A DNA stretch of 64,000 nt from Prolixibacteraceae bacterium (lineage in GTDB: Bacteria > Bacteroidota > Bacteroidia > Bacteroidales > Prolixibacteraceae), in contig JAUWAB010000001.1 in the NCBI GenBank assembly GCA_030602265.1, forward strand, positions 124,001 through 188,000, given 5' to 3'. Position numbers and translations under genes: made by a program. The notes under the pieces are model-generated. The model was not told the origin of the DNA and ran no database searches. It worked only from the letters and a program-made list of their open reading frames with translations. This document shows positions 1-64,000 of this stretch, piece after piece (the first letter of the stretch is position 1; every line of letters begins with the position of its first letter).

Positions 1-956
1 TGATATTGATCCCTTAATTGACTGAGTGTACCTATAAGACTGTTCAGCTCTGCCTGACGGGCATTGCCTTCCTGCCATGCACCCCTGGCTTCAGCCACCT
101 GGAACAGCTCCTCTGTCAGGTAGGTAACCTGGGAATTTACCTGAAAATGGATGAAACTGACCTGTGGCAATACGGGCTTCCCGGCAGTCTCCGTTACCTG
201 AGCGGGCACAGTTTCTGCTGGTTCTGAATATTCCTGGGCATCTTCCACTCCCGGCAAGAGCACCTCAGCAGACAGGCCCAAGGTATCATTCGCTTCCTTA
301 AGTTCTGCGATGACCTCAGGTTCGGGGACTACTATCAATGGTTCCGGTACGGTGACTTCTGCCTGCTCAACCCCGGGTATTTGCCTTTCAGCAGAGGGCC
401 GGACAGGCGCAGGCTCAGTGGAAACCGGCGGTGTGGTTTCTGTCAGGGCTGGCGCAGGTTCTGAGGATGTGGGGAAATTGATATTACTTCCCTGATAAGG
501 ATTTGTATGACTGTAGGCAAGCTGTATAAGCTCTTCTGTCCGGAGTGCGGCTACGTCGGCCGGCTGGGCATTATTCCTGAAGCGGTTGTAGAACCTGACG
601 GCACTGTCCCAGTCTTCGCGGGCGTGATAATACCGCGCAAGGTAATAGAAAACCTTGGCCGGCACCTCCCTTGTCCCTGCAAGAAGCAGATTCATTTCCG
701 TTTCCTTGGAATAGTTGCCGGTTTCGATCATACATGCACCGGTAAAATACTTCAGCAGGTAATCCGAAGGATAGGAATCAGAAAGTTTTCTGAAAAGAGG
801 CAGGGCCTCACTGAATTTTCCGGAATGAAACAGTTCAATGGCCCGGTTGCGTTCCTCCTGCTGTGTATCCGCGACAGGCACGCCCTGAGCGCTGTCCGCA
901 ACAAACATCAGAATAACAAGAGACAGCAAATATAATATCCGGAATGGTTGCTTCAT
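1..956 (-). CDS. TPR-like repeat protein with signal peptide, 3' end truncated by window edge
   Basis: Minus-strand reading from ATG at 956: MKQPFRILYLLSLVILMFVADSAQG..., TPR-like AIELFHSGKFSEALPLFRKL, then Pro/Glu-rich linker; open to the window edge. Confidence 0.7.
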   Translation of the reverse strand, partial: MKQPFRILYLLSLVILMFVADSAQGVPVADTQQEERNRAIELFHSGKFSEALPLFRKLSDSYPSDYLLKYFTGACMIETGNYSKETEMNLLLAGTREVPAKVFYYLARYYHAREDWDSAVRFYNRFRNNAQPADVAALRTEELIQLAYSHTNPYQGSNINFPTSSEPAPALTETTPPVSTEPAPVRPSAERQIPGVEQAEVTVPEPLIVVPEPEVIAELKEANDTLGLSAEVLLPGVEDAQEYSEPAETVPAQVTETAGKPVLPQVSFIHFQVNSQVTYLTEELFQVAEARGAWQEGNARQAELNSLIGTLSQLRDQY

Positions 957-1094
957 GATAATAACTGATAAAGAATTCAGCACCTAAAAGTACAAAAATT
1001 ATGCAAAAGAAGGAAACCAAACATCCGGAAACATTGTTTCGGGTATTCACAAAATTATCACCCGTCAGATTCAAAAGGGTTCATCAATTTAAAT

Positions 1095-1102
1095 TATATT
1101 TG
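1095..1102 (+). promoter_or_regulatory. Bacteroidota -7 promoter core (TATATTTG) upstream of bcp
   Basis: Matches TAnnTTTG 24 bp before the start codon. Confidence 0.5.
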
Positions 1103-1125
1103 TCAAACGTAATAAGATCATAAAA

Positions 1126-1590
1126 ATGACAACATTGAACATTGGGGACAAGGCGCCTCATTTTGAAGGAGTTAACCAGAATGGCGAATCGGTATCGCTG
1201 TCAGGTTTTTCAGGCAGGAAACTTATTCTTTATTTCTACCCGAAGGATGACACTCCCGGCTGTACAGCCGAAGCCTGCAACCTCAACGACAACTACCGGG
1301 AGTGGACCGGCAAAGGCTATGATGTGGTGGGTGTCAGCCCCGACAGTGTTAAATCACATTTGAAGTTTGCAGGCAAATACGGACTGAAGTTCAACCTGAT
1401 AGCCGATGAGGAAAAATCCATCCTGGAGGCATACGGCGCCTGGGGAGAGAAGAAAATGTACGGAAAATCATATATGGGTGTACTCCGCAAAACATTTGTC
1501 ATCGACGAAAACGGGATTATAACCGGGGTATTTGACAAGGTTGACACCAAAGATCACACGAATCAAATCATCAAAGCACTCAATATTTAA
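1126..1590 (+). CDS. bcp: Thioredoxin-dependent thiol peroxidase (peroxiredoxin, BCP/PrxQ)
   Basis: Peroxiredoxin motif FYPKDDTPGCTAEACNLND. Confidence 0.95.
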   Translation: MTTLNIGDKAPHFEGVNQNGESVSLSGFSGRKLILYFYPKDDTPGCTAEACNLNDNYREWTGKGYDVVGVSPDSVKSHLKFAGKYGLKFNLIADEEKSILEAYGAWGEKKMYGKSYMGVLRKTFVIDENGIITGVFDKVDTKDHTNQIIKALNI

Positions 1591-1605
1591 CACTTAGCAG
1601 AAATC

Positions 1606-2631
1606 ATGACTAAAGAAGACCAATCAGTAATTAACAAGGAAAAGCTGAAAGCGCTTCAGTTAACCCTCGACAAGATTGAAAAAAGTTTTGGAAAAGGTTC
1701 CATCATGCGCATGGGAGATAAGCCTGTGGACGATGTCCCTGCCATTTCGTCAGGGTCTATCGGGCTCGACGTGGCCCTGGGAATCGGCGGGTATCCGCGC
1801 GGGAGGATCATTGAGATTTATGGTCCGGAAAGTTCAGGTAAGACTACCCTGGCCATTCATGCCATTGCCGAAACACAAAAGTTAGGCGGAATTGCCGCTA
1901 TCATTGATGCAGAACATGCCTTTGACCCTTATTACGCCCGCAAGCTGGGGGTCAATACCGACGAATTGCTGATTTCGCAGCCCGACCACGGTGAGCAGGC
2001 GCTTGAAATTGCCGACAGCCTGATCCGCTCCGGGGCAGTCGACATCGTAGTGATCGACTCTGTAGCAGCTCTTACCCCTAAAGCCGAACTGGAAGGCGAT
2101 ATGGGAGATTCCAAAATGGGACTCCAGGCCAGGCTCATGTCACAGGCACTCCGGAAACTCACTGCCAACATCAGCAAAACCCGTACATGCTGTATCTTCA
2201 TTAACCAGTTACGCGAAAAAATCGGGGTGATGTTCGGTAACCCGGAAACAACCACCGGAGGTAATGCACTGAAGTTTTATGCATCTGTAAGACTTGATAT
2301 CCGGAGAATCGGCCAGATCAAGGAAGGAGAAGAGGTCACCGGAAACAATGTCCGCGTAAAAGTGGTCAAAAACAAGATAGCCCCGCCTTTCAGAAAAGCC
2401 GAATTCGATATTCTTTACGGAGAAGGGATTTCCAAGACCGGTGAGATTCTTGACCTTGGAGTGAACTACAGTATCATCAAGAAAAGCGGGTCGTGGTTCA
2501 GTTATGGTGAATCGAAACTGGGTCAGGGACGTGATGCAGTAAGAAAACTGATCAGGGACAATCCTGAACTGTCTGCTGAACTGGAAAAGAAAATCATGGA
2601 GGTAATTACTACGTCCAGCGATACGGAATAA
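1606..2631 (+). CDS. recA: Recombinase RecA
   Basis: [17 protein letters not shown] Walker A, full-length RecA. Confidence 0.99.
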
Positions 2632-2652
2632 CCAACACTGAGCAGAGTACAG

Positions 2653-2688
2653 GCCGGATGAGGAACTGAATGCTCATCCGGCTTTTTG
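2653..2688 (+). terminator. Intrinsic terminator after recA
   Basis: GCCGGATGAG / CTCATCCGGC 10-bp stem followed by TTTTT. Confidence 0.85.
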
Positions 2689-2934
2689 TTTTAACAAAGA
2701 GCCTCAATTACAATAAAAGGCAAGAATTTCACCAATCAGAGAAACATTGTGTTAAAAATGCGGGGCAATCCATTACAAATCGACCGCTACAACTGTTACA
2801 GTCTTAAATTTGTGCGGTATAGGGATACACCAGATTTATGAATTTTATAACTGTTGTGTTATAATCAAAATCAGGAAAACAAAAGCCTGGAGAACCCGAT
2901 AACATTTTGTTTCCATTAAAACGAGAAAATTAAG

Positions 2935-5355
2935 ATGAAGGTATTGAAGTTTGGGGGAACATCGGTTGGCAGTGCTGCCAATATCCGTATAGTCAGGGAA
3001 ATTGTTACCCGTCAGGATGATGATATTGTAGTAGTTGTGTCTGCATTGGGCGGAATTACGGACAGGATCCTGAATACGGCAAGAATGGCTGTACTGGGTA
3101 CAGATTTCTATTTAGGTGAACTTGCGGAGATCAGGAACCGGCACAGTGAGGTGACCGAAGCGCTTTTTGATGACCCGGATCCGGTATTTGGCCGGATCAA
3201 TCATATACTGAAAGAGCTGGAACAAGTGCTTACCGGCGTTACCCTGATCGGGGAGCTTACCCCGAAAACGCTTGACCGTCTTTCCGGAATGGGCGAGCGC
3301 ATGTCTTCAATATTGGTTTCGGCTTTTTTAGGCGTACCTCATATGGATTCGGCAGAGCTTATCGTTACCGACAGCAATTTCGGTAAGGCAGTAGTCGCTT
3401 TCGAAGAAACCAACCGCCGGATCAGGGAGAGGTTCAATGGTTTCAAGGGCCTTGCAGTGGCACCCGGCTTTATTGCCAGAAACCAGGCAGGAGAATATAC
3501 CACCCTTGGCAGGGGCGGCTCAGACTACACCGCCGCTATCATTGCCGCTGCACTCGATGCAGCCTCCCTTGAAATCTGGACCGATGTGGACGGATTTATG
3601 ACTGCCGACCCAAGGGTTATCCGGAAAGCCTATACCATCCCTATGCTCTCCTATACGGAGGCCATGGAGTTGTCGAATTTTGGAGCAAAAGTGATTTATC
3701 CGCCGACCATCCTGCCGGTTTATAAAAAGGGAATTCCCGTTCATATAAAAAACACGATGCGCCCGGAAGCACCGGGAACCCTCATCACCCGAAGTTCAGA
3801 AAACGGCAGGGAGCGACCGATCAAAGGTATCTCCTCGATATCACGGATCGCCATGCTAACCGTCCAGGGTATCGGGATGGTTGGAGTTGCAGGGATTTCC
3901 ATGCGGCTGTTTTCAGCGCTGGCCCAGGAGAAAATTAACGTTATCCTGATTTCACAGGCATCTTCTGAAAATACCATCAGTATTGCGATTGAGGAACATT
4001 CGGCAGAACAAGCCGAGGATGCCATCCGCAGGGAATTTGATAAAGAGATCAGCCACGATCTGATCAACAAGGTTTTTGTGGAAACCGGACTAAGCATTGT
4101 GGCCATCGTCGGTGAGAACATGAAACACTCGACAGGGGTTGCCGGAAAACTGTTTACCACCATCGGCCGCAATGGGATCAACATTTCCGCCATCGCACAG
4201 GGTGCCTCCGAATACAACATCTCCTGGGTGGTAAAACACGAAGACCTCAGAAAAACACTTAATGTGGTGCATGAGTCATTCTTCCTGTCGGAGAATTCGG
4301 AACTGAATATTTTCCTCATCGGCACCGGACTGGTAGGCAGTCATCTGTTGCGGCAGGTCGCAAGCCAGCAGGAACGCCTTCTCAACGAAAACCACCTGAA
4401 ACTGAAGATTGCCGGACTGGCCAACTCCAGGAAAATGATATTCGACCGCGATGGGATTGAAGTTGCGGACTATTCGAAGCAGCTTGAAAATGCTCAAATG
4501 GCATCGTCAACAGAAGAATTTATCCATCTGATGATAAATATGAACCTGTACAACAGCGTATTCGTGGATTGCACCGCATCGGAGGAAATCTCAGGTGCCT
4601 ACCGGCGAATACTGGATGCCAACATATCGGTGGTTACCGCCAATAAAATAGCCGCCTCTTCAGCTTACGACAACTATCTTCTGCTGAAGAGAACCGCCAA
4701 GCGGAAAGGTATAAAATTTTTGTTCGAAACCAATGTCGGTGCAGGTTTGCCGATTATCAACACGCTGAATGACCTGGTCAATTCGGGCGATAAAGTTCTG
4801 AAAATCGAAGCAGTACTTTCGGGTACGCTGAATTACATATTCAATACCATCTCCACGGAAATTCCTCTCAGCAAGGCAATCCGTATGGCCAAGGAGGCTG
4901 GTTATGCCGAACCCGATCCCCGGATTGACCTGAGCGGAATGGATGTGGTCAGGAAGCTGCTTATTTTAGCCAGAGAATCAGGATATCGAATTGAAAAAGA
5001 GGATGTTAAGATTGAATCATTTATTCCGGAGAAATATTTTGCAGGCAGTGTGGAAGAATTCTGGCAGTCCATCACTGAACTTGATGAGGAATTTGAATCC
5101 AACCGTAAAGAGTTGGAGAGCAAAGGTCTGAAGTGGAGATTTGTAGCCGCTTTCGAAGAAGGAAATGCGAGAGTCGGCCTCAGGGAGATCGGTTCAGCAC
5201 ACCCGTTTTTTGACCTGGAAGGCAGTAATAACCTGATCATATACCGGACAGAGCGATATAATGAATTCCCGATGCTGATCAAGGGTTACGGGGCAGGTGC
5301 GGCAGTTACCGCTGCCGGCGTTTTTGCCGACATCATTAAAGTATCCAACATATAA
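2935..5355 (+). CDS. thrA: Bifunctional aspartokinase / homoserine dehydrogenase
   Basis: MKVLKFGGTSVGSA aspartokinase start, ACT region, C-terminal homoserine dehydrogenase (GTLNYIFNTI). Confidence 0.97.
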   Translation: MKVLKFGGTSVGSAANIRIVREIVTRQDDDIVVVVSALGGITDRILNTARMAVLGTDFYLGELAEIRNRHSEVTEALFDDPDPVFGRINHILKELEQVLTGVTLIGELTPKTLDRLSGMGERMSSILVSAFLGVPHMDSAELIVTDSNFGKAVVAFEETNRRIRERFNGFKGLAVAPGFIARNQAGEYTTLGRGGSDYTAAIIAAALDAASLEIWTDVDGFMTADPRVIRKAYTIPMLSYTEAMELSNFGAKVIYPPTILPVYKKGIPVHIKNTMRPEAPGTLITRSSENGRERPIKGISSISRIAMLTVQGIGMVGVAGISMRLFSALAQEKINVILISQASSENTISIAIEEHSAEQAEDAIRREFDKEISHDLINKVFVETGLSIVAIVGENMKHSTGVAGKLFTTIGRNGINISAIAQGASEYNISWVVKHEDLRKTLNVVHESFFLSENSELNIFLIGTGLVGSHLLRQVASQQERLLNENHLKLKIAGLANSRKMIFDRDGIEVADYSKQLENAQMASSTEEFIHLMINMNLYNSVFVDCTASEEISGAYRRILDANISVVTANKIAASSAYDNYLLLKRTAKRKGIKFLFETNVGAGLPIINTLNDLVNSGDKVLKIEAVLSGTLNYIFNTISTEIPLSKAIRMAKEAGYAEPDPRIDLSGMDVVRKLLILARESGYRIEKEDVKIESFIPEKYFAGSVEEFWQSITELDEEFESNRKELESKGLKWRFVAAFEEGNARVGLREIGSAHPFFDLEGSNNLIIYRTERYNEFPMLIKGYGAGAAVTAAGVFADIIKVSNI

Positions 5356-5364
5356 GTACCAAAT

Positions 5365-6573
5365 ATGAAGTACATTATTGTATTAGGCGATGGAATGGCC
5401 GATGAACCCATACCAGAATTGGGGGGACTGACTCCGCTCCAGGCAGCCCGTACCCCTTATATAGACCAGCTGGCAAAGCAAGGCAGAAACGGGATGCTGG
5501 ATACAATTCCTCCAGGGCTTCACCCGGGCAGCGAAATTGCCAACCTGGCAGTGCTGGGCTATAATGTACCCGAAGTTTTTGAAGGCCGAGGTGTGTTAGA
5601 GGCAGCCAGCATGGGCGTGGAACTGCAACCCGGTGACCTTGCCCTTCGGTGTAACCTGATCTGCCTGGAAGACCAGAAAATTAAAAACCATTCGGCCGGG
5701 CACATTCCCAGCGAGGAGGCCGCAGAACTGATTATGTTCCTGGACAAGAAACTGGGGAATGATAAAATCAGGTTTTACCCGGGTGTCTCCTACCGCCACT
5801 TGCTGGTAGTAAAAGGAGGAAACAAACAGGTTGGTTGCACACCTCCACACGATGTAATGGGAACAGACTTCAGGGAGGTAATGATAAAACCAGAAACCGT
5901 AGAAGCCGAAAAAACGGCCAGGTTATTAAACTACCTGGTGGTCAGGTCACGGTATTTTCTTGAAGACCATCCGGTAAATCTGAAAAGAAAAGAGCTGGGA
6001 AAGGACCCCGCAAGTTGCATCTGGCCATGGTCACCTGGCTACCGGCCGGCCATGCCAACATTCAGGGAGTTATGGGGTATTGAAAAATCGGCCGTCATAT
6101 CAGCAGTAGACCTGATCCAGGGAATCGGTGTATTAGCCGGGATGAAGGTGATTAAAGTAGAAGGTGCTACCGGGCTGCATACCACCAACTATGAGGGTAA
6201 AACGAGGGCTGCACTCGACGCCCTGAAAGATCATGACCTGGTCTATCTGCATATCGAAGCAAGTGATGAGGCCGGGCACGAAGGAGATCATGAGCTGAAG
6301 GTTAAAACCATTGAATATTTAGACAACCGGGTGGTAAGAACCCTTATTGAAGAGACTGCAGATATGTCAGAGCCGGTGACCATAGCCATTTTGCCCGACC
6401 ACCCCACCCCCTGCCGGATTAAAACCCACACCAGGGAGCCGGTTCCATTTCTTATTTGCCGTCCGGGGGAAACTCCCGACACCGTTGAGAAATATGATGA
6501 ATTTTCAGCCGTATCGGGTAGTTATGGCATGCTTTCCGGCCCCGGATTCATGAAAAACCTGTTAATGAAATAA
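5365..6573 (+). CDS. Cofactor-independent phosphoglycerate mutase (ApgM-type), probable homoserine kinase
   Basis: MKYIIVLGDGMADEP, alkaline-phosphatase-superfamily ApgM; lies between thrA and thrC. Confidence 0.9.
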   Translation: MKYIIVLGDGMADEPIPELGGLTPLQAARTPYIDQLAKQGRNGMLDTIPPGLHPGSEIANLAVLGYNVPEVFEGRGVLEAASMGVELQPGDLALRCNLICLEDQKIKNHSAGHIPSEEAAELIMFLDKKLGNDKIRFYPGVSYRHLLVVKGGNKQVGCTPPHDVMGTDFREVMIKPETVEAEKTARLLNYLVVRSRYFLEDHPVNLKRKELGKDPASCIWPWSPGYRPAMPTFRELWGIEKSAVISAVDLIQGIGVLAGMKVIKVEGATGLHTTNYEGKTRAALDALKDHDLVYLHIEASDEAGHEGDHELKVKTIEYLDNRVVRTLIEETADMSEPVTIAILPDHPTPCRIKTHTREPVPFLICRPGETPDTVEKYDEFSAVSGSYGMLSGPGFMKNLLMK

Positions 6574-6590
6574 ACGCTGAATAAACGGAT

Positions 6591-7913
6591 ATGCAATATT
6601 ACAGTACCAACCATAAAATAAAACCTGTATCGCTCAGTGAAGCGGTAATCAAAGGACTGGCCCCTGACAATGGCCTCTTTATGCCGGAAAAAATATGTTC
6701 CTTTAGTGATGAATACTTTGAAAACATTCACACACTCAGTTTCAGGGAAATAGCCTTAGATGTGGCATTGAAATTTTTTGGTGAGGATATCGGACAGGAA
6801 AAACTGAAAGAGCTCGTTTACGATACCTTGTCGTTCGATTGCCCTGTGGTAAAGATATATTCGGATATCTGGTCATTGGAACTTTTTCACGGCCCTACCC
6901 TGGCATTCAAGGATGTGGGTGCGAGATTCATGGCCAGGCTGCTCAGGCACTTTCTAAGGGAAAACAAACGTATGGTAAATGTACTTGTAGCCACATCGGG
7001 GGATACCGGGAGCGCAGTGGCCAACGGATTTCTGGGCATTGAAGGGATCAGGGTATTTGTTTTATATCCACGGGGAAAAGTCAGCGAAATTCAGGAAAAA
7101 CAGTTTACCACCTTAGGACAGAATATTGTAGCCCTCGAAATCGACGGCACCTTCGACGATTGCCAGCATCTGGTCAAAAGTGCTTTTCTCGACAGCTCTC
7201 TGAACGATAAGATGATGCTGACTTCAGCCAACTCGATCAACGTTGCCAGGTTCCTGCCACAGGCATTCTACTATTTTAATGCTTATGCACGGTTAAGGGA
7301 AAAAGGGGCGCTCAAAGACAAAGAACTTATTTTTGCTGTTCCTTCAGGAAATTTCGGGAACCTTACAGCAGGTTTAATTGCCCGGGAAATGGGATTGCCC
7401 GTTAAAAGATTTTTGGCTGCCAATAATGAGAACGATGTGGTTTATGAATACCTGAAGACCGGAATATACCAGCCCAGACCATCGGTAGAGACCATTGCCA
7501 ATGCTATGGACGTGGGAACCCCGAGCAATTTCGCACGGATACTGGATCTGTATGGCGACAGTTATGACAGGATTTCCGGCATACTGAAGGGATACCGTTA
7601 TTCAGACCAGGAGATCAGGGAAATGATCAGGACCGTATTTAATGAGACCGGGTATATGACTGATCCACATGGAGCCTGCGGCATTGCGGCACTCAGGGAA
7701 AATCTTTGCAGCCAGGAAACCGGAGTTTTCCTGGAGACTGCCCATCCTGCCAAATTCAGGGATACCATGGAGACCATCCTTCAGGTCAAAAACATGGAAA
7801 TTCCACAAAAATTAAAGGCATTTTTAAAGGGTAACAGGGAATTTGTCAGCCTCCCTGCAGATTATGCTGAATTCAGGGATAAACTGTTATCATACAACCA
7901 GATGCCCAATTAA
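6591..7913 (+). CDS. thrC: Threonine synthase
   Basis: MQYYSTNHKIKPVSLSEAVIKGLAPDNGLFMP, PLP site AFKDVGARF. Confidence 0.97.
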   Translation: MQYYSTNHKIKPVSLSEAVIKGLAPDNGLFMPEKICSFSDEYFENIHTLSFREIALDVALKFFGEDIGQEKLKELVYDTLSFDCPVVKIYSDIWSLELFHGPTLAFKDVGARFMARLLRHFLRENKRMVNVLVATSGDTGSAVANGFLGIEGIRVFVLYPRGKVSEIQEKQFTTLGQNIVALEIDGTFDDCQHLVKSAFLDSSLNDKMMLTSANSINVARFLPQAFYYFNAYARLREKGALKDKELIFAVPSGNFGNLTAGLIAREMGLPVKRFLAANNENDVVYEYLKTGIYQPRPSVETIANAMDVGTPSNFARILDLYGDSYDRISGILKGYRYSDQEIREMIRTVFNETGYMTDPHGACGIAALRENLCSQETGVFLETAHPAKFRDTMETILQVKNMEIPQKLKAFLKGNREFVSLPADYAEFRDKLLSYNQMPN

Positions 7914-8061
7914 AAGACAATAAACACTTATGAAATTTTTTTCTAATTACAATATACTAAAGAAATTTTTTGCCAAACAAACCAATATTAAGCAAATATT
8001 AAAAAATGTTTTATTGAACACTTTTTAACATGTGTTTAACTGATTTTACAAATTCTGCCCC

Positions 8062-8069
8062 TATCTTTG
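8062..8069 (+). promoter_or_regulatory. Bacteroidota -7 promoter core (TATCTTTG) in front of candidate sRNA
   Basis: Matches TAnnTTTG; about 75 bp before a plus-strand terminator. Confidence 0.45.
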
Positions 8070-8075
8070 CAGTGG

Positions 8076-8165
8076 TTTTAGTTTCATAGGTTTAGGTTTG
8101 ATTAGTTTTATTGGTTTAGTTAGTTTAGTTAGTTAGAAGGGCGGATGTTGATCCGTCCTTTTTTC
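8076..8165 (+). ncRNA. Candidate small RNA convergent with feo genes
   Basis: Promoter core at 8062, almost C-free G/T/A-rich body, no ORF, ends in GGGCGGATGTTGATCCGTCC + T6 terminator. Confidence 0.35.
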
Positions 8166-8358
8166 TTTTTATATCCCTGAAGGGTGCCTGCCGCACCGGA
8201 CAATCAGCACCACAACCACCACATCCTGAAGAGCTTAAAGTATCAGGCTCAGCACATTTCTCCTTAACTTTCTTTTTCAGGAATCTTTCCTTGAGTTTCA
8301 GGAGAGCCAGAAGCAGTGCTGCAGCGATAATCAGATAAGTAACCAATTCCTGTATCAT
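8125..8358 (-). CDS. FeoB-associated Cys-rich membrane protein
   Basis: N-terminal TM, CGGCGADC cysteine motif, overlaps feoB stop. Confidence 0.85.
   Translation of the reverse strand: MIQELVTYLIIAAALLLALLKLKERFLKKKVKEKCAEPDTLSSSGCGGCGADCPVRQAPFRDIKRKKDGSTSALLTN
8137..8166 (+). terminator. Intrinsic terminator (plus strand) overlapping 3' end of the feo-associated ORF
   Basis: GGGCGGAT / ATCCGTCC hairpin followed by TTTTTT. Confidence 0.7.
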
Positions 8359-10817
8359 ATCAGAAAAATAAAAAGGTTATAGGTAATAAATGCCATGACC
8401 CAGGCCAGGGTTGTAGTATATACCACGGAAAACATACCCCATTTCCAGCTTCCGGATTCATTATTGATGGTTGCCACCACCCCTATACATGGGAAATAAA
8501 TCAGGATAAACACCAGGAAAGCTAAAGCGGAAGCGGTATTAAATACCTTTTGTCCTTCCAGCCGGCCCTGTGTATGAACCTCATCCTGCAACTTATGCTG
8601 CAGGTTTACGGTGGATTCATCAACATCCGACTGGTAGAGAACGCCCATGGTACTGATAATAATCTCCTTTGCAGGCAACCCGGCCAGAAGGGCAATACTC
8701 ATCTTCCAGTCGAATCCGAGCGGTGCCATAACAGGTTGCATAACGCGGCCCAGGCGGCCGATATAGGAATTGACCAGCCTGTCGCCTTCCATGGCTAATT
8801 CCAGTTCCTCCAAACTTTCCTCCTTTGCCTCGGGTGAAAGTTCTGACTGTTCTATCCGTTCCATTTCTGCAAGAAAATGGTCTGATTTTTCGGTATCCCG
8901 CGGAAAATACTCCAATGCCCAGATAATCACGACTCCGATCAGGATTACCGTTCCGATTTTCTTCAGATAGTGCCGGGTTTTATCCCACATATGGAAGACA
9001 ATGTTCCTGAAGGTCGGGAAGCGGTAAGCCGGAAGTTCCATAACGAATGGTGTCTCCTTGTTTCGGAAAAGGATCCGGTTGAAGATCTGGGCGGTAATAA
9101 AGGCCAGAATGATGCCGAATGCATATATCCCAATCAGGATCAGGGCCTGAAATTTCTGAAAAAATGCAGAAATAATCAGGATATATACCGGAAGCCGGGC
9201 GCTGCACGACATGAACGGGATAATCATCATGGTCAGGAGCCGGTCACCGCGGTTCCGGAGCGTACGTGTCGCCAGAATGGCCGGCACATTACAGCCGAAT
9301 CCCATAATCATCGGAATAAAGGAACGGCCATGAAGTCCGAAGCGGTGCATAATCTTGTCCATTATAAAGGCAGCCCTTGCCATGTACCCTGTTCCCTCCA
9401 ACAAGGATATGAAGAAAAAGAGAATCAGTATGTTTGGGAGAAAGACCAGGACGCTTCCCGTACCGCTGATAATTCCGTCGATCAGCAGGTCTTTAAACAT
9501 TCCGTCGGGCATTATCGCGCGCAAACCGTCACTCAGCCAGGCCACTCCCGCATCGATCCAGTCCATCGGATAAGCACCTAATGTAAAGGTGGTGTAAAAA
9601 ACCACAAACAGAATTGCGCCAAACAAGGGCAGAGCAAGATGCGGATGGGTCATCAACCTATCAATTTTTTCCGAGAGTGTCTGTAAAACCGGGACAGGCT
9701 CATGCAGCGTCTCCTTCAAGGCTCCGCTGATAAAAGCATACTTGGCATCGGTGACCACGGTTTCACTGTCTTCTTTATAAAGCAGTTCAATTCGCTTAAT
9801 CTCCTTATGGGTGGTTGCGGCAATTTCCATAAAATTGGGATAGTCTGCCATCAACTCCAGCACCTGCTTATCCTTCTCCAATAACTTGATGGCCAGGAAC
9901 CGACTTGAGATCTTATCCGTAATCGGCTTGTTTTCCCTGATTTTCTTCCGGATTTCCGAAATGGAAGATTCCAGTTCCTGTCCATAGTTGATGTGGACAT
10001 GCCTGGTCACCGGATCGTTACCCTCATACACCTGGATCACCTTCCGGAGCAGTTCTTCCATCCCTTCGCCCTTGCTGCTTACGGTAGGCACAAACGGAAT
10101 ACCGATCAGCCTGCCCAGGTTGTCGTAATTGAGTTCCTGACTGTTCTTCCGGAGTTCATCGTACATATTGAGGGCGACAACCACCCTGAGGTCCATGTCG
10201 ATCAGCTGGGTAGTCAGGAACATGTTCCTTTCCAGGTTGGTGGCATCCAGTACGTTAATCACTACATCGGGGGTTTCCTCATAGATGAACTTCCTGACAT
10301 AGATTTCCTCCGTACTGTAGGCGGTGAGACTATAGGTACCCGGCAGGTCGAAAAAATTAAAGGTATAGCCGTGTGCAAAAAAAGTAGTCCTTTTGATGTC
10401 GACGGTCACCCCGCTGTAGTTGCCCACTTTTTCCCTCGATCCCGAAAGCTGGTTGTACAAAGTTGTCTTTCCCGCATTGGGGTTACCGACCAGGGCCACA
10501 TTAATGATTTTCCCCCTGACTGCACCGGCTGCTGTTGAGATATTCCGGTTGATCACCCCTTCGTACCCACCCTGCTCCGGTATAACAAATTCGGCGATAG
10601 GGACCACCTCGATACGATCTGCTTCAGAGCGCCTCAGTGAAATATTGTAATTGAGGATTTTATATTCAACCGGACCGTTAAAAGGGGCAGTTTTGATCAC
10701 CTTTACCTGTTTTCCTTTTACAAAACCCATTTCGGCGATCCGCTTCCGGAAAGAACCATGACCTAAGATTTTAGTAATGACAACTGTCTCGTTATTCTTG
10801 ATTTCACTTAACTTCAC
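8355..10817 (-). CDS. feoB: Ferrous iron transport protein, FeoA-FeoB fusion
   Basis: N-terminal FeoA (SH3-like) domain, GNPNAGKTTLYNQL G1 motif, C-terminal permease. Confidence 0.96.
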   Translation of the reverse strand: MKLSEIKNNETVVITKILGHGSFRKRIAEMGFVKGKQVKVIKTAPFNGPVEYKILNYNISLRRSEADRIEVVPIAEFVIPEQGGYEGVINRNISTAAGAVRGKIINVALVGNPNAGKTTLYNQLSGSREKVGNYSGVTVDIKRTTFFAHGYTFNFFDLPGTYSLTAYSTEEIYVRKFIYEETPDVVINVLDATNLERNMFLTTQLIDMDLRVVVALNMYDELRKNSQELNYDNLGRLIGIPFVPTVSSKGEGMEELLRKVIQVYEGNDPVTRHVHINYGQELESSISEIRKKIRENKPITDKISSRFLAIKLLEKDKQVLELMADYPNFMEIAATTHKEIKRIELLYKEDSETVVTDAKYAFISGALKETLHEPVPVLQTLSEKIDRLMTHPHLALPLFGAILFVVFYTTFTLGAYPMDWIDAGVAWLSDGLRAIMPDGMFKDLLIDGIISGTGSVLVFLPNILILFFFISLLEGTGYMARAAFIMDKIMHRFGLHGRSFIPMIMGFGCNVPAILATRTLRNRGDRLLTMMIIPFMSCSARLPVYILIISAFFQKFQALILIGIYAFGIILAFITAQIFNRILFRNKETPFVMELPAYRFPTFRNIVFHMWDKTRHYLKKIGTVILIGVVIIWALEYFPRDTEKSDHFLAEMERIEQSELSPEAKEESLEELELAMEGDRLVNSYIGRLGRVMQPVMAPLGFDWKMSIALLAGLPAKEIIISTMGVLYQSDVDESTVNLQHKLQDEVHTQGRLEGQKVFNTASALAFLVFILIYFPCIGVVATINNESGSWKWGMFSVVYTTTLAWVMAFITYNLFIFLI

Positions 10818-10940
10818 CTTGAACTATATTTATTAAGAATAAATTAAAATAAATTGGTCTACAAAGATAGATTTTTAAACTTTTCCAAAAAATCAAGTAA
10901 AAATGTTTTTTATCGGGGCAAGTCGCTATTTTTGTGTGTT

Positions 10941-11714
10941 ATGAATACGGAATGGATGGATGATGAATTCCTTTATAAAAAGATCCAGGATGCCCTGAGA
11001 GGCATTCCGGAAAATTTTAATATTCTTGAAGAGCAGATTGACGTTGCGCTTCAGGCTGAATATTTTGAGTTTTCCCGCAAATTCAGGTCAAAAAAAACAC
11101 TTGGCAATTACATCCGGAAAAAAGAACAGCTGTTTGATCCGGAAACAAGCATCAAAATCAAGAAAAAGATTCTGGCAGCTCTCGCATCGAGTGCCGAAGT
11201 GGAGGATTTCAGGACAATAGAAAGGTACCACAAGGCTCCCGACCCCGAACTGAAGGAATGGTCGATATTAGCTCTGCAGGAAAGCAGAATGCTGATACAG
11301 AGTGCCCTGCTGGACGAACAGCAGATATTTATTTCAACAGGTTTGGGCGGCAAAGGCCAGAAACTACGCTATTTTGTTGTCTTTTTAAATAAAAGTGGTG
11401 GCGAACTCTCCGATATGCAAAGAAAACTGCTGCACGATGAACTGGTCTATGCACTGAAAAAAGCCAACGGTGAGCTGGAGGAGCTGAACAGCATGATTGA
11501 TTTCACCACGGCCATGGTCGTGCTTCCTATCACCTCTCCCTTAAAGGATCTGTTTCAGGGTGTGATCGACGAATGCAACCAGTACGGGGATTTTCTTCAG
11601 GAAGATATGGTGATCACCAATGTCAAGAAGCTCAATCCTATAGAAATCCTGGATTTGTTGAAACAGCAGAAGGAAGCCGGTCAATTACCTGAGGAAGAAG
11701 ATCCGGAATATTAG
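10941..11714 (+). CDS. Conserved hypothetical protein
   Basis: ORF 10854..11714; ATG at 10941 (MNTEWMDDEFLYKK) is the likelier start. Confidence 0.7.
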   Translation: MNTEWMDDEFLYKKIQDALRGIPENFNILEEQIDVALQAEYFEFSRKFRSKKTLGNYIRKKEQLFDPETSIKIKKKILAALASSAEVEDFRTIERYHKAPDPELKEWSILALQESRMLIQSALLDEQQIFISTGLGGKGQKLRYFVVFLNKSGGELSDMQRKLLHDELVYALKKANGELEELNSMIDFTTAMVVLPITSPLKDLFQGVIDECNQYGDFLQEDMVITNVKKLNPIEILDLLKQQKEAGQLPEEEDPEY

Positions 11715-11807
11715 GGAGATACTGAATTTTTACGTGCATTCGTTGTATACCGTTCTCCTCCTTCCGCAATAAAATCTGCATAAAATCGAACTAATTCACG
11801 AGCAAGA

Positions 11808-12101
11808 ATGGAAAAACAAATCAATTTTGCCATACAGGTACTGCCCGAAACGGCAGAAGGGATCAGTTACGTCATGGTAGATGAAGCCATCCGGGTAATA
11901 GACCGTTCGGGATACAGGTACAAGGTATGCCCGTTTGAAACCGTGGTGGAATGCACACTTGAAGAGGCTCTTTCACTGATACATGAGATCCACGAGGCCT
12001 GCAGAAAAGCCGGAACACAGCGAATGCTGGTGAATATAAAAATCCAGTCAGATTTTACCCGGAATGTTACGATAGAGGATAAAATGGAGAAATATGAATA
12101 A
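11808..12101 (+). CDS. Thiamine-binding protein (MTH1187/YkoF family)
   Basis: 97-aa protein with MTH1187-like pattern (INFAIQVLPETAEG...VIDRSGYRYKVCPFETVVE). Confidence 0.8.
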   Translation: MEKQINFAIQVLPETAEGISYVMVDEAIRVIDRSGYRYKVCPFETVVECTLEEALSLIHEIHEACRKAGTQRMLVNIKIQSDFTRNVTIEDKMEKYE

Positions 12102-12139
12102 AAAAATGCGTACCCCTTGAAATGAAAGGATAAAACCAC

Positions 12140-12147
12140 TATATTTG
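12140..12147 (+). promoter_or_regulatory. Bacteroidota -7 promoter core (TATATTTG) of tRNA-Arg
   Basis: TAnnTTTG 17 bp before tRNA, upstream TTGA. Confidence 0.55.
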
Positions 12148-12163
12148 CACCGCATTTTGCAAG

Positions 12164-12236
12164 GGTCCCGTAGCTTAATGGATAGAGCATCTGACTACGG
12201 ATCAGAAGGTTGGGGGTTCGAGTCTCTCCGGGATCA
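12164..12236 (+). tRNA. tRNA-Arg (anticodon ACG)
   Basis: Cloverleaf: GGTCCCG/CGGGATC acceptor, D arm, TCTGA-CTACGGA-TCAGA anticodon arm, TTCGAGT T loop. Confidence 0.95.
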
Positions 12237-12248
12237 CAGAAATTTAAA

Positions 12249-12279
12249 GGGTTACAAATAAAAATTTGTAGCCCTTTTT
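12249..12279 (+). terminator. Terminator after tRNA-Arg
   Basis: GGGTTACAAAT / ATTTGTAGCCC hairpin + TTTTT. Confidence 0.85.
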
Positions 12280-12576
12280 CATTTGATACATCATTGGAGA
12301 CAGAATAAATTACCTGGTCTGATTTTCTTAATTTCATCCGGATTTTGTCTGCAGTCAAAGACGGAGGCAATGGTAACCAGATTTTCCTACTTCCAATAAA
12401 TGATTTTGTAGTTGCTTTCAACCAATTCAGGCCGGATAATAAGTCGCTTTAGCTTAATTTTCCCAAATCTGCCTTTTGGGGATTCTATCCTCAAATATGA
12501 TTGTATCTTTACATTTAGAGAAAACAGTAAAACGCTGTATGGTTACTATTTCCATCTTTTCAACATGATTTTACGT

Positions 12577-13797
12577 ATGAAGCATATCCAATACCTATTC
12601 ATTTTATCATTTATCATGCTTGTTTCATCCTGTGGCCACAAACTGGAGAAAAAACGGTTTGCCGTTTGGGATTATGAATACATGCATGAAGTGCGGAAGA
12701 AAATCAGGAAAGGTAACAGTACTTATAGACCAGCATACGACAAGCTAATTTCTGCAGCGGATGAAGCTTTGAAAAGAGGGCCGTATTCCGTTACATTCAA
12801 GTCCATCGTGCCACCTGGCGGAACCATCCATGACTATATGAGCATGGGGCCTTACTGGTGGCCTGACTCTTCGAAACCTGACGGATTGCCTTTCATACGG
12901 CGCGACGGCGAGGTAAATCCGGAAAGTTCCATTGACAAGGAACAGCTCCGGGGCCTGATAGAAGATGTCAGGAATCTGACACTGGCGTGGTACTTTTCCG
13001 GGGAAAAAGAGTATGCAGAAAAAGCTGCTGAATTGCTCCGTGCCTGGTTTCTTGATCCCGAGACCATAATGAACCCACATCTTGAATTTGCACAGGGGAT
13101 TCCGGGCCGCACTGCAGGCCGCGGGATAGGGATTATTGATACCCGCCAGTTCGTCACCTTAGTGGATGCCATCCTTTTGCTGGAATCCTCAGCTGCCTTG
13201 CGTCACGGAGAGGAAAAGCAGATCAGGGAATGGTTCGCTGCTTTTTTTGAATGGCTGACCACCAGTCAGCATGGGAAAGACGAGGATGCCTGGCCCAATA
13301 ACCATTCAGTGGCATACGATGCCCAGGTAACAGCCATTGCCCGATTCCTTGGAAACGACTTGTACGTTGCGGAAAAAATCACAGCCATGCCTGCAAAACG
13401 GATCGACAGGATGATTCGTGCCGACGGACGGCAGCCGGAAGAACTGATCCGCACCAAAGCTTTCAGCTATTCTGTATCCAATCTGGCCAACTTTTTTGAT
13501 GCCGGAGAGACCGGACTGAAAGTCGACGTAAATATTTTCAACTACAACAGCCCGGATGGCGCTTCTTTGAAAAATGCACTGGAGTTTTTAGCCAAATACT
13601 TAGGCCGATCAGCAGAATGGTCCTGGGACCAAATAGATGGCTGGGAACAGGCGGAAAACAATCTGGGCTTGTTGATCAGGCGTGCCGGCAGATATTATGG
13701 AAATCCGGAGTACCAGATCATCTGGGAACAGGCCTTCGCCGGCAAACTGAACGACCACTGGAGTTTGTTGGTCATTCCGGGGCTTGAACGGCCTTAA
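12577..13797 (+). CDS. Alginate lyase family protein (lipoprotein)
   Basis: ORF 12412..13797; in-frame ATG at 12577 gives MKHIQYLFILSFIMLVSSCG lipoprotein signal; MGPYWWPD and NNHSVAYDAQ alginate-lyase-like motifs. Confidence 0.88.
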   Translation: MKHIQYLFILSFIMLVSSCGHKLEKKRFAVWDYEYMHEVRKKIRKGNSTYRPAYDKLISAADEALKRGPYSVTFKSIVPPGGTIHDYMSMGPYWWPDSSKPDGLPFIRRDGEVNPESSIDKEQLRGLIEDVRNLTLAWYFSGEKEYAEKAAELLRAWFLDPETIMNPHLEFAQGIPGRTAGRGIGIIDTRQFVTLVDAILLLESSAALRHGEEKQIREWFAAFFEWLTTSQHGKDEDAWPNNHSVAYDAQVTAIARFLGNDLYVAEKITAMPAKRIDRMIRADGRQPEELIRTKAFSYSVSNLANFFDAGETGLKVDVNIFNYNSPDGASLKNALEFLAKYLGRSAEWSWDQIDGWEQAENNLGLLIRRAGRYYGNPEYQIIWEQAFAGKLNDHWSLLVIPGLERP

Positions 13798-13798
13798 G

Positions 13799-13957
13799 GG
13801 GTATCAGGAATCAGGTATCAAGTATCAAGACAAGAGACATTAGACATCAGACATCAGACAAAAAAACTTTGCGTCTCAGCGTCTTAGCAGTAAAAAATTC
13901 TTCGTGTTGCTTTCTGCCCTGGTGCCTTTGTGGCGAAAAAAACCTCAGTTTAAAACT
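13799..13957. repeat. Intergenic repeat island I1 (heptamers + CTTTGTGGC module)
   Basis: gtatcag gaatcag gtatcaa gtatcaa gacaaga gacatta gacatca gacatca, then ctttgcgtct...ggtgcctttgtggcgaaaaa. Confidence 0.8.
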
Positions 13958-15493
13958 TTACCCCAACTCGGCTATCCGCATCGCCACCCGAATTCCATCA
14001 GCACCGCTGCTGATAATCCCTCCGGCATAACCGCTTCCTTCACCGGCCAGGTAAAGGTTACTGAACCCTTCGCACCGTCCGGTTTCGTCCCTGATCACCT
14101 GAACAGGTGCCGAGGTTTTGCTTTCCAGTCCGAGCAGGATGCCCTCATCATACCCTTTCAATTTTCGGCTGAAATCCTGTAATCCCTCTGCAATGGAACT
14201 GACCACGACCTCCGGAATCATCTCCCAGAGAGGAGCCGGTATCAATCCGAGTGGATAACTTGTTTCCGGAGCCTTTCTGCTCACCCTCCTTTTCAGGAAA
14301 TCGGATATGGTTACGAAAGGTGCCTGATAACTCTGGCTATATTGAAAAAACTGCTCTTCCAACTGCTGCAATAAATCCAGGGCATCCATTGCTGAAGTCT
14401 CCCTGCCGGCCAGCTGATCGGGGTGGATACCGGCCACACAGGCAGCATTGGCAAATTGCCCGTCGCGCAGGTACATACTCATGCCATTTACAATATTGGC
14501 GGTGGCATAGGCTGTTGCCGGTACCACCATACCTCCCGGACACATGCAGAAGGTGAAAACCGGTAAACGACCATCCCGGTTGGAGGTCAGGCGATATTCT
14601 GCGGCCTTCACGCCAGGCAGCTCTGCCCTGCCCCATTGCCCGCGGTTGATGATCTCCTGAGGATGCTCCGCCCTGAAACCTAATGCAAAGTTCTTGGTCC
14701 TGAAGGGAACACCGCGATTGATCAGCATCCGGTAGGTCTCGTAGGAAGAGTGGCCGGGCGCCAGCACAAATACCGATGCATCCATTACTCCGGCTGAAGT
14801 AACAGCCGCTGTGACCTTACCATCCTGAACCACCAGGTCTTCGAGCATGGTCTCAAAAAGAATGGTACCTCCCATATGGATAAAATCGCGGCGAAGATTT
14901 TTGACAATGATTTTCAAATTGTCACTACCCACATGCGGATGTGTCAGGTAACCTATTTCCGCTGGAGCTCCCGCTCTGATGTAGCTATCGAGGATATACT
15001 TCTTCTCCGCAGATATATGTTTGGACCGTGAAGTCAGCTTACCATCGCTGAATGTCCCGGCACCACCCTCACCAAAGGCATAATTACACACCGGATCAAA
15101 TACACCGGACTTTTCAAACTGAAGAATGCCACGATCACGCTTCTCCACTTCTGCTCCTCTTTCAAGGATGGTAGTCATGAACCCGGCCCGCTGCAGGATG
15201 AAAGCGGCAAAAAAACCGGCAGGACCGCTGCCCAGCACGATAGCTTTCTTACCATGCCTGCCTCGCGGAATTACCAATTCCGGTTCCTTATCCTGAATTC
15301 CTCCCTTTATTTCGTCGGAAACCACCCCTACCCTGGTCTGCCAGTGAATAAAGCTGCTTTTCCTGGCATCCAGGCTTTTATTCAATATCCTGAACCTGAA
15401 GTTTTTAATCCGTAACTCCTTACCGATTTTATTCCTCAAAAACTGATCATCGAAATCAGTCGGTAATTTCAAATCAATTTCCTTGTAACCCAT
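13958..15493 (-). CDS. NAD(P)/FAD-dependent oxidoreductase (COG2509-like)
   Basis: Dinucleotide-binding VLGSGPAGFFAAFILQRAG; C-terminal GEGSGYAGGIISSGADGIRVA. Confidence 0.92.
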   Translation of the reverse strand: MGYKEIDLKLPTDFDDQFLRNKIGKELRIKNFRFRILNKSLDARKSSFIHWQTRVGVVSDEIKGGIQDKEPELVIPRGRHGKKAIVLGSGPAGFFAAFILQRAGFMTTILERGAEVEKRDRGILQFEKSGVFDPVCNYAFGEGGAGTFSDGKLTSRSKHISAEKKYILDSYIRAGAPAEIGYLTHPHVGSDNLKIIVKNLRRDFIHMGGTILFETMLEDLVVQDGKVTAAVTSAGVMDASVFVLAPGHSSYETYRMLINRGVPFRTKNFALGFRAEHPQEIINRGQWGRAELPGVKAAEYRLTSNRDGRLPVFTFCMCPGGMVVPATAYATANIVNGMSMYLRDGQFANAACVAGIHPDQLAGRETSAMDALDLLQQLEEQFFQYSQSYQAPFVTISDFLKRRVSRKAPETSYPLGLIPAPLWEMIPEVVVSSIAEGLQDFSRKLKGYDEGILLGLESKTSAPVQVIRDETGRCEGFSNLYLAGEGSGYAGGIISSGADGIRVAMRIAELG

Positions 15494-15494
15494 T

Positions 15495-17267
15495 CTAATA
15501 TTCTAATCTTCCCATGATTTTTCCCACCGGATAGCGTTTCCAGCTCTTCTCGAGCCATGGCGAATTTTCGTAGATGTACTGAAGCTGAGCCCGATGGTTT
15601 TTCGCAAACTCCGGATCAGTCTTCCGCCTTTCCTCCAGACCCTTTTTCAGCTCCGGAAATTCTTCCAGGGTTCGCAAAGCGTTTTCTTCAAATCCAAATG
15701 ACGAGAAGTATTCCCGCTGATCGAGCACCGAATCGAAGAAGTTCCAGCGCAAAAAAGAATCCCGTGCCTTAGGTTCCAGCATTTCAAGGATATAACGGAT
15801 CCTTTCCTGTCTGACGGGGATAATCCAGTCACCGGCAAAGTACCGGACTTCCTGGATTTCACTCCGGGTAAGCACCTGACTGTGGAAAAAGTGGCCGTTG
15901 TATGGCCTGTTCTGACTGGTAACCTCATCCAGATAATCCACCAGAACCCGGATAATGGTATCCCTTTCGAGAACACGATATTCCACCTTATTGAGGGCAA
16001 GTCGCTCCAGAACAGGTTTCCATGCTTGCGGAACGACAAAATAATCCGGAATGTCAATTTCCAGAAGAGGTTTGTAAGTATCATAATAGCGGATGGAGGC
16101 CGTAAATGGCCGGTTACGGTCATAACCCAGCCGTGGAAGGCCGGTTACCGGACTGATCTGTTGCCGGTCGACTTCGTAACCATGAAACTCAATCATCTGG
16201 AAGCGTGTGGTATCAATCTCGTAGGATAAGGAAAACTTACCGGCCGTCATTGATTCTTCAATTCCCTTTTTACGGGATGCAAGGATTTCCTGCTGATGAT
16301 CCGCCGAAAGTTTTACCAGCGACCGGATAAAATCATAGGTAGATCTGACGCGGTCGGAGTAACTGGCATAAATCAGGTTTTCCGTCATCATTCCATAGGA
16401 ATGAAACAATGCAGCGTAACCCGACGAGAAGCGCGGGCCCTCCTGACCTCCACGGATACCGTCCCTGACATCCTCATAGAAATAATCGACATACGGAATC
16501 AGCGGATATTGTCCATTTCCCATCTCGCGATATAAACCGGGGAGGAAGGTCTTCCTAAGGAAATCCCTCATGGTACCCGGAAACTGATCCGGCTGGGGAG
16601 GAATCATGGTAATCGCATGCTGGTGGTCGGAACCGTTGGTGGTATGGGTGTCGAGGAAAAGATCCGGGTTCCAGTACTGAAAAATCCGGGTAAAGCTGCG
16701 CGCATTTTCTGAATCACATTTGGTAAAATCACGGTTCAGGTCAAGGTTCCCGTAATTTCCCCGGAAGCCGGTTTCATAAGGCGTGGTCTGTCCCGACCGG
16801 TTATAGGCACTCCGGTTCAAAGCCCCACCGATATTATAGACCGGGATGATGACCAGCACGGAATGCTCCAGCCAGGCACCCATACCATCCTTATTGCGAA
16901 GGATGTCGTCGGCAAATTCGAGCGAGGCATCAATGCCTTCAGGCTCACCGGGATGGATGCCATTGTTAATCAGCACGACCGTCTTGCCCTCGCTGCGGAT
17001 AGTCTCCGCATCAAAATTTCCGCTCCTGCTGATGACAAACGTATGCAACGGCCGCCCGCTATCAGTCAGGCCGGCTTCAATAAGTCTGGCCTGGGAATAG
17101 GTGGCATCCAGCTGTTTATACATTTCAATCACCTCGTCGTAAGTTGGCGAATAATTCTCATTATACCGCAGCTTTAAAAGAGCAGGCTTTTCTGCGTCCG
17201 CCAGCAAAGAAAAGGCAACCAATAAAAAAAGGATAACCAGAAATTTTTTACAACTTAAATGAGTCAT
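15495..17267 (-). CDS. M14 family metallopeptidase (zinc carboxypeptidase)
   Basis: INNGIHPGEPEGIDA (HxxE) and NLDLNRDFTK...DTHTTNG. Confidence 0.93.
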   Translation of the reverse strand: MTHLSCKKFLVILFLLVAFSLLADAEKPALLKLRYNENYSPTYDEVIEMYKQLDATYSQARLIEAGLTDSGRPLHTFVISRSGNFDAETIRSEGKTVVLINNGIHPGEPEGIDASLEFADDILRNKDGMGAWLEHSVLVIIPVYNIGGALNRSAYNRSGQTTPYETGFRGNYGNLDLNRDFTKCDSENARSFTRIFQYWNPDLFLDTHTTNGSDHQHAITMIPPQPDQFPGTMRDFLRKTFLPGLYREMGNGQYPLIPYVDYFYEDVRDGIRGGQEGPRFSSGYAALFHSYGMMTENLIYASYSDRVRSTYDFIRSLVKLSADHQQEILASRKKGIEESMTAGKFSLSYEIDTTRFQMIEFHGYEVDRQQISPVTGLPRLGYDRNRPFTASIRYYDTYKPLLEIDIPDYFVVPQAWKPVLERLALNKVEYRVLERDTIIRVLVDYLDEVTSQNRPYNGHFFHSQVLTRSEIQEVRYFAGDWIIPVRQERIRYILEMLEPKARDSFLRWNFFDSVLDQREYFSSFGFEENALRTLEEFPELKKGLEERRKTDPEFAKNHRAQLQYIYENSPWLEKSWKRYPVGKIMGRLEY

Positions 17268-17319
17268 CTGAATATTTTAAATCTTAATTACTTATTACCA
17301 GACCGTTACCGCAATTCGT

Positions 17320-17853
17320 TCAATCCCGGAGGGATTGCATGTTTATAGCAAGATGGTCATAATGAGAATCTTTCCTTTCCAGATTCAGGTAGGTGTAGGA
17401 AAATCCGTTTATCTCATCAAAATGGTCTTCCCTGCTTATGACATTCCATGCCGAATAATCAATTTCCGGGAAAAAGGTATCCGCCTCAAAGGTTTTATTA
17501 ACCACCGTGAGATAGAGCCGGTTAGCCACCGGAAAGAACTGACGGTACACGGAGCCCCCGCCAATGATGAAAGATTCGGACTCATCCTTAACCAGTTCGA
17601 TCGCCTCTTCGGTCGAATAGACCACTTCGCATCCTGAGAACTGATCTTCAGGATTATCCGTGATCACAATATTTCGCCGGTTGGGCAACGGCCATTTGGG
17701 TAAGGATAACAGGGTATTACGCCCCATGATCACCGGATGACCGGTGGTTATCTGCCTGAACCGCTTCAGGTCATTCGGCAGATGAAACAGCAGTTCATTA
17801 TTCCTGCCAATGGCAAAATTCTCAGCAATCGCTACGATAATCGAAATATTCAT
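17320..17853 (-). CDS. folA: Dihydrofolate reductase (internal start preferred over 18132)
   Basis: MNISIIVAIAENFAIGRNNELLFHLPNDLKRFRQITTGHPVIMGRNT; ORF extension upstream is heptamer repeat. Confidence 0.95.
   Translation of the reverse strand: MNISIIVAIAENFAIGRNNELLFHLPNDLKRFRQITTGHPVIMGRNTLLSLPKWPLPNRRNIVITDNPEDQFSGCEVVYSTEEAIELVKDESESFIIGGGSVYRQFFPVANRLYLTVVNKTFEADTFFPEIDYSAWNVISREDHFDEINGFSYTYLNLERKDSHYDHLAINMQSLRD
17321..17337. repeat. H2-type hairpin overlapping folA stop codon
   Basis: CAATCCCGGAGGGATTG followed by CATGTTTATAGCAA. Confidence 0.65.
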
Positions 17854-17876
17854 CAATAAAATTCCCCCCTTTGTTA

Positions 17877-18261
17877 AGTGAACGATAAACAGTGAACGGT
17901 GAACAGAGAACAGTGAACAGTAAACAGTAAACAGTGACAGTATTCGGTAATCGGTAATCGGTAATCGGTAATCGGTAATCGGTAATCGGTAATCGGTAAT
18001 CGGTAAAAAACACTGATCAAGGCATTCATTAATTCTCAGATACGCCTGATGTCTTTTTTTGTCCTGATACTTGATACTTGATATTTGATATTTGATATTT
18101 GATACTTGATATTTGATACTTGATTCCTGCATCTTGTCTGATGTCTATTGTCTGATGTCTATTGTCTGATGTCTGATATCTAATATCTATCGTCTTTAAA
18201 ATCAGAGACCAGACCGCTGTCTTCCGCTCCCAATCATCAATAATCAATAATAAATCATAAA
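17877..18261. repeat. Intergenic repeat island I4, multi-family heptamer arrays
   Basis: 8 x AGTRAAC-type (17877-17932), 9 exact TCGGTAA (17944-18006), 8 x GATAYTT (18066-18121), GTCTRAT series (18136-18191), caatcat/caataat (18232 onward). Confidence 0.95.
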
Positions 18262-19056
18262 TCAAACGGCTACTTTCCCCGGAATATGGGGATGTGCGTT
18301 GTAATTCACCAGCTCAAAATCTTCATACCTGAACGCAAATATATCATGGACTTCCGGATTGATCTTCATTTGCGGAAGAGCCATCGGCTCTCTGGTCAGC
18401 TGCAGATTTACCTGTTCGAGGTGATTGGTGTAAATATGCACATCTCCGCCGGTCCAGACAAAATCACCGGGTTCATACCCGGTAACCTGCGCCATCATCA
18501 TGGTCAGCAAGGCATAGGAGGCAATATTGAACGGCACACCCAAAAAGACGTCGCAACTTCGCTGGTAAAGCTGACAGGAAAGCTTACCTCCGGCAACATA
18601 GAACTGAAAAAGGATATGGCAGGGCGGCAGGTGCATGGCGTCGAGCTGTCCGACATTCCAGGCGCTGACAATATGCCGGCGGGAATCCGGATTATTCCTG
18701 AGGCTTTCAACCACGTTGCGGATCTGGTCAATATGGCCGCCATCCGGTGTCGGCCAGCTTCGCCACTGGTAACCATATATGGGACCGAGTTCTCCATCGG
18801 GCCCGGCCCATTCATTCCAGATCCTCACTCCATTCTCCTGAAGATATTTTACGTTGGTCTCCCCCTGCAGGAACCAAAGCAGTTCATGAATAATCGATTT
18901 CAGGTGCAACTTTTTGGTTGTCAGTACCGGAAAACCCTCCGACAAGTCAAACCGCATCTGGTGACCAAATATGCTGATCGTACCGGTACCCGTCCGGTCC
19001 TTCTTTTCTGTTCCTTTTTCAAGAACCGTCTGTAATAAATCAAGATACTGTTTCAT
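18262..19056 (-). CDS. thyA: Thymidylate synthase
   Basis: Full-length Thy[32 protein letters not shown]. Confidence 0.99.
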
Positions 19057-19067
19057 AAAACCATAGT

Positions 19068-19411
19068 TTTGCCACTAAGGCACCAGGACACAAAGATTTT
19101 TTACCGCAAAGAAATCAAGACACAAAGATATTTTTTACCGCAAAGAAATCAAGACACAAAGATTTTTTGTCTTGATACTTGATACCTATTTTGTGATCCG
19201 GCGACCAGGACACGGGGGCTAAGGCAACCACACAGGGTTGCCCCTACGCCGTTTTTCATTGCAAGGTACGGTCTATCAGGGCGTTACCCCTTACCCCGGG
19301 GTTTCACCCCGGGTTATTGTAAGGATGCCCTTACAGGGCATATGTTTTCAATGAGGTTGCCTTGGTTTCCAGGTCAGGTTTCCGATTACTGTTTACCGAT
19401 TACCGATTACT
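19068..19411. repeat. Intergenic repeat island I5 (CTTTGTGGC module, GGCAACC hairpin, double hairpin, heptamers)
   Basis: 34-bp-period duplication of ttttttaccgcaaagaaatcaagacacaaagat; GGCAACC/GGTTGCC hairpin; two hairpins at 19295-19341; gattact gtttacc gattacc gattact. Confidence 0.85.
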
Positions 19412-21488
19412 TCAGCCACTGGTCGAGCCACCCACGAAACACCCGCTGCCAGAGTATTCCGTTTTGTGCACCGGTAACCCAGTGGTTTTCTTCCGGGAAA
19501 TAGAGAAATTGTGCCGGAATATCCTGCAAAACGGCAGAATTGAAGGCCGCCATTCCCTGCGGATACGGAATCCGGAAGTCTTTCTCGCCATGAATCACCA
19601 GAATCGGGGTATCCCAGTTCTGCACAAATTTATGGGGAGAAAAGCTGTACGACCGTTGTGCTGCCGCATTGGATTTGTCCCAGAAAGCTCCGCCATAATC
19701 CCAGTCGACAAAAAACATCTCCTCGGTAGTGGCATACATTTGCTCGAAATTAAAAATTCCGCAGTGTGAAATAAACGCACTGAACCTTCCATCATGGTTT
19801 CCGGCGAGGTAATTGACGGCAAAACCGCCGTAGCTGGCCCCCACTGCACCCAGTTTGGTTTCATCCACGAAGGGTTCCTTGGCCATAGCATCAATTGCAC
19901 TCAGCTGGTCCTTAATGTTCTGGCCGCCGTAATCCTTGCTGATCTGCTCCAGCCATTCCATACCGAATCCGGGAAGCCCTCTCCGGTTAGGAGCCACCAC
20001 GATATAACCATTGGCCGCCATCATCTGGAAGTTCCAGCGGTATGACCAGTACTGACTGATTGTACCCTGCGGGCCACCCTGACAATATAAAATGGCCGGG
20101 TATTTTTTAGATGGATCGAAGTGAGGAGGATAGATGATCCAGGTCAGCATATCCTTGTTATCGGTGGTTTTGATCCATCTTTTCTCCACTTTCCCCAGGG
20201 TCAGCTGATCAAGGAGGGGCTTGTTGATGGCGGTCAGTGCTTCATCACTTCCATTGGCAGGATTGACGAGGTAAAGCTCGGCAGGTTTCGACATCGAGGT
20301 TTTGGTGGCCACCAGCCGGTCGCCGGATATTCCGATGCTGGAATAGTTATGAACGCCGTCGGTCATTCTTTCAATATTGCCGTCGGCCAATGTCAAGCGG
20401 TAAATCTCGTCCGTGGCATGAATATCACTGATAAACCAGATGTACCGGCCATCAGCACTCCAGGTCAGGTGATCGGCATTCTGATCGAAACCAGCTGAAT
20501 AATCCCGCTTTTCTCCTGTTTGAAGATCAGCGACAAACAACCTGTTCTTGTCTGCTTCGTAGCCGTCGCGCTCCATACTTTCCCAGGCCAGATATCTTCC
20601 ATCCGGAGAGAACACCGGATTTTTGTCGTAACCCAGCATTCCTTCGGTAAAATAGGTTGTGCTGCCACTGGCCAGGTCATACAGGTAAATACCAGAATTG
20701 GTGGATACCGCATAGGCTTTTCCTGAAAGTTTCTTGCATGTATAGGCGATGGTACGGCTGTCGGGACTCCATGCGATCTCTTCAATACCTCCAAATGGTT
20801 TCATCGGTGCATCAAACCGTTCTCCTTCGAGGATATCTTTTCCAGCCCTGACTTTTCCATTGTTATATTCTGAAATAAATACATGGTTATAGGTATAATC
20901 ATGCCAGCTGTCCCAGTGACGGTACATCAGGTCCGTTTCCAGCCGGGCATTGGCTTTGGGGAGGTCCGGATAGAGATCATGGATGTCCTGATCCAGTTTA
21001 ACACTCTGTATATAAAATACTTTAGACTGGTCCGGACTATAACCAAATCCGGATATTCCTCCGGAGATATCACTGACTTGTTTCCTTTCAGAACCGTCGG
21101 GATTCATTTCCCAGATCTGGACACTTCCGGAGGCGGATGACAGAAAACCGATCTTCTTCCCATCCGGCCGCCACTGAATGTTGAACTCCCGTTCCGGGGT
21201 GTCGGTAAGGCGGCTGACCGACTTGTCACCAGTTTTCAGCAGGTAAATATCCCTGTATGACTTATCCTCTTCAATGTTGAAATAAGTAATGGTATAGGCC
21301 ACCGAGCTACCATCGGGCGATACCGAAGGCTCTCCTAAGCGCCCGAAGGTCCAGAGCACTTCCGGAGTCATGACATCAGACGTGAGCTTTGCTATCGATG
21401 GCACGTAACTACCCTGGCTCACAGGTCTATCTCCGGACGAGCAGGCGAGCAATCCGGACAACAGGACTAAAAAAAAGTATTTTCTCAT
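19407..21488 (-). CDS. S9 family prolyl oligopeptidase (acyl-aminoacyl-peptidase-like), lipoprotein
   Basis: WD40-like propeller repeats and GASYGGFAVNYLAG serine hydrolase motif; lipobox LLSGLLACSSG. Confidence 0.95.
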   Translation of the reverse strand: MRKYFFLVLLSGLLACSSGDRPVSQGSYVPSIAKLTSDVMTPEVLWTFGRLGEPSVSPDGSSVAYTITYFNIEEDKSYRDIYLLKTGDKSVSRLTDTPEREFNIQWRPDGKKIGFLSSASGSVQIWEMNPDGSERKQVSDISGGISGFGYSPDQSKVFYIQSVKLDQDIHDLYPDLPKANARLETDLMYRHWDSWHDYTYNHVFISEYNNGKVRAGKDILEGERFDAPMKPFGGIEEIAWSPDSRTIAYTCKKLSGKAYAVSTNSGIYLYDLASGSTTYFTEGMLGYDKNPVFSPDGRYLAWESMERDGYEADKNRLFVADLQTGEKRDYSAGFDQNADHLTWSADGRYIWFISDIHATDEIYRLTLADGNIERMTDGVHNYSSIGISGDRLVATKTSMSKPAELYLVNPANGSDEALTAINKPLLDQLTLGKVEKRWIKTTDNKDMLTWIIYPPHFDPSKKYPAILYCQGGPQGTISQYWSYRWNFQMMAANGYIVVAPNRRGLPGFGMEWLEQISKDYGGQNIKDQLSAIDAMAKEPFVDETKLGAVGASYGGFAVNYLAGNHDGRFSAFISHCGIFNFEQMYATTEEMFFVDWDYGGAFWDKSNAAAQRSYSFSPHKFVQNWDTPILVIHGEKDFRIPYPQGMAAFNSAVLQDIPAQFLYFPEENHWVTGAQNGILWQRVFRGWLDQWLK

Positions 21489-21570
21489 ATGTGGTTCTCT
21501 TTAATTCGTCCTGCAAAGTAAGAATAATTATTTTTTGATTCAAACAACCTTATTATTCCGGCGCCATGCT

Positions 21571-21927
21571 TCTTCCGGCACGAAGGCACCAGTACACAAA
21601 GAATTTTTCACCGCAAAGCCGCCAGGACGCAAGGAATTTTTCACCGCAAAGCCGCCAGGCCGCAAGAATTTGTCCTGATTCTTGATACCTGATACCTGAT
21701 ACTTGATACCCGTAGTGATCCGATTAGAATTAGCCTGTTATTTGTTTACGGACTCTTTTATTTATACTGACGGACAGATGTCTGATGTCTTTTAGTCTTT
21801 TAGTCTTTTACAATAAGATCTTTGTCCTGATACCAGACAGACATATACGATCCTGAAACGCCGCGAACCGGAATCATTCTAATATTCTAATATTCTAATA
21901 TTCTAATATTCTAATACTCTAATACTC
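21571..21927. repeat. Intergenic repeat island I6
   Basis: 33-bp-period duplication (aatttttcaccgcaaagccgccagg...), 5 heptamers 21677-21711, 3 x GTCTTTTA 21787-21810, 6 x CTAATAYT 21879-21926. Confidence 0.9.
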
Positions 21928-22065
21928 CCATCTATCGTTCCACTGGTCCGCGTCCCATATATTACGTTGAAGGCTTATCAATGCAAAAAAAGCTGCCCCT
22001 TTAAAGAGACAGCCTTCTGTGGAATAAATAAATGGAAGATCAGTTCAGGATGTACGGTGAATGTC

Positions 22066-22755
22066 CTAATTATCACCGTATTTATACGTTCCTTCAAATG
22101 TTTTTTCCACTCCGTCGTAATTGGTCGACCTGACAATAAATCTCACGGAATCGAGCCCTTCGATTTTTATGGCCGAAAGATCAAACGATACCAGCGCGGT
22201 ATAGGGATAATCTTCCCGGTCACCATTTTTATTATGCCGGAGTTCCAGTTCAATGGGCTGGTCAGCAGCAGTAAGTTCACCGGGTTGTTTCACCAGGTTG
22301 ATGAAATGTGTGGCATAATTGCCGAAGTATCGCAATTCGAAATTCAACAACTGGTTTTTACTGACCCATGCATCGCGCACGATGATGGGATCATTGCCAA
22401 TGCTGTCCTCAATGGCCGGAGTTATATCGATAATCCCCTTCTTGAGAACTTTTCGTACTGAGTTCAGCTTTACAAAATACTCCTTAACATCTCCCGATAC
22501 GTTCTTGTCTCCGACTATGGTAAAATTTACCAGCACCCGGCCCTTGTCCTCATTCCAGCTGCCATAGACCATACCGGCAACCGGGAATAGCACGGAGCCA
22601 TTGTCCATCACGATGGTAAAACTATCCGGACCAGTCTTTTCCACAATTCCAAACCCAACCCAATACTTCCCTAAGGAATACGAGTCATCATCCTTCTGAC
22701 AAGATGTCGCAATCAACGCCATAATGGCGAAAGTCCATATCATCAATGTTCTCAT
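22066..22755 (-). CDS. NigD-like lipoprotein
   Basis: Lipobox ALIATSCQKDDD; NigD-like sequence organisation. Confidence 0.7.
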   Translation of the reverse strand: MRTLMIWTFAIMALIATSCQKDDDSYSLGKYWVGFGIVEKTGPDSFTIVMDNGSVLFPVAGMVYGSWNEDKGRVLVNFTIVGDKNVSGDVKEYFVKLNSVRKVLKKGIIDITPAIEDSIGNDPIIVRDAWVSKNQLLNFELRYFGNYATHFINLVKQPGELTAADQPIELELRHNKNGDREDYPYTALVSFDLSAIKIEGLDSVRFIVRSTNYDGVEKTFEGTYKYGDN

Positions 22756-22905
22756 AGCTTTGAAAATATTTATTATATACCTGAAAGATTAAAACTACCG
22801 CCGTAAGGTTGCGTCAACCGGGAAATTTTTGATGGTTTTTGAGTGAATTCTGAATATTTTTGACAGAGAACCGATATGGCACAAGAGTTGTTATTTAAAT
22901 ATCTA

Positions 22906-22913
22906 TATATTTG
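22906..22913 (+). promoter_or_regulatory. Promoter core TATATTTG of redox/groES operon
   Basis: TAnnTTTG 17 bp upstream of ATG. Confidence 0.5.
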
Positions 22914-22929
22914 CATATGTTTTTGATTT

Positions 22930-23508
22930 ATGAAACAGATTCACTCATTAAATGATTTGACCAGGGAACTGCAAACCAATGGATCGGTTTGGTTGTTGTT
23001 GCATAAGAAAGGTTCTGTGCAAAGCGAATGTGCGCTTAATAATTATGAAGACGCTGTTGCAAATCTCGACGGGCAGCAGTTTTTGCATGCCAATGTCAAT
23101 GAAGTCAGGGATATTCATCCGGAATACGGAATTCAATCGGTACCAACCCTTTTGGAATTCCATTCGGGGACCCTTACCAATATAATCAAAGGGTGTCATC
23201 AGGCAGAACAGTTCAGGGCGATCTTTGAAAATGTTATATTTGTAGCTGATACGGCTACCGGAGGGAAGCCGGCCAAAAGCGTAACGGTGTATACGACTCC
23301 TTCCTGCTCCTGGTGTACCACATTGAAAAGGCATCTGGATATTCATCAGATCAGGTACCGGGAGGTAGATGTATCCAAAGACCAGAAAGCAGCGGAGGCC
23401 ATGGTACGTAAAAGCGGGCAGCAGGGTGTTCCGCAGACGGAAATCAACGGTCAGATCATCGTGGGTTTTGACCGGGACAGAATAAACAGGTTACTTGAAA
23501 TCAAATAA
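22930..23508 (+). CDS. Thioredoxin-like (degenerate) + glutaredoxin fusion protein
   Basis: N-terminal Trx fold without CxxC (KGSVQSEC), C-terminal Grx with YTTPSCSWCTTLK. Confidence 0.85.
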   Translation: MKQIHSLNDLTRELQTNGSVWLLLHKKGSVQSECALNNYEDAVANLDGQQFLHANVNEVRDIHPEYGIQSVPTLLEFHSGTLTNIIKGCHQAEQFRAIFENVIFVADTATGGKPAKSVTVYTTPSCSWCTTLKRHLDIHQIRYREVDVSKDQKAAEAMVRKSGQQGVPQTEINGQIIVGFDRDRINRLLEIK

Positions 23509-23522
23509 AAAATAGAATAGTT

Positions 23523-24074
23523 ATGAAAAAATCATTGGTATTATCAGGACTTGCAGCATTCCTTCTTGTTGCCTGTGGTAACAGTCAGGCTAACAGCAAC
23601 AATGAAGACAAGAGCGACGGAAACAAAACGACACAGTCAACAGAGCTTTCTGCTGTGGTTGATCAGGTTGCCCTTAACGTTCCTTCCGCCAAGGGAGGCA
23701 CTAAACTTTTGGTAAAATCAGATTTCCTTAAAACCGTCTGGAATTACGAAACCTCCCCTCAGGAGTGGAAATTTCTTGGTGACAAGCCGGCCATTATCGA
23801 CTTTTACGCCGACTGGTGCGGGCCATGTAAGATAGCAGCTCCCATCCTTGAGGAGATCTCACAGGAGTTTGCAGGAAAAATTGATGTCTATAAAATTGAT
23901 ACGGAAAGAGAAAAAGAGCTGGCTGCCGTTTTCGGCATCAGAGGGATCCCTGCCTTCCTTTATATTCCGAAAGACGGACGCCCGGTAATGACTTCAGGAA
24001 TTGCCCGTTCAAAAGAGGATACCAAGAAAATGTTTGTTGATAACATCAATAAAATCTTATTATCCACTAATTAA
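23523..24074 (+). CDS. Thioredoxin-domain lipoprotein
   Basis: Lipobox FLLVACGN; DFYADWCGPCK. Confidence 0.93.
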   Translation: MKKSLVLSGLAAFLLVACGNSQANSNNEDKSDGNKTTQSTELSAVVDQVALNVPSAKGGTKLLVKSDFLKTVWNYETSPQEWKFLGDKPAIIDFYADWCGPCKIAAPILEEISQEFAGKIDVYKIDTEREKELAAVFGIRGIPAFLYIPKDGRPVMTSGIARSKEDTKKMFVDNINKILLSTN

Positions 24075-24093
24075 AAATTTAAGATAGGTAAAA

Positions 24094-24381
24094 ATGAAAG
24101 AGTTACAGCCAATTAATCAGAATGTGTTGCTCGAAATCACTGAAAATCGGGCCGAACAGAGGACAGCCTCAGGGATTATTATCCCCGATTCCGCAAAGGA
24201 AAAACAACAGGTTGCAAAGGTAATTGCCATCAGCAAGATTGAAAATGCCGAAATTGCACCCGGAGATGAGGTTTTATACAAAGAATACGCAGGAACTGAA
24301 ATCGAATTTGACGGCCGGCATTATCTGCTGCTGCCCTACAATGAAATCCTGTCGAAAGTAGTCGAGACCGAATCCATCTGA
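24094..24381 (+). CDS. groES: Co-chaperone GroES family protein
   Basis: NVLLEITENRAEQRTASGIIIPDSAKEKQQ. Confidence 0.9.
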   Translation: MKELQPINQNVLLEITENRAEQRTASGIIIPDSAKEKQQVAKVIAISKIENAEIAPGDEVLYKEYAGTEIEFDGRHYLLLPYNEILSKVVETESI

Positions 24382-24441
24382 AAAGCTGCAATCTGAATTT
24401 TATCTTTTCTGCCAATTTTTAAAATCGACAATATAAGTGGG

Positions 24442-24470
24442 AAAAACCGGCCTTACGCCGGTTTTTTTTT
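24442..24470 (+). terminator. Terminator after groES
   Basis: ACCGGC-CTTAC-GCCGGT + T9. Confidence 0.85.
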
Positions 24471-27330
24471 ATCTCATACAAATCGGATTGTACGGACAGT
24501 ATACACATCGTTCTTTAAACTCTGTCTGCCTGAAAACGGCATCCGGATTGAAAATATTCTCCAGTAAGGTTGTAAATTCCGACTCCCACTCCAGTTCAAT
24601 GTTCCCGATCTCCATCTTCTCACCTCCAATTTTGATTCCGGGATCAAGATCTTCATCATTCATTCTCAGGACAGCGTATATGGCCGCCGAAATTTTCTGG
24701 TCAGGGTAATATCCCTTTTTAATAACCAGACTGTAAATCAGTGCCTGTACAATCTCCTTTTTCAGGTTCTTCACAGAAGGGTTTACCAAATCATCCAGTG
24801 AGCGGCACACCAGATCTGCATTTTGCAGGTTACCGGTTTTATAGTCGATTACCCTTATGATACCATAAGTGGCATCCAGCCGGTCGATCTTACCCCCAAC
24901 CCTGATGGTAACCGGCCGGTCGCCGATCTTCACCCGGAATCCGGCATAATAGCCTCCCTCAAGAGAATGAAGTTGAATCGGGGCAAATTTCTTATCCAAC
25001 TCCAGCAGATTGACCAGATAGGACCTGATAGTAGAAAACACAAGCCTGGCTTTACCTTCCATGCTGATTTCTCCGGTACGGTCTTCGGGAAGCTTGAAAT
25101 ATTCAGTAGCGAATGCCCTCCTGATGCAGTTTTCCATATTCACCTTATCTGCCAACAGCCGGTTTAGCAACTTTTCGTCAATGGTTCCGCCAATCCATGG
25201 TGAATACAGGTTTTCAACCGCTTTATGGAAAATATTGCCAAAGACCCTCCGGTCAATCTCCTCCGAAACTTCGTCAGGCTCTTCAATATTCAGCACATAT
25301 CTGAAGTAAAACTTCAGGCTGCAAGTCAGCCAGGTATTTATGGCACTCGGAGAAAGCGCCCTGCTCCCGGTATAGGTTTCCAGCAATTTTGCTGAAATAC
25401 CGGGACCGGATGGTATGGTGATTTGTTCCGGGGGCCTGTTCAGAAAAGGATAGTCGTGGCTCCCGGTCATTACTTTGTGAGGTGACGTCATCATCAGCTG
25501 AAAACCATATCTGCTCAGCTCACCACCCGAAACACCCTCCCGTATCGAATTCCATGTGGCCGTAATCCTCTTTGAACGCTGTATCAACCGGTAGAAATAG
25601 TATGCATACATGGCATCCTGGTCGTCGATTCCCGGCAATCCGAAACCTTTTCTGAGGCTGTAAGGAATCATGGATGGCGCAGTGAATGCGCGCGGCCAGA
25701 TTTCTTCATTCAGTCCGATGATCACCAGATTTTCAAAATCCAGGCACCTGGTTTCAAGGATTCCCATAACCTGAAGACCCGAAAGCGGCTCTCCCTCAAA
25801 TGGCACGGAAATTTTCCCCAAATGCTGGTTCAGCAACCTGAAGTAAACTCCCGGAGAGATTTCCTTACCTGTTTCCCTGATGGCCGAGGAGACCTGTTCC
25901 ACGGATTGATAAAGCTGACTGATAATTTCCCTGACGATCTGATTTCCTCCGGATTCTGAAGCGAGAACGTACAATTCCTCCAAAATGCGAAGGAAGTAAC
26001 CGGTATACTCGGCGACACTTCCGGGGACGGTAAAAATCAGTTTGTGAATACGGGAGAAGGATAGCTCTTCCGGTTCGAGGTAAATCCGGTTACCGGCAAC
26101 AATATTTCTTTGAAATTCCTTCACCTTATCCGGTTCCACCGCGGCCAGGATCTGATGGCTCAGTATATCGGTCACTTGCCTGAAATAGAACCGCTGTTTA
26201 TTTCCTTCAGCTGCCGGAGCATTACGAAGCAGTGCTGACAACAGGTAGAGGAAACTGTTCACCGGAGAATATTTCACCGGATAACCCATGGTGACGTTCA
26301 CTTTCCCGGCGTCTTCGGGCAAAGCTCCCAATGCATGAAATAAAAGAGACTCATCGGCCAGCACAACAGCGGTTTTGTCAAATTCATTTATAGCAGGCAG
26401 CCAGCCTGAATTGGGTGTAAGAAGTCCGGTTATTACCTGTGTCTGACCGGCTGCAGAGGGTACAGAAATCAGCTGAATCGATTTTCCGGTGGAAAATGAT
26501 TGGCAGTCCGGTTTAAAATCATCCGGAGCCGGAAACAAAAGAAGATTCTCCCTGAGAAATTTTCCCGCATCGTTTACCGCGTTGTTCAGATAAAATTCAT
26601 CAAAATCCCAGAAAAACTCGGCCTTTCCGGCAGCCTTTAGTCTTGCAAAGAGATGTTTTTCACAATTATTCAGCGCATTCAGTCCGACAAACAGGTACTT
26701 CATGGATTGAAGTTCAGATAATTCCTCATCGAGCCGGCTGATACCATCCCGTATAACCATTCCGGGATAACCAGCCTGCCTTTTCCGGAGTTCCTGCCTG
26801 AAGTTTTCATAAATGCCCCCAAGCTTGTCCCAAAGGTTCACAAACGCTTTCTGCTGTGAGCGGGTCTGCCAGTTTTTTATGCTGCCCCAGAACTGCTCCA
26901 GGGTTTTCTTCTGTTCATCCGATAAATAGTCGAATTGATGTTCCAGTTCCTTAATTCCGGCAATATTTTGAAAAAGATCCTCTGCATTTACCAGATACTT
27001 GTCGATATCATCAAAATCACCTAACAGCACTTCTCCCCAGAAATAGAATTCGTCCAGCGATTCCTGAGATCCGGTTTCGCGCGTAAAAACATCATGCAGA
27101 AGAACAATCAGCATTAACTTTTCAGCAACGGCAAGGGGTGACAAGGAGAGCATCATATCGCCGATGGTCGTAATACCGGGCCCGATTACAGGCTTGTCTG
27201 GAATTCTTCCGAGGTAAGCATTGAAGAACACCCCTGCCCTTCTGTTGGGAAAAACGATGGTAATATCCTTCAGGTCACAGGCATACCTGTGATAAACATA
27301 TTGGGCACAACTCTCCAGAAACTTCTGCAT
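24469..27330 (-). CDS. PD-(D/E)XK nuclease family protein (AddB-like)
   Basis: C-terminal nuclease VIDYKTGN; cysteine cluster CVYCPYNPIC; N-terminal helicase-like IVFPNRRAGVFF. Confidence 0.9.
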   Translation of the reverse strand: MQKFLESCAQYVYHRYACDLKDITIVFPNRRAGVFFNAYLGRIPDKPVIGPGITTIGDMMLSLSPLAVAEKLMLIVLLHDVFTRETGSQESLDEFYFWGEVLLGDFDDIDKYLVNAEDLFQNIAGIKELEHQFDYLSDEQKKTLEQFWGSIKNWQTRSQQKAFVNLWDKLGGIYENFRQELRKRQAGYPGMVIRDGISRLDEELSELQSMKYLFVGLNALNNCEKHLFARLKAAGKAEFFWDFDEFYLNNAVNDAGKFLRENLLLFPAPDDFKPDCQSFSTGKSIQLISVPSAAGQTQVITGLLTPNSGWLPAINEFDKTAVVLADESLLFHALGALPEDAGKVNVTMGYPVKYSPVNSFLYLLSALLRNAPAAEGNKQRFYFRQVTDILSHQILAAVEPDKVKEFQRNIVAGNRIYLEPEELSFSRIHKLIFTVPGSVAEYTGYFLRILEELYVLASESGGNQIVREIISQLYQSVEQVSSAIRETGKEISPGVYFRLLNQHLGKISVPFEGEPLSGLQVMGILETRCLDFENLVIIGLNEEIWPRAFTAPSMIPYSLRKGFGLPGIDDQDAMYAYYFYRLIQRSKRITATWNSIREGVSGGELSRYGFQLMMTSPHKVMTGSHDYPFLNRPPEQITIPSGPGISAKLLETYTGSRALSPSAINTWLTCSLKFYFRYVLNIEEPDEVSEEIDRRVFGNIFHKAVENLYSPWIGGTIDEKLLNRLLADKVNMENCIRRAFATEYFKLPEDRTGEISMEGKARLVFSTIRSYLVNLLELDKKFAPIQLHSLEGGYYAGFRVKIGDRPVTIRVGGKIDRLDATYGIIRVIDYKTGNLQNADLVCRSLDDLVNPSVKNLKKEIVQALIYSLVIKKGYYPDQKISAAIYAVLRMNDEDLDPGIKIGGEKMEIGNIELEWESEFTTLLENIFNPDAVFRQTEFKERCVYCPYNPICMR

Positions 27331-27454
27331 ACCGGTGGTTTTTTGCCACCAAGATACTCATTTTACCCAAAAGCTGATTCTTTGAGAGATTAGCTTCCCA
27401 CATGCCGCCATCCGGAGAACTGAATAATACGTTCCGGACAGGTCACAGGCATGA

Positions 27455-29134
27455 TCATCTCAGGCTGGATGAATCTTCACGGACGGGACCAGCGGCGCAT
27501 GGATCGAGCAGTGATTTGGCAGCAGGCAAGGCATCATCAAAACTGGCATAGATATTTTCCCTGCCGATATAGTCGGCCAGACCGCTCTTCTCCAGTTCGG
27601 CCTGCACCTCGGGCCTTACGCCTGAAAGGATGACTGTTTTACGGTGGTGTTTCAGTTCGTGCAGGGTCTCCCTGAAATTATGAATCCCCGTAGCATCTAT
27701 AAATGGCACATGCCTCATCCGGATAATCATCACCTGGGTATGTACCTGGAAATTTTTCAGCACCTCCTGATACTTCTTTGCAGCGGCAAAAAAGAAAGGA
27801 CCACTGATCTCGTAGATTTCGATACACGGCGGAATATCCGAGTAATTATCCAGCATGTCGGATTCACTGTCGACAGGAATAATGCTGCTCCCCTTTGACA
27901 TGCGCTGCATAAACAGGAATGCAGCCAGTACAACCCCTATCTGGATGGCCACGGTCAGATCGACCAGGACAGTCAGGACAAAGGTGGTGAGCAGAATGAT
28001 CACATCGTAACGGGAACCTTTAAGAATGGAAATAAAAGATCGCCATTCACTCATATTATAAGCCACCACGATGAGTATACCTGCAAGACAGGACATAGGA
28101 ATCAGTTTGGCCCATCTTCCGAAAAACAGCATGATCAGCAAAAGGGTCAGGGCATGAATAATCCCGGCTACAGGCGTCCGTCCACCGTTCCTGACATTGG
28201 TTGCAGTGCGGGCAATTGCCCCTGTTGCCGGAATTCCCCCAAAAAGAGGTGTAACCACATTGGCGACACCCTGGGCAATAAGCTCTGTATTGGAACGGTG
28301 GTTTCCACCAATCATCCCGTCGGCCACGACGGCAGATAGCAGCGATTCTATCGCTCCCAGGAGGGCAATGGTGAAGGCCGGTTGTACGTATAGCGCCAGA
28401 TTATCCCAGTTGACCTGAGGCAACTGGAAGGAGAAATTTCCTGGTATCTCCCCGAAAACCGTTTCAATGGTGGTTACAGGCAGATCAAAAATGGCAACCA
28501 CAGCAGTAATCAGCACAATGGCAATAAAGGATCCCGGGATTTTACCGGTTATATGCCTTGCAAGTAAAGTGATAAGAATAGTAATCAAGGTAATGCCAAC
28601 GGCAATGTAATTTATTGTCCCGATGTTACCAATATAGGCACCCCATTTATCAATAAAAGCACCTGGAATTATATCGAGCTGAAGTCCTAAAGCATCTTTG
28701 ATCTGAGTCGAAAAAATCACCAATGCAATTCCACTGGTAAAACCTACCACCAGAGGATGTGGAATGTACTTGAGAACGGAACCCAACCTCATCAGACCAA
28801 AACCAATCAGAAATATACCGGCCATAATGGTGGAAATCAGCAGACCGTCGAGTCCATACTCTGTAACGATCCCCAGTACAATTACGATAAATGCACCGGT
28901 AGGCCCCCCTATCTGTACTCGGCTGCCCCCCAGGGCAGAAATGATAAATCCTGCAACCACAGCCGTTATCAGTCCCTTCTCTGGCGAAACCCCGGATGCC
29001 ACAGCAAAGGCAATGGCCAGGGGCAGGGCTACAATCCCCACAATTATTCCTGAAAAAACATCCTTCCGCAATTGCCTGCCTTCATAGCCGGCACGCAGGA
29101 CACTCCACAATTTCGGATAAAATAAACGGCTCAT
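27455..29134 (-). CDS. SulP family inorganic anion transporter with STAS domain
   Basis: DVFSGIIVGIVALPLAIAFAVASGVSPEKGL; C-terminal STAS. Confidence 0.96.
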   Translation of the reverse strand: MSRLFYPKLWSVLRAGYEGRQLRKDVFSGIIVGIVALPLAIAFAVASGVSPEKGLITAVVAGFIISALGGSRVQIGGPTGAFIVIVLGIVTEYGLDGLLISTIMAGIFLIGFGLMRLGSVLKYIPHPLVVGFTSGIALVIFSTQIKDALGLQLDIIPGAFIDKWGAYIGNIGTINYIAVGITLITILITLLARHITGKIPGSFIAIVLITAVVAIFDLPVTTIETVFGEIPGNFSFQLPQVNWDNLALYVQPAFTIALLGAIESLLSAVVADGMIGGNHRSNTELIAQGVANVVTPLFGGIPATGAIARTATNVRNGGRTPVAGIIHALTLLLIMLFFGRWAKLIPMSCLAGILIVVAYNMSEWRSFISILKGSRYDVIILLTTFVLTVLVDLTVAIQIGVVLAAFLFMQRMSKGSSIIPVDSESDMLDNYSDIPPCIEIYEISGPFFFAAAKKYQEVLKNFQVHTQVMIIRMRHVPFIDATGIHNFRETLHELKHHRKTVILSGVRPEVQAELEKSGLADYIGRENIYASFDDALPAAKSLLDPCAAGPVREDSSSLR

Positions 29135-29375
29135 AATGAATGGTTTTTCTGATTCCGCATATCGAATTTACGGATTTATACATCAAAACTACGCTTACAA
29201 TCAGATTTAAGGCGCCAAATTTAGGCATAACCCCACGCCGTTGTCCCTAAACGTGGATAAAAGTTCCCAATATTAAATATATCTGATCTTCAGATATGTT
29301 GAACAACAGTTTTTTTCATATGGCATAAAGAGTGATTCGTTATATTTTTATCTCATCATTTCAATTAAACCAGCT

Positions 29376-29948
29376 ATGTCCATAAATCGAAGAGAATTCC
29401 TCAAAGGACTTACCCTGGCAGGAGGCTCCCTTTTATTTTTCCCAGCATGTAAGGGAAACATCTCATTCTGGAGGGTCCTGACAGAAGAGGAGGCGAGCTT
29501 GCTGACAGCAATTACGGAACAGATCATCCCGGCTGATGAAGACCCCGGCGCAACCGATGCAGGAGTAGTGAATTTTATCGACAAACAACTTTCCGGATTT
29601 TATTCCGGATTAAAGGATTCCTACCGTAACGGTCTGGAAGCTTTTCAGGATTATTGCCGGAAAAAGACAGGGGCCAATTTTGAGGCGTTGGCATGGGATG
29701 TCCAGACCGGGCTTTTAAAAGACCTGGAAGCCAACCGGATTGACCATCCCTACTGGGAGGAGAATACCGCATCCCGTTTTTTCAGCATGATCAGGAACCA
29801 TACGATGCAGGGATTTTATGGCTCGCCCAGACATGGCGGCAATAAGAACTATGTAAGCTATAAAATGATGCGGATCGACTATCCGCATGTCATAGGAAGA
29901 AATATTTACACTCCGCGTTCTGAAACCTTAAACATATACCAGCCATGA
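29376..29948 (+). CDS. Gluconate 2-dehydrogenase subunit 3 family protein
   Basis: Tat-like N-terminus INRREFLKGLTLAGGSLLF; LLTAITEQIIPADEDPGATDAGVVNFIDKQL. Confidence 0.9.
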   Translation: MSINRREFLKGLTLAGGSLLFFPACKGNISFWRVLTEEEASLLTAITEQIIPADEDPGATDAGVVNFIDKQLSGFYSGLKDSYRNGLEAFQDYCRKKTGANFEALAWDVQTGLLKDLEANRIDHPYWEENTASRFFSMIRNHTMQGFYGSPRHGGNKNYVSYKMMRIDYPHVIGRNIYTPRSETLNIYQP

Positions 29949-31603
29949 GAAACCGGCATGTCAATGCAGTCGTAATAGGTTCCGGAGCCGGAGGCGGGCC
30001 TGCAGCCAAAGAACTGGCCAACAACGGAATGACGGTTGTTCTTTTTGAACGGGGCGACTGGCAGGCTTTCGACGAACACAATGATGACGAACTCTGCTCC
30101 CAGCGGACTACAGTCCTCGGCAATGCATATGGCCCCGATCAGGACAAGCACTGGAGAGTTGTAGTCGACAGCCGCGGAAACGAAAGAATTGTTTACCCCC
30201 ATGAGGGTGGATATAACAACAATGCCGCCTGTGTTGGCTCAGGCACATTGAGTTACGGTGCGATGGCCTGGAGGTTTATGCCCGAGGATTTCAGGATGAA
30301 ATCGGAATACGGACATGTTGAGGGCTCGACTCTCGAAGACTGGCCGATCAGTTATGATGACCTGGAACCGTTTTACACCCAGGCTGAATGGGAAATTGGT
30401 GTTGCCGGTGCCGATCCCCAGAATCCGTTTGTACCGGACAGAAAAAAGCCGCTTCCCATGCCACCCTTTGAGTATAACCTTGAAGGCCGGATTTTATTCG
30501 AAGCCGCCAAACGTAAAGGCTGGCACCCCTTTCCTATTCCCATGCTGAGGAACTCCATTCCCTACGCAGGTCGCCCTGCCTGCTACAGGATGCGCACCTG
30601 TGTAGGCTTTGCCTGTCCGGTGAATGCCAAATGCGGGACACAGAACACGGTAATCCCTGTCGCCATGGCTACCGGAAACTGTGAAGTCAGGACCCGCTGC
30701 CAGGTAGCAGAGATCATGTTAGACGACAAAGGCCGGGCCACAGGGGTAAAGTATTTCGACCGGTTCAACAAACCTCAGATACAAACAGCCGATGTGGTGG
30801 TAGTGGCAGGCTCAGCCACAGAAACGGCACGCCTTCTGCTCAATTCAAAATCGAAACTCTTTCCGGCCGGGGCTGGCAATAATTACGACTGGGTGGGGAG
30901 AAACCTCCAGGGCCATGCCTATACCGCAGCTTTCGGACTGTTCGACGATGAGGTCTACGATGACGTTGGCCCCGGCGCATGTATTGCGATTTGTGATTTC
31001 AACCACCATGTTGACGGGATTGTCGGGGGCGGTCTGTTAGCCAACGAATTTATCCCGATGCCATACCTGTACACAGGTACCAGGCCTCCGGGAGCCGCAG
31101 GATGGGGAAAGGAACACAAAGATTTCCAGAGGAATCAGTTTAAAAAGACCATTGCTGTAATGGGACCGTTCCAGGAGATTCCAAACTTTGAATCCAGGGT
31201 GAGCGTAGATCCTGCTGTAAAGGATTTCTGGGGGATCCCGGTAGCAAGGCTCAGCGGCAGCAGGCACCCTTATGACCGGAAAGGCTGTGAGATGATGTCG
31301 GCCAGGGCAGAAGAATGGCTGCTGGAAGCCGGGGCGCATTTTACCTGGCAAAGAATCGGGGGTGGTCCCGGACTTAGCGGAGGCCAGCACCAGGCTGGTA
31401 CCTGCAGGATGGGCAATGATAAGAAAACATCCGTAACCAACCGGTTCGGGCAACTTCACGAAATCGATAATGTTTTTGTGGCCGACGGAAGTCTGGTGGT
31501 CACCAATGGCGGTTTCAATCCGGCCCTTACCATCATGGCACTCGGTTTTTATGTAGGGCACCACATTGCAGATATGTGGAAAGGAACACGTCTTAAATCG
31601 TAA
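29945..31603 (+). CDS. GMC family oxidoreductase (FAD)
   Basis: VVIGSGAGGGPAAKELANNGMTVVLFERG; C-terminal GMC domain; ATGA overlap with upstream gene. Confidence 0.94.
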   Translation: MRNRHVNAVVIGSGAGGGPAAKELANNGMTVVLFERGDWQAFDEHNDDELCSQRTTVLGNAYGPDQDKHWRVVVDSRGNERIVYPHEGGYNNNAACVGSGTLSYGAMAWRFMPEDFRMKSEYGHVEGSTLEDWPISYDDLEPFYTQAEWEIGVAGADPQNPFVPDRKKPLPMPPFEYNLEGRILFEAAKRKGWHPFPIPMLRNSIPYAGRPACYRMRTCVGFACPVNAKCGTQNTVIPVAMATGNCEVRTRCQVAEIMLDDKGRATGVKYFDRFNKPQIQTADVVVVAGSATETARLLLNSKSKLFPAGAGNNYDWVGRNLQGHAYTAAFGLFDDEVYDDVGPGACIAICDFNHHVDGIVGGGLLANEFIPMPYLYTGTRPPGAAGWGKEHKDFQRNQFKKTIAVMGPFQEIPNFESRVSVDPAVKDFWGIPVARLSGSRHPYDRKGCEMMSARAEEWLLEAGAHFTWQRIGGGPGLSGGQHQAGTCRMGNDKKTSVTNRFGQLHEIDNVFVADGSLVVTNGGFNPALTIMALGFYVGHHIADMWKGTRLKS

Positions 31604-31607
31604 AATC

Positions 31608-32672
31608 ATGGTCAATATCAAAACTTTCGGGCCTCTGGCCATGTTGCTGTCGATTCTGGCGCTCCTGATACTCTTTACAGGTGGTTTTTATGTATGGTGG
31701 AACAATGCTTCTCCTGAAAAAACTTGTGTCAGCTGCCACGAAATCAACCATGCCTTCAACAGCTGGAATGCCTCAGCACACCGTGAAATTGGCTGTAAGG
31801 AATGTCACGGGACAGCTCTGGGAAACGGGATTCACAGTCTGAAGGAGAAATCCAGAATGGTTCTTACACATGTCAGCAACAATATCCACAGCGACGACAT
31901 CCGGCTGTCGGAGGAACAGATCCTGCAAACCATGAACCGCTGCCGGAACTGTCACCAGTCTGAGTACACCAAATGGCAGTCGGGAGGCCACTCTGCCCAT
32001 TATTCGGCCATCTTTCTGAACGAAGCACAGAACAGCCGGGAGCAGCTCAATTATGACTGTCTGCGTTGCCATGGTATGTTCTATGAAAAAACCATTTCCG
32101 ACCTTGTGGAACCATTATCGGTTGCGGGGCCCTGGCGACTAAAAGAGCCAGGCAAAGCACTTCAGCCAGCCATTCCCTGTATGGCCTGCCATCAGATTCA
32201 CAGCGACGGTGAGCCGCTCCCGCAGCCCGATTATTCCGAACCGAAAAACATTTTCTACGGCAGAAAAATGTCTGAGAAATCAATAGCATTTTACAGCCGG
32301 CATGAAAAAACACATTTTACCCTGAAGAATCTGCCGGAACCAGTGATCCTGATACATGGAGATACAGTAAAAACGCCTAAAGACCCGGTCTACAGACTTT
32401 GTGTCCAGTGCCATGCCCCATCTGTGTGGCATGAGGCCGGAACGGCAGATGACCGAACACCGGTCGGGGTTCACGAGGGGATCAGTTGCCGGGCATGCCA
32501 TGAACCTCACAGCAACAACCAGCGAAATTCATGCGATAAATGCCACCCGGCCATCAGCAACTGCAACCTGGATGTTAAAACAATGAATACCAGCTATCTG
32601 TCACCATCAAGCCCGAACAACATCCATTTTGTAAGTTGCCGGAACTGTCATCCGGACCAGAAACTCCGATAA
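31608..32672 (+). CDS. Membrane-anchored multiheme c-type cytochrome (nine CXXCH)
   Basis: N-terminal TM then CVSCH, CKECH, CRNCH, CLRCH, CMACH, CVQCH, CRACH, CDKCH, CRNCH; ATG 31608 preferred over 31566. Confidence 0.92.
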   Translation: MVNIKTFGPLAMLLSILALLILFTGGFYVWWNNASPEKTCVSCHEINHAFNSWNASAHREIGCKECHGTALGNGIHSLKEKSRMVLTHVSNNIHSDDIRLSEEQILQTMNRCRNCHQSEYTKWQSGGHSAHYSAIFLNEAQNSREQLNYDCLRCHGMFYEKTISDLVEPLSVAGPWRLKEPGKALQPAIPCMACHQIHSDGEPLPQPDYSEPKNIFYGRKMSEKSIAFYSRHEKTHFTLKNLPEPVILIHGDTVKTPKDPVYRLCVQCHAPSVWHEAGTADDRTPVGVHEGISCRACHEPHSNNQRNSCDKCHPAISNCNLDVKTMNTSYLSPSSPNNIHFVSCRNCHPDQKLR

Positions 32673-32687
32673 AGAGTGATCCGTGAA

Positions 32688-33701
32688 CTACAGTGAATTC
32701 CTTTCGATAAACTCGAAGGGTGTTCTGATCTGCCGAAATTCCTGACGGATAATCATCTGGGCAATCAGCCGGCCTATTTCATCATGATTTGTCGAAATGG
32801 TGGTGATGCCATTTTCCAGCAATTCCTTGACCGGATTATCATTATAAGCAACCACACCGGCATCAGTCCCGGTTTTCCAGCCATTAGCGCGCATAATCCG
32901 GATAAACTGGTAAAGATCATCATCCGAAACAATTACGTATGCTTCATTCTTCCTGATATTTTCCGGCTGTAAACGGTCAATAACCGAAAACGGAAAACCA
33001 TTAATCTGGCAGAATATCCTGAAACCCCGGAGAATGCGCCTCGAATAATACTGATCTGAAGGAAATACCAGGTTTATCTGCCGGTATTTTCTGAGCAAGC
33101 GGATGCCTTTGGTCAGGGCAGACTGAATATCATTCTCAAACTCCTGATAAACAACAGGATATTGTTGAAGATTATCCGGAAACCGGTCGGCAATGATTAC
33201 CTTCTCCCTGGGTATTCTTCGGATGACACTGCCGAAATCAGCCTTATCGTCATTGAAATGAGGCAAAATAATAAAATAATCGTAATTACTCAGATTATTG
33301 TCAATGATGGTCGCAAACTCTGCAAGGTCATGATTGTAAATAAAAACATCAACTCCAGCTTTTGCGCCCAATGTTCCGGCCAATGAATAATATATACTTC
33401 TTTTATAATTGCTGAGTTTATTAAAAACCAGGGCTACCCTCAGTTTTTTGTAAACGCTCACCTGATTGACAAAATAACCCTTACCCTTGACAGCCAGCAG
33501 TATGCCTTTATTTTTCAGCCATACATAAGCTTTCTCGACCGTATCCCTGGAAAGGAGCAGTTCTTCACTGATTTCGTTTATGGAAGGAATCCGCTGGCCC
33601 TGCTTGAATATGCCGGTTTCAATATCGCTAATAATCAGATCGACCACCTGCTTGTATTTGGGTACCTCCGATTCCGGATTTATCCGTTCATATAGTTCCA
33701 T
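32688..33701 (-). CDS. GntR family transcriptional regulator with LacI-type sensor domain
   Basis: N-terminal winged helix (IFKQGQRIPSINEISEELLLSRDTVEKAYVWLKNKGIL). Confidence 0.92.
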   Translation of the reverse strand: MELYERINPESEVPKYKQVVDLIISDIETGIFKQGQRIPSINEISEELLLSRDTVEKAYVWLKNKGILLAVKGKGYFVNQVSVYKKLRVALVFNKLSNYKRSIYYSLAGTLGAKAGVDVFIYNHDLAEFATIIDNNLSNYDYFIILPHFNDDKADFGSVIRRIPREKVIIADRFPDNLQQYPVVYQEFENDIQSALTKGIRLLRKYRQINLVFPSDQYYSRRILRGFRIFCQINGFPFSVIDRLQPENIRKNEAYVIVSDDDLYQFIRIMRANGWKTGTDAGVVAYNDNPVKELLENGITTISTNHDEIGRLIAQMIIRQEFRQIRTPFEFIERNSL

Positions 33702-33819
33702 ACCGACATTGGATTGAAAATAAACAGTGCGAATATCCGAAAAGAAAGGATGAATTGCAACTTAAACAAAGACAGAATTATTTCGGACATTCCTCTCTTT
33801 TAATTAAATTATCTTATTT

Positions 33820-34368
33820 TTGGCGCTGTTGTTCAAAAACGTAATTATCATGAATATTCCAGGCAATATTACAAAAATGACCGGTAATCAAACCATTCAG
33901 GGCAAAGCATGTAACCGGATATGGACAAAAGCCATCGGCATTCCGGTGATAATGGCATTGTTTTTTTCTCTGACAGCCTGCGGGGGGCAGTCGACCCAAA
34001 ACACGGGAACAGCAGTCGGAAATACCGAAACCTCTGGACTGCAAGCCATGCAGGATCACCCCGGAAAGCGGGTTTACGAGCAGTATTGCAAAGCTTGTCA
34101 CATGGCCGACGGGTCGGGGCTCAGGGGTATGCATCCACCGCTTATCAATAACAAAACAGTAAACGGAAAAACCGATAAGCTGATTGAGGTGACCATGAAA
34201 GGCATGTCAGGGAAAGTGGTCATCGACGGAGTGGAATACAACGGCATAATGCCTCCACACAACCATCTGACCGACAAACAGATTGCAGATGTGCTCACCT
34301 ACATCAGACAAAGTTTTTCCAACAACTCCGGAGCGGTTACTCCGGCTGAGGTGGCAAAACTCCGGTAA
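33820..34368 (+). CDS. c-type cytochrome (single CXXCH)
   Basis: YEQYCKACHMADGSGLRGMHPPL; start may be 33850. Confidence 0.9.
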   Translation: MALLFKNVIIMNIPGNITKMTGNQTIQGKACNRIWTKAIGIPVIMALFFSLTACGGQSTQNTGTAVGNTETSGLQAMQDHPGKRVYEQYCKACHMADGSGLRGMHPPLINNKTVNGKTDKLIEVTMKGMSGKVVIDGVEYNGIMPPHNHLTDKQIADVLTYIRQSFSNNSGAVTPAEVAKLR

Positions 34369-36286
34369 TCAGCAGGGTTGTCCTCCGGTTACGGGCCCTT
34401 CCTTCCACCGTATCATTGGTATCCAGGGGAACCGTATAGCCATATCCTTTGGAGGTGAGCCTGCGGTGATCGATCCCTTTACTTACAAGGTAATTCACCA
34501 CTGACCCGGCCCTTCTTTCAGAGAGGTTCTGGTTATAGGATTCGGTACCGACATTGTCGGTATGTCCCTGAATTTCGACCTTTAGACGGCTGTTTTTTTC
34601 CAGAAATCCGACCAGTGTATTGAGTTCGGTTTCCGACTGCTCAAGAAGATCATGGGAACCGGTTTCGAAAAACACATTATACAAGTGAGTCTGACTTCCG
34701 ATTTCAACCGGAGTCAGTAAAATTTCGCGGTAAACAGGCCCAGGAATACCTACAGCCTCTTCAACCATAAAATATTCTGAATAGAACAGGAAACCCGGTT
34801 CATTCACATGAAAGGCAAACTCCTGACCCACGGGCAAAGTAACGGTAAACATTCCTTTTACATCTGCTGTAATCCGGAAATCGATGGTATTTCCCTGGTT
34901 AATTCCGGCAAGGTGCACGGAAGCCTGCACCGGTGTGCCGGTTTTGCCATTCTTTACCTGTCCACGAATATAGGTTACCGGCTCAGTTCTCAGAAATTCA
35001 TCAAGTTCAAAAGTGTAGATATCCATGCCCCGCTCCGGCTCACGGTTCGAAGCCAGATACGCCACGGAGCCGGTCCTGTCGATAACCAGTCCCTGTTCAT
35101 TCTCCCTGGTATTTACAGGGTATCCCATATTCTCAGCCTTTGTCATGGTACCATCGGGCTTTATGGATGACCGGAACAGGTCGAAGCCCCCGAATCCCGG
35201 CCAATAATCTGAACTGAAAAAGAGGTCGCGGCCGTTGGGATGTATAAATGGGGAAATTTCATCACCAAGAGTATTGATACTGTCGCCAAGGTTAACCGGA
35301 TCACCCCAAACGGGCAGACCGTCAGGCCTCCAGCCTTTCAGCTCAGCTTTCCAGAGGTCCTTGTTGCCCTTTCCTCCCGGCCTGTTGCTGGAAAAGTAGA
35401 GTACATCCCCAAATGCCGATAAAGAAGGTTGACCCTCCCAGGCCGCAGTATTCAGCGGCCTGCCTGCATTCCTGGGTGGTGTCCAGGCGCCGTTCAGCAT
35501 CCTTGAGAACCAAATATCACAACTTCCGAATCCGTCAGGATGGTTACAAAGGGTAAAAAAGAGTAGAGTCCCATCGGCGGAGATCGTCTGCGCCCCCTCA
35601 TTCAGATGGGAATTAACGGATGATAGCGGCACTGCTTCCGACCATACATCACCCGCAAAGGAACTGATAAAGAAGTCCTCCTGCCACAGGTTGGTACGTC
35701 CCTCAACAGGCAAGAGCCGGGTAAAAACCAGTGTGGAACCGTCGACGGTCAGTGAAGGCCAGTACTCATCGTATATTGAGTTAACCGAATCACCCAGAGT
35801 AACCGGATCAAATCCTGATGGCTTTTGTATAGCACTTCGTGCAAATCCGGCGCTCTCCATTATCCTTTCCGCTCTGGCAACCAGTCCGGAAGCCGGATTC
35901 CCGGCAAGGTACATTTCCATCCTTTCATAAGCTTCCTGATATCTGCCAGCCCTGAAAAAAGACTCTCCCAGCCTGAAGTTAAGCAGTGAAGGGAATCCTT
36001 TGACCAAAGATGCTTTTTCCAGATAAACCAGTTCATTCCCATCCTCTCTCCTGTCCCGGTAAATTTCCGCCATTAGCAGCAGCATTTCAAGGTTCGAACT
36101 TTCAATATCCAGCACTCTTGAAGCCAGACTGAATGCCTTTCCTGCATCTCCTGAACGGTAAGCTTCGGTTGCAGAAGCTGCCATGCGTCCGGTTCGACCC
36201 TGGCTCTGAGCGTAAGAAATAACCGGAAAAAAGACAATCAGGGTGATGGTCAGAAAACATATTATCCGAAAACCATTATTTACCAT
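34337..36286 (-). CDS. OmpA family protein with TPR and PD40 repeats (PorE-like)
   Basis: TPR, PD40 propeller, carboxypeptidase-like domain, OmpA_C VEIQGHTDNVGTESYNQNLSERRA; start 36286 preferred. Confidence 0.9.
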   Translation of the reverse strand: MVNNGFRIICFLTITLIVFFPVISYAQSQGRTGRMAASATEAYRSGDAGKAFSLASRVLDIESSNLEMLLLMAEIYRDRREDGNELVYLEKASLVKGFPSLLNFRLGESFFRAGRYQEAYERMEMYLAGNPASGLVARAERIMESAGFARSAIQKPSGFDPVTLGDSVNSIYDEYWPSLTVDGSTLVFTRLLPVEGRTNLWQEDFFISSFAGDVWSEAVPLSSVNSHLNEGAQTISADGTLLFFTLCNHPDGFGSCDIWFSRMLNGAWTPPRNAGRPLNTAAWEGQPSLSAFGDVLYFSSNRPGGKGNKDLWKAELKGWRPDGLPVWGDPVNLGDSINTLGDEISPFIHPNGRDLFFSSDYWPGFGGFDLFRSSIKPDGTMTKAENMGYPVNTRENEQGLVIDRTGSVAYLASNREPERGMDIYTFELDEFLRTEPVTYIRGQVKNGKTGTPVQASVHLAGINQGNTIDFRITADVKGMFTVTLPVGQEFAFHVNEPGFLFYSEYFMVEEAVGIPGPVYREILLTPVEIGSQTHLYNVFFETGSHDLLEQSETELNTLVGFLEKNSRLKVEIQGHTDNVGTESYNQNLSERRAGSVVNYLVSKGIDHRRLTSKGYGYTVPLDTNDTVEGRARNRRTTLLITGVLPPQPE

Positions 36287-36477
36287 AGAAACCGCTGTTA
36301 TTTTACCAAAATAAACGTAAGAATACACAAAAAGTGCCATAACAAGCGAATTTTCTTGATTCAGGTTCTTGTAAATATTATATTTTTTGCATTAAATTGC
36401 AGTTACAATTAATTTAAACCATATTTTTATATTGGTGTTTATATAACTGTTATTCAACATTATTTTCGAAACATATA

Positions 36478-36669
36478 ATGAAACGGGATTTTTCCAAACA
36501 TGGGCACCGTGACAAACTTGACAAGGTAGATAAAAAAGCTGCCCTTCCTGGTGCTGTTAAGAAGGAGAAAGGTTCAAAACGGCGACTTTCAATTTATGAC
36601 GATTTCGATGAGGAAGACATGGATGATTTCGATCCCAGGTCAATTAAACCTTCCAGAATGAAAAAATAA
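36478..36669 (+). CDS. Small highly charged hypothetical protein (63 aa)
   Basis: Intact ORF with basic then acidic then basic segments, flanked by non-coding sequence and a 12-bp hairpin. Confidence 0.55.
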   Translation: MKRDFSKHGHRDKLDKVDKKAALPGAVKKEKGSKRRLSIYDDFDEEDMDDFDPRSIKPSRMKK

Positions 36670-36703
36670 TCGGGAAATGATGATCGTTTGCATTTCCCGA
36701 TTA
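36661..36703 (-). terminator. Shared convergent terminator
   Basis: AATCGGGAAATG / CATTTCCCGATT stem, T-run on minus strand. Confidence 0.75.
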
Positions 36704-36734
36704 AGTTGGCAACACTAAATTGACACAACGCATG

Positions 36735-37217
36735 TTACTCGTCTGAAAAAGCTTCAATTCCGGGATACCGGTATTTCTCCCGGGCAATTTCTTCCGGGAA
36801 TAAGAAATATTTGACTTCAGCCGTAGAATATACGACACCCTCCTTGCCGGATATTTTACAGGATATGGTTGCTATGCGCTTTGCCTTTTCTTTCAGGCTT
36901 GCGGAAATTGTTATTACGCCATCGGTTATCAGCAGTGGTCGTTTGTATTGGATTTCCATCCCTGAGGTTACGCCGGAAGTCCCACATTTTACAAAAACAT
37001 ACCAACTGGCTATTTCATCCATAAGGGTAGCCTGAATACCCCCGTGCAGAACATCCCTGAAACCTTCGAACCTGCGTTCAGGGATCCAGAAAGCCAACAG
37101 ATCTTCACCGTTATCCCAGAATTCAAGCTTTAACCCGAACCTGTTTGCAGAAGAACACCCAAAACAACCGTATCCGTTGTCTTCACTGTCCCTGAATGGA
37201 TTTCTGATCCTGCGCAT
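36735..37217 (-). CDS. PaaI family thioesterase
   Basis: Hotdog fold, DVLHGGIQATLMDEIASW. Confidence 0.92.
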   Translation of the reverse strand: MRRIRNPFRDSEDNGYGCFGCSSANRFGLKLEFWDNGEDLLAFWIPERRFEGFRDVLHGGIQATLMDEIASWYVFVKCGTSGVTSGMEIQYKRPLLITDGVITISASLKEKAKRIATISCKISGKEGVVYSTAEVKYFLFPEEIAREKYRYPGIEAFSDE

Positions 37218-37227
37218 CCGTGTCGGG

Positions 37228-38046
37228 TTAATTGCCGCCCAGGATCAGTGGAAGACCGTCTTTACCGCTTCCTACTACAACAACCTTTGCATTGTTAGAC
37301 TGCGATAATTCAAGTGTGGCATCAATACCCTTCTGCTTGAGGATATTATCAGTCAGACTTGCACTGATGATTTTATTATAGTCGGCAATACCCTGTGCTT
37401 CAATTCTTTTTCTGTCAGCTTCTGATGTTTCCCGTGTAAGCCTGAACTCATAAGCCAGAGCCTCCTGCTCCTGGGTAAGCTTACTTTCAATAGCTCCTTT
37501 GATCTGCGGGGGAAGATTAATTGAGCGGATCAGCAGGGCACGCATATCAATGAAATTACCGCCCAGAGTTTTTCTGGTCTCTTCGATAATGGAACCCTCT
37601 ACCTGCTGGCGCTTGGTGGAATAGATCTCTTCAGCAGTATACCGGCCGGCGACCTGCCTGACAGAGGAACGGACTTCAGGAACCACCAGAACATTAATAT
37701 AATTGGTTCCGAAACGTTCATGCAGGGAAGAAATCTGATCAAAGTTAGGATTAAACCTGACCGTTACATCCATATTAATGGAAAGACCGTTCTTATCCAG
37801 CACATCCATGGTTTCCTCACGCTGCTGCTCCCTTACGTTATAAACATACATCTTGTTCCAGGGTGCTACCACATGAAATCCTTCCCCATATATATTTTCC
37901 CTGTCGAGGCCACTTGTGTAGGGACGGAAGATCACTCCCCGCTCACCGGCATCTATAATCAGGAACATCCGGCTGCCAAAAAGTAATAAAACAACCACCG
38001 CCGCTGCAGCGATGACCAGGTAAGTAGATTTAAAATTGAAATTCAT
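37228..38046 (-). CDS. Prohibitin family (SPFH) protein
   Basis: N-terminal TM, AGERGVIFRPYTSGLD, LTQEQEALAYEFRL. Confidence 0.93.
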   Translation of the reverse strand: MNFNFKSTYLVIAAAAVVVLLLFGSRMFLIIDAGERGVIFRPYTSGLDRENIYGEGFHVVAPWNKMYVYNVREQQREETMDVLDKNGLSINMDVTVRFNPNFDQISSLHERFGTNYINVLVVPEVRSSVRQVAGRYTAEEIYSTKRQQVEGSIIEETRKTLGGNFIDMRALLIRSINLPPQIKGAIESKLTQEQEALAYEFRLTRETSEADRKRIEAQGIADYNKIISASLTDNILKQKGIDATLELSQSNNAKVVVVGSGKDGLPLILGGN

Positions 38047-38206
38047 ATCTTTTTCATTTATAATTTGATCACAAAATTAAGTGAATTTAGTTTATTAACG
38101 CCCTATTTAGTACGCGCCATGCTTAAATGTTAATAAAATTCAATCTAACTAATTGGTTCATAAGCTTTTTTTAAATATTTTTGGCAATCATACCAGAAAA
38201 ATTGTT

Positions 38207-39082
38207 ATGATTAAAAATTCAGAGCTTATACTGAATCCCGACGGATCAATTTTCCATCTGCACCTGAAACCAGACCAGATAGCCGATACCATCATCCTTG
38301 TAGGAGATCCCGGACGGGTGGAAATCATATCCGGCATGTTCGACCAGATTGAATTCACGGTCCGCAACCGGGAGTTCGTCACGACTACCGGTTCTTACCG
38401 GGGCCAAAGAATTTCTGTACTTTCAACCGGAATTGGTACAGACAATATCGATATAGTGATCAATGAGCTGGATGCATTAGCCAACATTGACCTGACTACC
38501 AGGGAGATTAAAAGCGAACACCGTATGCTGAGGTTTGTAAGGATCGGCACATCAGGAAGTCTTCAGGCAGATATCCCGGTTAACTCCTGGCTTGTCAGCA
38601 GAAAATCCATCGGATTCGACGGAATGATCACCTTCTACAAAGGCAGGGAAAAAGCCTGTGATATGGGATTCGAGGCAGCTTTCAGAAAATATACCGAATG
38701 GCATGCCGATTTACCTACACCCTATGTAGTGGATGCCTCCGGCGAACTATTACAACTTTTTACCGGTTTTAAATTCATCCATGGGGTTAATATTTCAGCG
38801 CCCGGATTTTATGGCCCTCAGGGCAGAATCCTGCGTCTGCCGCTGGCCATACCTGACCTGAACGACAAACTGGAAGACTTTGAACACGAAGATCTTAAAA
38901 TCACCAATTACGAAATGGAAAGTTCAGCCATTTACGGTTTGTCGCGCATGCTTGGGCATCAGGCGCTCACTGTGTGCCTGATTATTGCCAACCGGGTAAC
39001 CAGGGAAGCCAATGAAAGTTATCACGGCGAAATGGAAAAACTCATTCGTATTGTACTGGATAAGCTGACAATTCAGACATGA
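38207..39082 (+). CDS. Nucleoside phosphorylase (uridine phosphorylase-like)
   Basis: IILVGDPGRVEIIS, GIGTDNIDIVINEL, NYEMESSAIYGL; start 38207 preferred. Confidence 0.9.
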   Translation: MIKNSELILNPDGSIFHLHLKPDQIADTIILVGDPGRVEIISGMFDQIEFTVRNREFVTTTGSYRGQRISVLSTGIGTDNIDIVINELDALANIDLTTREIKSEHRMLRFVRIGTSGSLQADIPVNSWLVSRKSIGFDGMITFYKGREKACDMGFEAAFRKYTEWHADLPTPYVVDASGELLQLFTGFKFIHGVNISAPGFYGPQGRILRLPLAIPDLNDKLEDFEHEDLKITNYEMESSAIYGLSRMLGHQALTVCLIIANRVTREANESYHGEMEKLIRIVLDKLTIQT

Positions 39083-39969
39083 ACCGCACGGAAAAAAACA
39101 GAAGGACCAACGCATTGATCAGCCTGATGGATGATCCGGATCCGGCTGTTTATGAAGCCGTTGAGCAGGAACTGATGAAAGAGTCCGCGAAAATCATTCC
39201 CGAACTTGAACTCATCTGGGAAACTACCTATGATGAAATCTGTCAGAGCCGTATAGAAAACCTGATTCACCGGCTCAGGTTCAACGACCACTATAAAAGT
39301 TTCAGAAAATGGTCAAAACAGCAAAATCCCGACTTGGCAGAGGGATTTATTTTAGCCAGCAAATATCATTTTCCCGATTTGAATACCGACAGGATACTCC
39401 GGAGAATTGAAGAAATCAGGCGCAAGGTATGGGTCGAACTCAACAATTCACTCACCTCACTTGAAAAGATAACAGTTCTGAACCATATATTTTTCCAGGA
39501 TCTTGGTTTTTCGGTTGACAACGGCAATTATTATTCCCCGAAAAACTGTTTTATAAATCATGTTCTTGAAACCGGGCAGGGTAATCCGGTCTCCATTGCC
39601 CTATTGTACACCATTATTGCAAATCAGCTTGACCTTCAGGTTAAGTTTGTTGATATTCCCAAGCACCCACTGCTGGCCTATGTTGACCGGAAAATTGCAG
39701 CAAAAGTACATCCTGAAGGAATCGACACAGATGTACTTTTCTATATCAACACTTCCAACAAAGGATCGATCAGTGGCCGGAGGGAGCTGGAGTTTCAACT
39801 CCGCAGGTCGGGCCTCGAGCCGGTCAGGCGTTTTTTTGAGCCCTCCTCATCCAGATGTTTTCTGTCGAGGCTACTTGAAGTTACTGAAAAATCATACGAA
39901 TTGAACGGATTCAGCGATAAAACTGCCGATATCCACCAGATGATAGCCATTCTGAATTCTGCAAAATAA
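39079..39969 (+). CDS. Transglutaminase-like (SirB1-type) family protein
   Basis: NPVSIALLYTIIANQLDLQVKFVDIPKHPLLAY. Confidence 0.85.
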   Translation: MNRTEKNRRTNALISLMDDPDPAVYEAVEQELMKESAKIIPELELIWETTYDEICQSRIENLIHRLRFNDHYKSFRKWSKQQNPDLAEGFILASKYHFPDLNTDRILRRIEEIRRKVWVELNNSLTSLEKITVLNHIFFQDLGFSVDNGNYYSPKNCFINHVLETGQGNPVSIALLYTIIANQLDLQVKFVDIPKHPLLAYVDRKIAAKVHPEGIDTDVLFYINTSNKGSISGRRELEFQLRRSGLEPVRRFFEPSSSRCFLSRLLEVTEKSYELNGFSDKTADIHQMIAILNSAK

Positions 39970-39996
39970 AAACCGCCCCGGGTGCTCCGGAGCGGC
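39965..39996 (-). terminator. rny terminator (minus strand)
   Basis: CCGCTCCGG / CCGGGGCGG stem followed by TTTTTATTTT on minus strand. Confidence 0.75.
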
Positions 39997-40032
39997 TGTA
40001 TAATCCTTTTTATCATTCGTTTAAGCCATTTC

Positions 40033-41595
40033 CTACTTGGCATAGTTCACCGCACGGGTTTCCCGTATCACGGTAATCTTAACCTGTCCGGGATAGGTCA
40101 TTTCATCCTGAATCCGTTTGGCAATGTCATACGAAAGCTGTTCGGTCTCCTGATCATTAAGCTTGTCGCTGCCCACAATCACGCGCAATTCACGACCTGC
40201 CTGGATGGCATAGGTTTTCATGACACCTGGATAGGAAAGTGCAAGATTTTCAAGTTCCTTGAGACGTTTAATATACGATTCAACCACTTCGCGGCGGGCT
40301 CCCGGCCGGGCACCGGAAATGGCGTCGCAAACCTGGACTATGGGTGCCAGCAGTGTTTGCATCTCCACTTCATCGTGATGAGAACCGATGGCATTGCATA
40401 TTTCAGGCTTCTCCTTAAATTTCTCAGCAAGTTTCATACCCAGCACGGCATGGGGTACTTCAGGCTCATCATCCGGCACTTTACCGATATCGTGTAGCAA
40501 TCCGGCACGCTTGGCTTTTTTCGGGTTCAGACCGAGTTCCGATGCCATGATGGCACAGAGGTTGGCCACCTCACGGGAGTGCTGCAACAGGTTCTGACCG
40601 TAGGATGACCGGTATTTCATTTTACCGATCAGGCGGATAAGTTCTGGATGGAGTCCGTGGACTCCCAGATCAATAGCTGTGCGCTTTCCGGTTTCGATGA
40701 CTTCCTCCTCCACCTGTTTTTTAACTTTCTGTACTACCTCCTCGATCCTGGCCGGGTGAATTCGTCCATCGGTTACCAGCTGATGCAGGGCGAGACGGGC
40801 AATTTCACGACGTACCGGGTCAAAAGCACTCAGAACAATGGCCTCCGGGGTGTCGTCAACAATAATTTCCACTCCGGTAGCCGCTTCGAGGGCCCGGATA
40901 TTTCTTCCTTCGCGACCAATGATACGGCCTTTGATCTCATCACTCTCAATATGGAAGGTCGTCACGGCATTCTCAATGGCCGTTTCAGTGGCCACTCTCT
41001 GAATGGTCTTGACCACTACCTTTTTAGCCTCCTTGGCTGCGGTCTGTTTAGCCTCCTCCATGATTTCACTGATGAACGACATGGCTTCTGACTTGGCCTC
41101 CTCCTTAAGAGACTCAACCATCTGGGCCTTGGCTTCCTCTGCCGACATTCCCGAAATCTGCTCCAGTTTTTCGACCTGCTGACGGTGGAGTTTCTCAAGT
41201 TCTTCGGTCCTTTGTTCAACCACAGCCATCTGGGCATTCAGGTTGTCACGGATAACTTCCACTTCGTGTTTCTCCGTTTCAAAATTCTTGATATCGCGCT
41301 GCAAGTCATTCCGTTGCTGCTGGACAGTCGTCTGCTGCTGCTTTAGCTTGTTTTCCAGGGCTACAACCCGCTGATTTCGTTCATTGACCTGTTTTTCGTG
41401 TTCTGCCTTCAATTGAAGGAATTTTTCCTTCGCCTGAAGCATTTTGTCCTTCCTGATCACCTCACCTTCGGCTTCGGCTTCCCGGACAATCTTCTGTTTC
41501 CTTGATTTCAGGGCTTTATCCCAGAGAAACCAGGACAATCCGCCTCCACCGAGGAAACCTGCAAGTAATCCTATTATTAAATTAACCATGTACAA
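40033..41595 (-). CDS. rny: Ribonuclease Y
   Basis: N-terminal TM, coiled coil, KH domain [17 protein letters not shown] domain LLHDIGKV. Confidence 0.98.
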
Positions 41596-41611
41596 AAATT
41601 TATTTCGTTAA

Positions 41612-41680
41612 TAATAAAAAAAATCCCGCAATCTTTTTCTGCAGGGGCCTTTCATACAGGCCTCCCGGAAAAAAATGCGG
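41612..41680 (-). ncRNA. Structured RNA between zapA and rny (6S-like candidate or attenuator)
   Basis: Minus strand ACCCGCA...GGAGGCCTGTATGAAAGGCCCC...TGCGGGATTTTTTTT: long-range closing stem, inner hairpin, T8 tail. Confidence 0.4.
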
Positions 41681-41706
41681 GTACGTAAAATATTCTGTTT
41701 CCGATA

Positions 41707-42003
41707 TCAGACAACCCTGGAAGCCAGAAAATCGTCAATATCATCATTTATATCCCTGATCTCACTGATGAGTGTGGCCTGTTCGGCCGCTTCCTTCAAC
41801 ACCAGGTTACTGTAAACAAACTGAAAAGCCGACATGGCCATAACATCCTGCATATCCTTGTCCGGATAATTGACCTTAAAACTGGCCACAACCTCATTCA
41901 GTCTCTTTGCAGCACTCCGGTATCTGGCTTCATCCTTACGGTTTACAACCAACGGATAAATCCGGTTATCAATCTTTATATTTATTGAAAGCGTATCACT
42001 CAT
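41707..42003 (-). CDS. zapA: Cell division protein ZapA
   Basis: INIKIDNRIYPLVVNRKDEARYRSAAKRLNE. Confidence 0.92.
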   Translation of the reverse strand: MSDTLSINIKIDNRIYPLVVNRKDEARYRSAAKRLNEVVASFKVNYPDKDMQDVMAMSAFQFVYSNLVLKEAAEQATLISEIRDINDDIDDFLASRVV

Positions 42004-42012
42004 TGTTTGTCA

Positions 42013-42306
42013 TCACTCGTTTAGTAATGCCACACATTTATCGATCTCCCGCACTAATTTGTTGATCTTTTGCCTGACCACCCGGTTATCGCCGAAACCC
42101 GACTCAAACCCTTTAGCCAGCTTAAGATTCTCATATCTACTGGTGAGTTCCTCCAATTGCCTCTCAAGCAGTACGATCCGGTTGTTCAAATGAGAAACTT
42201 CTTCACTTAATATAGAATTTCTTTGTTCAACCTTTTCGAATTCGCCGATCAAACGGCCAACCCGTTCTTTCATACTTTTAACAAGCAAAAGGCTTTCTTC
42301 ACTCAT
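42013..42306 (-). CDS. Coiled-coil protein adjacent to ZapA (ZapB-like position)
   Basis: 97-aa coiled coil. Confidence 0.7.
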   Translation of the reverse strand: MSEESLLLVKSMKERVGRLIGEFEKVEQRNSILSEEVSHLNNRIVLLERQLEELTSRYENLKLAKGFESGFGDNRVVRQKINKLVREIDKCVALLNE

Positions 42307-42399
42307 TTCAGCTGCTTTTTCAAGAGCAAAGTTAATATTTTTCGTTTATCACCTCCACCACAATGATCCGATTCACAAAATAAATACGGTCCGAACCGT

Positions 42400-42407
42400 T
42401 ATATTTG
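42400..42407 (+). promoter_or_regulatory. Promoter core TATATTTG
   Basis: TAnnTTTG 22 bp upstream of the preferred M23 start. Confidence 0.5.
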
Positions 42408-42428
42408 CCGTTTTTGAATCATCGCTTT

Positions 42429-44141
42429 ATGAAGATACCTATAAGAAACAGCTTAATTCTGATATTTGTTCTTTTCAGCTTATCGGTTTTTGGACAAAAC
42501 GAAAATTTTGCCAGTCCGGTAAAGATTCCGGTATTCCTGAGTGGAAATTTTTGTGAGTTACGGCCTAATCATTTCCATGGCGGCATCGATATAAAAATCC
42601 AACAACGAATTGGCCTTCCGATATATGCCATTGAAGAAGGATTCATATACCGGATTGTGGTATCCCCTACCGGTTACGGGAAGGCCTTATACATTGAACA
42701 CCCGGGCGGTAAAAGCTCGGTATATGCCCATCTCGATCGTTTCTCCGACGAGATTGAGGCCTATGTAAGGGCCGAACAATACCGGAGAAAATCCTTCGCT
42801 GTCGACCTCACTCCCGAAAAGAATGAAATCCGGGTCGAGAGAGAACAGTTTATTGCTTACGGGGGAAACAGTGGCAGCTCCGGTGGACCACATCTTCACT
42901 TTGAGATCCGGGATACTGAAACCCAGGATGCCCTCAATCCACTGCATTTTGGATTTCAGGTAACCGATAAGGTTCCGCCAAGGTTTTACAGCCTGATTGC
43001 TACGCCAGTTTCAGAAAACAGCCATATCGGTTCATCAACCGCCAGGAGAATTTTTCCGGCGACCGCATCAGGAACGAATTATTCTCTGGGGGTCAATCAG
43101 GAGTTTGAGGCTTTCGGAAAAATCGGACTGGCCATCAGAGCCAACGACTTTTACGACGGCAGCCACAATATCTGCGGAATTTACACCGCGGAACTGAAAG
43201 TAAACGGCGATGTCATCTTTGGATACGCCTTCGACCGTATGCCTTTTTCAGATACCCGTTACATGAACAGTCATATCGATTATGAACTGTCGCTCCAGAA
43301 TGGCACCCGGGTTCACCGGCTCTGGAGACAGCCGGGAAACAGGCTGGGGATATACCATACCCAGATAAACAGGGGTCTCATTGATATTGAAGACGGAAAA
43401 TTGTACGATATTGAAATTACCATTACTGATCTCCCAGGCAACAGCGCCAGCCTGAAATTCAGAATCCGGGGCAAAGACCGTAATATCAGCCGTCAGATTC
43501 CCGGGAATGCAGGATTCTTTACCTATGACGATGAGAACCTGTTCCGCACACCCTTTATGGAACTTTTCGCCCCTGTAGGAGCCTTTTACGATGACTTTTA
43601 CTTTACCTATCAGGTAACCCCCCAAACTCCGGATATTTTTTCGAAAGCGCACAGGATCCACAGTGAAAGTGAACCAATACACCTGCCGGTGAAACTTCGC
43701 ATCCTGACCGAAAGTTTACCGGAGCACCTGGCAGATAAGTCTTTTATCGGCAGGATACACAATAATGGCAGCAAAAGCTATACAGGCGGAAAACTTATTA
43801 ACGGATGGTTTGAGGCAGAAATAAGGACTTTCGGTACCTATGCGGTGATGACAGACACCATTCCTCCTGTAATTAATCCATTAAGTATCAGGGAAAAAAA
43901 TGCCCTTACTGAGTCAAACCGCATCCGTTTTACCATTTCAGACAACCTCTCGGGGATAAAAAGTTACGAAGGCACTATCAATGGAGAGTGGGTCCTTTTT
44001 GATTATGATGCAAAAAACCGTCTGCTGACTTATGAATTCGACAGGGAACGGTTCACAACAGGAAAGAGGCACTCTTTGATCCTGACTGTAAAAGACCAGG
44101 TTGACAACACCGCAGTTTATGAGGCGACATTCTGGAAATAA
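42429..44141 (+). CDS. M23 family metallopeptidase
   Basis: NHFHGGIDIKIQQRIGLPIYAIEEGFI, GGPHLHFEIRD; start 42429 with signal peptide. Confidence 0.94.
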   Translation: MKIPIRNSLILIFVLFSLSVFGQNENFASPVKIPVFLSGNFCELRPNHFHGGIDIKIQQRIGLPIYAIEEGFIYRIVVSPTGYGKALYIEHPGGKSSVYAHLDRFSDEIEAYVRAEQYRRKSFAVDLTPEKNEIRVEREQFIAYGGNSGSSGGPHLHFEIRDTETQDALNPLHFGFQVTDKVPPRFYSLIATPVSENSHIGSSTARRIFPATASGTNYSLGVNQEFEAFGKIGLAIRANDFYDGSHNICGIYTAELKVNGDVIFGYAFDRMPFSDTRYMNSHIDYELSLQNGTRVHRLWRQPGNRLGIYHTQINRGLIDIEDGKLYDIEITITDLPGNSASLKFRIRGKDRNISRQIPGNAGFFTYDDENLFRTPFMELFAPVGAFYDDFYFTYQVTPQTPDIFSKAHRIHSESEPIHLPVKLRILTESLPEHLADKSFIGRIHNNGSKSYTGGKLINGWFEAEIRTFGTYAVMTDTIPPVINPLSIREKNALTESNRIRFTISDNLSGIKSYEGTINGEWVLFDYDAKNRLLTYEFDRERFTTGKRHSLILTVKDQVDNTAVYEATFWK

Positions 44142-44276
44142 AATAAAAATGATTTGAAGCCCCGGAAAATCATTTTTCGTGATGAACCGGGTTTGTGGAT
44201 ATAACGGCACCAGCATAAATCTCTAAACAGTGACGAAAATCAATAATTGAAATTCAGGCAGTAGAACTGAAAAGAG

Positions 44277-44284
44277 TATATTTG
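44277..44284 (+). promoter_or_regulatory. Promoter core TATATTTG
   Basis: TAnnTTTG 31 bp upstream of preferred C69 start. Confidence 0.5.
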
Positions 44285-44314
44285 CGAATCATCAAAATTA
44301 AAACTGATACAAAC

Positions 44315-46003
44315 ATGATAAGAAAATCTGTTATTCTGAGCGGTATTTTATCCGTACTGATGGTATTTAACACAGATATCTCCAGTGCATGTACCAATTT
44401 CCTGGTAACCAGGGGGGCTTCAGCCGACGGCTCGACTATGATAACCTATGCAGCCGATTCCCACAACCTGTACGGGGAGCTCTACCACTGGCCTGCCGCC
44501 AAATGGCCTGCCGGATCCATGGTCGACGTCTATGAATGGGATACAGGTAAGTTTCTTGGAAAGATTGAGCAGGTTCCTCAAACCTACAGCGTAATCGGGA
44601 ATATGAATGAATTCCAGCTGGCGATAGCGGAAACCACTTTTGGCGGCCGCAGTGAACTGGGTAGCCAGAGCGGAGCAATAATGGATTACGGTAGCCTTAT
44701 CTATATAACCCTTCAGCGCGCAAAAACTGCCCGCGAGGCCATTTCCGTAATGACCAGTCTGGTTGAAAAATATGGGTACTACAGTTCGGGTGAGTCATTC
44801 TCAATAGCTGATCCCAATGAGGTATGGATAATGGAAATGATCGGAAAGGGAGAAGGAGAAAAAGGGGCAGTCTGGGTAGCGGTTAAAATTCCTGAAGGAT
44901 ACATCAGCGGCCATGCCAACCAGGCCCGCATTACCACGTTCCCTCTCGATGATCCTGACAATTGCATCTATTCGAAAGATGTTATCTCTTTCGCACGGGA
45001 GAAAAAATGGTTCAACGGAAAAAATTCCGATTTCAGTTTTTCAGACGTTTATGCCCCGATGGATTTTGGTGCAGCCCGCTTTTGCGACGCCAGGGTATGG
45101 GCCGGGTTTAACAAGGTAGCCACCGGAATGGAAAAATATACTGAATATGCCAAAGGTCTGATTGAATTCGGTGGTGAGAACAATTTTCCGGTCAACCGAA
45201 TACCCCTCTGGATCAAACCAGATAAAAAACTGACCGTCAAGGATGTAATGGAAATGATGCGTGACCATTACCAGGGAACCCCCCTTGACATGACCCAGGA
45301 CCTCGGTGCAGGACCGCACCAGTTGCCTTACCGCTGGAGAGGCCTGACCTGGAAAGTGGACGATGTAACCTATTGTAACGAAAGGGCCATTTCGACCCAG
45401 CAGACCGGCTTTTCCTTCGTGACACAAAGCCGCAACTGGCTGCCCGATCCGATCGGAGGAATTCTCTGGTTTGGTGTGGATGACAGCTACAGCTCTTGCT
45501 ACGTTCCGATGTACTGCGGAATTACTGAAATACCAGAATGTTTTGCCGTCGGAAACGGTGACCTGCTCACCTACAGCGAGACCTCGGCATTCTGGGCTTT
45601 CAACTTCGTCGCCAATTTCGCCTACCTGCGGTACAACGACATGATTCAGGATGTCAGAAAGGTTCAACATGAACTGGAAGGGAAATACATTACCTGGACT
45701 CCGGCCATTGACAAGGCTGCCAATGATCTGATGGCGTCTTCCGGACCGGAAATGGCCAGGAAATTCCTGACCGAATACTCTGTCAATGAAGCCAATAACA
45801 TGACGAAAAGATGGAAAGAACTTGGTCAGTACCTGCTGGTTAAATATATGGACGGTAATATCAAGAAAGAAGAAGACGGAAAGTTCAAGAGAAATGAATA
45901 TGGCCTTCCTGCCACCCCACATTTCCCCGGATACCCGGAATGGTGGTACAGGGCCATCGTCAACAGTACCGGCGACCATTTAAAGGTAATTCAGCCGGAG
46001 TAA
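44315..46003 (+). CDS. C69 family dipeptidase
   Basis: SACTNFLVTRGASADGSTMITYAADSH; ATG 44315 preferred. Confidence 0.95.
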   Translation: MIRKSVILSGILSVLMVFNTDISSACTNFLVTRGASADGSTMITYAADSHNLYGELYHWPAAKWPAGSMVDVYEWDTGKFLGKIEQVPQTYSVIGNMNEFQLAIAETTFGGRSELGSQSGAIMDYGSLIYITLQRAKTAREAISVMTSLVEKYGYYSSGESFSIADPNEVWIMEMIGKGEGEKGAVWVAVKIPEGYISGHANQARITTFPLDDPDNCIYSKDVISFAREKKWFNGKNSDFSFSDVYAPMDFGAARFCDARVWAGFNKVATGMEKYTEYAKGLIEFGGENNFPVNRIPLWIKPDKKLTVKDVMEMMRDHYQGTPLDMTQDLGAGPHQLPYRWRGLTWKVDDVTYCNERAISTQQTGFSFVTQSRNWLPDPIGGILWFGVDDSYSSCYVPMYCGITEIPECFAVGNGDLLTYSETSAFWAFNFVANFAYLRYNDMIQDVRKVQHELEGKYITWTPAIDKAANDLMASSGPEMARKFLTEYSVNEANNMTKRWKELGQYLLVKYMDGNIKKEEDGKFKRNEYGLPATPHFPGYPEWWYRAIVNSTGDHLKVIQPE

Positions 46004-46004
46004 T

Positions 46005-46200
46005 CCGTGCGTTGCACTCACGGTTATTATTGAATAGTCCCTACAGGACTGTTTATGTGGTGGCGTGCCTGGTTGTTTTTTGGCAGATTAAATAACGTCA
46101 GACATCAGACAAAAATTCTTTGCGTCTTTGTTTCTCTGCGGTGAAAAATTCTTTGTGGTGCTTCGTATCTTGGTGCCTTAGTGGCAAAAACAGGATCACA
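46005..46200. repeat. Intergenic repeat island I7 (double hairpin + heptamers + CTTTGTGGC module)
   Basis: CCGTGCGTTGCACTCACGG-TTATTATTGAAT-AGTCCCTACAGGACT; cagacatcagac; ctttgcgtctttg...cttagtggcaaaaacaggatcac. Confidence 0.85.
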
Positions 46201-46277
46201 TTTCCCCGGAAGTTCACCCTAAAGTAACAATTAGCCAAGAATTTAACGGCCTGGGTTGTTTAAACTAAAAATATTAT

Positions 46278-46285
46278 TACTTTTG
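46278..46285 (+). promoter_or_regulatory. rplS promoter core TACTTTTG
   Basis: TAnnTTTG upstream of rplS. Confidence 0.55.
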
Positions 46286-46362
46286 CGCCACGAAAAATTC
46301 AGCAATCTCTTACACCGGAAAGGCCGGGTAATATTGCCAACTTATTAAAAAATATCTGAACA

Positions 46363-46713
46363 ATGGACTTAATAAAAGTTGCTCAAAACGCATTTGAGAC
46401 CGAAAAAGCAGAATTGCCCAAATTCGGAGCAGGAGATACCATCACGGTAAATTACAAAATCCGTGAAGGTAACAAGGAACGTATCCAGAGTTACCGCGGT
46501 GTGGTAATTCAGATCAAAGGTACCGGTGAAACCAAAACCTTCACCGTCCGCAAAATGTCCGGTAACGTAGGTGTTGAGAGGATCTTCCCCATTACCTCAC
46601 CGTTTATTGCCGGCATCGAAGTCAACAAACGCGGTAGTGTACGTCGCAAAAGACTTTTCTACCTTCGTGGTCTTACCGGGAAAAAAGCCCGTATCAAAGA
46701 AAAAAGAGTGTAA
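46363..46713 (+). CDS. rplS: 50S ribosomal protein L19
   Basis: [29 protein letters not shown]. Confidence 0.99.
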
Positions 46714-46734
46714 CATTACATTGCACCATATACA

Positions 46735-46764
46735 AAAAGGCTTCTCAAAGGGAAGCCTTTTTGT
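46735..46764 (+). terminator. Terminator after rplS
   Basis: AAAAGGCTTC / GAAGCCTTTTT hairpin. Confidence 0.85.
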
Positions 46765-46867
46765 TTTGAATTAAATTACCATCAGGAATGACTCCCCGAA
46801 CCAGACGAAATATTGAAGTTTACTGATTTTGACTATTTTCGCAGAAAATCAAAAAAAACTGTTTTAC

Positions 46868-49162
46868 ATGCTTCAGAGATTTGTTTTACTTTTCACCCTG
46901 GCTGCCCTGATATCCTGCAGCAACCATCAACAAACACCAGAACTGGTAACCGATCCGGTTGATTATGTGAACCCCCTGATGGGTACACTTTCCGATTTCA
47001 GTTTCAGTACAGGAAACACCTACCCCGCCATTGCACGGCCGTGGGGCATGAATTTCTGGGCACCCCAGACCGGCAAAATGGGCGATGGATGGATGTACAC
47101 CTATGGCTCCAAGACCATCCGCGGGTTCAAACAGACCCATCAGCCTTCACCATGGATCAACGATTATGGCCAGTTTTCCCTGTTTGCCACCACCAACAAA
47201 CTGGAATTCGACGAAAACAAACGGGTAAGCTGGTTCTCTCACAAGGCTGAAACGGTAAAACCATACTATTACAGTGTCTATTTAGCCGATTACGATACCA
47301 AGGTAGAAATCACCCCTACCGACCGGGCTGCCATATTCCGTTTTACTTTTCCGCAGTCCGACAGTTCATTTGTTCTGATCGACGCCTTTAACCGGGGATC
47401 GATGGTAAAAGTGATTCCGGAGGAGAATAAAGTGGTGGGCTATACCACCCGGAACAGCGGCGGAGTACCGGCCAATTTCAAAAACTGGTTTGTGGTACAG
47501 TTCGACACACCCTTTTCTGATTTTGCCCTTTGGGACGACGGGAAGGATCTGGAAGGACAGTCGGAGATAACCGGATACCACGCCCAGGCAGCAGTACGAT
47601 TTGCCACCAAACGCTTCGACCAGGTAATTGCCCGCGTGGCGTCATCCTTTATCAGCCTCGAGCAGGCGCAGCTCAACCTCGACCGCGAAGCCGGCAACAA
47701 GACATTTGAGCAGGTGCAGCAGGACGGACGGCAGATCTGGAACCAGGAACTCGGCAAGATTAGGGTTTCCACCGAAAATATTGACCACGTAAGGACATTC
47801 TACAGCAGTTTGTACCGTGTACTGCTTTTCCCCAGGAAATTCCATGAATACGATGCGGATAACAAAATGGTTCATTACAGTCCCTATAACGGAGAAGTAC
47901 TCCCCGGACCGATGTACACCGACAACGGCTTCTGGGACACCTTCAGGGCGGTATTCCCGTTCTTCACCTGGATGTACCCGGAACTGAACGCCGAGATTAT
48001 GCAGGGGCTCGTGAATACTTATCTGGAAAGCGGATGGCTCCCCGAATGGGCGAGTCCCGGACACCGCGACTGCATGATAGGTTCCAATTCTGCCTCACTG
48101 ATTGCCGATTCCTACCTCAAAGGAATCCGCGGCTACGATATTGAGACCCTCTACGAGGCCATCCTTAAAAACACTGAATCGGTAGGACCGGTCAGCTCGG
48201 TTGGCCGCTACGGCGCAGAATATTACAATGAGCTGGGTTACATACCCTACAACGTGGGTATCCGGGAGAATACCGCCCGAACCCTTGAATACGCCTACGC
48301 TGATTTCTGTATCATGGAACTGGCCAAGGCCCTCAATAGGCCTGCAGAAGAAATTGAACTGTTCAGAAAGCGCTCGCAGAATTATAAGAATGTCTTCGAC
48401 AAGGAAACCCTGCTGATGCGGGGCAAGAATGAAGATGGCACCTTCCAGTCGCCTTTCAACCCTTACAAATGGGGCGATGCCTTTACCGAAGGAAACAGCT
48501 GGCACTACACCTGGAGCGTGTTCCACGATGTGGAAGGACTCAAGCAGCTGATGGGCGGCCGGGAGATGTTTGCACGGATGCTGGATTCCGTATTTGTGGT
48601 TCCCCCCATATTCGACTATTCCTATTATGGTTTCCCGATCCATGAAATCAGGGAAATGCAGGTGATGAACATGGGCAACTACGCCCACGGAAACCAGCCG
48701 ATCCAGCATATGATTTACCTGTACAATTACGCAGGAGAACCCTGGAAAACCCAGAAATGGATCAGGCAGGTGCTCACCCGGCTCTATAATCCCAATCCGG
48801 ATGGCTATTGCGGCGATGAGGATAACGGACAAACCTCTGCCTGGTATGTATTCTCCGCGCTGGGCTTCTATCCGGTTGCTCCAGGTACAGACCAATATGT
48901 TATTGGCTCCCCCCTGTTCGAGCATGTCGAAATTACCTTGCCAGCAGGCGGAAAACTGAACATCAGCGCACCCAGGGCCGGTCAGAAGGAATATATTGCC
49001 AAAGCAGTCCTGAACGGAAAAACACTCGACAAATCATGGCTGTCGCACAGTGAAATTTCCAAGGGTGGAAAAATTGAATTCCACATGAGTCAGGATCCGG
49101 TGAAAACCATTTGGACCAGGCCTGAAAGTTTTCCGTTTTCCATGACAAAATCAGGTGAATAA
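46868..49162 (+). CDS. GH92 family glycosyl hydrolase (alpha-mannosidase type), lipoprotein
   Basis: YVNPLMGTLSDFSFSTGNTYPAIARPWGMNFW, GNQPIQHMIYLYNYAGEPWKTQ, GYCGDEDNGQTSAWYVFSALGFYPV. Confidence 0.97.
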   Translation: MLQRFVLLFTLAALISCSNHQQTPELVTDPVDYVNPLMGTLSDFSFSTGNTYPAIARPWGMNFWAPQTGKMGDGWMYTYGSKTIRGFKQTHQPSPWINDYGQFSLFATTNKLEFDENKRVSWFSHKAETVKPYYYSVYLADYDTKVEITPTDRAAIFRFTFPQSDSSFVLIDAFNRGSMVKVIPEENKVVGYTTRNSGGVPANFKNWFVVQFDTPFSDFALWDDGKDLEGQSEITGYHAQAAVRFATKRFDQVIARVASSFISLEQAQLNLDREAGNKTFEQVQQDGRQIWNQELGKIRVSTENIDHVRTFYSSLYRVLLFPRKFHEYDADNKMVHYSPYNGEVLPGPMYTDNGFWDTFRAVFPFFTWMYPELNAEIMQGLVNTYLESGWLPEWASPGHRDCMIGSNSASLIADSYLKGIRGYDIETLYEAILKNTESVGPVSSVGRYGAEYYNELGYIPYNVGIRENTARTLEYAYADFCIMELAKALNRPAEEIELFRKRSQNYKNVFDKETLLMRGKNEDGTFQSPFNPYKWGDAFTEGNSWHYTWSVFHDVEGLKQLMGGREMFARMLDSVFVVPPIFDYSYYGFPIHEIREMQVMNMGNYAHGNQPIQHMIYLYNYAGEPWKTQKWIRQVLTRLYNPNPDGYCGDEDNGQTSAWYVFSALGFYPVAPGTDQYVIGSPLFEHVEITLPAGGKLNISAPRAGQKEYIAKAVLNGKTLDKSWLSHSEISKGGKIEFHMSQDPVKTIWTRPESFPFSMTKSGE

Positions 49163-49178
49163 ATTCCGGTTGATTTTG

Positions 49179-49186
49179 TAGGTTTG
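49179..49186 (+). promoter_or_regulatory. Promoter core TAGGTTTG
   Basis: TAnnTTTG 21 bp upstream of YitT-family start. Confidence 0.45.
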
Positions 49187-49206
49187 CGGGCCAAAATCTG
49201 ATTATC

Positions 49207-50121
49207 ATGAGTTTTGTTCCCAAAGTTAAGTTATTCAGCCGCAAATGGTTTTATGACTATTCCCTCATTCTGGTGGGTTCCTTTATACTGGCGGCCGGTT
49301 TTGTGTATTTCATCACTCCGCACAAAATTGTGCCGGGAGGCGTGTATGGCATTGCGATCGTCGTGCACTACCTCACCAAAGGCATGTTTGCTTTCTGGCC
49401 TGAAGGGATACCCATCGGGCTGTTCGGTCTCGTGCTGAACATCCCGCTTACCTGGGCCGGGATAAAGCTTCTCGGTCCGAAATTCGGGGTCAAGACGATA
49501 ACCGGGTTTGTCCTAACGTCGGTGTTCATTGACGGAATAACCATGCTCAGGCCGGTTGGCGACGCTGCGCTGGTCAGTGATGTACTGCTGTCGTGTGTTT
49601 TCGGCGGGGTGCTGCTGGGCTTTGGATTAGGACTAATCTTCAAATCCAGGGCGACCTCCGGAGGTTCTGATATCATCGCCATGATTGCAGCCAAATATAC
49701 ACGCCTTCCTCTGGGCAGACTGATGATTTATGTTGATTCTGCAATTGTGCTGATCGGTCTGGCAGCCTTTCAGGACTGGGCCATACCACTCTACTCGTGG
49801 ATTGTGATTTTCATTACCGGCCGGGCGATTGACATTACCCTGGAAGGCGCTGATTACAATAAAGCGCTGTTCATCATTTCAAAGGAACACGAGGCGATAC
49901 GGGAAAAAGTTCTTGTCGACCTCGAACGGGGCGGAACGTATCTGAAAGCCAAAGGCATGTACACCAACGAGGAGAAGCAGATGATATTCACAGTGGTCAG
50001 CCGCCGGGAACTGGCTATCCTGGAGGATTATATCCGCGAAATTGATCCCGGTGCCTTTATCACCATCATGGACACCAAGGAAATTTTGGGGGAAGGATTT
50101 AAGTCTTTGAATGATTATTGA
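49207..50121 (+). CDS. YitT family membrane protein with DUF2179 domain
   Basis: FITPHKIVPGGVYGIAIV, SGGSDIIAMI, C-terminal DUF2179. Confidence 0.93.
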   Translation: MSFVPKVKLFSRKWFYDYSLILVGSFILAAGFVYFITPHKIVPGGVYGIAIVVHYLTKGMFAFWPEGIPIGLFGLVLNIPLTWAGIKLLGPKFGVKTITGFVLTSVFIDGITMLRPVGDAALVSDVLLSCVFGGVLLGFGLGLIFKSRATSGGSDIIAMIAAKYTRLPLGRLMIYVDSAIVLIGLAAFQDWAIPLYSWIVIFITGRAIDITLEGADYNKALFIISKEHEAIREKVLVDLERGGTYLKAKGMYTNEEKQMIFTVVSRRELAILEDYIREIDPGAFITIMDTKEILGEGFKSLNDY

Positions 50122-50179
50122 TTATTTATTATTTATTATTTGCTGTAAATAGCGGTCTTACTGAACAATAGCAACCTCT

Positions 50180-50352
50180 GTTTACTGTTTACTGTTTACC
50201 GTTAACCGTTTACTGTTTACCGTTAACCGTTTACTGTTTACTGTTTACCGATTACCGGAATATGGACCAGGGCAAGCCATGGCTTGCCCCTACACCGTTT
50301 TTCATGGCCAGGTCCGATTACCGATTACTGTTTACTGTTTACCGTTTACCAC
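50180..50352. repeat. Intergenic repeat island I8 (heptamers flanking perfect palindrome)
   Basis: 11 consecutive 7-mers 50180-50256, GGGCAAGCCATGGCTTGCCC 50270-50289, 5 more 7-mers 50317-50351. Confidence 0.93.
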
Positions 50353-50409
50353 TTTTTTATATCCGGTTCTTTTCATAAATTTGGACACCCAAGATTTGTT
50401 CTACAAGCC

Positions 50410-52701
50410 ATGAAAAAACCAGCAACTATCTTACTTCTCCTGATGATTCCTGCATTAATACAAGCGCAGCGGGTCGGTCTTGTTCTTAGCGGCGGAGGCG
50501 CCAGGGGACTGGCCCATATAGGTGTCATAAAAGTTTTGGAAGCCAACAATATACCCATTGATTACATTACAGGGACCTCCATGGGGGCCATTGTTGGGGG
50601 ACTATATGCCGCCGGCTACACCACCGATCAGATGGAAGAACTGTTCAGAAGTGACGAGTTTTATTTCTGGTCAACTGGCAAGATCCAGAAAGATTTCAGG
50701 TATTTTTTCAAACAAAGGGAGGAAAATCCCGCCTGGATTGAACTGAAAATGGAAAGGCGCGACGGCCGTCTCCGGATCCTCCCGCCCACCAACATCGTCC
50801 CACAATGGCAGATGGATTTTGCCTTTATGGAACTGATGGCCGCCACCACGGCCATTTCTCACGGAAATTTCGACAGCCTTTTTGTACCGTTCCGTTGTGT
50901 TGCCACTGAGGTCCATACCAATACACCCATCGTATTAGGCAAAGGAGACGTGGGAGAGGCGATCAGGGCATCGATGACCTTTCCGTTTGTATTCCGGCCG
51001 ATTACCATCGATGGAATGCTGCTATTTGATGGAGGAATTGTCAACAACTTTCCCACCGATGTGATGATGGAAACCTTCAATCCCGATATTTTAATCGGGC
51101 ACAAGGTATCGAGCGACCCGCGTGCTGCCGCTGATGATGATATTATCCGCCAGATAACCAATATGATCCAGCGGCCTACCAATTATGAGATTTCTCCTGA
51201 AACCGGAATTCTGCTCGAAACCAATGTAAATGAGGTAGGCATCCTCGATTTCCACCGGCTGGATTACATAGTCGAAAAGGGTATGCAAACCACCTACCCT
51301 ATGCTCGACAGCATCAAAACCAGAATCCGGCGGAAAGCAGATCCCCTTGAGCTGGCCAGAAGACGGGAAGCCTTTAATGCCAGAAAACCCGCGTTGCTGT
51401 TCCAGAACATTCAGCTAGAGGGCGTTTCTGATCCGCTTCAGCAAAAGTTTATAATAAACTCGATCAAACACAACAAAAATATTGTCACGGTTGATGCTTT
51501 CAAAAAGGAGTACTTTAAGCTGATTGCCGATGAACAGATCAAATCGATCCGGCCCATCGCCATGTTCAATTATGAAACCGGATATTTCGATGTCCATCTG
51601 ATCGTGGAACCTGAAAAACGGGCAGAAATCAACATCGGAGGCAACATTTCCACCAAGCCCATCAACCAGGGATTTTTTAGCCTGGATTACCGATACTTTA
51701 ACAACCGCTCGTATACACTGAGTTCCAATCTCTACTTCGGAAGGTTTTACAGTTCTTTCAAACTGAGTGGCAGGGTAGATTTTCCAAGCCAGTTTCCCAT
51801 TTACCTGAGCTCACATCTCACCTACAACCGCTGGGACTTCTATTCCTCCAGCAATGAACTGTTTTTCGAAGATGTCAGGCCTCCATTTATTATCCAGAAT
51901 GAAACCAATTTCAGGAATGAAATAGGATTTCCGCTGGGATTACATGATAAACTTACCACCGGACTGGCCTGGTCGGGTTCAAGGGATGAATATTACCAGG
52001 CTGACCGCTTTCTGAAATCGGATGATTCGGATTATACCGATTTCAATGCGCTGGTTACCCACGTTGAATATGAGCGGAATTCACAAAACGACAGGCAATA
52101 TGCTACCGAAGGGGTCTACCAGAATGTGTCGTTACGTTATATTGCCGGCCAGGAGAGACATATCCCCGGGACTACAGCTCCTGAAGGACAAAGAACGACC
52201 CGGCACAATAATGCCTATTTACTTTTCAGGGCCGTTTCCGACCGCTACTGGAACCTCAACCGGAGTTTTGCCATGGGTTACAGGGCCGAAACGGTATTCA
52301 GCGATAAAAACTTTTTTACCAACTATACTTCTACTTTATTGGCTGCCCCCGGGTTTTTCCCGACACCGCACAGTAAGGCCATGTACATTGAGAACTTTCA
52401 TGCAAATAATTTTATTGCCGGTGGCTTGAAAGGCATTTACCATATCAATTCATCCCTCCATTTCAGGATGGAAGGTTTTGGATTTGTCCCCATCCGGAAG
52501 CCATTAAGAGGAACCGATAATAAGGTACTGAGGAACAATAAAATTTTTACGGATGTTTACTGGCAGGGCATGGCCGGACTTGTATATGAAACCGGACTGG
52601 GACCGGCCAGCCTGATGGTGAATTATTACGACAAGGAAAATACACAATGGTATCTGACCCTGAATTTTGGATATATACTCTTCAATAAACGAGGCTTCTG
52701 A
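50410..52701 (+). CDS. Patatin-like phospholipase with C-terminal BamA/Omp85-like barrel
   Basis: LVLSGGGARGLAHIGVIKVLE, GTSMGAIVGGLYAAG; ATG 50410 preferred, upstream extension is repeat DNA. Confidence 0.95.
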   Translation: MKKPATILLLLMIPALIQAQRVGLVLSGGGARGLAHIGVIKVLEANNIPIDYITGTSMGAIVGGLYAAGYTTDQMEELFRSDEFYFWSTGKIQKDFRYFFKQREENPAWIELKMERRDGRLRILPPTNIVPQWQMDFAFMELMAATTAISHGNFDSLFVPFRCVATEVHTNTPIVLGKGDVGEAIRASMTFPFVFRPITIDGMLLFDGGIVNNFPTDVMMETFNPDILIGHKVSSDPRAAADDDIIRQITNMIQRPTNYEISPETGILLETNVNEVGILDFHRLDYIVEKGMQTTYPMLDSIKTRIRRKADPLELARRREAFNARKPALLFQNIQLEGVSDPLQQKFIINSIKHNKNIVTVDAFKKEYFKLIADEQIKSIRPIAMFNYETGYFDVHLIVEPEKRAEINIGGNISTKPINQGFFSLDYRYFNNRSYTLSSNLYFGRFYSSFKLSGRVDFPSQFPIYLSSHLTYNRWDFYSSSNELFFEDVRPPFIIQNETNFRNEIGFPLGLHDKLTTGLAWSGSRDEYYQADRFLKSDDSDYTDFNALVTHVEYERNSQNDRQYATEGVYQNVSLRYIAGQERHIPGTTAPEGQRTTRHNNAYLLFRAVSDRYWNLNRSFAMGYRAETVFSDKNFFTNYTSTLLAAPGFFPTPHSKAMYIENFHANNFIAGGLKGIYHINSSLHFRMEGFGFVPIRKPLRGTDNKVLRNNKIFTDVYWQGMAGLVYETGLGPASLMVNYYDKENTQWYLTLNFGYILFNKRGF

Positions 52702-52790
52702 GGATATCCTGAATCCATATCTGAAGTAAGGAATTCTGCATAAAGAACTCCCTGGATCGAACCGGCTAACCGGGATTTATCAATACAGGA

Positions 52791-54617
52791 TTAGCGTTTG
52801 CGATAACACCTGATCCAGTCAACCTCGAATGAAACGGGTAACTTCGAGGTTGCCACCTCATCAATTACCAGACTGGTAAGATTCAGGTGAACCGCACCGT
52901 TGATTCCGCTAAAATGGGCTTCATGGACAATTATATCATTGATTTTCCAGACCACTTTTCCGGAATTCCATTCAACACGGAAGAGATAGAAATTACCTGC
53001 TTTAAGGTGCTTCAGGTCAATGCCGTCGAAGGTCTGACGGCCACCAGCCATGGAAAGAATACCCATTCTTGACTTGGGCCCCATTTCGATCAGGCTTACC
53101 ATGGGGGAGTTTTGCTCACCCGACAAATAACATGAACTAACGATCTCTTTATTGGGCTGATATAGAATTTTGGCCTCAAATATTCCTCCCTCCTGCCAGA
53201 AACTCCTGCAGGTTGAGAGGGTATCCGATGTATAGGCGTACTCAACCGGGACGAAACCGGCCATAGGCTGCCAGTGCTTCGACCGGAATTTCTCTTTCTT
53301 CACCTGCAGCATAAGCCTGCTGTGGGCAACCGAAGAGTTCTTTCCGCCGGTATAGGCCTGCAGGTCGCCCGGTTGTGAAAAATTATCCCCAAGAAGTTTG
53401 TCTGCCCAAAAGGTATTGGGTGTCCATTTTCCGGTATCCACGTTTTTGTTGTCAAAATCATCCTCAAAAGTAACCTCCCAGTTTTTCAGGAAATCAAAAT
53501 CAGGCTTGTCAACGTACTTAAAGAACAATTCAATCTGCGGATCTTTCTTCAGCTCCAGGTATTTCTGGTGCCTTACATACTCTTCAGACTTCTCCCATTT
53601 CCTGGTATCCTCCAGCCAGGCTTTTTTCTTCAAAAATTCTGGAGATGTAGTAATTTCTAAAAGTTCATTATATCGCTGCAGTGCAAACGAATCGCGGGTA
53701 TCCAGGTAATTCAGGTACAAAGGGGATTTTTCAAACTTGAGAAAGAACCGTATATCCGTGTCTTCAGAAAGACTTTTGAACCGCATGTATTTTTTCCAGG
53801 CTTCAGTCTTTTCAAATTTCTTCTTGTCCTTCAGATATTCTACCCTTTTTATGAATTCCGCTGAAGAAGTTTCCTTTAACAGTTCCTGATAGCGCTCGGG
53901 TACATGGCTGCCCGACATTTCCCGGAAATGCTTCAGCGCTTTACTGTTCTCCATCCTGAAATATCCCTTGATTTCAGTATCCGCCTTCAGCTGCCTGAAT
54001 TCCTTCACGAGGCCTTTTTCTTTCGAAGGCATATTCTTCAGCTCAAGATAACGGTGAAGTTTGGCAGATTCCAGAAACTTCTGATGCCGTTTCAGATTGG
54101 AAGTATCCAAAAGGGAAAGATAATCCCTCAATGCCCTGTTCTTTTTAAGTGAGGCCAATTCTGCAAGATGCCTTTCCTCAGGTGAGCCATTAAATTTCAG
54201 ACTTTCGTTTTCCCTTTTCTCCTGAAGAAAAGCCCCTCCTTCCGCAAAATCTTTCAGGTCATAAAACTCTTTCAGTTTGGCGGACTCCCTAACTTTGACA
54301 AACCGGCTGAGTTCCGGACTGCCCTCAATCCTGAAAAAGTTACGGATGGACTTGTTTTTCTTCAGCGCCTCAAATTCAATGATCTGATTATGCTCATGAC
54401 TGCCCTTGAAAACCTGTCGTTCAATTTCCTTACGGGCAGCTGCCATGGCTCCGGATTTTACCCAACTATCCAACTCACGGAATTCTGTCAGTTTGGATGA
54501 ACTTTCAACTTCAAGAAAAGCTTTATAATTCTTTTCCAGAGTTCTCCTTTGTGCTTCAATCTTCTCAACAGGCTTGATCTTGCCTGTCAGTTGCAGGGTA
54601 AATATTTTGAATGACAT
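52791..54617 (-). CDS. Repeat-containing protein with C-terminal GH16/concanavalin-like domain
   Basis: About five repeats starting SxxLxxYxEL, then WEVTFEDDFDN...GGIFEAKILYQ...VDWIRCYRKR. Confidence 0.8.
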   Translation of the reverse strand: MSFKIFTLQLTGKIKPVEKIEAQRRTLEKNYKAFLEVESSSKLTEFRELDSWVKSGAMAAARKEIERQVFKGSHEHNQIIEFEALKKNKSIRNFFRIEGSPELSRFVKVRESAKLKEFYDLKDFAEGGAFLQEKRENESLKFNGSPEERHLAELASLKKNRALRDYLSLLDTSNLKRHQKFLESAKLHRYLELKNMPSKEKGLVKEFRQLKADTEIKGYFRMENSKALKHFREMSGSHVPERYQELLKETSSAEFIKRVEYLKDKKKFEKTEAWKKYMRFKSLSEDTDIRFFLKFEKSPLYLNYLDTRDSFALQRYNELLEITTSPEFLKKKAWLEDTRKWEKSEEYVRHQKYLELKKDPQIELFFKYVDKPDFDFLKNWEVTFEDDFDNKNVDTGKWTPNTFWADKLLGDNFSQPGDLQAYTGGKNSSVAHSRLMLQVKKEKFRSKHWQPMAGFVPVEYAYTSDTLSTCRSFWQEGGIFEAKILYQPNKEIVSSCYLSGEQNSPMVSLIEMGPKSRMGILSMAGGRQTFDGIDLKHLKAGNFYLFRVEWNSGKVVWKINDIIVHEAHFSGINGAVHLNLTSLVIDEVATSKLPVSFEVDWIRCYRKR

Positions 54618-54879
54618 TCCGGTACCGAGTTAAGTTTATCTGTCAAAAATAGCAAAACAATTAATCTCTTTGGTTAAATTGTTCTGTCATTTGTTGAAAT
54701 TTCCATGATTGCAGAAACACAAACCATTTTGGAAATAGGTTTAACATTGCTGACCGGCCAATAAACCTGCAGAAAAACCACGTTTTTTGCCGCACTGGGT
54801 TTAATGTATCACTTTCCGGAGAATATCAGTTTATAAAATAACTAATTTAGGGCGTTCAATAAGGGTAAAAATTACTGAA

Positions 54880-55980
54880 ATGCGACAAACCTTAATCATC
54901 TTCACACTAATATTCAGCACCTTAAACCTGAATGCTTCCATGAACCAAGTCTCACATTCCACATCGGATAAAACCACCCTTGCCCTGGCAAACCCTACTG
55001 CGAGAAACCTTGATATTATGCGGTTTCTGGTAACCAGCGGGGTTTTCGGGATAGACCTCAGCAAAACCACTTTCCTCGGGGTATACCACAAGGGGCAATC
55101 CTATGATTTTTCGCAAAGCCGGGCATTTATCGAAGAGCAGAAACTGGATTGGATAGAACTTCGGGAAATTGACGGGGAGCTCACTGCAGAAAATATCTTC
55201 GGGGAAAACCCATGTACGCCTGACTTTCGTGAAATATTCAATCAGACTTCAGGGATATTTTTCTTTGGTGGTCCAGATATTCAACCGGAGGTTTATGGAG
55301 AAGAGAACCTGTATTCAGATGTTACAGATCCGGTGCGTCATTTGCTGGAGGTTTCGCTGTCATTTCACCTGACCGGTGGAAGCCGGAATCCCGGATTTGC
55401 CGCATTTCTCGAAGAACGTCCCAATTATCTGGTCACCGGCTTTTGTCTGGGTATGCAAACCATGAACGTGGCAGCCGGAGGTACATTATTTCAGGATATT
55501 CCGGCACAGGTTTACGGGAAATTCACGCCAGAGGAGACCGTAGGGATTGATCGTAATAACCTTCACAGGAACTACTGGCAGCTGATTAATCAGGATGAAC
55601 TGCTGATGGGTATCAACCTCCATACCATCCGGTTTACCAGTCATCCCTTCTTCGGAAAAACAGTCAAAGTTTCCAAAAAATCAAAACCGCGGATCTACAG
55701 TAGTCACCACCAGTCGCCGAAAGATATTGGCACGGGATATGAAATTACGGCGCTGTCGACCGACGGCAAAGTGATTGAAGGACTGGCGCACAGCCGTTTC
55801 CCGAATGTTTTTGCCGTTCAGTTCCATCCCGAAGTACCGGCACTCTACGAAGACCGTGAATTATGGAAGTTTGAGCCCAATGATAAACCCCGGACCATGC
55901 ACAGGATCATTGGCAAAAGCGGTGTCCGGTTTCATAAAAAATACTGGGAACATATAACGCGTATAGTCAACAACAAGTAG
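54880..55980 (+). CDS. Secreted class-I glutamine amidotransferase-like (peptidase C26-type) protein
   Basis: Signal-like N-terminus; VTGFCLGMQTMNVAAGG and FAVQFHPEVPAL. Confidence 0.85.
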   Translation: MRQTLIIFTLIFSTLNLNASMNQVSHSTSDKTTLALANPTARNLDIMRFLVTSGVFGIDLSKTTFLGVYHKGQSYDFSQSRAFIEEQKLDWIELREIDGELTAENIFGENPCTPDFREIFNQTSGIFFFGGPDIQPEVYGEENLYSDVTDPVRHLLEVSLSFHLTGGSRNPGFAAFLEERPNYLVTGFCLGMQTMNVAAGGTLFQDIPAQVYGKFTPEETVGIDRNNLHRNYWQLINQDELLMGINLHTIRFTSHPFFGKTVKVSKKSKPRIYSSHHQSPKDIGTGYEITALSTDGKVIEGLAHSRFPNVFAVQFHPEVPALYEDRELWKFEPNDKPRTMHRIIGKSGVRFHKKYWEHITRIVNNK

Positions 55981-56172
55981 TATCCCTGAATTGCCCTTGT
56001 TCTTTAGCCACACAGCTATTCTTCCGTAGGATATTTCTGCTAATTTACCCTTTTGCCGTATAGTTCAAAACACCTAACTTGGACATAAAAATCAAAGATT
56101 TTGGTTAATAACCAAGATAATATTAAAAGATGACAATGTTATGGAGACATTCTTGTACATGAACGATTGTCT

Positions 56173-56212
56173 GAAAAATCCTTTGTGTCCTTGCGTCTTT
56201 GTGGCGCAAAAA
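56173..56212. repeat. CTTTGTGGC-type module I9
   Basis: cctttgtgtccttgcgtctttgtggcgcaaaaac. Confidence 0.7.
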
Positions 56213-56299
56213 CATTCACACAACATTGTCTGTTCCTCATCTGTTTTAATTCAAACACCCACAACCTTATTTAGTTACTTTAAACCACCCAAATTTTCT

Positions 56300-56307
56300 T
56301 AATTTTG
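56300..56307 (+). promoter_or_regulatory. prfC promoter core TAATTTTG
   Basis: TAnnTTTG 23 bp upstream of start. Confidence 0.5.
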
Positions 56308-56330
56308 CGCCCTCAAATCAGAAAAAGCAA

Positions 56331-57905
56331 ATGAATTTTACGGAAGAGTTAAAACGACGCAGGACTTTTGGTATTGTCAGTCATCCGGATGCCGGAAAAA
56401 CCACACTTACAGAGAAACTCCTTCTTTTCGGGGGAGCCATCCGGGTGGCGGGTGCGGTTAAAAGCAACAAAATAAAGAAAGGGGCCACCTCCGACTTCAT
56501 GGAGATTGAACGGCAGCGCGGAATTTCGGTGGCTACGTCGGTGATGGGTTTCGAATACAATGGGTACAAGGTGAACATCCTGGATACCCCTGGTCACCAG
56601 GATTTTCAGGAAGACACTTTCAGGACCCTTACTGCCGTAGACAGCGTAATTATTGTCATCGATGCAGCCAAGGGCGTTGAGCCACAGACAGAGAAACTGA
56701 TGAATGTTTGCCGTATGCGGCACACACCGGTGATCGTTTTTATCAATAAAATGGACCGGCCGGCACACGATACCTTTACGCTGTTAGATGAAGTGGAAAA
56801 ACAGCTGGCGATAAAGGTCAGGCCTCTAAGCTGGCCGATTGGCAGCGGCGACAACTTCAAGGGTGTCTATAACCTGTACGACCGTAACCTGCTGATGTTT
56901 GACCCGGATATCCAGGAAATACAGCCGGCTGTCCGTTTTGCTGATTTGCAGAATCCCGATCTGGACAAAATGCTGGGGAAATCAGCCGATACCTTGCGTG
57001 AGGAGCTCGATCTGGTAGAGGGCGTTTACCCGGAATTTGACCATGAGGAATACCTGGCCGGGCATCTGGCGCCGGTATTTTTTGGTAGTGCACTGTATAA
57101 TTTCGGGGTACAGGAACTATTGGACACCTTTGTCCGGATTGCCCCCTGGCCCCGTCCAAGTTTTACCGAGGAACGTGAAGTTAAACCGGAGGAGCAGTCG
57201 TTTTCCGGATTTGTGTTTAAGATCCACGCGAATATTGACCCTAACCACCGGAGCCGGATCGCCTTTGTGAAGGTCTGTTCAGGCCATTTTAAACGGAACA
57301 ATATATACACGCACGTCAGGCAGAACAAAACCCTGAGGATATCCAGCCCTACCGCCTTTATGGCCGCCCAGAAAGAGACCATCGATGAAGCCTTTCCGGG
57401 CGATATCATCGGGGTGCCCGATACCGGGAATTTTGTGATCGGCGACACTCTGACAGAAGGCGAAATGATCCATTTCAAGGGACTGCCCAGCTTCTCCCCC
57501 GAGCTTTTCAGGTATATTGAAAATGCAGATCCCATGAAATCGAAGCAGTTGGCGAAAGGCGTCGACCAGTTGATGGACGAAGGGGTTGCCCAGTTGTTCA
57601 CCAGCCAGTTCAACGGCCGCAAAATTATCGGGACAGTCGGACAGCTTCAGTTTGAGGTCATCCAGTACAGGCTGGAGCATGAGTACAATGCCAAATGTCG
57701 GTACGAACCATTGTCCATGTACAAGGCATGCTGGATCGAGTGCCCTGATCCAAAGATCCTGACGGAATTCAAGAAAAGGAAATACCAGAAAATGGCGGTC
57801 GACAAGCGCGGCCGGGATGTTTTTATGGCCGACTCGGCCTTTATCCTTCAGATGGCACAGGACGAATTCAAGGAGATAAAATTTCACTTTACATCGGAAT
57901 TCTGA
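56331..57905 (+). CDS. prfC: Peptide chain release factor 3
   Basis: [49 protein letters not shown]. Confidence 0.97.
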
Positions 57906-57950
57906 TGTAAATATTCCCTAACTTCATCCTGAATTTTAATATAGGGAATT

Positions 57951-58811
57951 ATGAAATTCAAGGGAAGGCGGCAGAGCAGCAATGTGGAGGATCTGCGCAG
58001 CGGAGGCGGAAGCCGGTCCATAGGATTTAAGGGCGGAATTGTCGGCACATTAGCCATTGCCCTGGTGATTTATCTTTTAGGAGGAAATCCCCTGGAAGTG
58101 CTCAACCTGATGAATGCAGGAGACCAGCAGGTTGGCACGGAAGCTCCGCTTTCGGCAAAGGATATGGAAATGGGCGAATTTGTGTCGGTTGTTCTGGCCG
58201 ATACAGAAGATGTCTGGAATCAGCAATTTGCCAAAATGGGATACCAGTACCGGGAACCCAAACTGGTGCTGTTCCGCTCAGCAGTACAGTCGGCCTGCGG
58301 GTATGCCCAGTCGGCCACGGGACCGTTTTATTGTCCGGGGGATGAAAAAGTCTACCTCGACCTCGACTTTCTGGAGACCCTTCAAGAAAGGCTGGGAGCG
58401 GAAGGTGATTTCGCGGTAGCCTACATCATCGCCCATGAGGTTGGCCACCATGTACAAAAACTTTTAGGAACCATGGAGATCCTCAATGATGCCCGTGCCC
58501 GGCGGGTCAATGAAAAAACATTGAACGAACTGACAGTCAGGCTGGAACTTCAGGCCGACTTCTTAGCAGGAGTTTGGGTACACCATGCCCAGAAGATGTT
58601 CGACATCCTGGAGGCCGGCGATCTGGAAGAAGCCCTGAATGCGGCAAGTGCCGTCGGGGACGACCGGATCCAGATGAAACAACAGGGCTATGTGGTACCC
58701 GACAGCTTTACCCACGGCACCTCAGCACAGCGCAAAAAATGGCTTAAGAAAGGCATCCAGACCGGCGATTATAATCAGGGAAATACTTTTGAACGGTCGG
58801 TGGTTCTGTAA
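57951..58811 (+). CDS. Neutral zinc metallopeptidase (YpfJ family)
   Basis: MKFKGRRQSSNVEDLRSGG, IIAHEVGHHVQKLLG. Confidence 0.95.
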   Translation: MKFKGRRQSSNVEDLRSGGGSRSIGFKGGIVGTLAIALVIYLLGGNPLEVLNLMNAGDQQVGTEAPLSAKDMEMGEFVSVVLADTEDVWNQQFAKMGYQYREPKLVLFRSAVQSACGYAQSATGPFYCPGDEKVYLDLDFLETLQERLGAEGDFAVAYIIAHEVGHHVQKLLGTMEILNDARARRVNEKTLNELTVRLELQADFLAGVWVHHAQKMFDILEAGDLEEALNAASAVGDDRIQMKQQGYVVPDSFTHGTSAQRKKWLKKGIQTGDYNQGNTFERSVVL

Positions 58812-58996
58812 CCACCTGAAATTAATATGAACCGGAATGTCTAATCCGGGAATATTAATCTGAATCAGCGTAATTGGCTGTAATCTTGATAAACGAAACA
58901 AATATTCATGCAAAAATTATCGAATTATTCAACAACCAGGCATATGCAGATAAGCCACCTGCACCCCCTTCACTTACCTTGAATACACTGATAGCG

Positions 58997-59028
58997 GATT
59001 TGTGTTTTCGTGCCTTTGTGGCAGCAAC
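58997..59028. repeat. Short CTTTGTGGC-type module I10
   Basis: tttgtgttttcgtgcctttgtggcagcaa. Confidence 0.5.
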
Positions 59029-59086
59029 ATCTTTTTTTATCTTCCCCCAAATTCGTTAATTTGCATCAGATTTAATCATAGGAGTT

Positions 59087-59662
59087 ATGACAACCTTACA
59101 GGAATTTTATAACAGCGGGCTTTTCACCTATGCCGTATTGCCCCTGCTGATTTTTTTCGCAAGAATCATGGACGTGACTATAGGTACCATGCGTATTGTA
59201 ATGGTTGCTAAGGGACAGAAATTCTGGGCACCGATCATGGGATTCTTCGAAGTACTGATTTGGATTATCACCATGAGCAAAGTGGTTCAGAACCTTGACA
59301 ACTGGCTTTGTTACGTTGGATACGCCGGCGGTTTCGCTACAGGCAACTGGGTGGGACTGATGCTTGAGGAAAAACTGGCTATGGGAGTAGTTAAAATCCA
59401 GATCATTACACGAAAGGAAGCTACGCAGCTCATTTCGGCACTGAAGGAAGCCGGTTATGGGATTACCCATCATGATGCACATGGCGCCAATTCTGTGGTC
59501 AGCATTATCCATAGTATTGTCAAACGTACTGATCTGGGAAAAGTTGAGGAGATCATTCGCACCTACAATCCCAAAGCCTTTTACTCCATCGAGGAAATCA
59601 AGTTTGTCAGTCAGGGTGTGTTCCCCATACAACCGGCAAGTCGATGGCGGAAGGGAAAGTGA
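59087..59662 (+). CDS. DUF2179/DUF5698 (UPF0316) membrane protein
   Basis: ARIMDVTIGTMRIVMVAKG; C-terminal DUF2179. Confidence 0.92.
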   Translation: MTTLQEFYNSGLFTYAVLPLLIFFARIMDVTIGTMRIVMVAKGQKFWAPIMGFFEVLIWIITMSKVVQNLDNWLCYVGYAGGFATGNWVGLMLEEKLAMGVVKIQIITRKEATQLISALKEAGYGITHHDAHGANSVVSIIHSIVKRTDLGKVEEIIRTYNPKAFYSIEEIKFVSQGVFPIQPASRWRKGK

Positions 59663-59741
59663 AGAGAAGATTAGAGGATTAGAGTCTTGAAGATTAGAAT
59701 AATAGAGACTAAAAGACGGCAGACATCAGACAACAGACCGG

Positions 59742-60069
59742 AGAGCAGAGGGCAGAGAGCAAGGAGCAAAGAGCAGAGAGCAGAGAGCAGAGAGCAAAGA
59801 GCAGAGAGCAGAGAGCAAGGAGCAAAGAGCAGAGAGCAGAGAGCAGAGAGCAAAGAGCAGAGAGCAGAGAGCAGAGAGCAATATGCAATGGAGAGAAATA
59901 CCTGTCCTGAGGAGATTGCTCCATAGGAGCAGAATATGGGTAGCAATAAAACGGCACCATTCTCCCTCACCCGATGCCAAAAGAGATAAACTGAGACGGT
60001 TAGCGGAGAGCAAAGAGCAAAGAGCAGAGAGCAAAGAGCAGAGGGCAGAGAGCAAAGAGCAGTAAGCAG
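59742..60069. repeat. Intergenic repeat island I11, AGAGCAG heptamer arrays
   Basis: 21 contiguous 7-mers 59742-59888, hairpin GCTCCATAGGAGC 59918-59930, 9 contiguous 7-mers 60007-60069. Confidence 0.95.
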
Positions 60070-60203
60070 TAAGTATAGGTAGAAGAGTCTGGCGTGGGCT
60101 AAGCTTGTGCTGATTTATGGTCAATACCTTCAGAGACTGGAAAACCGGCAACTGGTAAACTGTAAATTGTGACTGCAATCGTGACCTCTTTATGAAAAGC
60201 AGT

Positions 60204-60436
60204 GTAGGGGTGACCCATTGTATTTCGAATCCTGAAGGGATTTTCTGTGAATAACCGTGCGTTTAACGCACGGAGCCAGGCAAAACCCCTCCTCCCTCAC
60301 CCGCTGCAATAAGAGAAAAGACCAAATTAAAAAATAGCACAGAGGTCATAAAACTTTTAATCTTTGCGTCCCTGCACCTCTGCGAGAATAGAATCTTTGT
60401 GGCGCTTGGTGTCGTGGCGCCTTTGTGGCAAAAATC
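60204..60436. repeat. Intergenic repeat island I12 (inverted double hairpin + CTTTGTGGC module)
   Basis: gtaggggtgaccc; AATCCTGAAGGGATT...CCGTGCGTTTAACGCACGG; ctttgcgtccctgc...gcctttgtggcaaaaatccggatcac. Confidence 0.85.
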
Positions 60437-60570
60437 CGGATCACTCAAAACAAATACCGGGCAATCGCTGTTCATCACTAAGCAACGGGTACTTTACGTA
60501 TAACATTTTCAAAATGAAGCTGTTTAAGCACAATAGAATCAACCGAATTTGGCAAATAAAGTTATAGAAT

Positions 60571-61179
60571 ATGCAAAGATCTGGAATTCATTTCATATAC
60601 ATCACCGGAATATGGATGTTCCTTTTGCTGGCTCTCCCATCCGGAGTGCATGGCCAGGATGCGCAGTCATTTTACCAGAAATCTACCGGCACCAACCAGA
60701 CGGCGATGTGGATTCTGGGTTCGTGGGCGGCCGGGAATATGCTGATCAGCGGCATCGCGATGGGCAAAACAGAACGTTCAACCCGTTATTTTCACCAGAT
60801 GAACGTCATGTGGAATACCGTCAACATGGGCATCGCGGCATTCGGATTGTTGTCTCAGGCTCCGGAGTTTACCAGTCATGTACCTGACCTCGTGGCCAAC
60901 CACCGGAAAATGGAAAACCTTTATCTGATTAATTCAGGATTGGATATCCTCTACATCGCTGGTGGTGCCTATATGGTCCATCGGTCAGGAAACTCAACAA
61001 AAAGGCCTGAAATGCTGAAAGGATACGGACAATCGGTAATGCTTCAGGGGGGCTTCCTTTTGGTATTTGACACCGCCCTCTGGCTGATACAACGGGATCT
61101 GAGACTGAGCCAGACCTGGGACCTGGGCATGCTATCAACTCCCGGTTTTTCAGGATTCCAATTAACATTGAGCTTTTGA
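60571..61179 (+). CDS. Hypothetical membrane protein
   Basis: Signal peptide and several TM segments; no family recognised firmly. Confidence 0.75.
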   Translation: MQRSGIHFIYITGIWMFLLLALPSGVHGQDAQSFYQKSTGTNQTAMWILGSWAAGNMLISGIAMGKTERSTRYFHQMNVMWNTVNMGIAAFGLLSQAPEFTSHVPDLVANHRKMENLYLINSGLDILYIAGGAYMVHRSGNSTKRPEMLKGYGQSVMLQGGFLLVFDTALWLIQRDLRLSQTWDLGMLSTPGFSGFQLTLSF

Positions 61180-61398
61180 CCAGGTATCCCTGCCTGAAGC
61201 ATTAATCAAAAATTGCTGATATAACCTCACCGTTTTAGTCAGCCGCAGTAAATTCAAACAGTTTATCCAGCTTGCAGTAATAAGATTTCATTGACGACTT
61301 ACAATTCCTGACAACACTTTCTACTGCCACAACCGCCCTCACTGCTTGCGGACAGAACTATTCCAATGCCAGATGTTGATTCAGTATGCGAGGTAAGA

Positions 61399-62697
61399 CT
61401 ACTCTACTGCTTCACCAATCAGATCAAAATCTTCCGCATTCAGAATTTTAACCTGAACAAAATCGCCCGGTTTATGATCATGGGGTGAGGTAAAAATTAC
61501 TTCGCCATCCACTTCAGGTGAGTCAAAACGGGTTCGTCCAACAAAGTTTCCATCTTCCTTTCGGTCAACGATTACCTGAAATTTCAGGCCAATCTTATCC
61601 TCGTTCAGCTCGAGGGAAATCTGCTGCTGGATGGCCATGATCTCTTCCGCGCGGGCCTGTTTTACCTCTTCAGGAACATCATCCTCGTATTTTTGGTAGG
61701 CATAGGTACCCTCCTCGTGGGAGTACGGAAAAACTCCCAGCCGGTCGAAGCGTGTCTCTTCAACAAACCGTTTCAATTCATTAAAATCTTCCTCTGTTTC
61801 CCCCGGATAGCCCACCAGCATGGTTGTACGCAGGGCAACCCCCGGAACTTCTGTCTTCACCCTGCGGATCAATTCCTCTGTTTCAGTCCGCGTCACATGG
61901 CGGAGCATCCTTTTCAGAACAGGATCTGCGATATGCTGCAAAGGCATATCGAGATAGCGGCACACCTTGGGATTTTCCCGCATCACCGGAAGTATTTCAA
62001 ACGGAAATTTCGACGGATACAGATAATGAAGTCTGATCCATTCGATACCATCCACTTCAGAAACGGCGGTAATCAGGTCGGCCAGCCGGTTCTTGCCATA
62101 AAGGTCTATCCCATAGTAGGACAAATCCTGCGCGATGATCAGGATCTCCTTTACTCCCTTTTTGGCTAAATAACGGGCCTCCTTCACCAGGTCTTCCATT
62201 GTCCGGGACTTGTGTCTGCCGGTCATCATGGGAATGGCGCAGAAACCGCAAACCCGGTTACAACCTTCCGAAATCTTCAGATAGGCAAAATGCGTGGGTG
62301 TAGTTATCTTGCGCTCATAAATATATTCCGGGTGATAGGCGACCTTCAGTTCGTCGGCCATGGCCTTCAGGTCAAACTTGCCGAAATAGCGGTCCACTTC
62401 GGGAATTTCCGTCTCCAGATCTTTTTGATATCGCTCCGAAAGACAACCCATTACGTACAACTTCCCGATATCACCACGTGTTTTTGCTTCGGCATAATCG
62501 AGGATCATATCGATAGATTCCTGTTTGGCATCATGGATAAATCCGCAGGTGTTAATAACTACCGCGTCAAATCCGCCGCCATTGGCATCATGCACCACTT
62601 CCCATTTCCCGCGCTCCAGCTGGCTGAGCAGCACCTCCGAATCAACCAGGTTCTTGGAACAACCCATGGTGATGACGTTCACTTTTTTCTTGGACAT
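61399..62697 (-). CDS. rimO: Ribosomal protein S12 methylthiotransferase
   Basis: MGCSKNLVDSEVLLSQL, radical SAM SEGCNRVCGFCAIP, TRAM domain. Confidence 0.98.
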   Translation of the reverse strand: MSKKKVNVITMGCSKNLVDSEVLLSQLERGKWEVVHDANGGGFDAVVINTCGFIHDAKQESIDMILDYAEAKTRGDIGKLYVMGCLSERYQKDLETEIPEVDRYFGKFDLKAMADELKVAYHPEYIYERKITTPTHFAYLKISEGCNRVCGFCAIPMMTGRHKSRTMEDLVKEARYLAKKGVKEILIIAQDLSYYGIDLYGKNRLADLITAVSEVDGIEWIRLHYLYPSKFPFEILPVMRENPKVCRYLDMPLQHIADPVLKRMLRHVTRTETEELIRRVKTEVPGVALRTTMLVGYPGETEEDFNELKRFVEETRFDRLGVFPYSHEEGTYAYQKYEDDVPEEVKQARAEEIMAIQQQISLELNEDKIGLKFQVIVDRKEDGNFVGRTRFDSPEVDGEVIFTSPHDHKPGDFVQVKILNAEDFDLIGEAVE

Positions 62698-62740
62698 ACT
62701 TATTTAAATTGAGGGTACAAAGGTAATAAAAGACACAGAA

Positions 62741-62936
62741 GTTTTTTACCACCAAAGCATGAAGACGAGTTTCACGGAATAAGTCTAAAAGACAATAGAC
62801 TAAAAGACATCAGACATTAGACATCAGACATCAGACATCAGACCGATTCTGTTTGGCCAGTACTGTAAAATGAGTGCCCTTTGGTTTATAAGATTTGTCT
62901 ATCAGTCTATTGTCTGATGTCTCTTAGTCTTTAAAT
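62741..62936. repeat. Intergenic repeat island I13 with inverted heptamer/octamer arrays
   Basis: aagtctaaaagacaatagactaaaagacatcagacattagacatcagac... (62781-62844) and opposite-strand gtctatcagtctattgtctgatgtctcttagtcttta (62897-62933). Confidence 0.85.
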
Positions 62937-62944
62937 TTAAGAAT

Positions 62945-63820
62945 TTACTGCTTCGTTTTCAACGGATTATCCGCTTCATCATAAAATTGTTTCTGTAGTG
63001 CCGGGACCGCCGTATCGTTCTTCACGTTTCGGATGGTTTGTACCAGCTGGTCGACCAGGTGATTGAGGATCAGCTCCCCTGCCTGGGCATTGGATTTACT
63101 GCCGTCGCCGGAATAGTGGTTGGGATAGCGTGCATACCACCAGATCCCTGTATAGACCTTTGGCAGGTGCTTGAGGCGGTCGAGGTCAACGCCCGACTGT
63201 TGTCCGGCCCGGCCGGTATAAACCAGATCGGGCACGATGGCCATCATCAGTGAGGTTTCGCGGTTTCCGCCATGCTGATCGTACGGATCATGCTGGGTCA
63301 GGGCAACTGCCTTTTTCATCACTTCTGCATCATAGGTCGGCTGGAACCAATAGAGTGCATAATCACGCCGCTGGGAAAGCTGGGCCATGCCGAAATAGTT
63401 CAGAAATGCACTGTTGCCCCCGTGGCCGTTTACAATAATGATTTTCTTAAATCCATTGCGGTTCAGTTCGTCCAGGGTTTCCTGAAGCACTTTCCAGATA
63501 ATTTCCGGGGAATAGGCAATGGTGCCGGGCTGTTGCCGGGCTTCATTGATCTGGCTGAAATAGTACCACGGAAAAACCACTGTATACTCCTGTTCAGCAG
63601 CCCTGAGCGCCATTTCCCTGGCGGCATACAGGTCGGTGCCCAAAGGCAGGTGTGCCCCGTGTTTTTCGAAAACCCCGATGGGCAGGATGCAGGTCTCCGA
63701 ACTCTTTGCGACTGCCTGGATAAATTCAGGAGCAGTCAGTTCCTCCAGCTTGTACGGGATATTCTGGGCAGAAACGGCAATACCCATCAGGATAAAAACG
63801 GTAAATAGCAAATGTTTCAT
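62945..63820 (-). CDS. Creatininase family protein
   Basis: CILPIGVFEKHGAHLPLGTDLYAARE, IIVNGHGGNSAFLNYFG; signal peptide. Confidence 0.94.
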   Translation of the reverse strand: MKHLLFTVFILMGIAVSAQNIPYKLEELTAPEFIQAVAKSSETCILPIGVFEKHGAHLPLGTDLYAAREMALRAAEQEYTVVFPWYYFSQINEARQQPGTIAYSPEIIWKVLQETLDELNRNGFKKIIIVNGHGGNSAFLNYFGMAQLSQRRDYALYWFQPTYDAEVMKKAVALTQHDPYDQHGGNRETSLMMAIVPDLVYTGRAGQQSGVDLDRLKHLPKVYTGIWWYARYPNHYSGDGSKSNAQAGELILNHLVDQLVQTIRNVKNDTAVPALQKQFYDEADNPLKTKQ

Positions 63821-64000
63821 ACCTTATCTTTTAATGGTTTGATTATTATTAACGAAATCGTTTGATCAGCCCCTGGCGAATCCTATTCGGCTTAAAATTA
63901 TCAATTTTTCAAAAATCCTGTATGCCGGATTAGCAATTAAAACCTTACACAGAAAACGGTTTCCTTATCCGGAACTGAATGGACAGTCAGTGAGCCGCCA

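Follow-up and report, generated by a model that had tools for sequence, protein, structure and literature searches.

The heptamer-rich DNA between thyA and folA in this Prolixibacteraceae genome is probably one copy of a dispersed, non-coding and ordered composite repeat, which is tolerated where it lies and has no detectable role. Because other loci carry these blocks in an unchanged order and orientation, together with a non-repeat joint that they share with the spacer, the latter is better viewed as a dispersed composite than as a chance line-up of independent heptamers. The preliminary description had counted several unrelated families in the spacer, a view that, given this recurrence, is at best half right; moreover, AGTRAAC and TCGGTAA proved to be variants of a single superfamily (RGWRAHC).

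The window is the whole 64,000-nucleotide stretch that was analyzed; it belongs to a 4.41-Mb genome in 168 contigs (hereafter G000), which also carries 42 Por secretion tails, as expected of a member of Bacteroidota. The relevant features, in window coordinates, are:

17320..17853, minus strand: folA (dihydrofolate reductase), with the ATG at 17853 as its most likely true start
17877..17941, plus strand: tract A1, degenerate heptamers of AGTRAAC type (superfamily RGWRAHC), from TRF
17944..18006, plus strand: tract A2, nine exact TCGGTAA (= GGTAATC, superfamily RGWRAHC), from TRF
18006..18023, plus strand: joint J, AAAAACACTGATCAAGGC / 18-nt AAAARCRCTGATCAARGC, non-repeat, common to other loci
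18065..18124, plus strand: GATAYTT heptamer tract, about 8.6 units, from TRF
18135..18195, plus strand: tract B, GTCTGAT/GTCTATT heptamers with a 14-mer higher order, from TRF
18232..18264, plus strand: tract C, AATAATC/AATAATA/AATCATA type, ending in the thyA stop codon
18262..19056, minus strand: thyA (thymidylate synthase)
19200..19260, minus strand: copy of a GTAG-tagged palindrome just past thyA (core match at about 19238), with no array directly upstream
50114..50350, minus strand: sister composite, i.e., RGWRAHC array, GTAG palindrome, RGWRAHC array, AAATAAT tract

Composition of the thyA-folA spacer

A recount upheld the unit numbers first given for the spacer: nine TCGGTAA copies, about eight AGTRAAC-type units (variants such as GATAAAC and AGAGAAC included), eight GATAYTT units (four GATACTT and four GATATTT), a GTCTRAT series (four GTCTGAT and two GTCTATT) and a caataat series. 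Their common period was borne out as well, since TRF returned 7 for the first four blocks and identity at lag 7 over 17877-18261 reaches 0.67. Lags that are not multiples of seven all stay at or below 0.29, and none of 1000 dinucleotide shuffles of the spacer gave more than 0.363 when lags of 2 to 20 were considered. The claim that the spacer is made almost entirely of repeats was worded somewhat too strongly: the repeats are real and account for some 70% of its 385 bp. The caataat block (tract C), brief and irregular, overlaps the thyA stop codon at 18262-18264. Elsewhere in the sampled genome, tract A2 has about 120 BLAST matches and the GATAYTT tract few, and the latter may be a local expansion. 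The folA spacer itself is without a copy of the GTAG palindrome. Two arrays of another kind, with units of 32-34 bp containing ACCGCAAAG-type sequence, lie at 19087-19168 and 21599-21671 of the window.

The array is known from the assembly alone, and several arrays stand at contig ends, both of which might point to an assembly artefact; however, the spacer lies inside a 197-kb contig, and arrays of the same kind occur at dozens of other loci spread over many contigs, as well as in further genomes, which makes an artefact extremely improbable, although the copy number given by the assembly may be in error.

Period-7 arrays across the genome

The concern that such arrays might occur nowhere else in the genome is removed by a repeat scan of 978 kb of it: period-7 arrays are abundant genome-wide, with 86 in this sample, although the sample was partly picked for TCGGTAA-bearing contigs and its array densities are biased upward. 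None of the 86 falls inside an ORF as delimited by a simple ORF caller. In the first 672 kb, when at least three perfect copies and periods of 4-15 are considered, period 7 accounts for 32 of 51 arrays, period 4 for nine, and the others for at most four each. Array-bearing gaps (22 co-directional, 10 convergent and 11 divergent) are distributed in proportion to the gap length of each type, and the arrays are clustered, occupying 43 gaps where 58.9 would be expected and where none of 2000 simulations gave fewer than 49. A few heptamer families, out of 1170 possible classes, are used repeatedly; RGWRAHC is the commonest superfamily in the genome, with AGTRAAC, TCGGTAA (= GGTAATC), GGTAAAC, GGTGATC and GGAGACC among its members. 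Another superfamily is seen at 59741-60061 of the window, where long GAGAGCA/AAGAGCA arrays (20 and 8 units) are open on both strands. Head-to-head heptamer or near-heptamer arrays, which form long hairpin-like inverted arrays, occur at L046:830-960 in G000 (TCGGAAAG...CTTTCTGA around ACTGATCAAT) and at L286:2313-2397 in the relative G003 (TCGGTAT...CCGATCA). Arrays or palindromes also lie near the ends of the G000 contigs C5, C16, C25, C26, C83, C121 and C139; they probably break the assembly there and are likely to be undercounted.

Within arrays, unit identity drops from 0.82 at lag 1 to 0.75 at lag 6 and is flat at 0.78 when unit order is shuffled; units thus become less alike the farther apart they lie, which indicates that the tracts are reshaped by slippage. 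If slippage were also their sole origin, a mutation bias toward 7 bp would expand unrelated local seeds, independently and in place, in a gap free of selection. The dominance of period 7 and the local duplication signal inside arrays are consistent with such a process, as are the unrelated heptamers in the same spacer of two relatives (G002 and G021) and the occurrence of heptamer arrays in many phyla without common flanks. Independent slippage nevertheless leaves unexplained the shared joint J, the constant order and strand across loci, a palindrome set in heptamer register and the reuse of so few families, and we regard it as unlikely.

Order and strand of the blocks

Joint J has ten matches against none in shuffled sequence, one of the ten probably being due to chance, and they nearly always stand directly after RGWRAHC-type arrays. 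Alignment by eye places J at L238, L242, L042, L047, L048, L239, L247 and L046. At L238 and L242 the folA layout is repeated, i.e., array, J, (A)TTCATTA/CTCATTA and a GTCTAAT array, such that tract B again follows J; this full layout (A-J-B) is present at three loci only. A second palindromic element, in which J is followed by GTCCCCCTTNGNAAAAGGGGGTG...GGGGGATTAAAA, is seen at L042:19007, L047:12477, L048, L239 and L247, flanked by RGWRAHC arrays on one side or on both.

The GTAG-tagged palindrome (ACCTGGCNATGAAAAACGGYGTAGGGGCRACC...GGTTGCCCT), of which there are 42 copies in 978 kb, is flanked by RGWRAHC arrays: an array lies at most 60 bp upstream of 27 of the 42 copies, as against 1.5% of random positions, and the upstream consensus is in 7-bp register, with GG at -9/-10, -16/-17 and -23/-24. 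Its arms covary, 27 of the 42 copies being perfect over 8 bp with five different arm sequences. Because the element pairs were picked after seeing examples, the following p-values are descriptive: RGWRAHC arrays and the GTAG palindrome share a strand in 36 of 37 cases (p = 5.5e-10), order and strand relative to AATAATM are constant in 10 of 10 (p = 0.002; nine loci, one of them contributing two cases), and those relative to J in 6 of 6 (p = 0.03). The orientation counts for A-B (5/6) and J-B (3/3) are not significant on their own.

A constant order could also result if the arrays were old residents and served as landing pads, the GTAG palindrome and the J-bearing palindrome inserting by sequence preference, with order reflecting the choice of target. 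Layouts of array, element and array with constant phase would follow from this, and so would arrays that lack the palindrome in G003 and in other phyla. In Nostoc, too, small dispersed repeats are reportedly nested in heptamer arrays; these resemble the present case as short elements within such arrays and are not known to be related to it in sequence. That RGWRAHC arrays do not need the palindrome is evident from G003, in which they are present and no match to the G000 GTAG palindrome was found. But AATAATM keeps its order and strand relative to RGWRAHC, and neither of the two is a palindromic element, so that target choice also seems an improbable source of the order.

Under the composite model that we favor, the parts would run on one strand from RGWRAHC tracts (AGTRAAC, GGTAATC) through J or the GTAG palindrome and other heptamer tracts (GTCTRAT) to AATAATM. 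They would be copied as linked pieces, by element movement or by recombination between arrays, and replication slippage would afterwards have grown, shrunk and homogenized the 7-bp tracts. Copies would come to be parked in intergenic gaps in proportion to gap length, the thyA-folA transcription unit included, and be tolerated there. The repeat mosaic is probably spreading. We advance tentatively the possibility that it does so as a composite that is mobile or copied by recombination and is built of heptamer satellites whose order and phase are fixed (array, GTAG palindrome or joint, array, AATAAT tract). Heptamer 'junk' in such genomes would then spread as modules and not arise in place. Aligned copies showed by eye neither terminal inverted repeats nor a target-site duplication, and the relatives' gaps are too diverged to align and provided no empty site. 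The two Y1_Tnp transposase genes of the genome are only candidates for the copying enzymes; they are not more numerous than in relatives, which have more such genes without these arrays, and in the one neighborhood of the two that was read (L256, the other being on C96) there are no palindromes or arrays beside the gene.

Distribution among relatives and other phyla

Within the same genus, 216 kb of G001 contain no array, and its thyA-folA spacer is a plain one of 89 bp. Where gene order is conserved, three orthologous gaps that bear arrays in G000 and measure 160, 405 and 577 bp there measure 50, 32 and 392 bp in G001, none with arrays. Matches to a superfamily pattern (WCRGTRA x3) number 258 in G000 and 32 in G003, and the five other genomes of the genus have none. 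Taken together, these same-genus comparisons of arrays, gaps and superfamily matches indicate that the spacer repeats are recent and lineage-specific. Relatives' thyA-folA spacers range from 0 to over 1000 bp: that of G005 (96 bp) has no repeats, and those of G002 (182 bp; ATTCCAG/ACTCAAG units) and G021 (139 bp; AATGACT-type units) contain unrelated heptamers. In G014 (L059; 808 bp) and G013 (L063; 1204 bp) small genes have been inserted into the spacer, which has no repeats. Among 29 relatives' loci there are only two strong arrays; both lie in this spacer, and they are too few to claim it as a hotspot.

Several broader regularities did not hold. Exact four-fold copies of TCGGTAA occur in about a dozen phyla, yet, of 398 Bacteroidota genomes, some 19 also contain a reversed control superfamily, as against 33 for the real one, and the TCGGTAA superfamily is thus at most mildly favored. 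In other phyla, a GTAGGGG-type core was near 1 of 83 arrays, and stems were found at 9.6% against 5.5% in controls, so that an association with palindromes was dropped. The J pattern with three mismatches gave too high a background across relatives to be informative. Low foldability as a rule for the choice of heptamer was suggested by a multi-phylum sample (p = 0.0005), some of whose families are related to the query unit, but not by G000 (p = 0.44).

Coding potential and possible roles

The ORF caller stretches folA through the repeats to 18132, and the resulting open frame of 270 codons might suggest that they encode an N-terminal extension of FolA. This has practically no likelihood: relatives' FolA proteins start at the internal start, aligning from residue 2-3 of the ATG-17853 product, while their spacers vary over the range given above, and openness on one strand is no commoner among the repeat families than among random heptamers (0.81 vs. 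0.78).

The two genes are co-directional, as the preliminary description had it and as the ORF strands confirm, both being on the minus strand and 408 bp apart. With no terminator-like site between them, its suggestion that the repeats are transcribed is plausible. Repeats within the mRNA of such an operon-like pair could bind protein or fold, and in Beggiatoaceae an analogous role has been put forward for the TAACTGA repeats that precede start codons (PMC4679880). A regulatory or RNA-level function is nonetheless very unlikely here: the sense RNA of the spacer is no more folded than its shuffles (z = -0.14), array-bearing gaps are no more folded than other gaps, there is no preference for promoter- or terminator-type gaps (gap types follow gap length) or for a strand (the sense strand being poorer in stops in 13 cases and richer in 12), and the repeats are not conserved in relatives. 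Promoter-like matches at 18071-18120 arise from the TTGATAC repeat itself. Judging from sequence, we take the spacer to be neutral for folA and thyA.

Relation to known repeats and significance

Among the long-unit simple repeats of bacteria, heptamer arrays are the most frequent, and we know of no accepted explanation for them. They have been described in cyanobacteria, in Beggiatoaceae and in some Bacteroidetes (PMC4679880; PMC4692102). The likeness to the STRR heptamers of cyanobacteria (Calothrix, Anabaena/Nostoc) that was first pointed out is fair as a resemblance: compared by description, both are intergenic tandem heptamers with several families per genome, and the present genome has tandem 7-bp units in intergenic DNA at many loci (86 arrays in 978 kb, with the sampling bias noted). 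The heptamers appear to be different, however, and here the host belongs to Bacteroidota and the tracts are part of an ordered composite that also includes a joint and palindromes.

The TAACTGA direct repeats described by MacGregor 2015 (PMC4679880) also lie in gaps, are found in a few Bacteroidetes as well, and are mixed with other heptamers; their LSVISYQ-type translations are comparable to LPITDYR here. In that system, one heptamer is favored, in most cases immediately ahead of start codons and on a single strand, whereas the nearest unit here (TCAGTAA/TCGGTAA) is at least one base off TCAGTTA, and neither placement at start codons (arrays follow gap length) nor a strand bias (13 to 12) is seen. 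Different heptamer families side by side are less unusual than was first thought, since they also adjoin TCGGTAA arrays in other phyla, and mixed heptamers are reported from Microcystis and from Bacteroidetes (PMC4679880). The survey of Mrazek 2007, as cited in PMC4679880, found heptamers to be the most abundant long simple sequence repeats and proposed polymerase slippage; it shares with our results the over-representation of 7-bp units, but in that citation it is at survey level, with no composite architecture.

The associated palindrome, with a GTAG tag on a 20-40 bp stem-loop (GTAGGGGCAACCCTCGCGGTTGCCCT type), resembles the GTAG REPs of RAYT systems (Di Nocera 2013, PMC3733652) and REPINs (Bertels and Rainey 2011, PMC3116915) in combining GTAG with a short covarying palindrome in many intergenic copies. 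It differs in its occurrence in Bacteroidota, for which Di Nocera 2013 lists only CGTC repeats (GTAG REPs being given for Proteobacteria, Cyanobacteria, Chloroflexi and PVC), in that no transposase gene was found beside the copies, and in that the folA spacer is without the palindrome.

Heptamer arrays and GTAG palindromes were thus already known, and what is new is an ordered heptamer composite in Bacteroidota. If its parts do travel as ordered modules with REP-like palindromes, the spread of heptamer arrays would become testable as transposition or recombination, and the sharp contrast within the genus (258 matches in G000, 32 in G003 and 0 in five others) would provide a natural comparison.
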